Origin: Flavobacteriales bacterium
Lineage (GTDB): Bacteria; Bacteroidota; Bacteroidia; Flavobacteriales; Flavobacteriaceae
DNA length: 64,000 nt
NCBI GenBank assembly: GCA_004213995.1
Contig: SGZJ01000005.1
Coordinates: 1-64,000 of the forward strand
Direction: 5' to 3'
The position numbers and the translations under genes were made by a program. The notes beneath the pieces are model-generated. The model made no database searches and was not told where the DNA came from. It was given only the letters and a program-made list of their open reading frames with translations. Of the stretch, positions 1 to 64,000 are shown in pieces. Position 1 is the stretch's first letter; each line of letters starts with the position of its first letter.

Positions 1-221
1 GCAATTTTTACATATCCTCCAAGAGGTAAAGCACCAATTCCGTATTCAGTATCTCCTACTTTCTTTTTGAATAATGAAAAAGGCCAATCAAAAAACAAAT
101 AAAACTTTTCAACTTTTGTTTTAAATAATTTAGCCGGGACAAAGTGTCCTAACTCGTGAAGAACAACTAATATGGATAAGCTTAATAATAATTGTGAAAC
201 CTTAATAATAATGTCAACCAT
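1..221 (-). CDS. RseP-like site-2 zinc metalloprotease (M50), N-terminal part only, truncated by window edge
   Basis: Reverse-strand translation [33 protein letters not shown]...[14 protein letters not shown] has the HExxH (HELGH) motif and the GGYVK motif of M50 proteases. Confidence 0.85.
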
Positions 222-290
222 TGTATTTGATAATTATGAAGGGGCTAAAATAAAGTAATCTAACATAAAAAAGAAGAAAAAAGACTTACT

Positions 291-2240
291 TTATCTTACA
301 ATTAGAGATTTATAAATACTGCCTGATTTAGAATCAAACTTTAAAAAATACTGACCTTGATTTAGTATTCCAAGTTCTAAGTTTTTAGAGTATGAATATG
401 TAGAAATTAATTGTCCGTTAATATTATATAATTCAATATTGTTTATTTTTAAAAAGTAAGGTTTTTTGATTTCAATATTTGAACGAGTTGGGTTGGGGTA
501 AATAACTAATTTGTTATTGACTTCGGGGATTTCTGAACTTAAAAGAACAAGATTGTTTTTTGAAATTACGTCAAACTCTGGATTAACTTCAATAGATGAA
601 ACGTTAAAATCCAATTCGTAAATGAATATCTGATTGTTATAATTATGATCTAATGTTAAATCTAACTCTTCACCAGAGTCACCAAAAACCCTTATTGTAA
701 TTAAGCCTTCAAAAAAATCTACAGATTCATGGCTTGATTCTTGGTTTAATATTATCTGTAATTCTGATGATGGCTGACCCCACTCTGCTATATAACTTGG
801 ATATCCCTCATTGAACAACCAATCATCAAAAAATTCTGATAATTCCATTTCGGTTGTTTGCTCTACCGAGGATATAAAATCGTTAGAGTTTGCATATCCA
901 TAGGAAAAGTCAGGATTTGATAAATAGTTTTGTAGACTTTCATAAAACAAGTCTTCACCTATTTTTTGGCGGAGCATATGTAAAACCATAGATCCTTTAT
1001 TGTATGACAGTCTACCACTAAAAACTCTGTTAACAGTTAATGTATCTTCAGCTGGAACATATACAGATCCATATGTCTGACTTGTAATAGAGTTAACCTT
1101 CTGTTGTTTCCAAGATTTAAAAGAAGACTCTCCGTCTAGATGTTCAATTACAAGGCCAGATAAGTATGTGGCAAACCCTTCATTTAACCAAATGTCTTGC
1201 CAACTACCACAGGTAATTTTATTTCCAAACCACTGATGTGCTAATTCATGTGCAATCAATCCTCTACTAAAATTACCCATAAATGAAACAGTAGTGTGTT
1301 CCATTCCTCCACCCCAACCAAATTGAGCATGTCCATATTTTTCATTTGAAAAAGGATATTCCTCAAATTTTTCGGTGAAAAAATCCATAATATCAACAGT
1401 AACTAAGGTTTGTTCTTGCGCTGTAGAAAAATCTTCTGGATATACATAATTTACTATTTCAAATGGATTCCCATTATTGGAAACTTCGTGCGAATATATT
1501 TCATAGTTTGTGACAGCTACAGCTATAAGATATGCAGGGATTGGATAATTATGTCTAAAATGAGTTGTTTTAATATCATCGTTATAGCTTTGACTAATTT
1601 CAAGACCATTAGATGCTGAAATGTATTCTTCATTATCAGAGTTGTACACAGGGGTGTTTATATATACATCAATAGAATCAATCTTATCGTTTAAATCTTG
1701 TTTACAGGGCCACCACCCTTTTGCTCCATAGGGTTCTGAAAGAGTCCAAACTATTGGGTCCCCATTGTGATAAGATTGTTCAAAGGAACCGAAACCAGAA
1801 CTAACAGGGTTTCCAGAATAAGTTACACTTAATGAGTCTAAAGTTCCTTGGCTTTGTAATTGAACAAGGTCAATTACTAATTCATCATCTGAATTTTGAG
1901 TATAATTTAAATTTGTATTGGTAGACAGGTGAGTAACACTTTCTACTTGCATATTATCAGACAAATCAAAAGTTATTTGGTTTAAATCATCCAAAGCTAG
2001 AAAATGAGAAGTTATGGTTCCAGAAATAAAGGCTTGTTCAGGGTCTAAATTTATATCAAGTTTGTGATACTTTAAATCATAATTAATTGTGTTAACATTA
2101 ATTTTTTGTGATAATATTTTTTTAGCTAATTCAGATTCAGAGTTTAATAAATCATCAATGTTGTCTTGTGAGAAAAACATTAACGGCCAAACTAGAGCTA
2201 AAACTTTAATAAACCTCATTAATAATTGTTTGAATATCAA
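291..2240 (-). CDS. M1 family aminopeptidase with C-terminal T9SS sorting domain
   Basis: HELAHQWFG plus downstream NEGFATY zinc-ligand Glu; GGGMEH exopeptidase-type motif; C-terminal YPNPTRSNIEI...LYNINGQLI...GQYFLKF...KSLIVR typical of T9SS type A sorting domains. Confidence 0.93.
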   Translation of the reverse strand: MIFKQLLMRFIKVLALVWPLMFFSQDNIDDLLNSESELAKKILSQKINVNTINYDLKYHKLDINLDPEQAFISGTITSHFLALDDLNQITFDLSDNMQVESVTHLSTNTNLNYTQNSDDELVIDLVQLQSQGTLDSLSVTYSGNPVSSGFGSFEQSYHNGDPIVWTLSEPYGAKGWWPCKQDLNDKIDSIDVYINTPVYNSDNEEYISASNGLEISQSYNDDIKTTHFRHNYPIPAYLIAVAVTNYEIYSHEVSNNGNPFEIVNYVYPEDFSTAQEQTLVTVDIMDFFTEKFEEYPFSNEKYGHAQFGWGGGMEHTTVSFMGNFSRGLIAHELAHQWFGNKITCGSWQDIWLNEGFATYLSGLVIEHLDGESSFKSWKQQKVNSITSQTYGSVYVPAEDTLTVNRVFSGRLSYNKGSMVLHMLRQKIGEDLFYESLQNYLSNPDFSYGYANSNDFISSVEQTTEMELSEFFDDWLFNEGYPSYIAEWGQPSSELQIILNQESSHESVDFFEGLITIRVFGDSGEELDLTLDHNYNNQIFIYELDFNVSSIEVNPEFDVISKNNLVLLSSEIPEVNNKLVIYPNPTRSNIEIKKPYFLKINNIELYNINGQLISTYSYSKNLELGILNQGQYFLKFDSKSGSIYKSLIVR

Positions 2241-2241
2241 T

Positions 2242-2249
2242 CAAAAATA
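2242..2249 (-). promoter_or_regulatory. -7-like box TATTTTTG directly upstream of M1 aminopeptidase start
   Basis: Reverse complement of CAAAAATA, 2 nt from annotated ATG; -33 element unclear. Confidence 0.35.
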
Positions 2250-2272
2250 CTAATTAAATGCTAATTGTGTTG

Positions 2273-2280
2273 TATTTTTG
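2273..2280 (+). promoter_or_regulatory. -7-like box TATTTTTG upstream of SCO-like gene
   Basis: TATTTTTG 24 nt before ATG 2304; -33 element unclear. Confidence 0.4.
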
Positions 2281-2303
2281 TTTTCTCTTTAATTTTAGTG
2301 TTT

Positions 2304-2969
2304 ATGAAAGGAAGTTTTTCAAATTATAAGTGGATTGGCCTATCAATAATTATTTGGGGTGTAATTTCAGTAAGTCTTTTCTATAGTATTTTAAAACCCG
2401 TAGAAAAGCTTCCAATTTACCAGCCAGCATCGGTTAATAGTGAATTAGTTGATACCACTATAGTTCATAAAATAAATTATCATAAAATTTCTGATTTTAG
2501 TCTTACAAATCAAAATGGGGAGACAGTCACTCAAAATAAATTTGACAATAAAATATATGTTGCAGATTTCTTTTTCACTACATGTCAGTCTATTTGTCCA
2601 ATAATGACAAAAAATATGAAAGAGATACAGGACAAACTAATTAAAGACTCTGAAGTTTTATTATTGTCTCATACTGTATTTCCTGAAATAGACTCTGTAG
2701 AAGTTTTAAAAAAATATGCTATTGAGAATGATGTCATTGACTCTAAATGGGATTTAGTCACTGGTGATAAAAAGCAAATCTATGATTTAGCAAGAAAATC
2801 ATATTTGGCTGCCAAAGACAATAGCTTTGGAGAGTATGAAATGATTCACACAGAAAACTTTGTTCTAATCGATAAGAAAAAACAAATTCGAGGGTTTTAT
2901 GATGGAACAAATAAAGAAGAAATTGACAAACTTTATGAAGACATCAAAATTTTAAAAAATTCTAATTAA
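2304..2969 (+). CDS. SCO1/SenC family protein (thioredoxin fold, copper chaperone-like)
   Basis: FFFTTCQSICPIM (CxxxC) and downstream His in MIHTENFVLID; ORF track starts at 2265 but an internal ATG (MKGSFSNYKW) lies after a -7-like box. Confidence 0.85.
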   Translation: MKGSFSNYKWIGLSIIIWGVISVSLFYSILKPVEKLPIYQPASVNSELVDTTIVHKINYHKISDFSLTNQNGETVTQNKFDNKIYVADFFFTTCQSICPIMTKNMKEIQDKLIKDSEVLLLSHTVFPEIDSVEVLKKYAIENDVIDSKWDLVTGDKKQIYDLARKSYLAAKDNSFGEYEMIHTENFVLIDKKKQIRGFYDGTNKEEIDKLYEDIKILKNSN

Positions 2970-3007
2970 ATCTTCCTATTATATTAAAAATCTTAAATAA
3001 TAAACAA

Positions 3008-3559
3008 ATGAAAAACATATTTACTCTACTATGCTTATTAATATCAATTACAATACACTCACAATCTGAAAAACCAGAATTAGTAATTGCAACCGAGAGA
3101 GTTGAGCCGGGCATATTATTTATTTTTGAAGGAGCAATAAAGGATAATATATCTCCATCGTCAATGCATTTATCGGAAAATGAAACAAACATTCATATTG
3201 AAGCTAGAGTTAACTGGGACTCGGTTAATGTTCCTAAAGGTACGCCTGTTGGTGGATTTATTCCTTATTTATTTATATCTGCGCAAGTTATAAATCAAAA
3301 AACTGGGCTAAGTACTTTTGTTGACTTATTGCCACATATTAATTTAGTTGATAATTTTCATTATGCCAGAAATATTTCTTTACCTGGATCCGTTGAAGAT
3401 AAATATTCTGTTAAGTTTAATATTACCCAGCCAAGTGGAACTGACTTAGCTTTACATATGGATTGGTTGAAATCTTATGGCGACAAACTATTAGAAAATA
3501 AATCTTTTTCTTACGATAATGTGGATTTTTCTGAGGTTGCTAAAGCGACTAGAAATTAA
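3008..3559 (+). CDS. P19/Tp34-like periplasmic iron (or copper) binding protein
   Basis: Signal peptide; NIHIEARVNW...GGFIPYLFISAQVINQKTG...LLPHINLVDNFHYARNISLPG..YSVKFNITQPS resembles P19 family DIHLEADI...WIPYLTISYTLVN..TG...PHYGANI...YKVTFHIEPPS, recalled from memory. Confidence 0.7.
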   Translation: MKNIFTLLCLLISITIHSQSEKPELVIATERVEPGILFIFEGAIKDNISPSSMHLSENETNIHIEARVNWDSVNVPKGTPVGGFIPYLFISAQVINQKTGLSTFVDLLPHINLVDNFHYARNISLPGSVEDKYSVKFNITQPSGTDLALHMDWLKSYGDKLLENKSFSYDNVDFSEVAKATRN

Positions 3560-3563
3560 ATAA

Positions 3564-4385
3564 TTAGCCTAAAGCTACATCCAAAGTCATCATAATTATA
3601 AAGCCTCCGATAAAGCCTAAGGTTGCAATATCTGTGTACTTGTCTCTTTGAGTTTCAGGAATTACTTCTTCTACAACCACGAAAATCATAGCTCCAGCTG
3701 CAAAAGCTAATGCGTAAGGCAATATGGGTATAAAAACAGTTACAGCTAAAGCTCCTATAACTGCGGCTATCGGCTCAACAATTGCTGACATTTGACCATA
3801 CCAAAAACTTTTAAATTTACTAGCGCCATTTCTTCTCATCGGCATAGACACTGCTAAACCCTCAGGAAAGTTTTGGATTCCAATTCCTAGTGCCAATGCT
3901 ACAGCTCCACCTATAGAGGCTTCAGGAATACCTGCAGCAACTCCTCCAAATAACACTCCTACAGCTAAACCTTCAGGGATATTATGTAATGCAATCGCTA
4001 ATACTAAAAGAGTAGTTCGGTGCCAAGGGGTATCTGGTCCTTCATTTTCATCATCACCAAAATTAATGTGTAAGTGTGGCAATACTTTATCTAGGCCAAA
4101 TATGAATAACGCACCAAGACCAAAACCAAAAGCAGCAGGAAAAACTGATCCACCACTCATTTCAATCGCTGGCGCAAGTAGACTCCAAAAACTTGCAGCA
4201 ACCATAACTCCACCTGTAAAACCTAACATTCCGTCCAATAGAGCTCTGTTCATGCCCTTAAAAAAGAATACTAATGAAGCTCCAGCTGCTGTAAGGCCCC
4301 AAGTAAATAACGATGCATATAAAGCCCCAAGTACAGGGTCAATTGATTCAAAATAAATTACTACGCTATCTAAAAAAGACTCCAT
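3564..4385 (-). CDS. ZIP family metal transporter
   Basis: LHNIPEGLAVGVLFGG and IGIQNFPEGLAVSMPM ZIP signature helices. Confidence 0.93.
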   Translation of the reverse strand: MESFLDSVVIYFESIDPVLGALYASLFTWGLTAAGASLVFFFKGMNRALLDGMLGFTGGVMVAASFWSLLAPAIEMSGGSVFPAAFGFGLGALFIFGLDKVLPHLHINFGDDENEGPDTPWHRTTLLVLAIALHNIPEGLAVGVLFGGVAAGIPEASIGGAVALALGIGIQNFPEGLAVSMPMRRNGASKFKSFWYGQMSAIVEPIAAVIGALAVTVFIPILPYALAFAAGAMIFVVVEEVIPETQRDKYTDIATLGFIGGFIIMMTLDVALG

Positions 4386-4463
4386 TAATATTTTTTTATG
4401 CAAATATAAATAATAAAATAGTTTTGCTTTGTATCTTTGCGTGATAACCAATAATATATTTAT

Positions 4464-4874
4464 ATGTATCCTGCAGAATTAGTTAAACCAATGAGAGAAC
4501 AACTTACCGTTAATGGATTTAAAGAGATGTTTTCTGAAAAAGATGTGGATGATTTGATAGAAAAAAAAGGTACAACTTTAATTGTAGTTAACTCAGTTTG
4601 TGGTTGTGCAGCAGCTAATGCAAGACCTGGAGTTATTGCAAGTTTATCTAATTCTAAAACTCCAGCTAATTTAGCCACAGTATTTGCAGGGGTAGATAGA
4701 GAGGCTACTGATAAAGCCAGATATCATATGGCGCCATTCCCTCCAAGTTCTCCTTGTGTAGCGCTATTTAAAGATGGCGAATTAGTTCATATGCTAGAAA
4801 GGCATCATATAGAAGGTAGACCGGCAGAATTAATTTCTGAAAATTTACAAAACGCTTTTAACGAGTACTGTTAG
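4464..4874 (+). CDS. BrxA/BrxB family bacilliredoxin
   Basis: VVNSVCGCAAANARPG (CGC active site) and overall YphP/DUF1094 pattern. Confidence 0.92.
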   Translation: MYPAELVKPMREQLTVNGFKEMFSEKDVDDLIEKKGTTLIVVNSVCGCAAANARPGVIASLSNSKTPANLATVFAGVDREATDKARYHMAPFPPSSPCVALFKDGELVHMLERHHIEGRPAELISENLQNAFNEYC

Positions 4875-6907
4875 TTATAAAAAAGCTTGTCTAAAGTTAA
4901 TTTTTGAGACAACCTATTTAAGTTAATCACACTAGTTTTGCTAATTTCATTATCTCTACCATAGTTTTTATAAACTGTGTATTTTAAAAATGTAGGGTTA
5001 ATGTCTGACTCTATACTAAAAGTATCAATATTTATAAGCCATTCTCCTTTTTGAGAATCATCAATTATAAATTCTTCTGTATTATATCCGAATTTAATTT
5101 CATCTATTAATTGATCTTTGTTTTCAAATTTAGTGTGAGACCAATTAAAGAATTTTTTAGAAGGACTAACAAACTGAACGTTAAACTCAATGTTAGAATC
5201 ACTCCAATCAAAAACAACTCTATAATCGTACCCAAAGTCTTTTGGTCTGATAAAAGTTTTTTGATTTATATTTTTATTCAGGTCTATATTAGGAAGTATA
5301 TTTTTTAAAACATCTATTGGAAAGTTTTTAAAATCAAATGCGTCTCTATTGTTGCTGTATAAGTGGTAGGCTTCATTAGCAATTGTCTTTTGAAGACCCA
5401 AAACTTCAACTTCATCAATCTGATTTAACAGAATTTTTTTATAAATATCAGCAGCCAAAACATACTTTTTATTTTTAGAATATATTAAAGCTAAATCCCT
5501 GTAAGATTGTTCATGATAGGGTCTTATTTTAAGTAAGTGCTCATAGACTAATTCAGCATCAAGATTTCTGTCAATTGACTCCATTTTATATGCCAATGCT
5601 TTTAAAGCTTTTGGGTTACTCTTGGCAGAAATAACTGCATCAGTAAGAATATAAAAAGCAAAATCATCATTCCACCTTTTGAAGTAGTCGTAACAATCAA
5701 AATAATACGGCAAGGATTTAAATTCTAAATTAGAAGTTTGCTTTATATATATCTCTTTAGCATTTTCAAAAGAAAATGCTTCTTCTAATTCCTTTATATA
5801 TTTAGAGTTATTTTCAAAACTAATCATCCCTAATTCCTCCTCATAATCATTCCCCTTAATTAAGGCAGAATCAAGAGTTTGAGAAGATCCTTTATACAGA
5901 CTATTCATTCTAATTACAAAAACACCACCTCTACCCACACTCCCGTATCTGTTTGTCGCTCCATAAGATTTTAATATGGTTATACTTTCAATTTGTTGGG
6001 CGTTAATAAAATTAGGAAAGTCCTCAAATATTAGTCCGTCAACGTCATATATTGCATAGGCAGGGGTATTCATTGAGCCAGTTCCACCTCTTATTGTAAT
6101 TCTTGGAGTGTCATAACCTTCTATTCTAACTCCTGCAAATTTCCCTCTAATTACATCAACCAAGCTAGTTGCCCCTGCAGAAATGTCTTTTTTTGTAATT
6201 GTTGAATTAGAAAACCCAACGGCATCTTTATTTTTTCTGCCATATCCTGTATCTACTAAATTGTCTTCATTTTTATTTGTTGAAGATAAAACCACCTCGT
6301 CTAATATTTGTGCTTCTGTTTTTAATAAAACATATAAATCATCAAAATCTTCTACAACAGTTTGTTTTTCTATCATTCCTAAATAGTTAACCACTAGAAT
6401 ATCTCCAACTTGAGCGTCTATATTAAAATAACCGTCAAAATCAGACTGGGCTTCAACAAGTGAATTTTTAATTCTTATAGTTGCTCCTTGAATTGGTCCG
6501 GAGACACTAAACACTTTTCCGAATAAATTAGGCCCAGATTCATCTATTGTACTTAGAGATAAATCCTTAACCCAGCTATTGGTATTATCATCACGTTGTA
6601 AGTAAAATTTATTTGTATTTCTTAAAAACTTATATAATTGTGAAACTTTTATTTCTATAGTTTTAAATCCTTTTGCGTTAATTACAAACACATCATCGTC
6701 ATTAATTAGCTTTTCATCATACTTTAAATTAAAGACTCCTGAGTTGCTAGTAAAAGCACCAATTTTAGTGTACTTAAAATTTACATTTGCCAGGCTTATG
6801 GGCTTGTTAGTCTTTTGATCAAGGACTGAAGCTTTTATATTAATTTGATATTGAGAGAAAATAAAATTGCAACAAAGAAAAAATAATAAAAATATTTGTT
6901 TATTCAT
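4871..6907 (-). CDS. Barrel-less TonB-plug/carboxypeptidase-regulatory-like domain protein with TPR region and possible DUF2135-like C-terminus
   Basis: Signal peptide; two CarboxypepD_reg-like segments; plug-like ITKKDISAGATSLVDVIRGKFAGVRIEG...RITIRGG...IESITILKSYGATNRYGSVGRGGVFVIRM; TPR-like helices; C-terminal GYNTEEFIIDDSQKGEWLINIDTF. Confidence 0.75.
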   Translation of the reverse strand: MNKQIFLLFFLCCNFIFSQYQINIKASVLDQKTNKPISLANVNFKYTKIGAFTSNSGVFNLKYDEKLINDDDVFVINAKGFKTIEIKVSQLYKFLRNTNKFYLQRDDNTNSWVKDLSLSTIDESGPNLFGKVFSVSGPIQGATIRIKNSLVEAQSDFDGYFNIDAQVGDILVVNYLGMIEKQTVVEDFDDLYVLLKTEAQILDEVVLSSTNKNEDNLVDTGYGRKNKDAVGFSNSTITKKDISAGATSLVDVIRGKFAGVRIEGYDTPRITIRGGTGSMNTPAYAIYDVDGLIFEDFPNFINAQQIESITILKSYGATNRYGSVGRGGVFVIRMNSLYKGSSQTLDSALIKGNDYEEELGMISFENNSKYIKELEEAFSFENAKEIYIKQTSNLEFKSLPYYFDCYDYFKRWNDDFAFYILTDAVISAKSNPKALKALAYKMESIDRNLDAELVYEHLLKIRPYHEQSYRDLALIYSKNKKYVLAADIYKKILLNQIDEVEVLGLQKTIANEAYHLYSNNRDAFDFKNFPIDVLKNILPNIDLNKNINQKTFIRPKDFGYDYRVVFDWSDSNIEFNVQFVSPSKKFFNWSHTKFENKDQLIDEIKFGYNTEEFIIDDSQKGEWLINIDTFSIESDINPTFLKYTVYKNYGRDNEISKTSVINLNRLSQKLTLDKLFYN

Positions 6908-6965
6908 TTTTTTAAATTTTTAATAAATATAACCAGTATGTTTTGTCAAGCCCTTTAATTCATTG

Positions 6966-6986
6966 TTAAATGATTTGTTCATTTAA
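6966..6986. repeat. Small inverted repeat upstream of plug/TPR gene
   Basis: TTAAATGA (6966-6973) / TCATTTAA (6979-6986), 5-nt spacer. Confidence 0.4.
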
Positions 6987-7017
6987 TTAGAAATATTTAA
7001 TAAGATTTAGGGGGGTC

Positions 7018-7794
7018 CTATTTGAAATTTGCTTTTCGTTTTTTTATAAATGCATTAGTTCCTTCAATAAAATCTTCAGACTGAAAACAATTACTAAACT
7101 CATTTATTTCGGTAAGGTAACCATTTTCTCCGTCTTTAAAATTGGAGTTAACACATTTTATCGAAGCTGCAATAGCGCTTGACGAATTAGAAATTATTTT
7201 TTTTGCTAAATCTGTACTAAAAGAAATTAGATTTTCTTGTGATGTTATATGGTTTAGAAGCCCTACTCTTTCAGCTCTTTCTACATTAATCATATTAGCG
7301 CTTAATATCAATTCCATGGCGATTCCTTTACCGACTAACTGTGGCAACCTTTGTGTTCCACCATAGCCGGGAGTTACACCTAAAGAGACTTCAGGAAGTC
7401 CCATTAACGTATTATCACTAGCAATTCTTATGTGACAAGCCATAGCTAGCTCCAAGCCTCCACCTAATGCATATCCGTTAATAGCAGCTATAATAGGTTT
7501 TGGATAGTTTTCTATAAAGTCAAAAAGTTTAGATTGCCCGCCCGCAGATAATTCATAAGCTTGATCTTTAGAGAATTTATAGAATTCACTTATATCCGCA
7601 CCAGCTACAAAAGCTTTATTTCCTGATCCGGTTATAATTATAATTTTACAAGATTCGTCATTTGATAAATTGTCTAATGCAATATTTAGCTCTTTTATAG
7701 TTAATATATTTAGTGCATTTAATTTACTTGGTCTATTGATAGTGATTGTAGTTACCCTATCATTTGTGTTCACTAATATATTCTCAAATTTCAT
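7018..7794 (-). CDS. Enoyl-CoA hydratase/isomerase (crotonase) family
   Basis: AFVAGADISEF, NGYALGGGLELAMACHIRIAS, PEVSLGVTPGYGGTQRLP. Confidence 0.95.
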   Translation of the reverse strand: MKFENILVNTNDRVTTITINRPSKLNALNILTIKELNIALDNLSNDESCKIIIITGSGNKAFVAGADISEFYKFSKDQAYELSAGGQSKLFDFIENYPKPIIAAINGYALGGGLELAMACHIRIASDNTLMGLPEVSLGVTPGYGGTQRLPQLVGKGIAMELILSANMINVERAERVGLLNHITSQENLISFSTDLAKKIISNSSSAIAASIKCVNSNFKDGENGYLTEINEFSNCFQSEDFIEGTNAFIKKRKANFK

Positions 7795-7796
7795 AT

Positions 7797-9251
7797 TTAA
7801 TTTTTTGGTAAAGTTATAGTAAAAGTCGTCCCTATATTCATTTTAGTTTCAAATTCAATAGTCCCGCCAAAAGATTTAATAATATTACTTATAATAGATA
7901 AGCCTAAGCCCATACCACTTGACTTAGTCGTAAATCTTGGTTCAAATATTTTTAATTTATTCTCTTCGTCAATTCCAGATCCATTGTCACTTATTTTAAT
8001 AATTACATGTGATGTTGTGTTTGATAAATAAACATCTATGATTGGGGTTCTTTCTTTTGGAATCGACTGAACGGCATTTTTAACCAAATTTGTTAAAACT
8101 CTAATAAGTTGAGATTTATCTAAATTAGCAAGGACTTCGTCAGAATCGAATGAAAAATTAATAAATTTCTTATCAAAAATATCAAGTGCAGTTTCAATAA
8201 CTTCATTTAAGTTTAATAATTCTTTTTTCTGTTCTGGCATTTTTGCAAAATCTGAAAATGCACCAGCGATTGAGCTCATTACATCAATTTGTTGAATTAA
8301 AGATTTAGAAAATTCATCAACTTTAATATTGACATTTTTATTTTCAATATTGAAGTTCTTTTGAAAAGATTGAATCGTTAATCTCATTGGAGTAAGTGGA
8401 TTTTTTATCTCGTGGGCAACTTGTTTTGCCATCTCTCTCCAAGCACTTTCCCTTTCACTTTTTGCAAGCTTTACTGCACTATCTTCCAATTCATCAATCA
8501 TTAGATTATATGAGTTAACGAGTTCTGCAAGTTCTTTAGGCGGGTTCTTTAATATTATTTTATTATCACTTTGAGATAATTTTGTCAGCTTTAGTCTATT
8601 GCTTATTTGAAATAATGGATTTGTTATGTATCTAGATAAAAAATAGGCAAAAAAGGTAGAAATAATTATGATATTTAACAGAACAAAACCTAAACTGTAT
8701 AATATTGAATCTAACTTATCATCATTTAAAAAATCAAACTCATAATAGGGGATGTATAAAAGACCGATTGGCTTATTATTTTGATCTTTCAATATGTCAT
8801 AAGCTACTTTATAATTTTTGACATTTACATTGTTTTCAACAAATCTATCAATATTATTATTTTTAAATTTCTCAACTATATAACTAGGCATTTTTAGTTC
8901 CACTAAATCTATAGTTGATTCTAAATCTGAATTTTTTAATAGATTACCGTCTAAATCATATAGTTTAAATTCAATATTTTGAATTTTGGAAATTTCATCT
9001 ATTTTACTATTAGAAATGTTTTCAATAATATCACTATTGTCAAAAGATGAATTCTGAATAACATAGTTAAGACTTAATATTAATTGATTTTCTTTTCTTT
9101 CTAATCTTTCATTGTGATAATATTCTGATTGATAGTTGTATTCAATAAAAGATAAGACTGTAAGAAGTAATGATGAAACGGCTACCATTAAAATCATGAA
9201 AATGAATATTCTAAAACGAAGAGAAATTCCTTTTAATTTCGTGTTATTCAT
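7797..9251 (-). CDS. Membrane sensor histidine kinase (HAMP + HisKA + HATPase_c, NtrY-like)
   Basis: VAHEIKNPLTPMRLTIQ H-box; NLVKNAVQSIP N-box; DNGSGI; GMGLGLSI G-box; two N-terminal TM segments. Confidence 0.93.
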   Translation of the reverse strand: MNNTKLKGISLRFRIFIFMILMVAVSSLLLTVLSFIEYNYQSEYYHNERLERKENQLILSLNYVIQNSSFDNSDIIENISNSKIDEISKIQNIEFKLYDLDGNLLKNSDLESTIDLVELKMPSYIVEKFKNNNIDRFVENNVNVKNYKVAYDILKDQNNKPIGLLYIPYYEFDFLNDDKLDSILYSLGFVLLNIIIISTFFAYFLSRYITNPLFQISNRLKLTKLSQSDNKIILKNPPKELAELVNSYNLMIDELEDSAVKLAKSERESAWREMAKQVAHEIKNPLTPMRLTIQSFQKNFNIENKNVNIKVDEFSKSLIQQIDVMSSIAGAFSDFAKMPEQKKELLNLNEVIETALDIFDKKFINFSFDSDEVLANLDKSQLIRVLTNLVKNAVQSIPKERTPIIDVYLSNTTSHVIIKISDNGSGIDEENKLKIFEPRFTTKSSGMGLGLSIISNIIKSFGGTIEFETKMNIGTTFTITLPKN

Positions 9252-9780
9252 TTCTTAGTTTTTTATATAATTTTATACCTAAAATTAAAATTACCGATAA
9301 AGATATGATACCTAAAACACCAAATATCCAACTTGTTGAACTCTTTAATGTTATTAAAAAGATTACTGCAAATAATATAATTGTTGCGCCTTCATTCCAA
9401 TATCGCATAAAGTTTGAGGAATAGTTAATTATATCGTTTTGTAGTTCTTTATAAATCATATGGGTTTTGATATGATATAATATAAGTATAAAAACAAAAA
9501 CTAATTTAATTTGCATCCACTCAAAATTTATTAACCCGGGATTTAATACAAATAGAAAAATAGCGAATCCTGTAGCCAAAATAGCAGAAGGCCATGTGAT
9601 TATTAGCCAAAGTCTTTTTGTCATAATTTTAAATTGGCTTATCAATATTTCTTTTTCTTTTTGTGGTTTGGTATTTGCTTCAATATGATAAATGAATAGC
9701 CTTGGAATATAAAACAGCCCTGCAAACCATGTTATAACAAAAATCAAGTGTAATGCTTTTATATAATTATAATATTCCAT
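9244..9780 (-). CDS. hemJ: CopD-like/HemJ protoporphyrinogen IX oxidase
   Basis: YNYIKALHLIFVITWFAGLFYIPRLFIYH HemJ signature; multi-TM; near other heme genes. Confidence 0.85.
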   Translation of the reverse strand: MEYYNYIKALHLIFVITWFAGLFYIPRLFIYHIEANTKPQKEKEILISQFKIMTKRLWLIITWPSAILATGFAIFLFVLNPGLINFEWMQIKLVFVFILILYHIKTHMIYKELQNDIINYSSNFMRYWNEGATIILFAVIFLITLKSSTSWIFGVLGIISLSVILILGIKLYKKLRNE

Positions 9781-9783
9781 GGT

Positions 9784-12700
9784 TTATTCAATAGAGATTA
9801 AATAATTTAATTTATTGTTGTTAAATAGTTCATTAAAATTTTTCACCTCTTCAACCATTAATTTATCAAAAATTTCAAGATTTATATTTATCTGATTTGT
9901 TAAATATTCTTTAACCGCAATATCTTGTTCGGTTGGTGAAAAATCACCCATAGAAACTAAAGAATTCAAGTGACCTAACTTATTTGTAAGCCTAATAGGG
10001 AAATTTAAGGGGTCTTGACCACTTCTGTTTTGAGTTTGATATAAAGCTTTTTCAATTTTTGATAAATCATCACTAAGCTCATTTGCTTTTTCTTTTAACA
10101 TTGATAAATTGTCTTGATTATATATTGAGGTAAATTTCAATAATTGACTTTTAATACTTCTTATCTTTTTAATAGATTTATGAGCCTTGTCCATTGTTTT
10201 GTTTATTGAGTTAATAAAATCAAACTGCTCTTGCATAGATTTAATTGAACTTTCAGATCTTGGATCAATGCTAATTTTAAAAGATTTTGCTTGTACAACT
10301 CCATTAACATTTAACTCAACAAAGTAATCCCCAGGAACAGCTTTAGGTCCATTTAGGCTAGCCCACCATAATACCATTCCATCAAAATCACTTGCTCCAT
10401 CGTAATACATATCCCAAGTATATTTATTAGGTCCTTTTTTAATTTTTAATTTCTTTTTTCCTGAAGCTTTATTGTTTAGTGAAATTATAGTGTCCTTATT
10501 GTTATTCATATAAGTCAAGGACACCTCGTCCTGGTCAGAATAATTAAAAAGGTTAAAGTAAGTTATAACACCATTTTCAAGGTTTTGACCAGCTGTAAGG
10601 CTATTTCTTGCACTACTTCTGCCAGACATTCTATATGAATCTTTTGGTGTAAATAGTTCAACATTATGTAAATCATGATGTGGAAGTAATTTTCTATCTA
10701 AAGAATTAATATAAGATTGATGAATAACTGTTAAATCATCTAAAATCCATAAGCTTCTACCTTGAGTAGCTATAATCAAACTGTTATCTTTAATGGTCAA
10801 ATCAGTAATTGGAACGATTGGTAGATTAAGCTGAAAACTCTGCCAATTTTGACCTGCATCCAACGAAATATACATACCTGTTTCAGTTCCAGAATATAAA
10901 ATATTTTTATTTTCTGGATCTTCTCTTACAACTCTGGTAAAATGTTCTTCATTAATTCCATTAGTTATTTTTTTCCAAGTTTTACCAAAATCTGTTGTTT
11001 TATAAATGTATGGTTTAAAATCACCTGTTTTATATTTTGTCCCTGCTATATAGCAAGTTCCTTCATCAAATGAGCTTGGTTCAATGCTATTTATCATCAT
11101 CCACTCTGGCATTTTTTTGGGAGTTATATTATCCCACGTTTCTCCAGCATTTTTAGTTAAGTGTATTAACCCGTCATCACTTCCAACCCAAATTAATCCT
11201 TCTTTAAGTGGAGATTCCTGAGCGGCAAAAATTGTACAATAATATTCGACAGAGGTGTTATCTTGAGTTATTGGACCTCCTGAAGATTTTAATTTATTAG
11301 GGTCATTTCTTGTTAAATCTGGGCTTATAATATCCCAGGATTGACCTTCATTTTCAGTAACATGTACTTGATTTGAAAATGTATAAAGTTTTTTTGGATT
11401 ATGTTTTGAGAATATAATAGGAAAATTCCATTGAAATCTATATTTCATACCTTCGGCTCCATGGCCCATTGGGTTGTCTGGCCAAACATTAATTGCTCTA
11501 ACAGATCCAGATTCATGATTTACTCTTGTAAGGAAGCCATCATAACTGCCGCCATAAATAATTTCATTATTCAAAGGATCAACAGCTATATGTGCAGATT
11601 CTCCACCTGCAGTCGGCTCCCAATCTGATTCAGTTATTGATCCATTTGAAGATCTGTGATTAATTCTAATCGTTGAGTTATCTTGTTGTGCGGCATAAAT
11701 CCTATAGGGAAAGCTATTATCAGTGGTTACTCTATAAAATTGTGATGTTGGCTGGTTCATGTAAGTACTCCAGCTCTCACCTCTATCATATGAAACTTGA
11801 GCTCCACCATCATCCCCAATAATCATTCTTTCGGGGTTTTCAGGTGAAATCCATAGATCATGATGATCACCATGGGGAGCATTATAGGTTTTAAAACTTT
11901 TACCAGAATTTGTGCTTTTGTGATATCTAACATTTAAAACATAGACTAAGTTTTCATCCTGTGTATCAGCATAAACTCTTGTATAGTACCAAGCTCTTTG
12001 TCTTAATTTTCTTTCATTATTTATTAATTCCCAGCTTTCTCCTCCATCATTACTTAAATATAAACCTCCTTTGTCCTTATTCTCAACTATAGCCCATACC
12101 TTTTCATTGTTAACCGGTGATACTGTGACACCAATTATTCCAAGAGTAGAATCAGGAAATCCTTTGTTAAGAGATATCTCTTTCCAAGTATCCCCGCTAT
12201 CTTCACTTTTCCATAATGCAGAACCTTCTCCTCCAGAGCTTAAGCTGTAAGGAGTTCTTCTTACATTCCAAGTAGAAGCATAGATAACTCTAGAATTTGT
12301 AGGGTCAATTATTAAATCAACTATACCAGAATCTTCATTAGAATACAGTATTTTCTTCCAGTTTTTTCCACCATCAACGCTCTTATAAAGTCCTCTTTCA
12401 TCACTCGACTTATATATATTTCCTAATACTCCTGCGTACACAATATCATGATTATTAGGGTCAATAGTAATTCTTGGAATATGTCTTGAATTTTTTAAGC
12501 CTGAAAAATTCCATGTTTTTCCTGCGTCTAAACTCTTCCATACCCCATATCCAGAGGAAACATTTCCTCTCACAGTTTTTTCTCCCCCTCCAACATATAT
12601 TACATTTGGATCGCTTTTAGCAACGCTTACAGAACCAATACTTCCTCCAAAAAAACCATCAGAAATATTTTCCCATTTATTTCCGCCATCTTGTGTTTTC

Positions 12701-12930
12701 CATACTCCACCTCCCGTAGCTCCAAAATAATAAAGATTAGGTTTGTTAGGGACGCCTGTTACTGCAGCGCTTCTACCTCCTCTAAATGGTCCTATCAATC
12801 TGTATTCTAATGCTCCAAATTCACTTTCATGTTTGTCAAAACCAATATTTGGTTTATTAACTGTGTTTGCATTTATACTAAAAAAAATAAATGTAGTGCT
12901 TGCTAAAAAAAATAAATATAATTTATTCAT
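9784..12930 (-). CDS. Secreted BNR/sortilin-like beta-propeller repeat protein (WD40/YVTN/BNR-like)
   Basis: Repeated SxDxGxTW motifs (TQDGGNKWENI, SLDAGKTWNFS, SVDGGKNWKKI, SEDSGDTWKEI, SNDGGESWELI, TKNAGETWDNI); signal peptide. Confidence 0.88.
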   Translation of the reverse strand: MNKLYLFFLASTTFIFFSINANTVNKPNIGFDKHESEFGALEYRLIGPFRGGRSAAVTGVPNKPNLYYFGATGGGVWKTQDGGNKWENISDGFFGGSIGSVSVAKSDPNVIYVGGGEKTVRGNVSSGYGVWKSLDAGKTWNFSGLKNSRHIPRITIDPNNHDIVYAGVLGNIYKSSDERGLYKSVDGGKNWKKILYSNEDSGIVDLIIDPTNSRVIYASTWNVRRTPYSLSSGGEGSALWKSEDSGDTWKEISLNKGFPDSTLGIIGVTVSPVNNEKVWAIVENKDKGGLYLSNDGGESWELINNERKLRQRAWYYTRVYADTQDENLVYVLNVRYHKSTNSGKSFKTYNAPHGDHHDLWISPENPERMIIGDDGGAQVSYDRGESWSTYMNQPTSQFYRVTTDNSFPYRIYAAQQDNSTIRINHRSSNGSITESDWEPTAGGESAHIAVDPLNNEIIYGGSYDGFLTRVNHESGSVRAINVWPDNPMGHGAEGMKYRFQWNFPIIFSKHNPKKLYTFSNQVHVTENEGQSWDIISPDLTRNDPNKLKSSGGPITQDNTSVEYYCTIFAAQESPLKEGLIWVGSDDGLIHLTKNAGETWDNITPKKMPEWMMINSIEPSSFDEGTCYIAGTKYKTGDFKPYIYKTTDFGKTWKKITNGINEEHFTRVVREDPENKNILYSGTETGMYISLDAGQNWQSFQLNLPIVPITDLTIKDNSLIIATQGRSLWILDDLTVIHQSYINSLDRKLLPHHDLHNVELFTPKDSYRMSGRSSARNSLTAGQNLENGVITYFNLFNYSDQDEVSLTYMNNNKDTIISLNNKASGKKKLKIKKGPNKYTWDMYYDGASDFDGMVLWWASLNGPKAVPGDYFVELNVNGVVQAKSFKISIDPRSESSIKSMQEQFDFINSINKTMDKAHKSIKKIRSIKSQLLKFTSIYNQDNLSMLKEKANELSDDLSKIEKALYQTQNRSGQDPLNFPIRLTNKLGHLNSLVSMGDFSPTEQDIAVKEYLTNQININLEIFDKLMVEEVKNFNELFNNNKLNYLISIE

Positions 12931-12971
12931 GTTGAGTCGATTTTATTAATTCTAAAAATAAGAATTATTTA

Positions 12972-14312
12972 TTATACTAATCTTTTTTTTACTTCTCTAG
13001 TCAAAACTACACCCGTAATTATTGTGGCAAGTAAATCTGAAATTGGAAATGACATCCATGCTCCAATTTCTCCATAAAATAAAGGTAATATTAAAATTAA
13101 AGGAACAAATAAAATCCCTTGTCGAAGCAGAGCTAAAATTAAGCCTATTTTTGCCTTTCCAATTCCTTGAAAATATGCAGCCCCTATCAGCTGTATTGCA
13201 ATAATTGGAGTTGCTAAGAATACCCAACGCATTGCGGCAGGAGTTTCTCTAATTACATCAGTATCTGAGGTGAATACTTTTGTAATTTCTTCAGGAAAAA
13301 TCATTAAAATTAAAAACACAAGAGTTGCAAAAAAAGAAGCATATTTGATTGCTAAAGAAATAACCTCTTTAACACGTTCAAAATTCTTTGCTCCAAAATT
13401 ATACCCGGCAATAGGTAAAAACCCTTGAGTTATTCCATAAACTGGAAATAATGAAAACATCATCATTCTTCCAACGATTGCATAGGCAGTCACTGAAACT
13501 TCTCCTCCGTAATTGTATAAAATATTATTCATTAACAAATATGTAATACTAACTGTAGCCTGTCTAGCTAAAGTTATAGAGCCTAATGACGTTATCTCTT
13601 TCACAATAAGCTTTTTTAAATATAAATGATGAATTTTAATTTTAAGTTCTGATTTATCTGAGGAAAAAAACCAAAAAATAAAGATAAAACAAAGTATGTA
13701 GGATCCTGTGGTTGCCCAAGCTGCTCCAGCCATTCCCATATTTAAATATTTAATAAAAACTATATCTAAAACTATATTTCCAATTGATGGTATCATTAAA
13801 GCATACATTGCAAATTTTGGTTTACCTTCTGCTCGAATAACACTATTACCCATCATAGATAAGGCTAAAAAAGGAACGCCATAAAGAACTATGGTGTAGT
13901 ATATTTTTGATGGCTCGTAAATCCCGCCTTTTCCTCCAAATAAGGGAATAATCGATTCAATAAAGTACAGGCCTAGAAAAACGAAACTTACAGTGATTAG
14001 TATTGTAAGGGTAATTTGATTGGCAAATGTATATCTAGCTTTTTGAAAATTATCTGAGCCTAAAGATCTTGAAATAATTGAAGAACCACCGATTCCTATA
14101 GCCATTCCCAAAGCAGCTATAAAAAAAGAAACAGGTAAAACAACATTAATAGCAGCTATGGCTATTGATCCAATCCATTGCCCAACAAAAATCGTGTCAA
14201 TTAAAATATTTAATGACATAACTAATATGCCAATGGACGCTGGCAAAGCTTGCTTAAATAAAAGTTTTGAAATTGGTTCTATTCCAAGATTTGATGAATT
14301 TGGTTTGTTCAT
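12972..14312 (-). CDS. MATE family efflux transporter
   Basis: 12-TM MatE pattern, ALPASIGILVMSLNILIDTIFVGQWIGSIAIAAINVVLPV. Confidence 0.92.
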   Translation of the reverse strand: MNKPNSSNLGIEPISKLLFKQALPASIGILVMSLNILIDTIFVGQWIGSIAIAAINVVLPVSFFIAALGMAIGIGGSSIISRSLGSDNFQKARYTFANQITLTILITVSFVFLGLYFIESIIPLFGGKGGIYEPSKIYYTIVLYGVPFLALSMMGNSVIRAEGKPKFAMYALMIPSIGNIVLDIVFIKYLNMGMAGAAWATTGSYILCFIFIFWFFSSDKSELKIKIHHLYLKKLIVKEITSLGSITLARQATVSITYLLMNNILYNYGGEVSVTAYAIVGRMMMFSLFPVYGITQGFLPIAGYNFGAKNFERVKEVISLAIKYASFFATLVFLILMIFPEEITKVFTSDTDVIRETPAAMRWVFLATPIIAIQLIGAAYFQGIGKAKIGLILALLRQGILFVPLILILPLFYGEIGAWMSFPISDLLATIITGVVLTREVKKRLV

Positions 14313-15338
14313 CTAGAAGCATTTCCCATTATCTTTCCAATTATCTACCCAATTAGAAATTAAATTCACCCAATCATTATTATCATTTAAACATGGGATA
14401 GTTGTAAATTCATGACCTCCTACTTCTTCAAATATTTCCTTGCCTTCCATCGCAATTTCTTCAAGTGTTTCTAAACAATCACTAACAAATGCAGGCGTAA
14501 CAATTGCCATACTTTTAATCCCGGATTTACCTAATCTTTCAATTGTCCTGTCTGTGTAAGGTTGAAGCCATGGATCAAATCCTAACCTAGATTGAAATGA
14601 AGTTGAGTAGTTTTTTAATTTTAGTTTTTTAGCTACTAATTTTGTTACCTCTTTACATTGATGGCTATAACAAAACTCATGTGCTATTGAAGGAGTATCA
14701 CAACAAGTTCCATCAACCTTACAATGTGATTTAGTAATGTCACTTTTTCTTATATGGCGCTCAGGAATACCATGGTAAGAAAATAATAGATGCTCTATTT
14801 TGTCAAGGTCAATACTACTTTTAATAGATTTTGAGAGAACATTTATATAGTCTTGGTTATTATAAAATGGCTTTATTTCTTCAATTATTAAATCTGGAAA
14901 ATGTTCAGTACAAATTTCTTTAACAAGCACGCTTATTGTTTCTGTAGTTGCCATTGCAAATTGAGGATAGAGCGGAAATAATAATATCTTCTCAACTCCT
15001 TGATCAACTAATTCTTGAATTCCTTTTAAAATCGTCATGCTACCATATCTCATAGCTAAGCTTATTGGTATGGTTGACTTTGTTTGGAGTTTTTTTTGTA
15101 GTCTTTCAGAAAGAACAATTAACGGAGACCCTTCTTTCCACCAAATTTTCTTGTAAGCCTTTGCTGAAGTTTTTGGTCTGGTATTTAATATTATTCCTTT
15201 AACCAAAATAGTTCTAGCCCATTTTGGAACGTCAATAACCCTTTCATCCATTAAGAACTCTCCTAAATATTTTTTTACATCTTTAGGTTCTGGAGAATCA
15301 GGAGATCCTAAGTTTACTAATAGTACACCTTTTTTCAT
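14313..15338 (-). CDS. hemH: Ferrochelatase
   Basis: GVLLVNLGSPDSPEPKDVKKYLGEFLMD; LLFSYHGIPERH; SRLGFDPWLQPYT. Confidence 0.97.
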   Translation of the reverse strand: MKKGVLLVNLGSPDSPEPKDVKKYLGEFLMDERVIDVPKWARTILVKGIILNTRPKTSAKAYKKIWWKEGSPLIVLSERLQKKLQTKSTIPISLAMRYGSMTILKGIQELVDQGVEKILLFPLYPQFAMATTETISVLVKEICTEHFPDLIIEEIKPFYNNQDYINVLSKSIKSSIDLDKIEHLLFSYHGIPERHIRKSDITKSHCKVDGTCCDTPSIAHEFCYSHQCKEVTKLVAKKLKLKNYSTSFQSRLGFDPWLQPYTDRTIERLGKSGIKSMAIVTPAFVSDCLETLEEIAMEGKEIFEEVGGHEFTTIPCLNDNNDWVNLISNWVDNWKDNGKCF

Positions 15339-15347
15339 TTATTATAA

Positions 15348-16271
15348 TTATGATGATAGTGAAATGAAATATTTTTTTGGAGTAACTCCGTATTTTTTTT
15401 TAAATGCAGCAATAAAATGGCTTGAGGTGCTATATCCAATTTTTAGCCCAACTTCATTAACATTATAATCTCCCGATTCTAGTAATTTCCTAGCTAATTC
15501 CATTTTGTAGTCTATTAGAAAACTATATACTGAATCTCCATAGATTTGCTTGAATCCCTCCTTTAATTTCTTTAAACTAAGCCCTATCTCATCAGCTAAA
15601 TCATTTAAACTAGGGGGTTCTGCTAATCGATTAATAATTATATCCTTAGCTAATTTGATTTTATTGACGTTAGATTCACTTACTAGAAAAGGACATTGAT
15701 CTAAATTTGTTTCATCACTTTTATTAAAATACAAGCTAAGGAGTTCGAAGGTTTTAGCCTTAAAATATAATGGTTTAACAGAGTTATTTAAATTAAAATT
15801 TAAAAGCTGAGTTAAAACAATGGACATAGATGGTGATATGTTTTCCTCAGTATAGTATTTTTTTAAAATATTTTCCTTGCTTAAAAAAGTTATATAGCTT
15901 GCCTCATCTGAAAAAAGCAAATGAAATTTTTTAATCGATATTAGAATTGTTATTATGTTAGAACCTATTTGGTTTGATAAATTAATCGGAAGTGTTCTCT
16001 GGGGATTATACAAAAGAAGTGACTTTCCTTTTGTTAGTTTTAATTTGTATGAGCCTTCATTAAATACAAGTTCTGAGCTACCTTTTAAGCAAAAATGAAA
16101 TTGTATAAAGTCTTTACTAACTTCTTTATTAAATTTCTGTAGCTGGTTTGTATTGTTGCTATGAATAGTTATAAAAATTTCTTTGTCAACAACTATTTCA
16201 GATGAGGAACCTATATCGACACTTTCTAAAAAACTTTTTGGTTGATTTTTTTTCTCTTTATTTAGAATCAT
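15348..16271 (-). CDS. AraC family transcriptional regulator (PchR-like)
   Basis: C-terminal double HTH: SLNDLADEIGLSLKKLKEGFKQIYG...VNEVGLKIGYSTSSHFIAAFKKKYGVTPKKY. Confidence 0.92.
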   Translation of the reverse strand: MILNKEKKNQPKSFLESVDIGSSSEIVVDKEIFITIHSNNTNQLQKFNKEVSKDFIQFHFCLKGSSELVFNEGSYKLKLTKGKSLLLYNPQRTLPINLSNQIGSNIITILISIKKFHLLFSDEASYITFLSKENILKKYYTEENISPSMSIVLTQLLNFNLNNSVKPLYFKAKTFELLSLYFNKSDETNLDQCPFLVSESNVNKIKLAKDIIINRLAEPPSLNDLADEIGLSLKKLKEGFKQIYGDSVYSFLIDYKMELARKLLESGDYNVNEVGLKIGYSTSSHFIAAFKKKYGVTPKKYFISLSS

Positions 16272-16309
16272 TATAAATTAATTAGGTCATTTATATCTGT
16301 AATATTTGA

Positions 16310-16317
16310 CAAAAATA
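16310..16317 (-). promoter_or_regulatory. -7-like box TATTTTTG upstream of AraC regulator
   Basis: Reverse complement of CAAAAATA; no clear -33 TTG found. Confidence 0.4.
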
Positions 16318-16386
16318 AGTTAAATTATAAAATAAAAAAATTGATTTATGAAAAAACTAGTAACGATATAAAAAGTTCTTTTAGCG

Positions 16387-16418
16387 TTGTTTTTTAAATA
16401 AAAGCATACTTATTTTTG
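16387..16418 (+). promoter_or_regulatory. Bacteroidetes-type promoter for hemA operon (TTG-N21-TATTTTTG)
   Basis: TTG 16387-16389, TATTTTTG 16411-16418, 18 nt before ATG 16437. Confidence 0.6.
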
Positions 16419-16436
16419 CAAAAAGATTTATACTTA

Positions 16437-17678
16437 ATGCAAACTGAAGCAACGAGTTTTTTTATTGTAGGAATTAGCTATAAAAATGCAGACGCAGAGA
16501 TCCGTGGGAGATATAGTTTAGATCCTAAATCCAAATTATCTTTATTAACAAAAGCAAAAGAAGCAGGCCTTGAAAGTGTCATGGCTATTTCCACTTGTAA
16601 TAGGACAGAGGTTCTTGGTTTTGTAAATGACCCTGAAATACTAACAAAACTATTATGTGATGCAACCAATTCTTCAAAAGTAGAGTTTAAAAAATACGCC
16701 TACACTTTGAGTGAATATAAAGCTATAAATCACATTTTCAAAGTTGGTTCAGGATTAGAAAGTCAGATTTTAGGTGATTTTGAAATTATAGGCCAATTGA
16801 AACACAGTGCTGCAAGCTCAAAAAAAGCAGGGCTATTAAACACTTACTTAGATAGATTAATTTCATTAGTTATTAGAGCAAGTAAAAGGATTAAAACTGA
16901 AACTAGTTTGTCAACAGGAGCAACTTCTGTTTCTTTTGCTTCTGTTCAGTACATCTGTAATAATATTGAAGATGTTAATAATAAAAATATCTTATTGTTT
17001 GGGACAGGCAAAATAGGACGAAATACTTGTGAGAATCTAATTAAACAAACAAAAAACAGTAAAATAACACTTATCAATAGGACAAAAGATAAGGCTGAAA
17101 AAATAGCTGGAAAATTCAATTTAAAAGTTGAAGATATTTCTGACTTGAGCCATGAAATTGCTAAAACTGATGTTCTAGTGGTTGCTACTGGCGCATTAGA
17201 AACTACAGTTAACAAAGGTCTGATAAAAACAAAAGCGCCACTTCTTATATTAGATTTATCAATTCCTAAAAACGTATCAAATGATGTCGCTGAATTAGAT
17301 AATGTTAATTTGATTCACCTTGACGATCTTTCTAAAATTACAGATAAGACATTAGAATCTAGAAAAAAAGAAGTTCCAAAAGCAACAAAAATAATAGAAT
17401 CAGTAATGAAAGAGTTTGAGGAATGGGTAGAAAACAGGAAGTTTGCCCCAACGATAAGAGCTCTAAAGAGTAAATTAACAAGTTTTAAAAACTCGGAATT
17501 AGAAAATCTAAAGAAGAAAAAAAATGACTTTGATTTTGAACATGCAGAGCTAATTAGTGATAACATAATTCAAAAAATCACCAATCATTTTGCAAATCAT
17601 TTGATCAATGAAAACATTACAGCAAACAAAAGTGAAGAGTTAATTAAAAAAGTGTTTAACCTTGAAAAGACACTTTAG
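16437..17678 (+). CDS. hemA: Glutamyl-tRNA reductase
   Basis: STCNRTEVLGF, LESQILGDFEIIGQLK, FGTGKIGRNTCENL; start moved from TTG 16416 (inside a -7 box) to ATG 16437 (MQTEATSFF). Confidence 0.95.
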   Translation: MQTEATSFFIVGISYKNADAEIRGRYSLDPKSKLSLLTKAKEAGLESVMAISTCNRTEVLGFVNDPEILTKLLCDATNSSKVEFKKYAYTLSEYKAINHIFKVGSGLESQILGDFEIIGQLKHSAASSKKAGLLNTYLDRLISLVIRASKRIKTETSLSTGATSVSFASVQYICNNIEDVNNKNILLFGTGKIGRNTCENLIKQTKNSKITLINRTKDKAEKIAGKFNLKVEDISDLSHEIAKTDVLVVATGALETTVNKGLIKTKAPLLILDLSIPKNVSNDVAELDNVNLIHLDDLSKITDKTLESRKKEVPKATKIIESVMKEFEEWVENRKFAPTIRALKSKLTSFKNSELENLKKKKNDFDFEHAELISDNIIQKITNHFANHLINENITANKSEELIKKVFNLEKTL

Positions 17679-18575
17679 ATGGATAATATTAAAATTGGGA
17701 CAAGAGCTAGTAAGTTGGCTGTTTGGCAAGCTAAACAAGTCCAGGCCTTATTGCAAAAAATAAATATTTCGTCCTCAATAATCAAAATCAAATCAAGTGG
17801 AGATAAAGATTTATCCAAACCTGTTTACGAGTTAGGTGTTACCGGTGTGTTCACTAAAGAAATTGATTTAGCATTATTAAATAATGAAATTGATATTGCG
17901 GTTCATAGTCTTAAAGATGTTCCGACAAAATTGCCATTAGGGGTGATACAAGGAGCTGTACTTCAAAGAGGCTCTGAGTTGGATATCATTATCCCTAATA
18001 ACCCTTTAAAATCAAAAGAAAATACAATAGCAACGGGAAGTTTAAGGCGAAAAGCTCAATGGCTTAACAGATTTAAGACAGACAAAATTGTAGAAATAAG
18101 GGGGAATGTTCAAACTAGGCTAAGGAAGCTAAAAGAAAATAATTGGAATGGTACTATAATGGCAAAAGCTGGATTAGAAAGACTAGAAATATTGCCAGAA
18201 TATTATCAAGAGTTAAACTGGATGATTCCTGCTCCAGCTCAAGGGGCTATATCTGTTCAAAACTTAACTATAAAGCCTTCAATTACCAAAATGTTAAAAC
18301 AAATAAACCATGCTGAAACTGAAATTTGCACAAATATAGAAAGGAGTTTTTTAAATAAATTAGAGGGGGGTTGTACGGCACCAATTGGTGCGTATGCGAA
18401 AATAGCTAACAAGTCCATTGTTTTCAGAGCGGTTTTGCTCTCAGCTGAAGGGAAAAACAAAATAGAAATAAACGAGGTTGAAAAACTAGAAAATATTGAA
18501 GGGTTGGGTGAGAGGTTTGCAAAAAAAATCATTTCACTTGGTGGAGATAAAATATTAAATTCTTTAAAAGGATAG
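17679..18575 (+). CDS. hemC: Hydroxymethylbilane synthase
   Basis: IKIGTRASKLAVWQAKQV; DIAVHSLKDVPT; FLNKLEGGCTAPIGAYA. Confidence 0.97.
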   Translation: MDNIKIGTRASKLAVWQAKQVQALLQKINISSSIIKIKSSGDKDLSKPVYELGVTGVFTKEIDLALLNNEIDIAVHSLKDVPTKLPLGVIQGAVLQRGSELDIIIPNNPLKSKENTIATGSLRRKAQWLNRFKTDKIVEIRGNVQTRLRKLKENNWNGTIMAKAGLERLEILPEYYQELNWMIPAPAQGAISVQNLTIKPSITKMLKQINHAETEICTNIERSFLNKLEGGCTAPIGAYAKIANKSIVFRAVLLSAEGKNKIEINEVEKLENIEGLGERFAKKIISLGGDKILNSLKG

Positions 18576-18578
18576 GAC

Positions 18579-19235
18579 ATGGCAAAGTTATTATCTACCA
18601 AAGTACTTAGCCCAAAAAATCATAAAAAAATCAGTGATGCAAGGATAAAAATCAGTGATTATAACGCTATAAAAATTGAAAAAATTGACTTCAATGTCAA
18701 TAAGAGAATTGAAAATGCAATTTTCACAAGCAAGAATTCTGTGAAGGCTGTTTTAAACAAAAAATTAAAGATTAAAAATTGTTATTGTGTTGGCGAAAAA
18801 ACAAAATCATTACTTTTAAAAAATGGTCAAAAAGTAGTAAAAAGTGAAGAAAATGCTCAAAAATTGGCTGATTTTATAGTAAAATCATTAAAAAATGACG
18901 TTTTTGTGTTTTTTTGCGGAAACATTAAAAGAGACGAATTACCCAAAATTTTAACTAAAAATCACATAAAATTTTCGATAGTTGAAGTTTATAAAACAAG
19001 TCTGATTTATAAGAAAATAGATGAAGCTTTTAACGGTATTTTATTTTTTAGTCCAAGCGCTGTAAGGAGCTATTGTTATTATAATAAAATTGATAGTGAA
19101 ATGCTATTTACAATTGGACAGACAACTACAAATGAGGTTAAAACTTTTTCTAACAAAATTATAACATCGGACATTAACAGTATTGATCAGGTTGTTGATA
19201 ATGCCATCAAATATTTTACATATGATAAAAAATGA
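18579..19235 (+). CDS. hemD: Uroporphyrinogen-III synthase (divergent)
   Basis: Position between hemC and hem[43 protein letters not shown] typical HemD segments. Confidence 0.88.
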
Positions 19236-20247
19236 CTTATTACTTAGAGCTCTTAAAGGAGAGGTTGTCGAAAGGCCTCCTGTGTGGATGATGCGTCAGG
19301 CAGGAAGGTACTTACCAGAATTTATAGAAATTAGAAAAAAATATGATTTTTTTACTAGATGTCAAACGCCTGAATTAGCTAGTGAAATTACAGTCCAACC
19401 AATTAGAAGATATGGAATGGACGCAGCTATATTGTTTAGTGATATTTTGGTAATTCCACAAGCAATGAATATTGAAGTTCTAATGAAACCAGACTTTGGA
19501 CCGTTTATTCCTAACCCTATTCGAAATGCAAAAGACCTTGAAAAGGTAGTAGTTCCTGATGTAAATGAATCGTTAGATTATGTCTTTGATGCTATAAAAA
19601 TGACTAAAGAAATTTTAAATAATGATATTCCATTAATTGGATTCGCAGGATCGCCATGGACAATACTGTGCTATATTGTACAAGGTCAAGGGAGTAAAAC
19701 TTTTGATAAAGCTAAAGAGTTTTGCTTCAAAAATCCGATTTTGGCTCATGAGCTGTTAAGTAAAATAACAGTAACCACAATTGCATATTTAAAACAAAAG
19801 GTTAATGCCGGGGTTGACGTTTTACAAATATTTGATTCTTGGGGAGGACTCCTTTCACCAACTGATTACAGTGAGTTTTCATGGCAATATATAAACCAAA
19901 TTATAGAAGAGCTAAAGGATTTTGCGCCAGTTGTTGTATTTGGTAAAGGGTGTTGGTTTGCATTAAATGAAATGAGTAAAAGTAATGCCTCTGCTCTTGG
20001 TGTTGATTGGACAATCACTGCAAGAAATGCAAGATATTTAAGCGGTGGAAATATCACATTACAAGGCAACTTAGATCCTTCTAGGCTACTTTCTAGCAAA
20101 TCAAAGATTAAAGATTTAGTCAACAACATGATAAATGATTTTGGAAAAGATAGATACATTGTTAATCTTGGTCATGGCATACTGCCAAATATCCCATTAG
20201 AAAATGTTGAGGTGTTCATAAATACTGTGAAAGAATATAAAGCATAA
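19222..20247 (+). CDS. hemE: Uroporphyrinogen decarboxylase
   Basis: [32 protein letters not shown] track 19183 start trimmed to ATG in [11 protein letters not shown]. Confidence 0.96.
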
Positions 20248-21149
20248 TGAAGACTAAATTCTACAGCCATATCGTACAATTACAAAGAAGCATCTGTGAT
20301 GAATTTGAAAAAATTGATGGAAAGGCTAAGTTTTTTGAAGACAAATGGACAAGAGACGGGGGTGGCGGTGGAATAACTAAAATAATTGAAGATGGAAAAG
20401 TCATTGAAAAAGGCGGAGTAAATATTTCAAAGGTATTTGGGGAGCTTCCACAAAGTATGCAAAAGCAACTTAATACAAAGTCTAACAAATTTTTTGCATG
20501 TGGATTAAGCCTAGTGATTCATCCTATAAATCCAATGGTTCCTACAGTTCACGCAAATTGGAGATATTTTGAAATGTACGATGATGATGGAAACATTACT
20601 GACTCTTGGTTTGGAGGAGGTCAGGATTTAACTCCTTATTATATATTTGAAAATGATATCGAACATTTTCACAAGCAATGTAAAACTATTTGTGATAAAC
20701 ACAACCCAAGTTTTTATGTTAAATTTAAAGAGAATTGCGATAATTATTTTTTCAATTCCCATCGAAATGAAGCTAGAGGGGTTGGAGGTTTGTTTTTTGA
20801 TTATTGTAAACAAACCCCAACAACAAGTATGTCGGACTGGTTTAGTTTTGTAGAAGAAATTAGTAGTAATTTTATTAATTGTTATGGTCCTATAATAAAC
20901 AGCAAAAAACTATTGGCTTATTCTAAGTCCCATAAAAAATGGCAAGAAATAAGAAGAGGAAGATATGTAGAGTTCAACCTAGTTCATGATAAAGGAACTC
21001 TATTTGGGCTAAAAACTAACGGGAGAATCGAAAGTATTTTGATGAGCTTACCTCCAAAAGTAAGCTGGAAATATAATTTTCTGCCTGAAAAAAATAGTGA
21101 AGAATCTAAACTTTTAGATATATTAAAAAACCCTGTCAAATGGGTTTAA
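20247..21149 (+). CDS. hemF: Oxygen-dependent coproporphyrinogen III oxidase
   Basis: WTRDGGGGGITKI; PTVHANWRYFEM; WFGGGQDLTPYY; GRYVEFNLVHDKGTLFGL. Confidence 0.97.
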   Translation: MKTKFYSHIVQLQRSICDEFEKIDGKAKFFEDKWTRDGGGGGITKIIEDGKVIEKGGVNISKVFGELPQSMQKQLNTKSNKFFACGLSLVIHPINPMVPTVHANWRYFEMYDDDGNITDSWFGGGQDLTPYYIFENDIEHFHKQCKTICDKHNPSFYVKFKENCDNYFFNSHRNEARGVGGLFFDYCKQTPTTSMSDWFSFVEEISSNFINCYGPIINSKKLLAYSKSHKKWQEIRRGRYVEFNLVHDKGTLFGLKTNGRIESILMSLPPKVSWKYNFLPEKNSEESKLLDILKNPVKWV

Positions 21150-21162
21150 CAAACAATAAAAT

Positions 21163-22137
21163 ATGTATCCATTAAATAGAAATAGAAGACTGAGAACAAG
21201 TGAGACTTTAAGAAACCTAATTAGAGAGAACACTATCACTCCTAACGATTTTTTAGTTCCTTTATTTGTTATCGAAGGAAAAAACAATAAACGAGAAATT
21301 CAATCCATGCCTAATTATTTTAAAATGAGTATCGATTTGATTTTAAAAGAAATTAAAATTTTACATTCACTTGGATTAAAATCTGTTTTACTGTTTGCTC
21401 AAGTTGAAGAAAGTCTTAAAGATAACTATGGTACAGAAGCTATTAATAATAATGGCCTAATGCAAAGAGCTATAAGAAGCATAAAAGACAAGTTTCCAGA
21501 TATTCTTGTAATGTCAGATGTTGCATTGGATCCTTACTCGTCATATGGTCATGACGGTGTAGTTGAAAATGGGTTAATTGTTAATGATATTACAAATGAT
21601 ATACTAGCAAAAATGAGTCTTTCTCATATTAAAGCTGGAGCAGATTTTGTGGCCCCAAGTGATATGATGGATGGAAGAGTGAAAGTGATTAGGACAATGT
21701 TAGAAAAAGAAGGATGTCATAATGCAGGAATTATGAGTTATAGTGCCAAATATGCCTCATCATTTTATGGGCCTTTTAGGGACGCTTTAGATTCTAAACC
21801 TGGATTTGGCGATAAGAAAACCTATCAAATGGATATAGGAAATCGAGAAGAAGCAATAAATGAAGTTAGACTGGATATAAAAGAGGGGGCAGATATAGTT
21901 ATGGTTAAGCCTGGGATTTCGTATCTTGATATTATTAGAGATATTAAAAACAATTTTAATATCCCTATTTCTGCTTATCAAGTAAGCGGTGAGTATGCTA
22001 TGATTAAAGCTGCTTCAAAAAATGGTTGGATCGATGAAAATCAAACAATTTTAGAGACATCGATTGCTTTTAAAAGAGCTGGAGCTAGTTTTATAGCTAG
22101 TTACTTTGCTAAAGATATCATAAAATTAATTTCTTAA
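21163..22137 (+). CDS. hemB: Porphobilinogen synthase (delta-aminolevulinic acid dehydratase)
   Basis: RNRRLRTSETLRNLIREN; SDVALDPYSSYGHDGV; VAPSDMMDGRV; MVKPGISYLDIIRDIK. Confidence 0.97.
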   Translation: MYPLNRNRRLRTSETLRNLIRENTITPNDFLVPLFVIEGKNNKREIQSMPNYFKMSIDLILKEIKILHSLGLKSVLLFAQVEESLKDNYGTEAINNNGLMQRAIRSIKDKFPDILVMSDVALDPYSSYGHDGVVENGLIVNDITNDILAKMSLSHIKAGADFVAPSDMMDGRVKVIRTMLEKEGCHNAGIMSYSAKYASSFYGPFRDALDSKPGFGDKKTYQMDIGNREEAINEVRLDIKEGADIVMVKPGISYLDIIRDIKNNFNIPISAYQVSGEYAMIKAASKNGWIDENQTILETSIAFKRAGASFIASYFAKDIIKLIS

Positions 22138-22139
22138 TT

Positions 22140-23276
22140 ATGTCAAAGAAAAAAAAAGGACTACTAATTCTTATTACACTAATTTCATCTTTTTATTTAC
22201 TTGATCTTGGCTATTTAGTTAAGGCTGTAAAAGTAGGATACTTAAAAGGACACACTACGGCTTATTTATCAGACTATGTCCATTTTGACAATGATATTAT
22301 TGAAACTGGAGTTCATCAACCATGGCTAATTAGCGATAAATATAATAGTAAAGTAGAATCTAAAAACTTAATTAATATTAATAAATTAAAAGAAACCACT
22401 TCATACCTAATTATACAAAATGATAGTATTGTTTTTGAAAAGTATTATTTAGGCTATAACCAAGATTCTATTTCAAATTCATTTTCAATGGCAAAAAGTT
22501 TTGTTAGTGCAATGTTAGGAAAGGCCATATCAGATGGATATATAAAGGGCCTTGACCAACCTGTTTCTGATTTCTTTAAGGAATTTAGTCAAGGGAAAGC
22601 TGCTAAGCTAACAGTTGGTGATCTTTCAACAATGTCTTCTGGACTAAATTATGTAGAAAAATATTATAGTCCTTTTTCAATAACCGCTAAAAGTTATTTT
22701 ACCTCAGATTTAAAATCTTTAATTCTAGGTTTAAAAGTTATTGAAGAGCCTGGACAGAGATATAAATATCTTAGTAGTGACACCCAATTATTGGGAATGA
22801 TTCTTGAAAAAGCAACTGGTAAAAATCTTTCTGATTATCTAAGTGAATCTTTTTGGAAACCAATGGGTGCTAAAATTGCTTCTCCATGGCAAGTTGATAG
22901 TAGGGAAAATAATCTTGTTAAGGCATTTTGTTGTATTGCTAGTAGCGCCAGAGACTTTGCTAGGTTAGGTAAGCTTTATAAACAGCATGGAAAATGGGAA
23001 GGACATCAGCTTTTAGACTCTACTTTTATTGCAAAATCTCTAACTCCAAAGTTTGCGAATGCTCCTTTCTATGGTTATGGATGGTGGTTAGACAAATACA
23101 AGGGCAAAGAAATCTTTTACTCAAGAGGACATCTTGGGCAACTAACTATAGTGATTCCAGAAGATGACTTAATTATTGTAAGATTAGGAAATTTAATTTC
23201 AAAAGAAGAACAAGGTAGTGCGCATTCAAAAGACTTTTACACCTATATTGATGAAGCTTACAACATAATTAATTAA
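22140..23276 (+). CDS. Serine hydrolase, beta-lactamase class C/AmpH-like
   Basis: SMAKSF (SxxK), YLSSD (YxS-like), RGHLGQ (KTG equivalent region). Confidence 0.9.
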   Translation: MSKKKKGLLILITLISSFYLLDLGYLVKAVKVGYLKGHTTAYLSDYVHFDNDIIETGVHQPWLISDKYNSKVESKNLININKLKETTSYLIIQNDSIVFEKYYLGYNQDSISNSFSMAKSFVSAMLGKAISDGYIKGLDQPVSDFFKEFSQGKAAKLTVGDLSTMSSGLNYVEKYYSPFSITAKSYFTSDLKSLILGLKVIEEPGQRYKYLSSDTQLLGMILEKATGKNLSDYLSESFWKPMGAKIASPWQVDSRENNLVKAFCCIASSARDFARLGKLYKQHGKWEGHQLLDSTFIAKSLTPKFANAPFYGYGWWLDKYKGKEIFYSRGHLGQLTIVIPEDDLIIVRLGNLISKEEQGSAHSKDFYTYIDEAYNIIN

Positions 23277-23286
23277 TTTTTTTGTT

Positions 23287-24984
23287 TTGAACAAAGCATC
23301 TTCTAATAATCTTATTTCAATAAAAAATTTAAGCATAAGTTTTATTAAAAAAAACAAGGTTGTTAATGTAGTTAACAATATTAGTTTTAATTTATTAAAA
23401 AATGAGGTGTTGGGAATCGTTGGTGAATCTGGCAGTGGAAAGTCTGTGACAGCGTTGTCTATATTAAAGTTATTACCAAAAAATAAAGCTATATCTAAGG
23501 GGGAGGTAATTTATAACAACACAAATTTATTAGAGATAAGTGATTCGAGTATTCGTCAAGTTAGAAAAAAAGATATCTCTATAATATTTCAAGAACCAAT
23601 GTCTGCATTAAATCCAACAATGAAATGTATTGATCAATTGCGTGAATGTTTTGAGTTAAAAAATATTGACATGATAGATGTTGAAGACGAGATAAACTTA
23701 TTGATAAAAAAAGTTAAATTGGAAAAAGTTGACAACTTTAGTTCCAAATATCCACATCAACTCTCTGGTGGACAAAAACAAAGGTTAATGATTGCGATGG
23801 CTATAGCCTGTAAACCTAAATTACTTATAGCTGATGAGCCTACCACGGCACTAGATGTTACAGTCCAGAAAGAGATCATTGAATTACTTTTAAAAATTAA
23901 AAAATCTGAAGGGTTAAGTATAATTTTTATTTCGCACGATCTAGCGCTAGTTTCTGAAATTGCAGATAGATTAATAGTAATGTATAAAGGAGAAATAATT
24001 GAAAAAGGAGGTGCAGCAAAAATATTTTCGAATCCAATTGAAAATTACACTAAAGGTTTGTTATACTCAAGACCAAATAATAAAGTTAAGTTAAGCAAAC
24101 TTCCAACTGTGTCTGATTATATTAATAACTCTGTAGATAACTCAATTATTAGTGACGAGGAAATTGAAATTAGTCGACAAAAGATATATTCAAACAGCCC
24201 TATTTTAGAAATTAAAAATTTAGATAAATATTATATTCAAAATAAAATTTGGTTTAAGAAAAAAGAGGAATTTAAAGCTCTTGATGGTATTAATTTGCAG
24301 CTATATAAAGGAGAAACACTTGGTTTGGTTGGTGAGTCAGGATGTGGTAAGTCTACATTAGTAAAAACAATTGTTCAAATTGAAAAGGTTAGTAATGGAT
24401 CAATATTTTATAAAGGCACTGATATTACAAGACTTTCTAAGTCTGAGTTAAATAATTATAGAAAAGATGTTCAGCTAATTTTTCAAGACCCTGACTCTTC
24501 TTTGAATCCTAAAAAAACTATTGGATCATTAATAATGGAGCCAATGATTGTTCATAAGATTGACAAAAAAGACAACTCTTACAAAAATTTGTGTATAGCT
24601 TTGTTAAAAGATGTTGGCCTTAAAAAAAATGTCTTTTATAAATATCCTCACGAACTATCTGGAGGTCAAAAACAAAGAGTAGGAATCGCAAGAGCAATTA
24701 GTGTTAGGCCTAAAGTATTAATTTGTGATGAGTCTGTATCTGCTTTAGATGTTTCTGTTCAGGCACAGGTATTAAATTTATTAAATCATTTAAAGAAAAA
24801 GCTAAAACTTACGTACATATTCATTTCTCATGACTTATCAATAGTGAAATATATGTCAGACAAAATTGTTGTAATGAAGGAAGGTGTTTTCAAAGAAATA
24901 GGGTTTTCAGAAGATATCTATAACGATCCTAAAATGGACTACACTAAAAAACTAATTGGAGCTATTCCAAAAGGGATTAGCTAA
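23287..24984 (+). CDS. ABC transporter ATP-binding protein, two fused ATPase domains (oligopeptide/dipeptide, YejF/GsiA-like)
   Basis: Two Walker A (GESGSGKS, GESGCGKS), two LSGGQKQR signatures; TTG start. Confidence 0.93.
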   Translation: MNKASSNNLISIKNLSISFIKKNKVVNVVNNISFNLLKNEVLGIVGESGSGKSVTALSILKLLPKNKAISKGEVIYNNTNLLEISDSSIRQVRKKDISIIFQEPMSALNPTMKCIDQLRECFELKNIDMIDVEDEINLLIKKVKLEKVDNFSSKYPHQLSGGQKQRLMIAMAIACKPKLLIADEPTTALDVTVQKEIIELLLKIKKSEGLSIIFISHDLALVSEIADRLIVMYKGEIIEKGGAAKIFSNPIENYTKGLLYSRPNNKVKLSKLPTVSDYINNSVDNSIISDEEIEISRQKIYSNSPILEIKNLDKYYIQNKIWFKKKEEFKALDGINLQLYKGETLGLVGESGCGKSTLVKTIVQIEKVSNGSIFYKGTDITRLSKSELNNYRKDVQLIFQDPDSSLNPKKTIGSLIMEPMIVHKIDKKDNSYKNLCIALLKDVGLKKNVFYKYPHELSGGQKQRVGIARAISVRPKVLICDESVSALDVSVQAQVLNLLNHLKKKLKLTYIFISHDLSIVKYMSDKIVVMKEGVFKEIGFSEDIYNDPKMDYTKKLIGAIPKGIS

Positions 24985-25633
24985 TTCTAATTTCTGGAAC
25001 TTCAGAATCAACGATAAGATTACCAACTGTAGATTCTTTTATTTTTTGAACACTAACTCCAGGTGCTCTTTCAAGTAATTTAAACCCCTCTTTGGTGACC
25101 TCTAGCACAGCTAAATTGGTTACTATTTTTTTTACACACCCAAGACCTGTTAACGGGAGTGAGCATCTTTTTAGCAATTTGGATTCTCCTTTTTTGTTTG
25201 TGTGCATCATTGCTACTATAATATTTTCTGCACTAGCTACCAAATCCATAGCTCCTCCCATTCCTTTTACCATTTTTCCTGGAATTTTCCAGTTTGCTAT
25301 ATCTCCGTTTTCAGAGACCTCCATAGCTCCTAAAATAGTTAAATCAACATGCTTTCCTCTTATCATTGAAAAACTCATTGCTGAATCGAAAAAACTGGCG
25401 CCGGGTAATGTTGTTATTGTTTGCTTTCCTGCGTTAATTATATCTGCATCTACATTATCATCAAAAGGAAAAGGCCCCATTCCAAGAACTCCATTTTCAC
25501 TTTGAAACTCTACACTTAGGTCTTTATTAACGTAATTTGCTACTAAAGTAGGAATCCCTATTCCTAAATTTACATAATACCCATCTTTTACTTCTTTTGC
25601 TATTCTTTTAGCAATTCCATTTTTATCTAGCAT
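24977..25633 (-). CDS. scoB: 3-oxoacid CoA-transferase subunit B
   Basis: GYYVNLGIGIPTLVANYV; SENGVLGMGPFP; LTGLGCVKKIVTNLAVLEV. Confidence 0.93.
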   Translation of the reverse strand: MLDKNGIAKRIAKEVKDGYYVNLGIGIPTLVANYVNKDLSVEFQSENGVLGMGPFPFDDNVDADIINAGKQTITTLPGASFFDSAMSFSMIRGKHVDLTILGAMEVSENGDIANWKIPGKMVKGMGGAMDLVASAENIIVAMMHTNKKGESKLLKRCSLPLTGLGCVKKIVTNLAVLEVTKEGFKLLERAPGVSVQKIKESTVGNLIVDSEVPEIRIS

Positions 25634-26331
25634 TATCTTTGTGTTATAGTTCTTTGTTCAATTCTTTTTTGGTAATTTTCACCCTTAAATATTCTCTGGA
25701 CAAAAATGCCAGGAATATGTATTTCGTTTGGATCAAGAGCTCCTACTGGATATAACTCTTCAACCTCTGCAACTGTTATTGAAGCCGCACCACACATGTT
25801 TGGGTTAAAATTTCTTGCTGTTCCTTTAAAAATTAAGTTTCCTGCTTCATCTCCTTTCCAAGCTTTAACAATCGAAAAGTCTGCATTAAAAGCATGTTCT
25901 AAAATATACATTTTTCCGTTAAATTCTCTAGACTCTTTACCATCTGCAACTTCAGTTCCAAAACCTGCTGGAGTATATACTGCAGGGAAACCAGCTTGAG
26001 CCGCTCTACATAATTCAGCCAGAGTTCCTTGAGGCAGTAATTCAACTTGAAGCTCTCCTGAAAGCATTTGTCTTTCAAATTCATTGTTTTCTCCTACATA
26101 TGACGAAATCATTTTTTTTATTTGGTGGTCCTTTAACAATAGCCCTAGACCAAAGTCATCAACTCCAGCATTATTTGATATACATGTTAGTCCCTTAACT
26201 TTTAATTTTACTAATTCTTCTATTGATTTTTCAGGGATACCACATAATCCAAATCCTCCTAACATAATGGTCATATTGTCTTTAATCCCATTTAGAGCAT
26301 TAGTCACATCACGTACTTTTTTGTTTATCAT
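25633..26331 (-). CDS. scoA: 3-oxoacid CoA-transferase subunit A
   Basis: [45 protein letters not shown]. Confidence 0.93.
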
Positions 26332-26341
26332 ACTAAATATT

Positions 26342-28657
26342 TTAAAAATCTATTTCTAATAACTTCTTGTTGTTATTTTTAATTGTATTTAATGAGTCAT
26401 TTTTAAAATTATTACAATTTAATTCAATGGATAGTTTTTCTGGTCTAAAAAAAGGCTCCTTAGAAATATTTAAAATAGTATCCTGGTAACAACTCTTCAT
26501 ATATACTCCCCATATCGGCAGAGCCATTGATGCTCCTTGACCATAATCGATAGTTTCAAAATGAATAGACCTATCTTCAGCTCCTACCCAAACTCCGGTT
26601 ACTAAATTTGGCACCATTCCCATGAACCATCCGTCACTTTGATTTTGAGTTGTTCCTGTCTTGCCTGCAATTGGATTATCAAATTCATAGGGATATCCAG
26701 TGACCACTGACTCATACGCGTTATTAGTAGCGCCAGTTGTTCTTAATCTTATGCCAGATCCTGCTTGAGTGACTCCTTCAAGTAAGTTAACAGTTACATA
26801 AGCTGCTTCTTCACTTAAGACATCCCTTGTTTCTCTTTTATATTCAAATAAGATTGTTCCATTTTTATCCTCAATTTTTTCAATTAATATAGGCTTAGTG
26901 TATACTCCTTTATTTGCAAATGCTGAATAGGCAGCAACCATTTCATAAACACTAATATCTGGGGTTCCTAAAGCAATGGAGGGAACTGGTAGTATTTTTT
27001 GCTCAATCCCTAAATTTTTAGCTAGTTTTATTACTGGCTTTGGACCAATTTTATCCATTAATCTTGCTGTAACAGTATTAATAGAATTAGCTAAAGCATT
27101 TTTCAAGGTTCGTGTTCTCCCGTATTTATCTCCTGAATTTCTTGGACACCATTTTTCAGGATTGCCAAATTTATTTTTTTCTATACAATATTGACTATCA
27201 GGAAAGGTATCGCAAGGAGACAATTTTACCTGGTCAATTGCTGCAGCATAAACAAAAGGTTTAAATGTTGAACCAATTTGACGCTTCCCTTTTTTTACCA
27301 TATCATACTGAAAATGTTTATAATTCATACCTCCAGCCCAAGCTTTAACAAAGCCTGTACTTGGATCCATAGACATCATGCCAGGTCTTAAAAAAGATTT
27401 ATAATAAATCATAGAATCCCAGGGTTTCATTATCGTATCAATTTCACCTTGCCATGAAAAAACAGTCATTTTTGATGGAATTTGAAAGGATTTTTTTATT
27501 TCCTCTTCAGATTTTTTAAGGTCATATTTCATTTTTCTCCATCGCTCAGATCTTTTCATGGCACGTCTAAGCAGTGTGTCAATTGCACCTTCAGTTAGTT
27601 CTCGAAAAGGAGCTGTTGGATTATCTTCAATCGTGTTTTGTTTGAAAAATTCTTTTTGAAGCCTTGGCATGTGTTGGTTAATTGCATCCTCAGCATAAAC
27701 TTGCATACTATAATTTATAGTAGTGTGAATTTTTAATCCATCTGTATTTATATTATACTTAGATCCATCTGGTTTTCTATTTTTTTCATCCTTTACCCAA
27801 TCTTTCATATATGTTCTTAAGTATTCTCTAAAATAAGGAGCAATTCCGTCACGATGAGACTCTGGGGTGTAATTTAATTTTAAGTCTTTAAGTTGTAGAG
27901 AATCTTTCATCACTTTGTCTATAAATCCGTATTTATACATTTGTGCTAAAACTACATTTCTTCTGTTTTTTACACCAACAGGATTTCTACTAGGCCTAGG
28001 ATTATATAGTGAGGAGTTTTTTAACATTCCTACTAGCATTGCAGATTCACTAATGTCTAAGTCAATAGGCTCTTTACCAAAATAAATTCTTGAGGCACTT
28101 CTTATGCCATCCCCATTATTACCAAAATCATAAATATTTAAATATTGTGCTAAAATTTCATTTTTAGTATACTGCTTTTCTAATCTAATAGAAATAATAT
28201 ATTCTTTAATTTTCTGATTAATTCTCTCCAAAATATCTCTAGATCCTTCACCGGTAAATAATTGTTTAGCTAATTGTTGTGTAATTGTACTTCCTCCTCC
28301 ATCTTTTCCTAATTTTACAATCGCCCTTAAGGTTGATATCCAGTCAATACCAGAATGACTATAAAAACGTATATCTTCTGTTGCTAATAATGCGTCTACT
28401 AAATGTTGAGGGAATTCTGAAAAGCTTACCGGCGTGCGATTATCATTAAAATAAAATTTTGCAATAGTTTTTCCTTCTTCGGAAAGAATTTCGCTAGCTA
28501 AATTTGTCTTTGGATTTTCTAATACTTTTAAGTCAGGCATTTCGCCAAGACCTCCAACTGATGCAAAATAAAAAATTCCAAAAACTGATGACACTAAAGC
28601 TATAAAAAGTGCCCATATGGTAATAATGTATTTTTTAAAATTATTTTTCTTTTTCAA
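26342..28657 (-). CDS. Penicillin-binding protein 1A (transglycosylase/transpeptidase)
   Basis: [61 protein letters not shown]. Confidence 0.96.
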
Positions 28658-29111
28658 TTCTGTATCCGATATTTATTATTCCATCTAATAACTTTAGACC
28701 ACTAACCTTATTAATCTTTCTCATAGCGTGCTGAATGGTAACCAAATATTTTCCATTTTCAAATTTAGCACTTTCTTTGTGTACTAACTTATTTTCATAA
28801 GTATTTAGAAATTTTTTTCCTAGTAATTTTCCATCAGAATTAGCCATTTTATACTCAAGGGTGTCTTTCATTATTATTTTTGTAGAATCGTGAACAGTGA
28901 TTATTAAAAACAAATTATTAAACATATAGCTTTGGTCAGTTCTGACATTTATAAAGGAATTGTACGAGCTTGATTTTAAATCAAATTCAAACATAATCAA
29001 ACTATCTTTGTCCCATTGATTTGGAATAGTTTTATAGCTATCAAATATTCTATCTTGACCACATGAAAGAAAACTAAATATAATTAATACTATTAATACT
29101 CTAGTTAGCAT
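28641..29111 (-). CDS. gldH: Gliding motility lipoprotein GldH-like
   Basis: Lipobox LIIFSFLSCGQD, length and DSYKTIPNQWDKDSLIMFEF pattern; next to PBP1A and a PSP1/RicT gene. Confidence 0.8.
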   Translation of the reverse strand: MLTRVLIVLIIFSFLSCGQDRIFDSYKTIPNQWDKDSLIMFEFDLKSSSYNSFINVRTDQSYMFNNLFLIITVHDSTKIIMKDTLEYKMANSDGKLLGKKFLNTYENKLVHKESAKFENGKYLVTIQHAMRKINKVSGLKLLDGIINIGYRIEKEK

Positions 29112-30243
29112 GTTTTTTTGCTTTTTTTCTTTTGTGATTTTTTTTCTTTCTTGGCTTATCAAACCTTGTTAAACTATCTTGACCAACGACATTCTCGAAC
29201 ATGTTTTCTTCTACGAAATTATTCTCAATTGTATACTCCTCTAAGCCTGAGACTAATTTGTTTAATTTATTCTCATTGATAATTGCATTAGCTTGGTCTA
29301 CTGATAGCAAAAACCAATTATTCCACTCACCAACATATGCATACCATAATTGTTTTTTAAAAATATCTGTCTTTTGGCATACTGCTGTTCCTTTTTCAGT
29401 CTTTAGTTTAATCTCTTTCTTTGGGAAATTTTTTAAGGCATCCATATAAGACCCTAGCTCATAATTTAAGCAGCATTTTAATTTTCCACACTGACCTGCT
29501 AATTTTTGAGGATTAAGAGAAAGTTGCTGATACCTAGCAGCAGAGGTACTTACAGACCTAAAGTCAGTTAGCCAAGTTGAACAACATAACTCTCTACCGC
29601 AAGAACCTATTCCTCCAAGACGAGCAGCTTCCTGTCTTAAACCAACTTGTTTCATTTCAATTTTCGTTCTAAATTCTCTTGCATAAATCTTAATTAATTC
29701 TCTGAAATCTACTCTTTCATCAGCTGTGTAATAAAAAGTTATTTTGCTACCGTCCCCTTGATATTCAATGTCAGATATTTTCATTTTTAATCTCAGATCA
29801 ATTGCAAACTTTCTAGCTCTAACTTTAATTGGCTCTTCTTTGTCTCTTAATAATGACCACTTGTCTATTTCAATTTGTGATGCTTTTCTGTAAATGATCT
29901 TTGACTCTTCTTGTGAATAGCTGATTTTTTTCTTGTCCATTTGAACCCTTACAAGTTCTCCAGTTAGTGTTACTATTCCTATATCATAACCACTATTGGC
30001 TTGGGTAGCAGCAATATCTCCTACAGAAAGTGATAGTGAGTTTTTATTTAAAAAATAATCTTTTCTGCCATTTTTAAATCTAATTTCTGAATATAAAAAT
30101 TCTGATTGACCTGATGGTAAAGACATATTTGATAGCCAATCAAAAACAGTAAACTTATTGCAGCTGTCTGTTCCGCATGTTCCGTTGTTTTTGCATCCTT
30201 TAGGAGAGCCATTAGATTTAGAACTGCAAGTTTTACAAGACAT
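29101..30243 (-). CDS. PSP1 domain protein, RicT-like, with Cys-rich N-terminus
   Basis: RVDFRELIKIYAREFRTKIEMKQVGLRQEAARLGGIGSCGRELCCSTWL; QCGKLKCCLNYE; N-terminal MSCKTCSSKSNGSPKGCKNNGTCGTDSCNKF. Confidence 0.9.
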   Translation of the reverse strand: MSCKTCSSKSNGSPKGCKNNGTCGTDSCNKFTVFDWLSNMSLPSGQSEFLYSEIRFKNGRKDYFLNKNSLSLSVGDIAATQANSGYDIGIVTLTGELVRVQMDKKKISYSQEESKIIYRKASQIEIDKWSLLRDKEEPIKVRARKFAIDLRLKMKISDIEYQGDGSKITFYYTADERVDFRELIKIYAREFRTKIEMKQVGLRQEAARLGGIGSCGRELCCSTWLTDFRSVSTSAARYQQLSLNPQKLAGQCGKLKCCLNYELGSYMDALKNFPKKEIKLKTEKGTAVCQKTDIFKKQLWYAYVGEWNNWFLLSVDQANAIINENKLNKLVSGLEEYTIENNFVEENMFENVVGQDSLTRFDKPRKKKNHKRKKAKKHAN

Positions 30244-30278
30244 TAAATAAATATTTTATTAAATATAATATATACTTT

Positions 30279-31331
30279 TTAGAAATCTTCTATTTGGTTA
30301 GTTTGATTTCTAGAAAGGGTTTTTCCTCGTCCTTTTTTGAAAATATCATTACTGTTTTTATTTCCTTTTCTTAATTTCTTTTGTTCTTCAAAAGGCAAGC
30401 TGTTAATTTCTTTGCAGTCGTAACTACAGCAATTGTCCATTTCTTTTTTACATTTATCACATTGAATAAAAAGTAGGTGACATGCGTCATTTGCACAATT
30501 TGTGTGAATATCAAAATTTGCCCCACATTGATGACATTGCGCAATTACATCATCGCTAATTTTTTCTGCTCGTCTGTCGTCAAAAACAAAATTTTTACCA
30601 ATAAAATTGTTTTTTAATTTTTGTTCATTAACTTGTTTTGTGTATTCAATGATCCCGCCCTTGAGCTGGAAAACATTTTTAAATCCTTTGTGCTTAAAGT
30701 AAGCGCTTGCCTTTTCACATCTAATACCCCCAGTACAATACATTATTAGATTCTTATCGTCTTTATGGTTTTTTAAATCTTCTTCTATTAAATCAAGAGA
30801 TTCTCGAAAAGTATCGACATCTGGCTTAATTGCGTTTTTAAAATGTCCTATTTCACTTTCGTAATGATTTCTCATATCCACTACAATAGAATTATCTTGC
30901 TCAGCTAAGTTATTATACTCAAGAGCATTTAAATGAACACCTGTGTTTGTAACATCAAATGTGTTGTCATTTAAACCATCAGCAACTATTTTTTCTCTAA
31001 TTTTTATTTTAAGTTTTAAGAAAGATTTATTGTTGTGTTCCACAGCAATATTTAAAGACGTGTTTTCTAAAAATGGAATTGATTTAAGGTGTAGCTTAAA
31101 TTCTTCAAAATTATCTTTTGGAATTGATAATTGCGCATTAATTCCTTCGAAGGCTACGTATATTCTTCCTAAAATTTCTAATGAATCCCATTTAATAAAT
31201 AATTGATCTCTAAAAGACTTTGGGTCAATAATTTTAGCGTATTGATAAAAAGAAAGTGTCATTCTTTCTTTATTAGATTTGTCTATTAGAGCCGCTCTTT
31301 CTTTAGAGCTTAACTTGTTGTACAGTTGCAT
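30279..31331 (-). CDS. trhO: Rhodanese-domain tRNA uridine hydroxylase TrhO-like
   Basis: MYCTGGIRCEKASAYFKHKGF rhodanese active loop; C-terminal Cys-rich zinc-binding-like tail. Confidence 0.9.
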   Translation of the reverse strand: MQLYNKLSSKERAALIDKSNKERMTLSFYQYAKIIDPKSFRDQLFIKWDSLEILGRIYVAFEGINAQLSIPKDNFEEFKLHLKSIPFLENTSLNIAVEHNNKSFLKLKIKIREKIVADGLNDNTFDVTNTGVHLNALEYNNLAEQDNSIVVDMRNHYESEIGHFKNAIKPDVDTFRESLDLIEEDLKNHKDDKNLIMYCTGGIRCEKASAYFKHKGFKNVFQLKGGIIEYTKQVNEQKLKNNFIGKNFVFDDRRAEKISDDVIAQCHQCGANFDIHTNCANDACHLLFIQCDKCKKEMDNCCSYDCKEINSLPFEEQKKLRKGNKNSNDIFKKGRGKTLSRNQTNQIEDF

Positions 31332-31360
31332 TCTATACTGGTTTATTAATTCTATAGCTG

Positions 31361-31368
31361 CAAAAATA
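31361..31368 (-). promoter_or_regulatory. -7-like box TATTTTTG upstream of trhO-like gene
   Basis: Reverse complement of CAAAAATA, about 30 nt before ATG; no clear -33 TTG. Confidence 0.4.
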
Positions 31369-31478
31369 ATATTTATAAAATTAATACTGAAAAACTACTA
31401 AAACGAATGATAATAAAATTGTATTGTCATTAAAGTTGTATTAAATTAGCAATAGAATAAATTTCAAATCTACACAAA

Positions 31479-32480
31479 ATGGGGAATAACAAAGAAGACA
31501 AATTAAAGGCGCTAAAACTAACACTAGATAAGTTAGACAAAACATATGGAAAAGGAACGGTAATGAAAATGAGTGATGCCCCCGTTGCTGATGTTGATGC
31601 AACTTCTTCGGGATCTTTAGGTTTAGACTTAGCTTTAGGGGTTGGTGGTTACCCTAGAGGAAGAGTCATAGAAATATATGGTCCTGAATCATCAGGAAAA
31701 ACAACTTTAACGCTTCATGCTATAGCAGAATGTCAAAAAAAAGGAGGTATTGCAGCATTTATTGACGCTGAGCATGCTTTTGATAGATATTATGCACAAA
31801 ATTTAGGGGTAGATATTGATAATTTAATTATTTCTCAGCCAGATCACGGAGAGCAAGCATTAGAAATTGCAGATAACTTGATTAGATCTGGAGCTATCGA
31901 TATGGTAGTTATAGATTCTGTGGCAGCATTAACTCCAAAAAGCGAGATTGAAGGTGAAATGGGAGACTCTAAAATGGGTTTACATGCAAGGCTGATGTCA
32001 CAAGCTCTTAGAAAATTAACAGGCTCTATTAGTAAAACAAATTGTACAGTAATGTTTATAAATCAGTTGAGAGAAAAGATTGGTGTAATGTTTGGAAATC
32101 CAGAAACCACTACTGGTGGAAATGCATTAAAATTCTATGCGTCTATTAGGTTAGATATAAGAAGGTCAACCCAAATAAAAGATAGTAATGGGGCTGTATT
32201 AGGGAACAAGACAAGGGTAAAAGTGGTTAAAAATAAAGTTGCGCCACCTTTTAAATTAGCTGAATTTGATATTATGTACGGTCAAGGAATCTCAAAGGTT
32301 GGAGAAATACTTGATATAGCTGTTGAATCTAATATAATTCAAAAAAGTGGTTCTTGGTTTAGTTACGATGAAACCAAATTAGGTCAAGGTAGAGATGCTG
32401 TAAAAACCATGATAAAAGATAACCCAGAACTAATGGAAGAACTAGAGAATAAAGTTAAAGCTTTAGTTGCTGAAAATTAA
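31479..32480 (+). CDS. recA: Recombinase A
   Basis: [14 protein letters not shown] Walker [39 protein letters not shown]. Confidence 0.98.
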
Positions 32481-33205
32481 GATAAATCTTCTAAGATTAA
32501 ATTTCTGAAACTATCACTTGTAGACGAAACGTCTGATTGAGTTAAACCTAAAGTACTTTTAGGGTTGTGATATTTTACCCTTAAAAGTCCTGGTTTCCCA
32601 CTAAAAAACGCAAAAGGAAATCTTTTTTTATTGTCTAAAAAAGTTAAACATACAATTGGAATTTGATGTTCAATAGCAATTTTAAATGCACCTTTTTTAA
32701 ATTTACCCAAGGCTATAGATGGATCAGGAACTCCAGCTTCTGGGTAGATACAAATACTAAGCCCGTCTGCTAATCTTCTCTGTGTATTAAAAAATACCGA
32801 CTTTCGACTTTCTGAGCTTGATCTGTCTACTAAAATACACGCTCTTTTGTAGATAACTCCAAAAAATGGAATTTTTGATAGTTCAACTTTTCCAACAAAA
32901 ACAAAAGGATGATCTTTGAATATGGATATCATGCACATAATGTCCATCATCGAAGTATGATTACTTATAAACATGTAGTTTTTGCCCTTTTCTAAAATTG
33001 GTCTGTTATCTATCCTCCAATAAAATCCCATGAAAAATAAAACTATGTTTGACCATATAGTTGCGATTTTAAACACTTTAGGGTACCAAGATTCTTTTAA
33101 ACTAAACACAAATAAAAGCGGAAAAAGAATAATCCAACTTACACTACTAATTAAATAGAACCAAATCCTGTAAAGAAACCAAAAAAAATAGTTCAATAAA
33201 TTCAT
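32477..33205 (-). CDS. 1-acyl-sn-glycerol-3-phosphate acyltransferase (PlsC family)
   Basis: NHTSMMD (HxxxxD-type), [10 protein letters not shown] region. Confidence 0.9.
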
Positions 33206-33228
33206 GTTTTCAAAACTAATTAAATTAA

Positions 33229-33259
33229 TTGAGGTATTTAAATAAAAAATTTAACTTTG
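33229..33259 (+). promoter_or_regulatory. Bacteroidetes-type promoter for trpS (TTG-N20-TAACTTTG)
   Basis: TTG 33229-33231, TAACTTTG 33252-33259, 20 nt before GTG start. Confidence 0.65.
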
Positions 33260-33279
33260 TAATCTAAAGATAACAAGTA

Positions 33280-34251
33280 GTGAGTAGGATTTTAACTGGA
33301 ATACAAAGTACAGGGACACCACATTTAGGTAACCTACTAGGGGCCATAATTCCTGCAATAAAAATGGCAAATAGCTCAGAAAACGAATCCTATTTGTTTA
33401 TAGCGGATATGCATTCGGTCACGCAAATAAAGGACCCAAAAAAACTACGATTTAATACATATTCTACAGCCGCATCTTGGCTAGCATTTGGGTTAAATTA
33501 TAATAAAACAATTTTTTACAGACAAAGTGATGTGCCCCAGGTTACAGAACTTGCCTGGTATTTAAATTGTTATTTTCCTTACCAAAGATTAACATTAGCA
33601 CATAGTTTTAAAGACAAATCAAATAGTTTAGAGGATATTAATGCCGGACTTTTTACTTATCCAATGTTAATGGCTGCAGACATTTTATTATATGATGCTA
33701 ACATAATTCCTGTTGGAAAAGATCAACTTCAACATCTTGAAATCACAAGAAGTGTAGGTAATAAATTTAATCATCAAAATGGAGAAACATTTATTATTCC
33801 TGAATCTAAAGTTGACGAAGGCACTATGCTTATTACAGGAACTGACGGAGCAAAAATGAGTAAAAGCAAAAAAAATGTAATTGATATTTTCTTAGAAGAA
33901 AAGCTTCTTAAAAAACAGATTTTATCTATTAAAACCGATAGTCTTCCTTTAGAAGCTTCTAAAGATTGGAAGAATTGTAATTTATTTAAACTCTATGAGT
34001 TACTGTGTGATGAAAAGCAGGCCGAAACAATGAAAAACAACTATACTAAGGGAGGTTATGGTTATGGTCATGCCAAAAAAGATTTATTAAATTTAATTCT
34101 TACTAAATATAAAACTGAAAGAGAAAAATATAACTATTATATGAGCAATTTAGATAAGATAGATAGCATCTTAAAAGCTGGTGCACTACAAGCCTCTAAA
34201 ACAGCTGACAAGGTTCTAAACAGAGTTAGAATAAAAGTTGGGTTTAATTAA
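33280..34251 (+). CDS. trpS: Tryptophan--tRNA ligase (GTG start)
   Basis: GIQSTGTPHLGNLLGAI; VGKDQLQHLEITR; KMSKSKKN. Confidence 0.97.
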   Translation: MSRILTGIQSTGTPHLGNLLGAIIPAIKMANSSENESYLFIADMHSVTQIKDPKKLRFNTYSTAASWLAFGLNYNKTIFYRQSDVPQVTELAWYLNCYFPYQRLTLAHSFKDKSNSLEDINAGLFTYPMLMAADILLYDANIIPVGKDQLQHLEITRSVGNKFNHQNGETFIIPESKVDEGTMLITGTDGAKMSKSKKNVIDIFLEEKLLKKQILSIKTDSLPLEASKDWKNCNLFKLYELLCDEKQAETMKNNYTKGGYGYGHAKKDLLNLILTKYKTEREKYNYYMSNLDKIDSILKAGALQASKTADKVLNRVRIKVGFN

Positions 34252-34290
34252 AAAGATTACTAACTTTAGTTTCTATAAACACCCTACAAA

Positions 34291-35166
34291 ATGAACTTAG
34301 ATAAATATGTAGAAGACTTGCTATACAGAAATGAATGCGTAGTCATTCCTAATTTTGGAGCTTTTATTACTTCAACTAATTCAACTAATATAAATAGCGA
34401 AGGCGTATTTACTCCTCCATCTAAGTCAATTTCATTTAATAAAAAAATTAAGAAAAATGATGGTGTTTTAGCAACTTATATTTCTGATTTAAATAACATT
34501 TCATTTGATGATGCGATGAAATTAATTAAGCTAAATGTTTCTAACTTTAATAATGATATACACAATAAAAATGATATTGTATTCTCAAAAGTCGGAGTAA
34601 TATCATTCAAAAACGGAGTGACAGAGTTTAGCTCTTACAATAATGTAAATTATTTAACAGAATCTTACGGACTACCAAGCGTATCAAGTTCAACTATTAA
34701 AAGAAATAAGAACAAAGCAGCTTTCTCTAACTTTTCAAAGTATGCTGCAGCCCTAATCATTGGGCTTTTAATCTCTAGTCTTGTTTATAATAATGAACTT
34801 AATAAAATAGAGCAAAAGAACATAATTGCCTACCAACAAGCTGATCTTTTGATTGAAAAAGAAATACAAAAGGCAACATTTGTGATTGAAAATCCTCTAC
34901 CTATTGTAAAAATGGTTGTAAAAGAAAATATTGGTGCCTTTCACGTAGTGGCTGGATCTTTTAGTATTGAAGAAAATAGTTTTACTAGAGTTAAACAATT
35001 AAAAAATAAAGGTTACAAAGCTAGAAGAATTGGTCAAAACAAGTTCGGGTTATTTCAAGTTGCATATTCAAGCTTTCAAACTAGAGCAGAAGCTGATATA
35101 GCTTTAGGGCAAATACGAATTTTGGATAATCAAGCTGCCTGGATTTTAAATAAAGAAATAAACTAA
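34291..35166 (+). CDS. HU-CCDC81-like domain plus SPOR domain membrane protein
   Basis: N-term VEDLLYRNECVVIPNFGAFITS; central TM; C-terminal GAFHVVAGSFSIEENSFTRVKQLKNKGYKAR SPOR repeat. Confidence 0.85.
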   Translation: MNLDKYVEDLLYRNECVVIPNFGAFITSTNSTNINSEGVFTPPSKSISFNKKIKKNDGVLATYISDLNNISFDDAMKLIKLNVSNFNNDIHNKNDIVFSKVGVISFKNGVTEFSSYNNVNYLTESYGLPSVSSSTIKRNKNKAAFSNFSKYAAALIIGLLISSLVYNNELNKIEQKNIIAYQQADLLIEKEIQKATFVIENPLPIVKMVVKENIGAFHVVAGSFSIEENSFTRVKQLKNKGYKARRIGQNKFGLFQVAYSSFQTRAEADIALGQIRILDNQAAWILNKEIN

Positions 35167-35169
35167 ATA

Positions 35170-35688
35170 ATGCCATTAAAAACAGCTATGTCATCATTAA
35201 CAGTGATGACAGATTTAGTGCTTCCGAGTGAAACTAATGCTATTAATAATTTGTTTGGAGGTGAATTACTAGCAAGAATGGATAGAGCTGGTTGTATCGC
35301 TGCAAGAAGACATTCTGGCGAAATAGTAGTTACAACTTCAGTAAATCATGTTGCGTTTAACAAAGCTATTCCTTTAGGTAGTATTGTCACAATTGAAGCT
35401 AAAGTTTCTAGAGCGTTCAAAACCTCAATGGAGGTATATTTAGATGTTTGGATAAATTTTGATGGAGGAGAAAAGATTAAGTCAAATGAGGCAATTTATA
35501 CTTTTGTGGCAGTAGACAAAAACGGTAAGCCAACATCAATCCCTGAAATAACTCCTGAGTCAAAGCTAGAAATTGAAAGATACAATGGAGCTCTAAGAAG
35601 ACGTCAACTTAGTCTTGTATTAGCTGGTAAATTGAAAGCACAAGAAGCTACAGAGTTAAAAGCATTATTTCTTGCCAATCCAAAATAA
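35170..35688 (+). CDS. Acyl-CoA thioesterase (hotdog fold)
   Basis: TNAINNLFGGELLARMDRAGCIAARRHSG; VNHVAFNKAIPLGSIVTIEAKV. Confidence 0.92.
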   Translation: MPLKTAMSSLTVMTDLVLPSETNAINNLFGGELLARMDRAGCIAARRHSGEIVVTTSVNHVAFNKAIPLGSIVTIEAKVSRAFKTSMEVYLDVWINFDGGEKIKSNEAIYTFVAVDKNGKPTSIPEITPESKLEIERYNGALRRRQLSLVLAGKLKAQEATELKALFLANPK

Positions 35689-36891
35689 GGGATTTTCTGT
35701 CTTATTGTCCTTAAATAAACTAAAACTTAATATTGTCTGACCTGAATTTTTATTTGTAATAATTTCTCCTAATTTTTGTTTTGTTGAAACCTTATCCCCT
35801 TTTTTCACATATATATCTGAAAGATTCTTATACACAGTGAAAAAATTACCATGTTGAATTAATATAGTTTTAGACCCATTTTTTGAACTTATTATTCTGT
35901 ATACTGTTCCGTTAAAAATAGTTCTAGCCTTTTGGGATGAAGCAGTAATTATTCTTATTCCATTACTTTGGATTGTAGCAGTTTTAACTATCGGGTGAGG
36001 TTGCTTTCCGTATTTCAGAGAAACATATCCTTTTTCTACAGGCCATGGGAGTTTACCTTTATTTGAAATAAAATTGTTTGATAATAGTTTAGCTTCAGGG
36101 GTTAAGGCAAAAAGTTTAGATGACGTCTTTTTCTTTCTATTTGACTCAGCAATTGCTTTAGCTATAATTTTTTCAATTTCTTTATCTATTTTTGCTGTTT
36201 TTTGCTGTTTCAATTTAATATCTCTAATATATTTAGTTTGATTATTAGAAATAAAAGTTAATAGATTGTTTTTATTAAAAATTTCACGATTGATGTCCTT
36301 TTTTATTTTTTGATTATCGTTGACTAGCTTTAATTGAAGATTTTTATCATTGTTAAGCTTATTCGCCATTGACTTAAGCTTTTTGGTATTGATTGCTATT
36401 TTTTGTAATTGATTATTTTGATACTCAGAATATTGTTTGAAGTATTGAATTCGCTTTAAGGCCTCTTGAAAGTTTGCTGAAGAAAAAATAAACATCAACT
36501 TTCCTGTTTTAGATCTAGTTTTATAGGATCTCAATATCATATCTGAATATTGAGACTTTAAAAGCTGTTGAGAGTTTTGAAGCTGATTTATTACCTCTTG
36601 GTTGTTTCGAATGGATACAGAAATAATATTAAGCTCATTATTTGTAATTTTTATGATTTCATTTTGAAGGTTTAATTTATAATTCAAATTTTCAATATTT
36701 TCTACAACAAGCTTTTCTTCGTCTTTAGAATTATTAATTAAGTTTTGAATGTTTTTTATTTCATTTACTAAATCAGTTCTTTTGAGCTCTAAATCCTTTT
36801 GACTTAAATTTTGAGAATAACATGAGGCGCTATACAAAGCCAACGTTATTAGTAAAAAGATAAATCTCGATTTATCGAACATCAAATGCAA
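35665..36891 (-). CDS. Murein hydrolase activator EnvC-like (coiled coil + M23/LytM)
   Basis: Signal peptide, long coiled coil, KLPWPVEKGYVSLKYGKQPHP; degenerate LytM tail ILIQHGNFFTVYKNLSDIYVKKGDKV. Confidence 0.9.
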   Translation of the reverse strand: MHLMFDKSRFIFLLITLALYSASCYSQNLSQKDLELKRTDLVNEIKNIQNLINNSKDEEKLVVENIENLNYKLNLQNEIIKITNNELNIISVSIRNNQEVINQLQNSQQLLKSQYSDMILRSYKTRSKTGKLMFIFSSANFQEALKRIQYFKQYSEYQNNQLQKIAINTKKLKSMANKLNNDKNLQLKLVNDNQKIKKDINREIFNKNNLLTFISNNQTKYIRDIKLKQQKTAKIDKEIEKIIAKAIAESNRKKKTSSKLFALTPEAKLLSNNFISNKGKLPWPVEKGYVSLKYGKQPHPIVKTATIQSNGIRIITASSQKARTIFNGTVYRIISSKNGSKTILIQHGNFFTVYKNLSDIYVKKGDKVSTKQKLGEIITNKNSGQTILSFSLFKDNKTENPLFWIGKK

Positions 36892-37744
36892 TTTTTTTAT
36901 AATTACTAGGAATTTTAAATGGAAGTTTAAATTTATTGTTAAGTTTAATTGACTTAAATTCTAAATTAATTTGATTCATTAGTGTGCCTTCATAATTGTC
37001 TAAATTTACAAAAACTGTATTTTCTTGTACATTGTTTTGTTTTTCAAAATTAGTTTTATATAGCTCTATTTTTGAGGGAAAAACCATGTTGGCAATATCA
37101 ATAAATTCAAAATAAGATAGCTCATAAAGATCAAAATTATTTCTATCATCTTTAATTTTAAATGAGTATTGATTTATTTTAAAATTATCTGAATTTATAA
37201 TATAACTTCCTTCAAATAGGTTTTTATTTATTTTTGAAGAGTTGGAAATAATGCTCCAATTAAATATATATGAGTCATCTTTACCACTAAAAGAGTCATT
37301 GAAGTCTGATTTATTAATTTTATTAACTGGTTCAGATAATAATAAGCTTTCAATAGTTTTATAACTCAAATTAACTCCTAAAATTTCATCAATGTTACTA
37401 AAACTTGATTTTAAATAGTTTTTTTGAAGCTTATTATAATAAAACAGGCTGTCTTTGGTGATTAAAACCCTAACAATTCCTGCCGCAGAGCTTAACCATA
37501 TTGCCTTGTCTTTTATAATTCTAATATTCGCTGAATAACTTTTGGTTCTTCCTTTATTATTTAGCTTTATTTTTATTTTAGACTGAAAGGATTTGAATTT
37601 GGATTTTGACTTTGATACTTTTCTGATTACTTGTTTTGGGTTTAATCTCTTATTGTCTGAATCTGTTGTCTCGCGAGTTATATCCTTTGTAGGTTTACAG
37701 GAAGATATTATTATTAGAACTAAAAAATATTTTAAAAATCTCAT
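36872..37744 (-). CDS. DUF4292-like lipoprotein (LolA-fold-like)
   Basis: Lipobox VLIIISSCKP; SAAGIVRVLITKDSLFYYNKLQKNYLKSSFSNIDEILGVNLSY. Confidence 0.8.
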   Translation of the reverse strand: MRFLKYFLVLIIISSCKPTKDITRETTDSDNKRLNPKQVIRKVSKSKSKFKSFQSKIKIKLNNKGRTKSYSANIRIIKDKAIWLSSAAGIVRVLITKDSLFYYNKLQKNYLKSSFSNIDEILGVNLSYKTIESLLLSEPVNKINKSDFNDSFSGKDDSYIFNWSIISNSSKINKNLFEGSYIINSDNFKINQYSFKIKDDRNNFDLYELSYFEFIDIANMVFPSKIELYKTNFEKQNNVQENTVFVNLDNYEGTLMNQINLEFKSIKLNNKFKLPFKIPSNYKKIAFDVR

Positions 37745-37748
37745 AATC

Positions 37749-38183
37749 TTACTTAATTCCTGTGCTACCAAAGCCGTTAACTCCTCTAACAGTTTTAGAT
37801 AACTCTTTTACCTCAATCCATTTTGCTTGCTCATGACTTGCTATTACTAATTGAGCTATTCTGTCTCCGTTATTTATAGTATATGAATCTTTTGATAAGT
37901 TAATTAATATTATTCCAATTTCTCCTCTATAATCAGCATCTATTGTTCCAGGAGAATTTAATACGCACAATCCATGTTTTATTGAGAGGCCACTTCTTGA
38001 TCTTACCTGTGCTTCAAATCCTTTAGGCAAAGAAATATAGAGGCCCGTTTTAATTATTTTCCTTTCCAAAGAATTAAGTATTATAGGTTCGTCTATAAAA
38101 GCCTTGAGGTCCATCCCCGCTGATGAACTAGTTTCATAGTGCGGAAGATTATGATTAGATTTATTTATTATTTCAATTTTCAT
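37749..38183 (-). CDS. dut: dUTP diphosphatase
   Basis: [48 protein letters not shown]. Confidence 0.97.
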
Positions 38184-39633
38184 TATTTATAAGTTTAATT
38201 GTGTCCTTTTCAAATTTAATTATGATTAGGCCAAGTAAAATTAATATTCCAATTCCAAAATAATAATTTCCAGGAAAAATATAAAAAGAAGTAAAAGCTA
38301 AAAATGTACTTAGCAGTATGTATATACATATTTTAGGTAGGTTGTAAGGAATTGGATAATGGCGTTGTCCTAAAAAATAAGATATCATTGCCATTACAAA
38401 ATAAGCAAGAAATGTTGCTATTGCTGACCCTAAATATCCGTAATAAGGAATTAATGCGATATTTACAGAAAGTGTAATTGCAGCACCGAAGGTAGATATG
38501 TAAGCTCCAAACTTTGTTTTATCTGTTACCTTATACCAAACAGATAAATTTTGATATATCCCCAAAAATAAGTTAGCCATAAGAATAATAGGCACAATGT
38601 ATAAAGCTTCCCAATAGGCTGAATCACCAATAAAAAGAAATTTTAATATGTCTATAAAGACCACAACTGCGATTAAAATAAAGGATCCTAATATTACAAA
38701 CACCTCTAAAATTAATGCATATGCTTTTTCGGGGGAATTATTTTTGGCGGTACTGAAAATAAATGGCTCGATACCTAATTTGAAGGCCGTTGAAAAAAGA
38801 GTAATAAACAGAGCTAACTTATAACAAGCTGCATACATTCCAATTTGTGCTTTATCAACATCAAAATAATCTAATAAAATTTTATCAAAGCTTTCATTTA
38901 TTGAGTATGCCAATCCTGCTAATAAAATTGGCACAGAATATTTAAGCATTTTCTTAAGTAATTTAAAATCGATTTTATATTGAATGTTTACATAGAAATT
39001 ACTCATCACTAAGAAGGTTAATGCGCTTGATATTAGCAGAGAAATAAAAATATAATTTATTTCAAAGTTTTCTACATAGATATAATCAAGCGAGGGACTT
39101 TTAGTATGGTTGTTTTTAAGAAAAATTAAAAAGAAAATATTTAATGAAACATTCACAATAACATTAAATATTTTAATCAGCGTATATCTAATTGCTTTAT
39201 TATTTAATCGCAAGTATGCAAATGGAATTACAACCAAAGAGTCTAAAACTAATATCCATATAACCAAATATAAATAATCAGAGCGAATTCCTATAAAATC
39301 AGAAATTTGATCTATGAAAGTAAGTCCTATTGCTAAAAACATCACTGAAGTTAAGATTATTGAAATTGAAGAAGTGCTCACTACATTTGATTTCTTTGAA
39401 TAAGAATTAAAAAACCTAAAAAAAGCTGTTTCTAACCCATAAGATAAAAGAACGTTAAGTAAAATGATGTAGGAAAAAATAATTGATAAATCTCCATAAT
39501 CTGAAATATTTTCAAGTACAGATTTGTCGGTATGCAATCTGACTAGTAAAACACTAACTACTCTAGGGAAAACAGTAGCTATTCCATAAACAATAGCTTG
39601 TTTAAAAGCTGACTTTAATTTGTTCAAGTTCAA
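38173..39633 (-). CDS. Oligosaccharide flippase / polysaccharide biosynthesis membrane protein
   Basis: Multi-TM Wzx/PST pattern; [27 protein letters not shown]. Confidence 0.88.
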
Positions 39634-39695
39634 ATATTTATCCTAAAAGTAAGCTTTTAATCAAAGTTATCAAAGTAACTTGAATTTAAGAGATA

Positions 39696-40550
39696 CTAAT
39701 TATTAAGTGCTTCGGCGCCTCCAACTATTTCTAAGATTTCATTTGTAATTGCCGCTTGTCTAGCTTGATTATAGGCTAACTTTAACTGATCTCTTAGTTC
39801 AGTTGCATTATCAGTAGCTTTATGCATTGCCGTCATTCTGGCTCCGTGTTCACTTGCCCAAGAGTCACGAATGGCTTTGAATAATTGATTTTTTAAGGAC
39901 TTTGGAATTAGCTCTTCAATTATTTCTTTTTTTGAGGGTTCGAAAATGTAATCTAAATTATTATTGGAGTCATCTTCAACATCAGATATCGGTAAAAACT
40001 GCTCATTCACAACAACTTGTGTTGCAGCATTTTTAAACTTGTTATATACGATATCAATTTTATCAAAATCTTCATTAACAAACATTTGCATAAGTGACTC
40101 AGCAATTAAAGAGACACTTTCCATGTTTAGGTTGTCAAAAATATCAATGTGATTTGATTCAACATTATAACTTTTTTGAAGAAAATCATTTCCTTTCTTA
40201 CCAATAGCAACAAATGACACATCTGTATCATTATAGACAGAATTTGCTAGCTCTGTAGATTTTTTGAAAATATTAGAATTGAATCCACCACATAAACCTC
40301 TATTAGAGGTAATTGAAACTATAAGAACTTTTTTTACTTTGCGCTTTTGAGCATACTTATTATCAGAATCGATTGAAGAACTTAAGCTTTGTAAAATTTC
40401 TGTTAGTTTATTTGAATACGGTCTCATAGCTGTAATAGCATCTTGTGCCTTTTTTAACTTTGCAGCAGAAACCATTTTCATGGCGCTTGTTATCTGCATC
40501 GTTGAAGAGACTGATGAGATTCTATTTCTTATTTCCTTTAAATTAGCCAT
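39696..40550 (-). CDS. atpG: ATP synthase gamma subunit
   Basis: LKEIRNRISSVSSTMQITSAMKMVSAAKLKKAQ; C-terminal RQAAITNEILEIVGGAEAL. Confidence 0.98.
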   Translation of the reverse strand: MANLKEIRNRISSVSSTMQITSAMKMVSAAKLKKAQDAITAMRPYSNKLTEILQSLSSSIDSDNKYAQKRKVKKVLIVSITSNRGLCGGFNSNIFKKSTELANSVYNDTDVSFVAIGKKGNDFLQKSYNVESNHIDIFDNLNMESVSLIAESLMQMFVNEDFDKIDIVYNKFKNAATQVVVNEQFLPISDVEDDSNNNLDYIFEPSKKEIIEELIPKSLKNQLFKAIRDSWASEHGARMTAMHKATDNATELRDQLKLAYNQARQAAITNEILEIVGGAEALNN

Positions 40551-40559
40551 TGTTAGAGA

Positions 40560-42134
40560 TTAATATTTATCAGATAAATCTTTACAAACTGACTCTAAAG
40601 TGTTAACCACTTCTTCAGTTAGCTTTCCTTGTTTTAAGCTATCTAATACCCCCTGATGCTTAGTTCTAAGAATTGTTAAATATTCGTTTTCAAATTCTTT
40701 TATTTTTTCCACAGGAACATTTCTGAGTAAATTTTTAGAACCTGCATAAATTATCGCAACCTGATCTTCAACAGTAAATGGATCGTTTTGAGCTTGTTTT
40801 AATATCTCAACATTTCTCTTACCTTTTTCAATAACATTTAATGTAGCAGCATCTAAATCCGATCCAAACTTTGCAAAAGCTTCTAGTTCCCTAAATTGAG
40901 CTTGGTCTAATTTCAAAGTACCTGCCACTTTTTTCATTGACTTTATTTGAGCTGAACCACCAACTCTTGAAACTGATATTCCCACGTTAATTGCGGGCCT
41001 AACACCTGAATTAAATAAATCTGATTCTAAAAATATTTGTCCGTCTGTAATTGAAATAACATTTGTCGGAATATAAGCTGATACATCTCCCGCTTGAGTT
41101 TCAATTATTGGTAAAGCTGTCAATGAGCCTCCTCCTTTAACTAAAGGAGCTAATGAAGCTGGTAAATCATTCATTTCTTTTGCAATATTATCATCAGCAA
41201 TTACCTTTGCAGATCTTTCTAATAGTCTTGAATGAAGATAAAACACATCCCCTGGGTAAGCCTCACGTCCTGGAGGTCTTCTAAGTAATAATGAAACCTC
41301 ACGATAAGCAACTGCTTGCTTAGATAAATCATCGTATACAATTAAGGCCGGTCTTCCTGTGTCTCTAAAGTATTCTCCAATTGAAGCCCCTGTGAAAGGT
41401 GCATATACCTGCATCGCTGCAGGGTCAGATGCGTTTGCAGCTACAATTGTTGTATACGCTAATGCTCCTTTGTCCTCTAAAACTTTTGCTATCGCAGCAA
41501 CTGTAGAAGCTTTTTGCCCTATAGCAACATAAATACAATATACTGGCTCGCCTGCATCATAAAATTCTTTTTGATTTAATATAGTATCAATACAAACGGT
41601 TGTTTTACCTGTTTGTCTGTCGCCAATAACCAATTCTCTTTGTCCTCTTCCAACAGGAATCATAGCATCAATAGATTTAATCCCAGTTTGTAAAGGTTCA
41701 TTAACAGGTTGTCGGTATATAACTCCAGGAGCTTTTCTTTCTAATGGCATTTCATATAAATCACCTTGAATAGAGCCTTTACCGTCTATAGGTTGGCCCA
41801 GGGTGTTAACCACTCTTCCTACAATACCTTCACCAACATTAATAGATGCAATTCTTGTAGTTCTTTTTACGGTATCCCCTTCTTTAATTTCATTGGAGGC
41901 ACCCAATAATACAACTCCAACATTATCTTCCTCAAGGTTCAAAACTATACCCTCGATACCGTTTGAAAACTCCACAAGTTCTCCGTATTGGACATTAGAT
42001 AAGCCGTAAACACGTGCGATTCCGTCTCCAATTGTTAGTACCGTTCCAGTTTCATCAAAAGATATGTTAGCATCATGATTTGAAAGCTGTTGTTTTAAAA
42101 TTGCTGATATTTCAGCTGGATTTACTTCTGCCAT
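40560..42134 (-). CDS. atpA: ATP synthase alpha subunit
   Basis: [40 protein letters not shown]. Confidence 0.98.
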
Positions 42135-42158
42135 TTTAATGTATTTATTTAATAAACT

Positions 42159-42689
42159 TTATATAAGTTCTTTTTTTATTTTTTGTAATTTATTTGATAA
42201 GCTTGCATTATATTCTTTGCCGTCGTAGCGCAGTATAAATCCGCCTAGTATGTTTTTATCTATAACATTGTTAATTTCCACCTTTTTACTAGAAATAGAA
42301 CTGATTTTTGTTAAAGCAGCTTCTTTAATGCTGTTAGTTATTGGTACCGCTGTTACAACAACAGCTTTAGTCATATCGTTGGCCGTTTCATAAAGAGACT
42401 TATAAGCATTACAAACATCTACTAATATTGATAGTCTTTTATTTGAAATCAATAAACCGATTAAATTCTTAGAAAGAACTGAAGTGTTGTTGTTTAAAGA
42501 CAATATAATATCATGCTTAGATTTGGTGTTAATAACAGAATTAGCTAACATTTCGGAAAAAGATTTTTCATTAGATGATAGGTTAATGTAAAACAACATG
42601 TCCTCATATACCCTTGAAGACATATCGTTTTCATTTGCTAATGAAAAAATTGCTTTTGCATATCTTATTGCTGCTCTAGATTCTTTCAT
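42159..42689 (-). CDS. atpH: ATP synthase delta subunit
   Basis: RYAKAIFSLANEND; C-terminal NVIDKNILGGFILRYDGKEYNASLSNKLQKIKKEL. Confidence 0.95.
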   Translation of the reverse strand: MKESRAAIRYAKAIFSLANENDMSSRVYEDMLFYINLSSNEKSFSEMLANSVINTKSKHDIILSLNNNTSVLSKNLIGLLISNKRLSILVDVCNAYKSLYETANDMTKAVVVTAVPITNSIKEAALTKISSISSKKVEINNVIDKNILGGFILRYDGKEYNASLSNKLQKIKKELI

Positions 42690-42690
42690 T

Positions 42691-43188
42691 TTAATTGTTT
42701 AAAGAGGCGTCATTTAACATGTTTTCTACAACCTTTAACTGTTTGCTTTTATCCTCTAATTCAGACGATATAACTTTTTCTGCAATCCCAACAGAAAGTT
42801 CTACAACAGTTTGCTTTAGCTCATTCATTGCTGAGTTTTTTTCATTTTGAATTGCTAATTGAGCTGACTCAATTAGCTTAGAGGCTTGATCTTTTGCCTG
42901 GTTTTCTGCATCAGAAATTAATTTTGTTTTAATTTCCCTAGCATCCTTTAACATGTTTTCTCTCTCTATTTTAGCTTCTTTTAAAATTTTCTCATTGTCA
43001 GACTTAAGATTTTCCATTTCTTTTTTAGCATTTTCTGCAGCTAAAAGAGCTTCGCGGATAGAATCTTCTCTATCGTTAACTGAACCTAATATAGGTTTCC
43101 AAGCGAATTTTTTTAATAAAAAATATAAAATAGCAAATGAACAAAAAGTCCAAAATAACAATCCCACGTCGGGTGTAACTAAATCCAT
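42691..43188 (-). CDS. atpF: ATP synthase b subunit
   Basis: N-terminal TM and long charged helix; KFAWKPILGSVNDREDSIREAL. Confidence 0.96.
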   Translation of the reverse strand: MDLVTPDVGLLFWTFCSFAILYFLLKKFAWKPILGSVNDREDSIREALLAAENAKKEMENLKSDNEKILKEAKIERENMLKDAREIKTKLISDAENQAKDQASKLIESAQLAIQNEKNSAMNELKQTVVELSVGIAEKVISSELEDKSKQLKVVENMLNDASLNN

Positions 43189-43220
43189 AATTTAAGTTTT
43201 TTAAAAATATTATAATAAAT

Positions 43221-43254
43221 AATAAGTGCAGTGCATAAAACAGCTGCACTTATT
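43221..43254 (-). other. Intercistronic hairpin between atpE and atpF
   Basis: Perfect 11-bp inverted repeat AATAAGTGCAG (43221-43231) / CTGCACTTATT (43244-43254), 12-nt loop. Confidence 0.75.
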
Positions 43255-43258
43255 TTAT

Positions 43259-43501
<243 letters not shown>

Positions 43502-43519
43502 TTAAAATTTAAAAATTAA

Positions 43520-44593
43520 TTAATGTTCATGTTCTTCCATTGCTGACCCAATATACAAAGCGGATAGCATGGTAAATATATATGCCTGTATGGCTACTAC
43601 TAAAATTTCTATTAAGCTAATAAACACTGTAAATCCTACAGAAAGTGGAGCGATCCAAACTGTTTCAGCTATAAAAATTAAAGATATTAAACTCAATACG
43701 ATAATATGGCCTGCTGAAATATTAGCAAAAAGCCTAATCATTAGTGAGATAGGTTTTATAAATATCCCCAAAAACTCAATTGGGGCTAAAAATAATTTCA
43801 TAGGAACAGGAAGGCCTGGCATCCAAAATATGTGCTTCCAATAGTCTTTAGTTCCTGCAAATGTTGTAATTGCAAAGGTAATCACAGCAAGAACAGCAGT
43901 AAAGGCTATGTTGCCTGTTAAATTAGCGCTAAAAGGGAAAAATGGAATAAGACCCATTAAATTATTGATCCATATGAAGAAAAATAAAGTTAGTAAATAT
44001 GGCATGTATTTTTTATAATTTTTTTCACCAATATTTGGAATTGCAACCTCGTCCCTAATAAATAAAATTAATGGCTCGGTAAATTTTGCTATTCCTGATG
44101 GAATCCCTTTATTAGATTTTGAGTACTTTTTCGCAGAAATACCAAAAATTAATACCAATAATAACATCGAGAGAAACATTGAAAAAACAAGTTTAGTTAT
44201 TGAGAAATCTACTGGCTTTAAATTTGTTGGGTAATTGTTTTTATCTAAAATAAGATATTGCCCAAATGAATTAGGTTGTGGGCTTGCGTAATAAATTTCC
44301 TCATGAAACTTAACAAACGATACTCCTTTTTTAGTAACCAACTCAGTTCCTTCATCATCGTGATGAAATTCAGAAGAAGAAAAGGTAACTAGACCGTTGT
44401 CAGTCCAAAGTATTATGGGGAGCGGAATTGACACTCCTTTACCATTCCAGTCTAAAATATGGAATTCATGAGAATCTTTAATGTGATGCATGATCATGTC
44501 TGTAACATTAAAATCCTTAGAGTCGGTTTCTAATGAGGAAGAAAAACTTACAGAAAATGAAAAAAAGAAAACTAAAAAAAGTAAATTTCTCAA
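43520..44593 (-). CDS. atpB: ATP synthase a subunit with long N-terminal periplasmic extension
   Basis: PISLMIRLFANISAGHIIVLSLI; EILVVAIQAYIFTMLSALYIGSAMEEHEH. Confidence 0.96.
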   Translation of the reverse strand: MRNLLFLVFFFSFSVSFSSSLETDSKDFNVTDMIMHHIKDSHEFHILDWNGKGVSIPLPIILWTDNGLVTFSSSEFHHDDEGTELVTKKGVSFVKFHEEIYYASPQPNSFGQYLILDKNNYPTNLKPVDFSITKLVFSMFLSMLLLVLIFGISAKKYSKSNKGIPSGIAKFTEPLILFIRDEVAIPNIGEKNYKKYMPYLLTLFFFIWINNLMGLIPFFPFSANLTGNIAFTAVLAVITFAITTFAGTKDYWKHIFWMPGLPVPMKLFLAPIEFLGIFIKPISLMIRLFANISAGHIIVLSLISLIFIAETVWIAPLSVGFTVFISLIEILVVAIQAYIFTMLSALYIGSAMEEHEH

Positions 44594-44644
44594 ATTAATA
44601 TTATGGTTTTAAGTGTTACTACAATTACGCAATAAATTCGGATG

Positions 44645-44674
44645 CAAATGTACATACATATATTTATATTTCAA
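44645..44674 (-). promoter_or_regulatory. Bacteroidetes-type promoter for atpB operon (TTG-N19-TACATTTG)
   Basis: Minus strand TTG (44674-44672), 19-nt spacer, TACATTTG (44652-44645), about 50 nt before atpB ATG. Confidence 0.65.
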
Positions 44675-44694
44675 ATAAAAAAACAACAATGATT

Positions 44695-45066
44695 TCATCT
44701 ATCAAATACTTTTTGAAGAGATTTAATTTCAAAAAATAAAAAAATAAAATATATTATAAAAAAAGTTGCTATTAACCCTTGTTTATTTCCATCAAAATTA
44801 ATTATTGGATATACAAACAAAATAGTTAAAAGCATTTTATTTATCGATGCGATTACAAAAGAAAACAAGAGATTTAGCTTTGTCTTTGTTAGCAATTTAA
44901 TTGTCCAAAAAGTTATAAGAACCAAGGCAGTATTAAAGACGTATATTTTCCATAGAGGAATTAAGAAATATATCTCAAAGAACAGACTATTAAAAACAAG
45001 ATTAATAAAATATAATATTATTGATAAGAGGGCTAACTGAAAATAAAATTTGATTTTAATGTTCAT
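44695..45066 (-). CDS. Small multi-TM protein upstream of atpB (AtpI-position / DUF6168-like)
   Basis: Four hydrophobic segments, located between AtpZ-like gene and atpB. Confidence 0.6.
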   Translation of the reverse strand: MNIKIKFYFQLALLSIILYFINLVFNSLFFEIYFLIPLWKIYVFNTALVLITFWTIKLLTKTKLNLLFSFVIASINKMLLTILFVYPIINFDGNKQGLIATFFIIYFIFLFFEIKSLQKVFDR

Positions 45067-45293
45067 CAGTTATCTTTTGTTTGTTGAATAACATACATTA
45101 ACGCAATTGCAATAGAAAAAAGAGAGAAAAATATTGTAAAAATATTATTTTTTATTTCTAAATATATGTCTAGTTTATAGCCTATAAAAGATCCAAGAGA
45201 AATAGTTGCAACCATTTGGAAGGCTATTCCAGAAAAACGGGCTAGCTTATTAAGCTGTTTTCTCTGATTTTGATATGATTTTTTGTTGCTCAC
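45066..45293 (-). CDS. AtpZ/AtpI family protein
   Basis: ARFSGIAFQMVATISLGSFIGYKLD. Confidence 0.88.
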   Translation of the reverse strand: MSNKKSYQNQRKQLNKLARFSGIAFQMVATISLGSFIGYKLDIYLEIKNNIFTIFFSLFSIAIALMYVIQQTKDN

Positions 45294-45642
45294 CTTTATT
45301 TAGTTCTTTGACACCACCCTTCATGCTACAATTTGCGTTGAATGTAGCTCCAGGCTCAACTGCCAACTTAACCACCTCAACTTCACCTTCAACATAAGCA
45401 GATGCTTTTAATGTCAATGTACCACTAAGTTTAAGTTTGCCAGAAAAACCACCTTCAATATCTGCATTAACTCCTTCTAAAGTTCCATTAATTACACCAG
45501 TCTTACCAACAACGACTTTTCCAGATGTTTTGATTGTTCCGTTAACATTTCCTTCTATTCTAAAGCCTGCTTCGCTTATTAAATCACCTACAAAAGAGGT
45601 TCCTTGGGTAATCATGTTTTGTTGATTAGATGATGTTGACAT
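45250..45642 (-). CDS. Bactofilin (polymer-forming cytoskeletal protein)
   Basis: MITQGTSFVGDLISEAGFRIEGNVNGTIKTSGKVVVGKTGVINGTLEGVNADIEGGFSGKLKLSGTLTLKASAYVEGEV beta-helix repeats. Confidence 0.95.
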   Translation of the reverse strand: MSTSSNQQNMITQGTSFVGDLISEAGFRIEGNVNGTIKTSGKVVVGKTGVINGTLEGVNADIEGGFSGKLKLSGTLTLKASAYVEGEVEVVKLAVEPGATFNANCSMKGGVKELNKGEQQKIISKSEKTA

Positions 45643-45676
45643 GGTTTTTTGTTTTTTAGATTCTGTAAACATAAAT

Positions 45677-48187
45677 TTAAAACTTTTTATTTAGATACAC
45701 ACTCAAATTTTTATGGATTTGTAAAGTTTGATAATTCTCTGATGAAATCACAAAAGAAGAATTATTAAAGAAAGCTTCGTTTCTCTCTAAAATAATACTT
45801 AACCCTTTTGCCCCATCATAACTTTTTAGTCCGTGTAACACAACAAATGTACTACTATTATCATAAATATCTGTAGATGAGTTTATTTGAATGTTTTTCA
45901 AATCGCTAATTGCCAAGTTCAAGCTCTTTTTAAACTCTTCAATTTTTTTATAATTTTCTTTTGGGAAATAATAAATTAATTTAAAATTATCTCCATTTTC
46001 AACTTGTTTAAAATTTGCGTTTTCGACTAATGGGATAACATCCTCTAATAAAACTTCTGCTTCCTCGGCTTCAATTGAATTTGGGTAATTTTTAACTATA
46101 AACTCTAAAGCTTTTTTATAATTTTCAAAGCCCTCGATTCTTGCTATTGAAGCTGCTTTAAGTAATTGCATTTTTGGAGCTAACGGGTGTGTTTCAAATG
46201 AAGAAATGAGCTTTTCTAAACCCAAAATTGTTTTTGTATACTCTTGATTTTGAAAATCCTCAAATAATTTAACATAAAGCTCGTTTACATTATCAACGTC
46301 TGAAGAGGCGTATGATTCGGGGTTAATTAATATTTCTGCGTATTTTGATTCTGGAAAATTTAATATTATATCAGATTTTATACTGTCTGCTTCATTTAAT
46401 AAGCCTAAAACAATACAATTTTTATAGTTTAAATATTTTGCGGACAAAACAAAGTCAGCATTGTTCCTTTGGAATTCAATATTTTTTATTTTACTGTTAG
46501 ATAAACCATATTCTAAAAACTTGGCGCTATAGATAGACGCTAATTGAAAGTATGAATAATCTAATTGTTTATATATACTATCAATAGATGCTGGGGAACT
46601 AGGAACCGATTTTAAATACGCTCCAAGATCTTGCTTAGCATTTATTTTTGAATTTTCTTTTCCTCCAATCACCATCAATGCTTTAGGCTTGTTTTGATTT
46701 CCTCCATTTCTCCAATTATCTGTAAGCTTTATGTCTCCCCACATTTTTTTAAACTCATTTTTTCCATAAGCCAAGGTTGTAGGATTGTAAAAATAAAATA
46801 TAGCGTTTTCGGCCGATAAATTATTTTTTTTGAAAGAACTAAAGTTGGATTCGTTTTTGCTATTAATAATCTCTTTCTCATTATCAAGTTTCTTTTTTTG
46901 TTTCTTCAAATAATCCTCGAAATAAGATGTCCTTTCTGCCTCTGACATTTTAACTAAACTTAAAATACTGTCATTAGTTTTAACAGACAATTCATAATAG
47001 ATAACATCTTCTAAGCTTTCTCTTCTTTTAGTGATTTTTCTAAAAAGTTTTTTATCGTTTCTAATTTGAGTTAGTGTACTGTCGTAATATGCGGCAGATG
47101 TTAAATACTCGTTTTTATCAAAAAAATAATCAGCAAGTATGTTGTAGTTTTTAAGAGTAACTAAATAATCTTTTCCTGGGTTTCTTAAAGATTTATTATA
47201 ATATATAATAGCTAAACTATCATTGTTTGTCTCAAAGTTTAAATTAGCTATCTGATGATAAATTATGTTTAAATAAAGTCTGTTTTCAATGTCTTTTTCT
47301 AATTCAATTAGTTCATTTATGGCCAGTGTTTTATCAATATAATTTTTTGACTTTTCAACAAATGAATAAACGTAGTATTCTCTTGGTATCTTTCTGTGAA
47401 ACTTAATAACTCTGTCATATGCCATAGTTGAGCTATCCAACTTTTCAAGTTTTTTGTATAGTTGACCTAGGATAAATAGGTATCTTGATTTACTGCTTAA
47501 GTCTTGTGTGGTTTCTGAGGCAATTTCAAGATGAGTTAATGCAGAATCAATTTTTTTAGAATTTAAATAAGCTTGAGAAAGAACAACATTTAAATCTGCT
47601 ATCTCTTCTTTAGATAATCTCCCTTTATTTTTTAGTTTTTTTAAGTTTTCAATGGCTAGTTCGTTATAGTTTTGTTTAGCATTAATTTTTTCTCTCCATA
47701 TTTTTGCTTTATTCACCAACTCACTTGTGGGATATTTAAACAAAATATAGTTAAAAGCTTCAAGAGAAGGTGTGTACCTTTTATCATAATATCTAGATTG
47801 ACCTAAAAGAAAGTATGCCTCATCCATTTGTGGATTTTTTTCTTTTCCTGCAATATTCATGGCGTGTTTTTGAATTGCCAAAACAGCTTTCTCTTCAGAT
47901 TGAGCGAATAAGCTCGTGCTCTGCTCTTCTTTAATTTCTAAATTATTTTTTTCTAAAGTAATACTTGTTTTTTCAGTAGGAAGTATCTCCCAAAAGTTAT
48001 CAAAGACATTCTCATTAGTTTCAAATTTCCCTTGATTTAATAAGTTGTTCCCATTATATAAATAATTGTATTTTGTGGTCATCGAATGGAAACCTCTATT
48101 TAAGAACTTGTCTTTTTTTCTCGAACAAGCGCTTAGAATTAAAGCCGTAAGAACCAATAAATTTAAACTTCTATATGAAAACTTCAC
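45677..48187 (-). CDS. SprE/PorW-like TPR lipoprotein (type IX secretion/gliding)
   Basis: Lipobox ILSACSRKKD; FLNRGFHSMTTKYNYLYNGNNLLNQG; many TPR-like repeats; 836 aa. Confidence 0.85.
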   Translation of the reverse strand: MKFSYRSLNLLVLTALILSACSRKKDKFLNRGFHSMTTKYNYLYNGNNLLNQGKFETNENVFDNFWEILPTEKTSITLEKNNLEIKEEQSTSLFAQSEEKAVLAIQKHAMNIAGKEKNPQMDEAYFLLGQSRYYDKRYTPSLEAFNYILFKYPTSELVNKAKIWREKINAKQNYNELAIENLKKLKNKGRLSKEEIADLNVVLSQAYLNSKKIDSALTHLEIASETTQDLSSKSRYLFILGQLYKKLEKLDSSTMAYDRVIKFHRKIPREYYVYSFVEKSKNYIDKTLAINELIELEKDIENRLYLNIIYHQIANLNFETNNDSLAIIYYNKSLRNPGKDYLVTLKNYNILADYFFDKNEYLTSAAYYDSTLTQIRNDKKLFRKITKRRESLEDVIYYELSVKTNDSILSLVKMSEAERTSYFEDYLKKQKKKLDNEKEIINSKNESNFSSFKKNNLSAENAIFYFYNPTTLAYGKNEFKKMWGDIKLTDNWRNGGNQNKPKALMVIGGKENSKINAKQDLGAYLKSVPSSPASIDSIYKQLDYSYFQLASIYSAKFLEYGLSNSKIKNIEFQRNNADFVLSAKYLNYKNCIVLGLLNEADSIKSDIILNFPESKYAEILINPESYASSDVDNVNELYVKLFEDFQNQEYTKTILGLEKLISSFETHPLAPKMQLLKAASIARIEGFENYKKALEFIVKNYPNSIEAEEAEVLLEDVIPLVENANFKQVENGDNFKLIYYFPKENYKKIEEFKKSLNLAISDLKNIQINSSTDIYDNSSTFVVLHGLKSYDGAKGLSIILERNEAFFNNSSFVISSENYQTLQIHKNLSVYLNKKF

Positions 48188-48280
48188 TTGATTTTTTTAA
48201 TTGTATTATAACAACGTATAATATATCTATATTGTATATAATCACGCTAAATTAATTATTATTTTATACAATTAGTTCAA

Positions 48281-48288
48281 TATCTTTG
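48281..48288 (+). promoter_or_regulatory. -7-like box TATCTTTG upstream of ferredoxin reductase-like gene
   Basis: Matches TAnnTTTG 26 nt before ATG; no clear -33 TTG. Confidence 0.4.
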
Positions 48289-48313
48289 TTTCTTAATTTT
48301 ATAACAAGCGTTA

Positions 48314-49354
48314 ATGGCAAACTTTCATAATTTAAATATTAAAAAAATTGTTAGAGAAACTGCTGACTCAGTTGTAATTTCCTTTGAAATTCCAACAGAA
48401 TTATTGACAAAATATGAGTATTCTGCAGGACAATATATAAGTTTAATGCTTGATATTGATGGTGTAGAGACAATTCGAGATTACTCTATTTGTTCTCACA
48501 TTGACGAAGACTTATCAGTTGGTGTAAAAAAACTTAAAAATGGACTAATGTCTTCGTTTTTAAATTCATCAATAAAAGTTGGAGACTCAATCAAAGTATC
48601 AGAGCCTAGAGGGCGGTTTACAATTCAAGGTAATTTGAATTGTATTATTGCCATTGCGGCAGGGAGTGGAATTACTCCAATAATGTCAATGTTAAAACAG
48701 GTTTTACTTAATACTGATAAAAACTTTTATTTAGTTTATTCTAATAAATCCGAAAAAACAACTATGTTTCTAAGTCAGATTAAGGAGCTTAAGAATCAGT
48801 TTCAATCTAGATTTTTTGTCAAATTTGTTTTCACTTCTAAAGATGTCGCGTCTCACCATTTTGGCAGAATAACAGAGACAAATATTTTTGATATGTTAAA
48901 GTTTCCAGAAAACAAATTTAAGCTTCTACAAAGTTCAATATATATTTGTGGTCCTGAAAAAATGATCGATAACATATCATTATCACTTGAAAAAGGGGGT
49001 TTGTTAAAGGAAAACATTTCCTATGAACTATTTTCAAGTTCTAAAAAAGACAATTTAGTTTCGTCTGAAAGTGGAGATGTTCTAGTAACTTTCACTGTTG
49101 ATGATTTTACCTCTAAAGTTAAGTCTAGCAAGAAAAAAACCATTTTAGACACTGCATTAGATAATGATATCGATGCTCCTTACTCGTGTAATGGAGGTGT
49201 TTGTGGAAGCTGTATTGGGAAGCTCACTAAAGGAGAGGTCAAAATGTTAAACAATACTGTTTTGACTGAGTCTGAAATAGAAGATGGTTTAATTTTAGCA
49301 TGCCAGGCTCTAGCGGTTTCAGACGAATTAGATATTGATTTTGATGACGTTTAG
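48314..49354 (+). CDS. Ferredoxin-NADP reductase / PaaK-like oxidoreductase with C-terminal 2Fe-2S domain
   Basis: RDYSICSH FAD motif; AAGSGITPIMSM; CNGGVCGSCIGKLTKGEVKM. Confidence 0.92.
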   Translation: MANFHNLNIKKIVRETADSVVISFEIPTELLTKYEYSAGQYISLMLDIDGVETIRDYSICSHIDEDLSVGVKKLKNGLMSSFLNSSIKVGDSIKVSEPRGRFTIQGNLNCIIAIAAGSGITPIMSMLKQVLLNTDKNFYLVYSNKSEKTTMFLSQIKELKNQFQSRFFVKFVFTSKDVASHHFGRITETNIFDMLKFPENKFKLLQSSIYICGPEKMIDNISLSLEKGGLLKENISYELFSSSKKDNLVSSESGDVLVTFTVDDFTSKVKSSKKKTILDTALDNDIDAPYSCNGGVCGSCIGKLTKGEVKMLNNTVLTESEIEDGLILACQALAVSDELDIDFDDV

Positions 49355-50358
49355 ACCATTGTTTTTATTTTTAAAATAATTTCTTTTGGAGAAATTGAAG
49401 AAATAGCTTTTTCATATCCATTTGGAAATTTATCTCCATAAATGGAAGTAGGTATTTTTGGAAATTGTTCTCTATTGGCCAAAATATTATTTTGATCCTG
49501 CTGTCCGTAAGGACAAAATCCTGCATAGGGGTGGGTTACTCCCCAAATTGTTAATACTTTAATTCCCATTAGAGCGGCGATGTGCCCATTAGCAGAGTCC
49601 ATGGAAAGCATTAGTTTAAGATTAGAAATTACATCCATCTCTTGATTTAAAGAAAATTTATTTGCAATATTAATTACGTTGGTATACTTACCTGCTATCT
49701 GATCTAAAATAAGCTCCTCTTTATTTCCACCACCAAATAAAATCACATTAAAGTTTTTATTAATTTCTTTTATAACTTCTTCCATTTGTAGTATTGGGTA
49801 CTCTTTACCTTTATGTGCAGCGAAAGGAGCAACTCCAATCAATAACTTATTGTTTTTTGGTATTGATTTTAAATCTGAGATGTCTAATCTATCTGTCTGA
49901 TTTTTAATTGATGAATCAATTGAAATTCCTATTTTTTTAAAAACATCTCTATATCTTTGATGAGTGCTTTTTAATTGAGTGAAAACTTTTCCTGAAACTA
50001 AATTTTCTTTTTCACCTCTTCCCTTGTCAATTTGGTAAAAAGGAACTTTTATAAATGCTCTTAAAAAATTTGTTCTAAGTACTGAGTGTAAATCAACCAC
50101 ATAATCTAAATCAAGTTTTTTAATTTCTTTATAAAGTCGAAACATTCCAAAGACCCCTTTGTGTTGTTTTTTCTTATCAAACGGTATTAAATCAATTTCG
50201 TTAAAGGTTCTAAAAAAAGGGAAAAACTGAAAGTTCGTCAAAAACGAAACTTTATAATTTTTATTGTTTATCAAGAACTCTCTTAAAACGGGCACAACCA
50301 TAGCTACATCTCCCATTGAAGAAAGCCTTATGATAAGGATATGTTTTCTGCGTTTCAT
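49351..50358 (-). CDS. Glycosyltransferase family 9 (heptosyltransferase-like)
   Basis: ILIIRLSSMGDVAMVVPVLREF; DLHSVLRTNFLR; MSMDSANGHIAALMGIKVLTIWGVTHP. Confidence 0.92.
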   Translation of the reverse strand: MKRRKHILIIRLSSMGDVAMVVPVLREFLINNKNYKVSFLTNFQFFPFFRTFNEIDLIPFDKKKQHKGVFGMFRLYKEIKKLDLDYVVDLHSVLRTNFLRAFIKVPFYQIDKGRGEKENLVSGKVFTQLKSTHQRYRDVFKKIGISIDSSIKNQTDRLDISDLKSIPKNNKLLIGVAPFAAHKGKEYPILQMEEVIKEINKNFNVILFGGGNKEELILDQIAGKYTNVINIANKFSLNQEMDVISNLKLMLSMDSANGHIAALMGIKVLTIWGVTHPYAGFCPYGQQDQNNILANREQFPKIPTSIYGDKFPNGYEKAISSISPKEIILKIKTMV

Positions 50359-50364
50359 GTATGT

Positions 50365-50751
50365 TTAAGAATAATCTTCATATGACTTTTCTTCAATTAC
50401 TCCAGAATTTGTTAATATGTTTATTTCTTTTTTTATCTCAGACCTAACATCATTAGTAAAATATACGTCCCTTGCAAGTTTCACGAACTTATTGCCAAAA
50501 TTTTTATCTTTTTCGCACTGTCTAATTTCATCTTCAATAACCCAAAGTTTTCCGTTAATTTCAGCAAGTTTAATATACAGCTTATTAATAGCTGGGTTGT
50601 GTTTTTTAAATAACTTTTGCACTAATGGATTTAGTTCGTTAAACTCAGTATTTACATTAATTAGCTTTTTAGGATCAGCAATGTTTTTTAGTTTAAGCTC
50701 TAAAATGGAGAGTTTATCCATAAGCTCTCCGTTTGATACCTCTACTTTCAT
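50365..50751 (-). CDS. DUF6165-like protein
   Basis: KVEVSNGELMDKLSILELKLKNIADPKKL...GKLWVIEDEIRQCEKDKNFGNKFVKLARDVYFTNDVRSEIKKEIN...VEEKSY pattern. Confidence 0.75.
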   Translation of the reverse strand: MKVEVSNGELMDKLSILELKLKNIADPKKLINVNTEFNELNPLVQKLFKKHNPAINKLYIKLAEINGKLWVIEDEIRQCEKDKNFGNKFVKLARDVYFTNDVRSEIKKEINILTNSGVIEEKSYEDYS

Positions 50752-50777
50752 AATTTTATTTTATTTGTCAAAAATAC

Positions 50778-51707
50778 TTAAAATAGAATTAAAAGGTAGG
50801 GGGATAATAAGCCGATAGACAAAACAAGGTTTTTAACTCGCTTACTTCTTGCCTGCTCAACACAACTTGTGAAAATTATAATTAAAGGGAAAAATAGAAA
50901 AACAAAAGCCATAGAGTTAAGATTGCTAATGAAAATAATTAAAGCTAATATGGTTGTCAAAAAAATTAAAGTTGTAGTTCTTCTTCTTTCATTTTTTTTA
51001 ATAAACATATTCCATATAAATATAAATATTAGAGGAATGAGAAAACTAAAAAAAACAATTGTTTTAATGGACCAACTAATGTTCAAAATATTTTCATCAA
51101 AAGAAGAAATATAATCAAGCGTTGGAATGTCAAAAAATAAAACTGTTGTAAAATCTACAATGTTAATATATCCAGAGCTAATTACTTCCATTAAATATAA
51201 AAAAATGGTTGCCGATAGTATTGCAGAGATAATAACTACCAAGTTTTTTAAATTAAAATGTGAATATAATATTAAAGCTGTAAATAATATGATAAAAAAA
51301 TATAGTATTGGAATATAAAATACCGAGCTAATTAAAATCCAAAAAGAAGCGTCAAAAACTTTTTTATTAATATTTATAGGGTTTCTAATACTATAAATTT
51401 TTCTAATGGCAAGAAGTAAAAAAATATTTGCTATTAAAATGTCGTCAAAAATGAAAATCTCCTGCATAAATAAGCCAATAAAAAAACAAATAGCAACTAA
51501 AGAATAATTGTTTTTTTTATTTAAATCATTTTTACTAATAATAAACTTAGCTAACAAGACGCTGGCAAGCAACAAAAACAATGAAAAAGCTCCAATTAAA
51601 AAATTAAAAACATTAGAATTTAAATGAGCTAAAAAAAGTCCAAATAGGTATATAAATGCAAACACATAGTGAATGGGCGTTGATTTTGTAAAAAAAGTTG
51701 CTATCAT
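50778..51707 (-). CDS. DUF6427-like multi-TM protein
   Basis: IATFFTKSTPIHYVFAFIYLFGLF..., about 9 TM segments, adjacent to DUF6341-like gene and purD. Confidence 0.7.
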   Translation of the reverse strand: MIATFFTKSTPIHYVFAFIYLFGLFLAHLNSNVFNFLIGAFSLFLLLASVLLAKFIISKNDLNKKNNYSLVAICFFIGLFMQEIFIFDDILIANIFLLLAIRKIYSIRNPININKKVFDASFWILISSVFYIPILYFFIILFTALILYSHFNLKNLVVIISAILSATIFLYLMEVISSGYINIVDFTTVLFFDIPTLDYISSFDENILNISWSIKTIVFFSFLIPLIFIFIWNMFIKKNERRRTTTLIFLTTILALIIFISNLNSMAFVFLFFPLIIIFTSCVEQARSKRVKNLVLSIGLLSPYLLILF

Positions 51708-51727
51708 CTAAAGAGTTTGTATATTTG
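51698..51727 (+). promoter_or_regulatory. Bacteroidetes-type promoter for DUF6341-like gene (TTG-N19-TATATTTG)
   Basis: TTG 51698-51700, TATATTTG 51720-51727, 20 nt before ATG. Confidence 0.65.
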
Positions 51728-51747
51728 CAATGTAAAAATACTACAAT

Positions 51748-51981
51748 ATGTTAATAAGAGACATAATTTATGGAATTGAAGATTTATTTGTGAATTATCT
51801 ATTCTTTCCATTTGATTTTTTAAGAATCACAGAGCTAGACAATTGGTGGATAGCTAATTTTATGACTTGGGTTTCTATAGTTGTATTTATCTGTGCTTTT
51901 ACATACTGGATGTTACAATTAAAAAAGTTTGATGACAATCAAGAAGAAGACAAATCTATCTCTGCGCATTCTTTTTTATAA
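51748..51981 (+). CDS. DUF6341-like small membrane protein
   Basis: IRDIIYGIEDLFVNYLFFPFDFLRITELDNWWIANFMTWV; consensus flavobacterial promoter upstream. Confidence 0.75.
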   Translation: MLIRDIIYGIEDLFVNYLFFPFDFLRITELDNWWIANFMTWVSIVVFICAFTYWMLQLKKFDDNQEEDKSISAHSFL

Positions 51982-53247
51982 GTCAAAGCCTAAATCTTTT
52001 CTATAATACTTCCCTTTAAAATTAATTTTAGAAGCGCTATTATAAGAGTTCTTTAATGCCTGCTGAAAATTATTTCCGAATGACGTAATTGCTAAGACTC
52101 TTCCCCCATTTGTATAAATGTTCTCTTTTTCTCGAATAGCACCTGCATGATAAACTGTTGAATCAACAACGTGGTCAATTCCTGTTATTTTAATTCCTTT
52201 ATTATAACTACTAGGATATCCGCCTGAAACTAAAACTACTGTCGCTGCTGATCTATGGTCAATATTTAGCTCAATTTTATCCAATGTTTTATTTTTAAAA
52301 GATTGGAATATTTCTACAAAATCGTTTTGAATTCTAGGCAAAACAACCTCTGTTTCTGGGTCTCCCATTCTAACATTATATTCGATAACTTTTGGATTGT
52401 TATTGACATTGATTAGCCCTATAAAAATAAAGCCTTGATACTCAATATTATCTTTTTTTAGCCCTTCAATTGTAGGAATAATTATATTTTGTTCAATCTT
52501 ATTTAATAGCGTTTTATTTGCAAATGGAACTGGGGATACAGCCCCCATACCACCAGTATTAAGTCCAGTATCTCCTTCCCCAATTCTTTTATAGTCTTTA
52601 GCGGTTGGAAGTACTTTATAGTTTACTCCATCGGTTAACACAAAACAACTCAATTCTATTCCATCTAAAAACTCTTCAATTACTACTTTTGAACTTGCTA
52701 TTCCGAATTTTTCTCCAACTAACATTTCTGTTAATTGGCTCTTTGCTTCATCAAAACTGTCAATTATTAAAACGCCTTTTCCTGCCGCTAATCCATCTGC
52801 TTTTAAAACATATGGGGGTGTAAGGGTTTTTAAAAATTTAAAGCCTTCTTTTATATTTTCTCTTGTAAATGTTGCATAGCGCGCCGTTGGAATTTTGTGA
52901 CGAACTAAAAACTTTTTTGCAAAATCTTTACTTCCTTCTAGACTTGCTGCATTTTGTTTTGGCCCTATAATGGTTATTGAATTAGTCTCCTTGTCTTTGG
53001 CGAAGAAATCATGTATTCCGTTAACTAACGGATCTTCTGGCCCAACTATTATCATAGAAATACCAAGTTCAAGAGATTTCTTTTTTACTTGCTCAAAATC
53101 ATTTATGTTTATTGGAATATTCGTGGCAATTTCTTGGGTGCCAGAATTTCCGGGGGCAACATATAGCTTGTCAGTTAATTTACTATCTGCTATTTTTAAT
53201 GCAAAAGCATGTTCTCTTCCCCCCGAACCAAGAATAAGTATGTTCAT
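51976..53247 (-). CDS. purD: Phosphoribosylamine--glycine ligase
   Basis: NILILGSGGREHAFALKI; YVLKADGLAAGKGVLI; NTGGMGAVSPVPF; EYNVRMGDPETEVVLPR. Confidence 0.97.
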   Translation of the reverse strand: MNILILGSGGREHAFALKIADSKLTDKLYVAPGNSGTQEIATNIPININDFEQVKKKSLELGISMIIVGPEDPLVNGIHDFFAKDKETNSITIIGPKQNAASLEGSKDFAKKFLVRHKIPTARYATFTRENIKEGFKFLKTLTPPYVLKADGLAAGKGVLIIDSFDEAKSQLTEMLVGEKFGIASSKVVIEEFLDGIELSCFVLTDGVNYKVLPTAKDYKRIGEGDTGLNTGGMGAVSPVPFANKTLLNKIEQNIIIPTIEGLKKDNIEYQGFIFIGLINVNNNPKVIEYNVRMGDPETEVVLPRIQNDFVEIFQSFKNKTLDKIELNIDHRSAATVVLVSGGYPSSYNKGIKITGIDHVVDSTVYHAGAIREKENIYTNGGRVLAITSFGNNFQQALKNSYNSASKINFKGKYYRKDLGFDL

Positions 53248-53304
53248 TAATGTTTTTTTGTAAAAATACTGTATATGTGATTATTAAAAAAAGGAAAAAG
53301 GCAA

Positions 53305-54666
53305 CTAATATGCCTTGTCTTCACCTTTTATAGAATTTAATATTGTCCTAAGGATGATTTTTACATCAAGTAATATAGACCAATTTTCTAAATAATATAT
53401 GTCAAACTTGATTCTATTGACTATGTCTGATTCTTTTTCAACCTCACCTCTATACCCACTAACTTGGGCCAAGCCCGTAATGCCTGGCTTAATCACGTGT
53501 CTTAACATGTATTTGTCAACGGTCTTATAATACTTGTCGTTTTCTTTAATCATATGAGGCCTTGGGCCTACAACCGACATATCACCAAGCAATACATTTA
53601 TAAATTGGGGCATTTCATCAAGGCTAGTTTTTCGTAAAAAAGCACCAATTTTGGTAACCCTTGTGTCGCCTTTTGTTGCTTGTAGCTTGTGTGCATTCTC
53701 ATTAACTATCATTGACCTAAATTTCAAACAACTAAACTCCTCATAGTTTATTCCATTTCTTGTTTGTTTAAAGAAAACAGGGCCATCAGATTCTTTTTTA
53801 ATAAATAATGCTATAATAGGAGTTAGCCAGCTCAGAACAAAAACAATAACAGCCAAAGAGATAATAATATCTATAAGCCTTTTAAAAAATAGATTCACAG
53901 AATCTTGAAGAGGTACCCTTCTTAAAGATAAGATTGGTAAAGAATCATAAGTCTCGTAAATAAGTTTTTTAGAATTTAGCTTAGTTGAGTTTGGGATAAA
54001 TTTTATTGTTTTTAAATTATTGTCACAAAACTTTATCAACGCTTTTAGGTCTTGATCATTTATGTTTTCGGTCGAGCAATATATTTCATCAATTTCTTGT
54101 TCTTTTACAAAATTAATCGAATCTAAAATAGATTTCTTAGATACATCTGAAAAAGTTTTTTTATGCAAGTATCCAGCCTGCTTATTTTTAATAAAAAAAA
54201 GTTCTAAATTTTGTGATTCGATACTGCTTCCTATTATTATAGTTTTTCGATAATTCCCACCAAAATAAGATCTAAATGTCTTAATTGAATAGTATGTTAA
54301 TATTTTTACAAAAACTATCAAAATTGCAATTGGCATTAGCAGTTTAATAATTGTGTTTGGCTCAAGTTCTAGCCCAGGAAAGATCCCAGCAAAACAAAAT
54401 AGAGACAAAGCAAATAAAACGATTTGATTAAATAGTAAATTAATTATTTTAAGAAAATTTGTGTACCTATAGATGTAATAAAACCTGTTGAATACAGAGA
54501 CAATAATCCATAAAACAGTTAATGTAAAAAAATGCTTGAACTCAAATTCTTTGTATAAATAAATGGCTAAGAACTGTTGGGTAACAACAATAATTATTGC
54601 AATGTCAATAAAATAAGACAAAGGGCTAATTAATCCTGAGTATCTTCTTGTTTTACCTTTTATCAT
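53305..54666 (-). CDS. Polyprenyl glycosylphosphotransferase (WcaJ-like)
   Basis: KRLIDIIISLAVIVFVLSWL; FKQTRNGINYEEFSCLKFRSM; LRKTSLDEMPQFINVLLGDMSVVGPRPHM. Confidence 0.95.
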   Translation of the reverse strand: MIKGKTRRYSGLISPLSYFIDIAIIIVVTQQFLAIYLYKEFEFKHFFTLTVLWIIVSVFNRFYYIYRYTNFLKIINLLFNQIVLFALSLFCFAGIFPGLELEPNTIIKLLMPIAILIVFVKILTYYSIKTFRSYFGGNYRKTIIIGSSIESQNLELFFIKNKQAGYLHKKTFSDVSKKSILDSINFVKEQEIDEIYCSTENINDQDLKALIKFCDNNLKTIKFIPNSTKLNSKKLIYETYDSLPILSLRRVPLQDSVNLFFKRLIDIIISLAVIVFVLSWLTPIIALFIKKESDGPVFFKQTRNGINYEEFSCLKFRSMIVNENAHKLQATKGDTRVTKIGAFLRKTSLDEMPQFINVLLGDMSVVGPRPHMIKENDKYYKTVDKYMLRHVIKPGITGLAQVSGYRGEVEKESDIVNRIKFDIYYLENWSILLDVKIILRTILNSIKGEDKAY

Positions 54667-55747
54667 TTGCTGTTTTTGATTTTACAAAGTCCTTTAATTT
54701 AGATTCGAAATTTGATTTACTATATTTTAATGATTCATTTCTAATAAATTCATAGTCGAAGTCAATTTTATTAAAACGGTTTATTGCTTCTAAAATTGCA
54801 TTCGAATCTTGGTCGCCAAAAAAAACTCCTGTCTTATTCTCAATTACAGTTTCTTTAAGTCCGCCCTTTTTAATAGCAATAACCGGTGTGCCGCATGCTT
54901 GTGCCTCTACTGGTGCAATGCCAAAATCTTCAATTCCTGCGTGAATAAATGCCTTAGCTTTGCTAACATATTTATAAACAACCGATGAGTTTGAGTATTC
55001 TATAAATTTAATGTTATTAGACGCAATTTTTTTCAAATAATTCTCTTGTGATCCTGAACCTATTATAACTAAATTTTCCTTACTTTTATTAAAAGCCTCA
55101 ACAATTAAATCTACTCTTTTGTAGGGTTCAAGCCTACATGCACTAACAAAATAGTTTTCTTTCTTTTTTTGAAGTTTAAATCTCTCTACATCAACAGGGG
55201 GGTAAATAATTTCAGAATTCAATTTATAAGTTTCCTTTATCCAGTTTTGAACAAATCGTGAATTCGCGATTAAATAGTCAGGGCTTGAAGCCTGCTTAAT
55301 ATCTATTTTTTTTAATAACTCTAAAATTGGAGATAATAAAAATCTTGCTTTTCTTCCAAAATATATTCCATCTTTATCCCACAAATATCTTTGATTTCTT
55401 GCTTGTATGTAGGAAATATGTATTTGATTAGTGTTTGTTTTTTTTATTCCTTTTGCAACAGAAAATGATGATGAGATTATTAATTCAACACTTTTGTCAA
55501 CTTTAATTTTTTTAATAAAATAAGGGAATAAGAAGAAAAGGTACCTGAACTTACTTTTAAATAGTTGAAGTAAAGAGTTTTTAATTTTAATTTTATTGTT
55601 AGAAAAAACCAAATTTTGATCTTTAGTGCTCATTATGTTTACCAACGTGTAGCAGGTTTCAAATTGAAATATTTTAGTCATTGAAGACACGACCCTTTCG
55701 GCACCTCCGTATTTATCTAACCAATCAACAGCTATTGCTTTTTTCAT
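54653..55747 (-). CDS. Glycosyltransferase family 4
   Basis: DWLDKYGGAERVVSSMTKIF; EDFGIAPVEAQACGTPVIAIKKGGLKETV. Confidence 0.93.
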   Translation of the reverse strand: MKKAIAVDWLDKYGGAERVVSSMTKIFQFETCYTLVNIMSTKDQNLVFSNNKIKIKNSLLQLFKSKFRYLFFLFPYFIKKIKVDKSVELIISSSFSVAKGIKKTNTNQIHISYIQARNQRYLWDKDGIYFGRKARFLLSPILELLKKIDIKQASSPDYLIANSRFVQNWIKETYKLNSEIIYPPVDVERFKLQKKKENYFVSACRLEPYKRVDLIVEAFNKSKENLVIIGSGSQENYLKKIASNNIKFIEYSNSSVVYKYVSKAKAFIHAGIEDFGIAPVEAQACGTPVIAIKKGGLKETVIENKTGVFFGDQDSNAILEAINRFNKIDFDYEFIRNESLKYSKSNFESKLKDFVKSKTANDKR

Positions 55748-55748
55748 T

Positions 55749-56945
55749 TTATTGTTGTTTTGCATTATCTTTTGATAAGATCACAATTAAAACTAAAGCA
55801 AAAAGATAAACCCCAATTAACCGATGAAAATTATTGTAGACGGTCATATAGATTAACATGCTAATTAGTAATAACAGTTTTGTGTGTGATTCTTTAGCTA
55901 GTTTAAAAGCCTGAGTAAGAAATATAAGAAAAAGAAACCCCGCTAAAATTCCTTGGCTTATTAAAATATCTAAATATTGATTATGTGTATTAAATTCTTT
56001 ATTAATAAACCAGTTTTTCTTTTTTTGTTGTGGGATGTTATTATACTTATTTACCAACTTTTCTGTCGTCTTTGAATATCCGTTACCAGTGATTAAATTT
56101 GTTTGTTTTAGTATTTCAAAAGAATATTTCCAAATTAAAAAACGTGGCTCATGCATTTCTATTTTTTCAAAATAACTAGTTCTAAAATTGTCGTCTGAAT
56201 GAAAAATTCTTTGGGACAGGTTGTTATTTGTTAATACCACAACAGATGTTAAAAGAAGTATTAAGAGTACTGCTACATACCTCATGTAGGATTTTAAAAA
56301 TGTGAAAACATAATAAATAATTATAAATAAAACTGAAACAATAGCAATTCTTCCAGCAATTAAAAAAACAAAGAAAACAAAAAACACTGCCAAAAATAGA
56401 TTATGTTTTTTTTGATTTTTTAGCAATCTTTCAAAAACAAAAATTAAGCTAAAAGTGCACAGAAGGCCCAGGTATAATCTTTGCACAGGAAGCGTCTCGT
56501 TTATTAAAGGTCCTTTAGTAAAATTGAATACTCCTGTTTGAAAAACTATTATGCAAATTTTAATCAGAGAATATGTGCACGCTGTAAATGTTCCTAAAAT
56601 AATTCCTGACTTTAAGTAGCTCAGGTTTTTTTCTTTTAGACCAAAAGATAATATTACTAAAAGTAGAACTTGAAATAATTTTTTTATCTGAGATATGTCC
56701 TCAATAAAATTATTGAGAAAAACAGACTTTAAAAAAATAAAAAAAACAAATGCAGAGAACCAAATTACTAGTTTTTTATTTAACAGATTTAATAGCTGGC
56801 TCCAATTTATGATAAATGGAAATAGTAAAACCAAGGCGATATTTGCACCATTAGGAATAGCATAAAACTTGTCTCCAATAAATGCTAAAGAGAAACAAAT
56901 AATAAAAAATAAGCTCGAGTATATTTTATCTAAAGAGAGTCTCAC
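55749..56945 (-). CDS. O-antigen ligase/polymerase-like membrane protein
   Basis: Multi-TM; FLIAGRIAIVSVLFIIIYYV; NTHNQYLDILISQGILAGFLFL Wzy_C/WaaL motif. Confidence 0.88.
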   Translation of the reverse strand: MRLSLDKIYSSLFFIICFSLAFIGDKFYAIPNGANIALVLLFPFIINWSQLLNLLNKKLVIWFSAFVFFIFLKSVFLNNFIEDISQIKKLFQVLLLVILSFGLKEKNLSYLKSGIILGTFTACTYSLIKICIIVFQTGVFNFTKGPLINETLPVQRLYLGLLCTFSLIFVFERLLKNQKKHNLFLAVFFVFFVFLIAGRIAIVSVLFIIIYYVFTFLKSYMRYVAVLLILLLTSVVVLTNNNLSQRIFHSDDNFRTSYFEKIEMHEPRFLIWKYSFEILKQTNLITGNGYSKTTEKLVNKYNNIPQQKKKNWFINKEFNTHNQYLDILISQGILAGFLFLIFLTQAFKLAKESHTKLLLLISMLIYMTVYNNFHRLIGVYLFALVLIVILSKDNAKQQ

Positions 56946-57730
56946 TTGTAAGTTTTTGTTTTAATAAATGTAAGAATTTTAAGGGGTGTTATTAATAAAA
57001 TTAAATTTCTTAGTAGAGAATAAATAGGGGTAAATCCAAAATAAAAATTATCTATTAAAATATTAATTCGGTGATACACTTGTAGTTTTCTGTTTTTATG
57101 AGAAATAGAGTCCTTAGACATTACATAATCTAGTAATATTTCTGGATAATTTTCACTCCTAAATTGTCTTATAATACTAAAGAAAAAAGCGTAATCTTGA
57201 GCTGCACGTCTATATTTGTAAGGGTATTTTCCTATTAAGGGAATAATTTCAGTCTTTATAATAACCGTTGGATGAATAAACATACTGTTCTTATACATAT
57301 CTCTTTGAATTCTTTTATATTCTGTTGGGTGTTTTAAATTATATTTAAACACACCTTTATCATCTACAATTCTAGCCCAGGCTCCAAGTAGCTTAATGTC
57401 ACTGTTTTTATGTAAATACTCCAATTGTTTTGTAAATTTATTTACATGGCACAAATCCCCACAATCTAATCGACCGATATATTCATATTTTTTTTCTACG
57501 GCAAAATCAAGTCCAACATTTAATGCCTCCCCTATTCCTGAATTAGTTTTAAGAAACTTCAAAAAAATATGTCCTTTAAATTCTATATCACTTTTTTCTA
57601 ATTTTTTAGTACTTCCATCATCTATTACCAATATATCTATAACTATATCTTCTTTAATTGACGCTATGGTTTTTTGAAGACCAATTAGGTTATTATAATA
57701 AGGAATAAGGACAATTATATTAGACATCAC
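56942..57730 (-). CDS. Glycosyltransferase family 2
   Basis: VLIPYYNNLIGLQKTIASI; ILVIDDGSTKK; YIGRLDCGDLC. Confidence 0.92.
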   Translation of the reverse strand: MMSNIIVLIPYYNNLIGLQKTIASIKEDIVIDILVIDDGSTKKLEKSDIEFKGHIFLKFLKTNSGIGEALNVGLDFAVEKKYEYIGRLDCGDLCHVNKFTKQLEYLHKNSDIKLLGAWARIVDDKGVFKYNLKHPTEYKRIQRDMYKNSMFIHPTVIIKTEIIPLIGKYPYKYRRAAQDYAFFFSIIRQFRSENYPEILLDYVMSKDSISHKNRKLQVYHRINILIDNFYFGFTPIYSLLRNLILLITPLKILTFIKTKTYK

Positions 57731-59093
57731 TTATTTTTTTAGTTGAACTAACAAAAATTAAGGCTAAGCAAATCCAAAACCCATAAATTCTAAAAGTATC
57801 CATCTTTAGCCAATTTAGCATAAATCCAGACATGGAAACAAATACAATTATGGCTAATAAATTTTTTTGCTTAAATAAATTATTATAACACCAAATCGAT
57901 ATAAAGCACATAAACAACAAAAAGCTCAACAGCCCTAAAGCTCCAGTTTCAGCGGCTAATCTTAGATAAAGATTGTAACCTGGGGGAAATCTTTTATTGT
58001 TTTGGTTAAGGTATTTTAGTCTAAATTCCCAATTGTTTCTTTTAGCCCAAGGCGGATACTTTGATCTTGCTTCAAATGCTTGTTGTCCATAACCAGTTCC
58101 AATAACTGGATTGTCTAAAAAGACTTTATACATTGCGTATTGAATTCCAAATCTTGATTTATTAGAGAGTGAATGGTCGTTATCATTTAGCTTAAATGAT
58201 TGAATTTCATTATCTACATAGTTTAGTATTTTTGGCGCAAAAGCTAAAAAACCAATTGTAATAGCTGCCGCTGAGATCAAAACAATTTTAGAGAATATTT
58301 TATTGTATTGAAAAGATTGAGAAATCGCGAATACAAATATAAACGCCTGAACTACTATAATAAAAAATGCTGCTCTGGAGCCCGAAATAAAAGCTAAAAC
58401 TATTACCAATAGGGCTGGTAGAAATCTAAAATAGCTTTTTGAGGTAATTATGTAACTGCACATCCATGCGAAAATTGTAATTAGATACGTTCCAAGTGCC
58501 GGAGGCTCAAAGGTTACTGAAGATATTCTCTTTAGTCTTAAGTCTGTTTTTGCTTCAACAAAAGGAAAATAATCGAAAAGATTCAGTACAGGTTTTTTTA
58601 AATTTATCAAATTAAATTTAACAACTAAAACTTCGATTATAGCATAAACTATAACGATCACAAATGAGTAATAAATCGCTTTTCTGATTAAATAAATTAT
58701 CCTTTTAGAATCTATGTTTAAAAAGCTATTGTAAAATGTAATGGGCAGTATAAATGCTGCTAAAATTAAAGAAAAATACTGTCTTAAAAATCTAATAACA
58801 CCTGAGGTTTGTTTAAAATAATTATCTGTGACTGTTTCAAAGTTAAGTGCCGTTGTTGCTGCCGCCCAAACCAAAAAAACGATTAATGAATAAAATATTG
58901 GACTATGAAGTGGAAGTTTGATTTTTTTCTTAAATAATAAAATGAAGAATGCTAATAAAAAAAACAATACACACGAATCCCTGTAGTATTCTCCTAAAAT
59001 GGAAATGCCATTCCATGAGTTAAAAGGAAGAAAAAACATTCCTGTTAAAATCAAATAAAATGAAACGTTTAGTATGTTTAGGTTTAACTTCAT
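57720..59093 (-). CDS. O-antigen ligase/polymerase-like membrane protein
   Basis: Multi-TM; FISGSRAAFFIIVVQAF; NPVIGTGYGQQAF; YNLYLRLAAETGALGLLSFLLF. Confidence 0.88.
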   Translation of the reverse strand: MKLNLNILNVSFYLILTGMFFLPFNSWNGISILGEYYRDSCVLFFLLAFFILLFKKKIKLPLHSPIFYSLIVFLVWAAATTALNFETVTDNYFKQTSGVIRFLRQYFSLILAAFILPITFYNSFLNIDSKRIIYLIRKAIYYSFVIVIVYAIIEVLVVKFNLINLKKPVLNLFDYFPFVEAKTDLRLKRISSVTFEPPALGTYLITIFAWMCSYIITSKSYFRFLPALLVIVLAFISGSRAAFFIIVVQAFIFVFAISQSFQYNKIFSKIVLISAAAITIGFLAFAPKILNYVDNEIQSFKLNDNDHSLSNKSRFGIQYAMYKVFLDNPVIGTGYGQQAFEARSKYPPWAKRNNWEFRLKYLNQNNKRFPPGYNLYLRLAAETGALGLLSFLLFMCFISIWCYNNLFKQKNLLAIIVFVSMSGFMLNWLKMDTFRIYGFWICLALIFVSSTKKISDV

Positions 59094-60001
59094 TTATTGA
59101 AAAAATTTTTATTCCAAGTGCTAGTGTCAACACCTATTTTGGTGAGGTTATCAACTTCTTTCTTGAAAACCTTCACAAGTTTATTTTCGACATCAACATC
59201 TATTGGGTCGGCCTTATAGTGGTAGTTACTTATAATGCTGTTTTTAATTGATTTCACCCACGATGAAATAGGAATAACTTTTTTTAAAAAAGTTTTTATT
59301 TTCCCTTGTTTAAAAATAAAATTTGTGACGAAATTCTTCTTATAGAGCCCCCCTTTATTATATCTTTTGGCCAAATTACTAGGGGTAAATTCTGAGTCTA
59401 CCTCAAGAAATTTATACACCTTGGTTAAAGTTTTTTTTGTGTCTATATTAAGTTCTTCTTGTGTTAAGATTAAAACCTCTGAAAAGACTTTTTTAGCTTC
59501 GATAATTTTTTCATAATAGAAGGAATTAAACGTATAAAACCAAAAATCTGAATATTGCTGACTTTTTCTAAAACTCTCTAAATCAAGAGATTTGCTAAAG
59601 GTTTCTGTTTCTCTCTGCTCTCTTAAAAGGTGCAAATAATTTGAATAGGCTCTTTTAATTGGGTCACGAAGTAATATAATTATTTTAGGGTTCTCTAGCT
59701 CTTTGTTGATTTTTTTAAAAGATTCCGGATAATTGATATACGAAGGTGATGTCTCTCCAATAATTTTTTCGCTGCGAACACTATTGAACATTTTGAAATA
59801 TGAATCTGAGCATTTGATTTGGCTTTTTTTTGCTTCTAAATCACCAGGGCCTTTATTAAGTTTTGAAATATTTGATTGTGTGAAATAATGAAGCTCCTTT
59901 TGTTTAGGCATAAATATTTCTGGGTGTGCATCAACATAATAATGTAGGGCTGTGGAACCACATTTTGGAAACCCTGAAATTATAAAGTTTGGTTTATTCA
60001 T
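59090..60001 (-). CDS. PAPS-dependent sulfotransferase
   Basis: FIISGFPKCGSTALHYYVDAHPEIF 5'-PSB loop; IILLRDPIKRAYSNYLHLLRE 3'-PB region. Confidence 0.92.
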   Translation of the reverse strand: MNKPNFIISGFPKCGSTALHYYVDAHPEIFMPKQKELHYFTQSNISKLNKGPGDLEAKKSQIKCSDSYFKMFNSVRSEKIIGETSPSYINYPESFKKINKELENPKIIILLRDPIKRAYSNYLHLLREQRETETFSKSLDLESFRKSQQYSDFWFYTFNSFYYEKIIEAKKVFSEVLILTQEELNIDTKKTLTKVYKFLEVDSEFTPSNLAKRYNKGGLYKKNFVTNFIFKQGKIKTFLKKVIPISSWVKSIKNSIISNYHYKADPIDVDVENKLVKVFKKEVDNLTKIGVDTSTWNKNFFNK

Positions 60002-60004
60002 GCT

Positions 60005-61285
60005 TTAAGAAATAAAGGTTTTAACATTGTCTAAATAAAGAACAAGGGCTGAAGCAAGAATTTTTGATATTATAAAGCTGGCGGTTGTCGATATTGCCGC
60101 TCCTAGCATTCCGTAAGCCGGAACTAAAATAATATTCAAAACTATATTGATCAATAAAGAAATTAATAAAATAACATTTAGTTTTTTCTGTCTTCCAGTC
60201 ATATTTAAGTAAAGAGCCGATGGTCCTGTAACAGAATTAAAAAATTGTGCAATAAGCAACACCCACAAAGCGCTCTTTGCCAGAACATAATTAATACCGA
60301 AAGTAGACAAAATATATTCTGAAAAACACAGTAATACTATTATAATAGGCAGGCTAATTACAACATTTATTCTTGTTGCTTTTTTTAAAATTGATTTAAG
60401 CTCATAAAAGTTTTTATCATTATATATAGTTGCAATTTTTGGCGCTATGACAATATTAACAGAAATTAACGCTAGTGCAGTTACTGATGCCAGTTTAACA
60501 GCAATTGAATAATATGCGACTGAATCAAAAGTATCATAAGCACTGATGAAAAGTACATCTGTACTTTGCATCAAAAAAAATGATATTGCGCTAAGAGCCA
60601 TTGGATATGAGGTTTTTAAAATACTGCTTGATGAAAAATTTTGGTGTTTAGATGTGACGAAATCTTTTTTAAATAAAAAAAAGTAAACTACGGCTGAGCT
60701 AATAATAAATATTACAATAAAGCTATAAATAAACCACACTACTAAATCTTCTGGGCTATCAATTATGTAAAGAATAATCGAAAATATAAAGAAAGGCATG
60801 TATCTAAAAACATTTCTAAACCCCTCAGAGATTAGAGTGTGTTTTAATGCTCTAATTGTGTCTATATTAAGCATTGTAATTGAGTAGAAAACTAACCCTT
60901 TTAAAGAAAGGCTTACCAATTCATACGCTCCTTGTTTATTGAAGATTTGATTAATTGTTTCTTTATCAATTGCAAGCAATGGTGTATATAAAATGGTGCA
61001 GGCTATTAGAATTAAAAAATTCATTTTAAAATAGATCGATCTAATTGAGCCAAATGATTTGTTAGATGTTAAAATGCCTGAATAATATATTATGGCTTGA
61101 TTTGTTCCAAGTAAAGATGCTCCACTTAAAATCATAAGAAAAGATCTTACAAAATCGTATTGGCCAACTATTTCAGCTGAAAATGAATTTGTTAAAAATA
61201 ACGAAAGCAAAAACATCAATAAGATTCCTGATGCTCTTAATAGCAAAACATTTAAACTGTTTTTTATAAAAAAATTTTTAAACAT
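60005..61285 (-). CDS. Oligosaccharide flippase (Wzx-like)
   Basis: Multi-TM PST family; NSLNVLLLRASGILLMFLLSLFLTNSFSAEIVGQYDFV. Confidence 0.9.
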   Translation of the reverse strand: MFKNFFIKNSLNVLLLRASGILLMFLLSLFLTNSFSAEIVGQYDFVRSFLMILSGASLLGTNQAIIYYSGILTSNKSFGSIRSIYFKMNFLILIACTILYTPLLAIDKETINQIFNKQGAYELVSLSLKGLVFYSITMLNIDTIRALKHTLISEGFRNVFRYMPFFIFSIILYIIDSPEDLVVWFIYSFIVIFIISSAVVYFFLFKKDFVTSKHQNFSSSSILKTSYPMALSAISFFLMQSTDVLFISAYDTFDSVAYYSIAVKLASVTALALISVNIVIAPKIATIYNDKNFYELKSILKKATRINVVISLPIIIVLLCFSEYILSTFGINYVLAKSALWVLLIAQFFNSVTGPSALYLNMTGRQKKLNVILLISLLINIVLNIILVPAYGMLGAAISTTASFIISKILASALVLYLDNVKTFIS

Positions 61286-61298
61286 TAAGCTTCTGTGG

Positions 61299-62276
61299 TT
61301 ACTTACTTTCTAACTTGTCTAGCCAGGAATATGTCTTCTTTAAAATCTGAATTATTATAAAAATAAAGCAAAGAAGAAGTGGGTAGTAAATTATTTTATT
61401 ATTCTTAATTGAATTGGTTTCAATCATTAAGTTTGAATTATTAACAACAACAACCGTATTATTTGAATATATCTTTTCTTCTTTCAATAGCTCAATCTCT
61501 TTTGATAATTCAATTTTTGTTTTTATTAGATCATTTGGCCTTATGTCCTTGTTGTCAACATAAAGCTGAGAGTCTGCGGTAGAAGAATTAGAAATGTCAT
61601 TAGTGTATTTGAGAATAATGGCATCAATTTGGTTAATCGCTTTTTCATTACTTTCTATTCTATCTGAAAAGCTATTCATTTTTCTTAACTTAAGTTCTGT
61701 AAACAAAGGGTTTGTGTTTAAATAATCGATAATTAAGTCTATAGTTTGGCTATCTGCTGTTGGGCTGAAGGAGCATGTCAAAGTGTGATATTTATAATTT
61801 GAAATAAAACTATTTGTCATTGAAAGGTTATCCTCAAAAGTTAAATTCTCAAATAATGTTTTTATTTCATTTGCCTTAAAAGTTTCATCATTTATGATTT
61901 CCTGTAAATTAACAATTGGAGAAATTGTTAGTTCAAAAACATTTAATTCTTCAGAATTAAATCCTATTTCATTAAAAAAAGTAATGTCATTAGCCTCAAT
62001 TTTTTGGTTTATTAATGAAACTGCGTCGTAGACGTAATTAACCGCGTCAAAGTTAACCTTTATAAGCACTGATGCTTCTTTGTCCGAATTGTTTTGACTT
62101 TCACTAAAAAAGCCTAAAATAACTCCAAAAAATATTAAAAATAAAAAAGCTTTCCACTGTTTGATAAAGTATTTAACCCACCTAAAAAAGAAAACAACTA
62201 TTTGAATAAATGTGGCTTGAATTTTATTAAATAATACAATTATATCTATTTCTCCTTGTTTATCGCTGGTGCTCAT
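61299..62276 (-). CDS. Wzz/chain-length-determinant-like membrane protein
   Basis: N-terminal TM, periplasmic coiled region, C-terminal TM IIYYPLLLCFIFIIIQI; position in polysaccharide locus. Confidence 0.75.
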   Translation of the reverse strand: MSTSDKQGEIDIIVLFNKIQATFIQIVVFFFRWVKYFIKQWKAFLFLIFFGVILGFFSESQNNSDKEASVLIKVNFDAVNYVYDAVSLINQKIEANDITFFNEIGFNSEELNVFELTISPIVNLQEIINDETFKANEIKTLFENLTFEDNLSMTNSFISNYKYHTLTCSFSPTADSQTIDLIIDYLNTNPLFTELKLRKMNSFSDRIESNEKAINQIDAIILKYTNDISNSSTADSQLYVDNKDIRPNDLIKTKIELSKEIELLKEEKIYSNNTVVVVNNSNLMIETNSIKNNKIIYYPLLLCFIFIIIQILKKTYSWLDKLESK

Positions 62277-62371
62277 GGCTTATTTTTTTATTAACCTATT
62301 GGTTTTTATAATTATTAGATGATGTAAAGAATTAACGCATAATACGTTCGTTTATTTTATAATACTAAGAC

Positions 62372-63883
62372 TTATATTTTAATGTAGCTTAAAAGTTCGT
62401 CTGCAATTTTTCGATCATTTGATAATTTTGGAATTTTAAACTGTCCTCCTAACTTATTTTGAGAGCTCATATAGTTGTTGAATCCTCTTTTATTAATTAC
62501 TCTTATCTTAAGCGGCTGTAGTATTTTCCCTTGAACAAGATCTAAATAGTACTTGTTTTCTTCTTGCATTGCGTGATCCAGTGTTGATGAAAACGTTTTG
62601 AGATCAACGTTGTCTGATGAAAACTCTATAAACCATTCGTGATAAGGAAGTTCGTTAGTTGGGTTGACTTCAGGGGCTACTGTAAACTCTGTTATTAAAA
62701 TGTTCTGTTTAAGGCATGTCTTATTAATAGCGTTTTCTACATCTTTAACAATAACATGCTCTCCAAAAGCAGAAATAAAATGCTTAACCCTGCCTGTAAC
62801 TAAAATTTTGTGAGGCTTGAGTTCAGTAAATATTATTGTATCACCTGTGTTATAGGCCCAAAGTCCTGCGTTGGTAGAAATAATTAAAACATAATTAGTG
62901 TTTAATTTAACATCCTTTACTGTTATTCTTTTTAATATGTTTTGGTTAAAATCCTCGACAGAAATAAATTCATAGAAAATCCCTGAATTAAGAAGTAATA
63001 GCAAATCTTTCTTACTTTGATTGTTTTGAAAAGCAAAAAACCCTTCACTAGCAGGGTAAAATTCAATACTGTCAACTTTTCTTCCGATTAAATCAATAAA
63101 CTTTTTCTTATAGGGCTCATAATTAACTCCTCCGTAAATAAATAAATTAAAATTTTTAAAAACCTCCCCAATTTTTTTTTCCTCTTGCTTTTGAATTTTT
63201 TCAAAGTACATTTGAACCCAAGACGGGATTCCTCCAATAATTCTCATGTCTTCATTAATCGTTTCTTCAATTATTTTGTCAACTTTTGTTTCCCAGTCTT
63301 CAATACAGTTTGTTTCCCAAGAAGGAAGTCTGTTTGACTGTAGGTATTTAGGGACGTGATGTGCAGATATTCCGGATAGCCTTCCTGTTTTGATCACTCC
63401 ATTTGTGTCAAGAGTAGGGCTTCCTTGTAAAAAAATTAATTTTCCAGACAGAAAATCAGTCTTTCCGGTTTCATCAATATATAGGAGCATTGCATTTTTA
63501 GATGCATTAAAATGCTCAGGAAGACTTTCTTTTGTTATTGGAATATATTTTATGCCAGATGTTGTTCCAGATGTAATCGCAAAATAAACTGGAAGGCCTT
63601 TCCATAAAATATTCTTTTCTCCTTTTTTTATTAGTTCTATATAGGAACTAAACTCTTCGTAACCTCTAATTGGTGTGTTCTTTACAAAATCTTTATAAGA
63701 ATTTACTGAGCTAAAATTATGATCCTGACCAAACTTGGTGTTTTGTGCAGATTTTAAAAGACTTTTAAAAACTCTGTCTTGGGTTTCAACAGGATTTAAA
63801 GACCATCTATCTATTGCTCTTTTTGTCGAACGGGCAATTATTTTAGCAATTCCTTGCTTTAAAAAACTTCCTAGTTTATTCAA
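62372..63883 (-). CDS. GH3 auxin-responsive promoter family protein (acyl-adenylase superfamily)
   Basis: YFAITSGTTSGIKYIPIT; GLWAYNTGDTIIFTEL; VTGRVKHFISAFGEHV; proposed TTG start at 63883 overlapping the upstream stop by 8 nt rather than ATG 63934. Confidence 0.9.
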   Translation of the reverse strand: MNKLGSFLKQGIAKIIARSTKRAIDRWSLNPVETQDRVFKSLLKSAQNTKFGQDHNFSSVNSYKDFVKNTPIRGYEEFSSYIELIKKGEKNILWKGLPVYFAITSGTTSGIKYIPITKESLPEHFNASKNAMLLYIDETGKTDFLSGKLIFLQGSPTLDTNGVIKTGRLSGISAHHVPKYLQSNRLPSWETNCIEDWETKVDKIIEETINEDMRIIGGIPSWVQMYFEKIQKQEEKKIGEVFKNFNLFIYGGVNYEPYKKKFIDLIGRKVDSIEFYPASEGFFAFQNNQSKKDLLLLLNSGIFYEFISVEDFNQNILKRITVKDVKLNTNYVLIISTNAGLWAYNTGDTIIFTELKPHKILVTGRVKHFISAFGEHVIVKDVENAINKTCLKQNILITEFTVAPEVNPTNELPYHEWFIEFSSDNVDLKTFSSTLDHAMQEENKYYLDLVQGKILQPLKIRVINKRGFNNYMSSQNKLGGQFKIPKLSNDRKIADELLSYIKI

Positions 63884-64000
63884 AATTAATAAGTGTATTT
63901 GGGTCAATTGAAAACCCTTCGCTCCAAAGCTCAAAGTGAAGGTGCGGTCCGCTGGTTAGGACACCGCTATTTCCAGACAGTGCTATAATTTCCCCTTGCT
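63876..64000 (-). CDS. M23 family peptidase, C-terminal part only, truncated by window edge
   Basis: Reverse-strand translation ..QGEIIALSGNSGVLTSGPHLHFELWSEGFSIDPNTLINFE* carries the HxH (HLHFELW) motif. Confidence 0.9.
   Translation of the reverse strand, partial: QGEIIALSGNSGVLTSGPHLHFELWSEGFSIDPNTLINFE

Follow-up and report, generated by a model that had tools for sequence, protein, structure and literature searches.

The window, by which we mean the whole stretch of 64,000 nucleotides analyzed here from a marine Flavobacteriaceae genome, carries on its minus strand a gene for a barrel-less plug protein (Table 1). An earlier sequence-only reading had delimited this open reading frame, and its extent was confirmed exactly. 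Upstream lie genes for an enoyl-CoA hydratase, a histidine kinase, and a UPF0093 protein. Downstream, a disulphide-isomerase-like gene is convergent with the plug gene and overlaps it by 4 bases. In terms of operon logic, these window neighbours provided no functional clue.

Table 1 Coordinates of the window gene, its parts, and related features at other loci
Feature	Locus	Positions	Strand	Basis
Complete ORF of the barrel-less plug protein (678 aa plus stop codon)	Window	4871-6907	minus	ORF call, orthologues
Signal peptide, residues 1-19 (MNKQIFLLFFLCCNFIFSQ), type I-like, without clear lipobox	Window	6851-6907	minus	Predicted, read from sequence
First CarboxypepD_reg-like (NTE-type) domain, residues 21-106	Window	6590-6847	minus	PF13715 (two stretches); model strands 21-112
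Second CarboxypepD_reg-like domain, residues 128-200, equivalent of the SusC NTE	Window	6308-6526	minus	Pfam, Foldseek 9hfj
TonB-box-like hexapeptide LDEVVL, residues 202-207	Window	6287-6304	minus	Motif scan; cf. VDEVVV of Bt1763
12-residue insert, residues 208-219, between TonB box and TGYG	Window	6251-6286	minus	Alignments
SusC-type plug, residues 220-336, ending YGSVGRGGVFVIRM	Window	5900-6250	minus	PF07715; SusC-plug HMM, 94 bits; structure
TPR-like helical region, residues 355-540	Window	5288-5845	minus	Model helices 355-537; TPR Pfam matches in relatives
DUF2135-like beta tail, residues 559-678	Window	4874-5233	minus	Homology to Pfam-positive tails of relatives
Disulphide-isomerase-like gene	Window	4464-4874
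VIT-vWA-TPR-DUF2135 protein with TonB C-terminal domain in slot	L118	444-3671	minus
VIT-vWA-TPR-DUF2135 protein with TonB C-terminal domain in slot	L119	441-3680	minus
VIT-vWA-TPR-DUF2135 protein with TonB C-terminal domain in slot	L120	437-3688	minus
531-aa protein	L040	9224-10819
Plug-only protein	L057 (G000 contig C3)	4866-5270

Domain composition and conservation of the window protein

The two CarboxypepD_reg-like modules and the plug proposed by the sequence-only reading were borne out by Pfam and by Foldseek searches with a structure model, and a signal peptide is likewise predicted on inspection of the sequence. CarbopepD_reg_2 matched in two stretches (best E 2.6e-17), and Plug (PF07715) matched residues 230-329 with 31.9 bits compared to a cut-off of 23.9. 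For the SusC family TIGR04056, whose cut-off is 368 bits, the score was 112 bits and the match covered residues 130-386 only; just the first quarter of this NCBIfam model was matched. The PDB sequence matches were likewise SusC chains, over residues 128-366. Alignments showed that TGYG directly follows the TonB box in SusC, whereas the window protein has its insert at this place. Pfam detected no barrel family; there was no match to PF00593, and the ORF is missing from the PF00593 list of the genome. TPR remained below threshold in Pfam (E 0.057), but AlphaFold models the region as helices, and relatives do give matches to TPR families. The term DUF2135-like, although the domain falls below the Pfam threshold in the window protein, proved right by homology, because the tail, divergent as it is, aligns end to end with the Pfam-positive DUF2135 tails of relatives.

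Neither VIT nor vWA domains were found by Pfam and family classification, and no membrane anchor was recognised in the protein. Pfam also gave no match to Por_Secre_tail, and a T9SS cargo was rejected on account of this absent sorting tail. Within our best explanation, the window protein is predicted to be periplasmic, since it has a putative signal peptide and the T9SS tail is absent. The SprA-bound Plug of the T9SS (6H3J) was also rejected as an identity, as it is not among the PDB sequence matches at E up to 1.

The full-length AlphaFold model, of low confidence (pLDDT 57) and too weak for judging domain packing, shows the succession beta, beta, plug, helices, and beta, without a barrel. 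A model of residues 123-342, comprising the NTE and the plug, reached moderate confidence (pLDDT 69); the TonB-box segment has no defined structure in it. In Foldseek this model matched the SusC NTE 9hfj with a TM-score by target of 0.87-0.88, as well as the plug end of the SusC structures 8aa4 and 5fq6 and other TonB-dependent transporters. The earlier statements that the barrel is missing and that the protein is not an ordinary TonB-dependent transporter are upheld by these data.

Intact orthologues of the window gene were found in three other genomes of the genus (93, 93, and 81% identity). They encode colinear proteins of 676-682 aa, have the same neighbours, and come from independent assemblies (SI036_bin70, AG-313-E13, and FRAM18_bin211), and a chimeric assembly is ruled out for this reason. 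A fourth genome of the genus, which is 72% complete, yielded no full-length copy. Pairwise dN/dS was about 0.07 for the whole gene, indicating purifying selection; the plug gave 0.03-0.08 and the tail, where computable, 0.01-0.04, with dS being saturated in some of the comparisons. The plug is under strong constraint despite the missing barrel.

A modular family in the Flavobacteriaceae

Profile searches with the TPR-DUF2135 half gave matches in 100 of 301 sampled Flavobacteriaceae genomes and in 39 of 393 genomes sampled across the phylum. Among 109 classified family members, a plug is present in 100 and a barrel in none, each member terminating in the TPR-DUF2135 half used to find it. The plug count leans on homology, because some of these proteins had served to train the plug profiles, but the Pfam Plug model confirms most members tested with it. 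The plug-bearing members comprise 46 NTE-plug, 18 vWA-NTE-plug, and 22 VIT-vWA proteins with plug, 5 NTE-vWA-NTE-plug proteins, 2 others, and 7 with the NTE-NTE-plug order of the window protein. Homologues of the same domain order, which the sequence-only reading had proposed to look for, exist within the family. The suspected connection to VIT/vWA proteins is also real, in that larger relatives carry vWA or VIT-vWA N-terminal to the same C-terminal half. The window protein is no singleton, but belongs to a large, modular family of the Flavobacteriaceae.

The location of the window gene, with the enoyl-CoA hydratase and disulphide-isomerase-like genes beside it, is common to G016 and G240, another genus, where the copies measure 1005 aa and 659-681 aa. 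Short plug-TPR-DUF2135 copies form tandem arrays elsewhere; we observed five NTE-plug-TPR-DUF2135 genes in a row at L123, the maximum, and four each at L124 and L125. According to neighbour names assigned by eye from sequence, short copies are usually flanked by an M24-type peptidase gene near menE on one side and by an acyl-CoA carboxylase gene on the other. A CarboxypepD_reg protein of ~380 aa, which begins with a domain of the same kind as the first one of the window protein, co-clusters with them (L042, L123, L124, L130, and L132). In other genomes (L040 and others) its N-terminal part forms the front of a fused protein, and the first CarboxypepD_reg domain of the window protein may have been left over from such a fusion.

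Further proteins were noticed at these and other loci. A 531-aa protein without Pfam match is encoded in G016, where the two plug-bearing genes flank it, and is present in G240 as well (L131). Four genomes of the window genus encode plug-only proteins of 134-135 aa (L054, L055, L056, and L057) that carry a lipobox-like FGC/FSC and are 58-62% identical to the window plug. A long gene of secreted type precedes the plug-only gene at a distance of 2 nt. The plug-only product is a second barrel-less plug and probably membrane-anchored.

The origin of the plug was addressed in a tree of 102 rows and 139 columns, which is weakly resolved. VIT-type plugs are intermixed with SusC plugs (joint group support 99), and the vWA, short, and window plugs fall outside this joint group. 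Since a single SusC clade was not rejected in the AU test (p 0.105), single and multiple captures of a SusC front end are both possible.

A possible link to the Ton system

TonB is the motor that opens outer-membrane transporters. Across the family, a strict TonB-box motif is found beside the plug in 77 of the 100 plug-bearing members, compared to 0.2 expected in shuffles. Some relatives have eroded TonB boxes, and a degenerate box persists in plug-poor VIT-vWA relatives, for example L064, L091, L092, and L096; in these and in L049 and L051 the plug is eroded and the linker keeps a TonB-box-like (D/E)E(V/I)V..GY. Nine of the 109 members lack a plug, and in three of these, from three genera, a TonB C-terminal domain replaces the plug cassette between vWA and TPR (Pfam TonB_C, E 1.9e-6, 2.3e-5, and 2.8e-4, the last being below the curated cut-off). 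Because the TonB C-terminal domain stands in for the plug cassette, the Ton system would be the common denominator of this slot. A candidate TonB is encoded in the same genome as the window protein; ExbB, ExbD, or TonB genes were not recognised by eye beside the inspected loci.

Mutations in the SusC protein Bt1763 showed that its NTE and its TonB box, VDEVVV, are both necessary (PMC7782687), and in other transporters TonB can partly unfold the plug under force (PMC5413942). With LDEVVL at the equivalent place of the window protein, these findings suggest that it may be a client or competitor of TonB. We therefore favour the reading of the window protein as a soluble periplasmic adaptor connected with the Ton system, to which we assign a probability of roughly 45%. 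The sequence-only reading had listed a periplasmic adaptor or a scaffold borrowing the SusC plug fold among its options, and this remains the best-supported of them. According to this model, the SusC front end of NTE, TonB box, and plug would have been kept and joined to a TPR and DUF2135-like body in place of the barrel. The NTE and TonB-box segment would bind the TonB C-terminal domain, the plug would be either a force-labile fold pulled open by TonB or a docking surface, and the TPR and DUF2135 parts would bind some partner, so that the protein would act as a non-transporting client of the Ton motor or compete for it. Pulling of the plug by TonB accounts for less than half of the probability given above. 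The joint retention of NTE, TonB box, and plug argues for the Ton-coupled adaptor, as do the TonB_C swap, the constraint on a plug that has no barrel, and the candidate TonB of the genome. Against it count the insert before TGYG, which is unlike SusC, the eroded TonB boxes of some relatives, the lack of recognised ExbB, ExbD, or TonB genes beside the inspected loci, the fact that the DEVV motif arrived together with the cassette and could have persisted through descent, and the small number of TonB_C swap proteins (three), one of them under the Pfam cut-off. A broader version appears rather unlikely to us, namely that the family consists of periplasmic TonB clients using the SusC plug as a force-operated switch on the TPR-DUF2135 body (in relatives together with vWA), while the TonB_C-bearing sisters would allow TonB-to-receptor coupling to be modulated from both sides.

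Alternative readings and known systems

The main rival is reuse of the fold without Ton coupling, in which the NTE-plug cassette would be only an interaction or spacer module on the TPR-DUF2135 body. SusC-type receptor genes are many and alike, which would make their 5' ends easy to capture; in the short forms, moreover, the insert separates the TonB box from the plug, and SusC-specific plug residues, among them alignment positions K100, A102, and R111, are relaxed there, in contrast to the retained fold residues. This explanation, which we regard as plausible but not probable, has against it the retention of the TonB-box motif far above chance and the three genera in which a TonB C-terminal domain occupies the slot. 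An envelope-biogenesis adaptor, acting in a BamP-like manner with BAM or SusC maturation via the CarboxypepD_reg domains, is distinctly less likely. Residues 127-222 weakly match BamP, a structural match was obtained to chain 9n2d_E, which belongs to the BAM complex of F. johnsoniae, and the SusC NTE has a role beyond transport (PMC7782687); however, the likeness is limited to the generic CarboxypepD_reg fold, and identity with BamP itself is rejected by a score of 29 bits against an equivalog cut-off of 230.

The sequence-only reading had also considered a decoy plug. The occurrence of free-standing plugs in the genus, including the 134-aa plug-only lipoprotein, would fit a plug that acts in trans by entering a TonB-dependent barrel without a plug of its own. 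This option is unsupported and very improbable, because nearly every TonB-dependent barrel has its own plug in the four genomes covered (G000, G002, and G004 being incomplete): a plug in the same frame accompanies 9/9 barrels in the window genome, 11/11 in G004, 8/8 intact barrels in G002, and 16/17 in G187. A decayed SusC gene or assembly chimera, as might be suspected from a start that is SusC-like and then diverges, has practically no probability left; it is refuted by the intact, colinear orthologues, the low dN/dS, and the 100 plug-bearing homologues.

Should plug-bearing, pore-less proteins indeed be TonB clients, the Ton motor would do work other than import in Bacteroidota, and the exchange of plug and TonB domain in one slot leads to a directly testable prediction. 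For annotation, a plug match without barrel in Flavobacteriaceae does not necessarily denote a broken transporter. Full-text searches of the literature outside subscription journals found no paper on this architecture and no function for the VIT-vWA-(TPR)-DUF2135 proteins. The description of the window protein as an undescribed component is qualified by its membership in a large family.

Among known systems, BamP of the Flavobacterium BAM complex (NF053692; PMC12611786) shares a CarboxypepD_reg-like domain with the window protein and no other region. Periplasmic vWA-fold force transducers working with Ton/Tol-like motors have been proposed (PMC12204202); vWA also occurs in relatives of the window protein, but these transducers are tethered to the inner membrane, whereas the window protein has neither vWA nor a recognised anchor. 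SusC/RagA proteins (TIGR04056) have the NTE (PF13715), TonB-box-like motif, and plug (PF07715) in the same order. They continue into a 22-stranded outer-membrane beta-barrel, whereas the window protein has a TPR and DUF2135-like body, an insert between TonB box and plug, and a predicted periplasmic location. The VIT-vWA-(TPR)-DUF2135 proteins of Bacteroidota have a homologous TPR and DUF2135 C-terminal half, and their larger members share the NTE-plug cassette as well, placed between vWA and TPR; the window protein differs from them by the lack of VIT and vWA and by one additional N-terminal CarboxypepD_reg domain. All modules are known, and their combination amounts to a SusC front end on a TPR-DUF2135 body of the VIT/vWA type.
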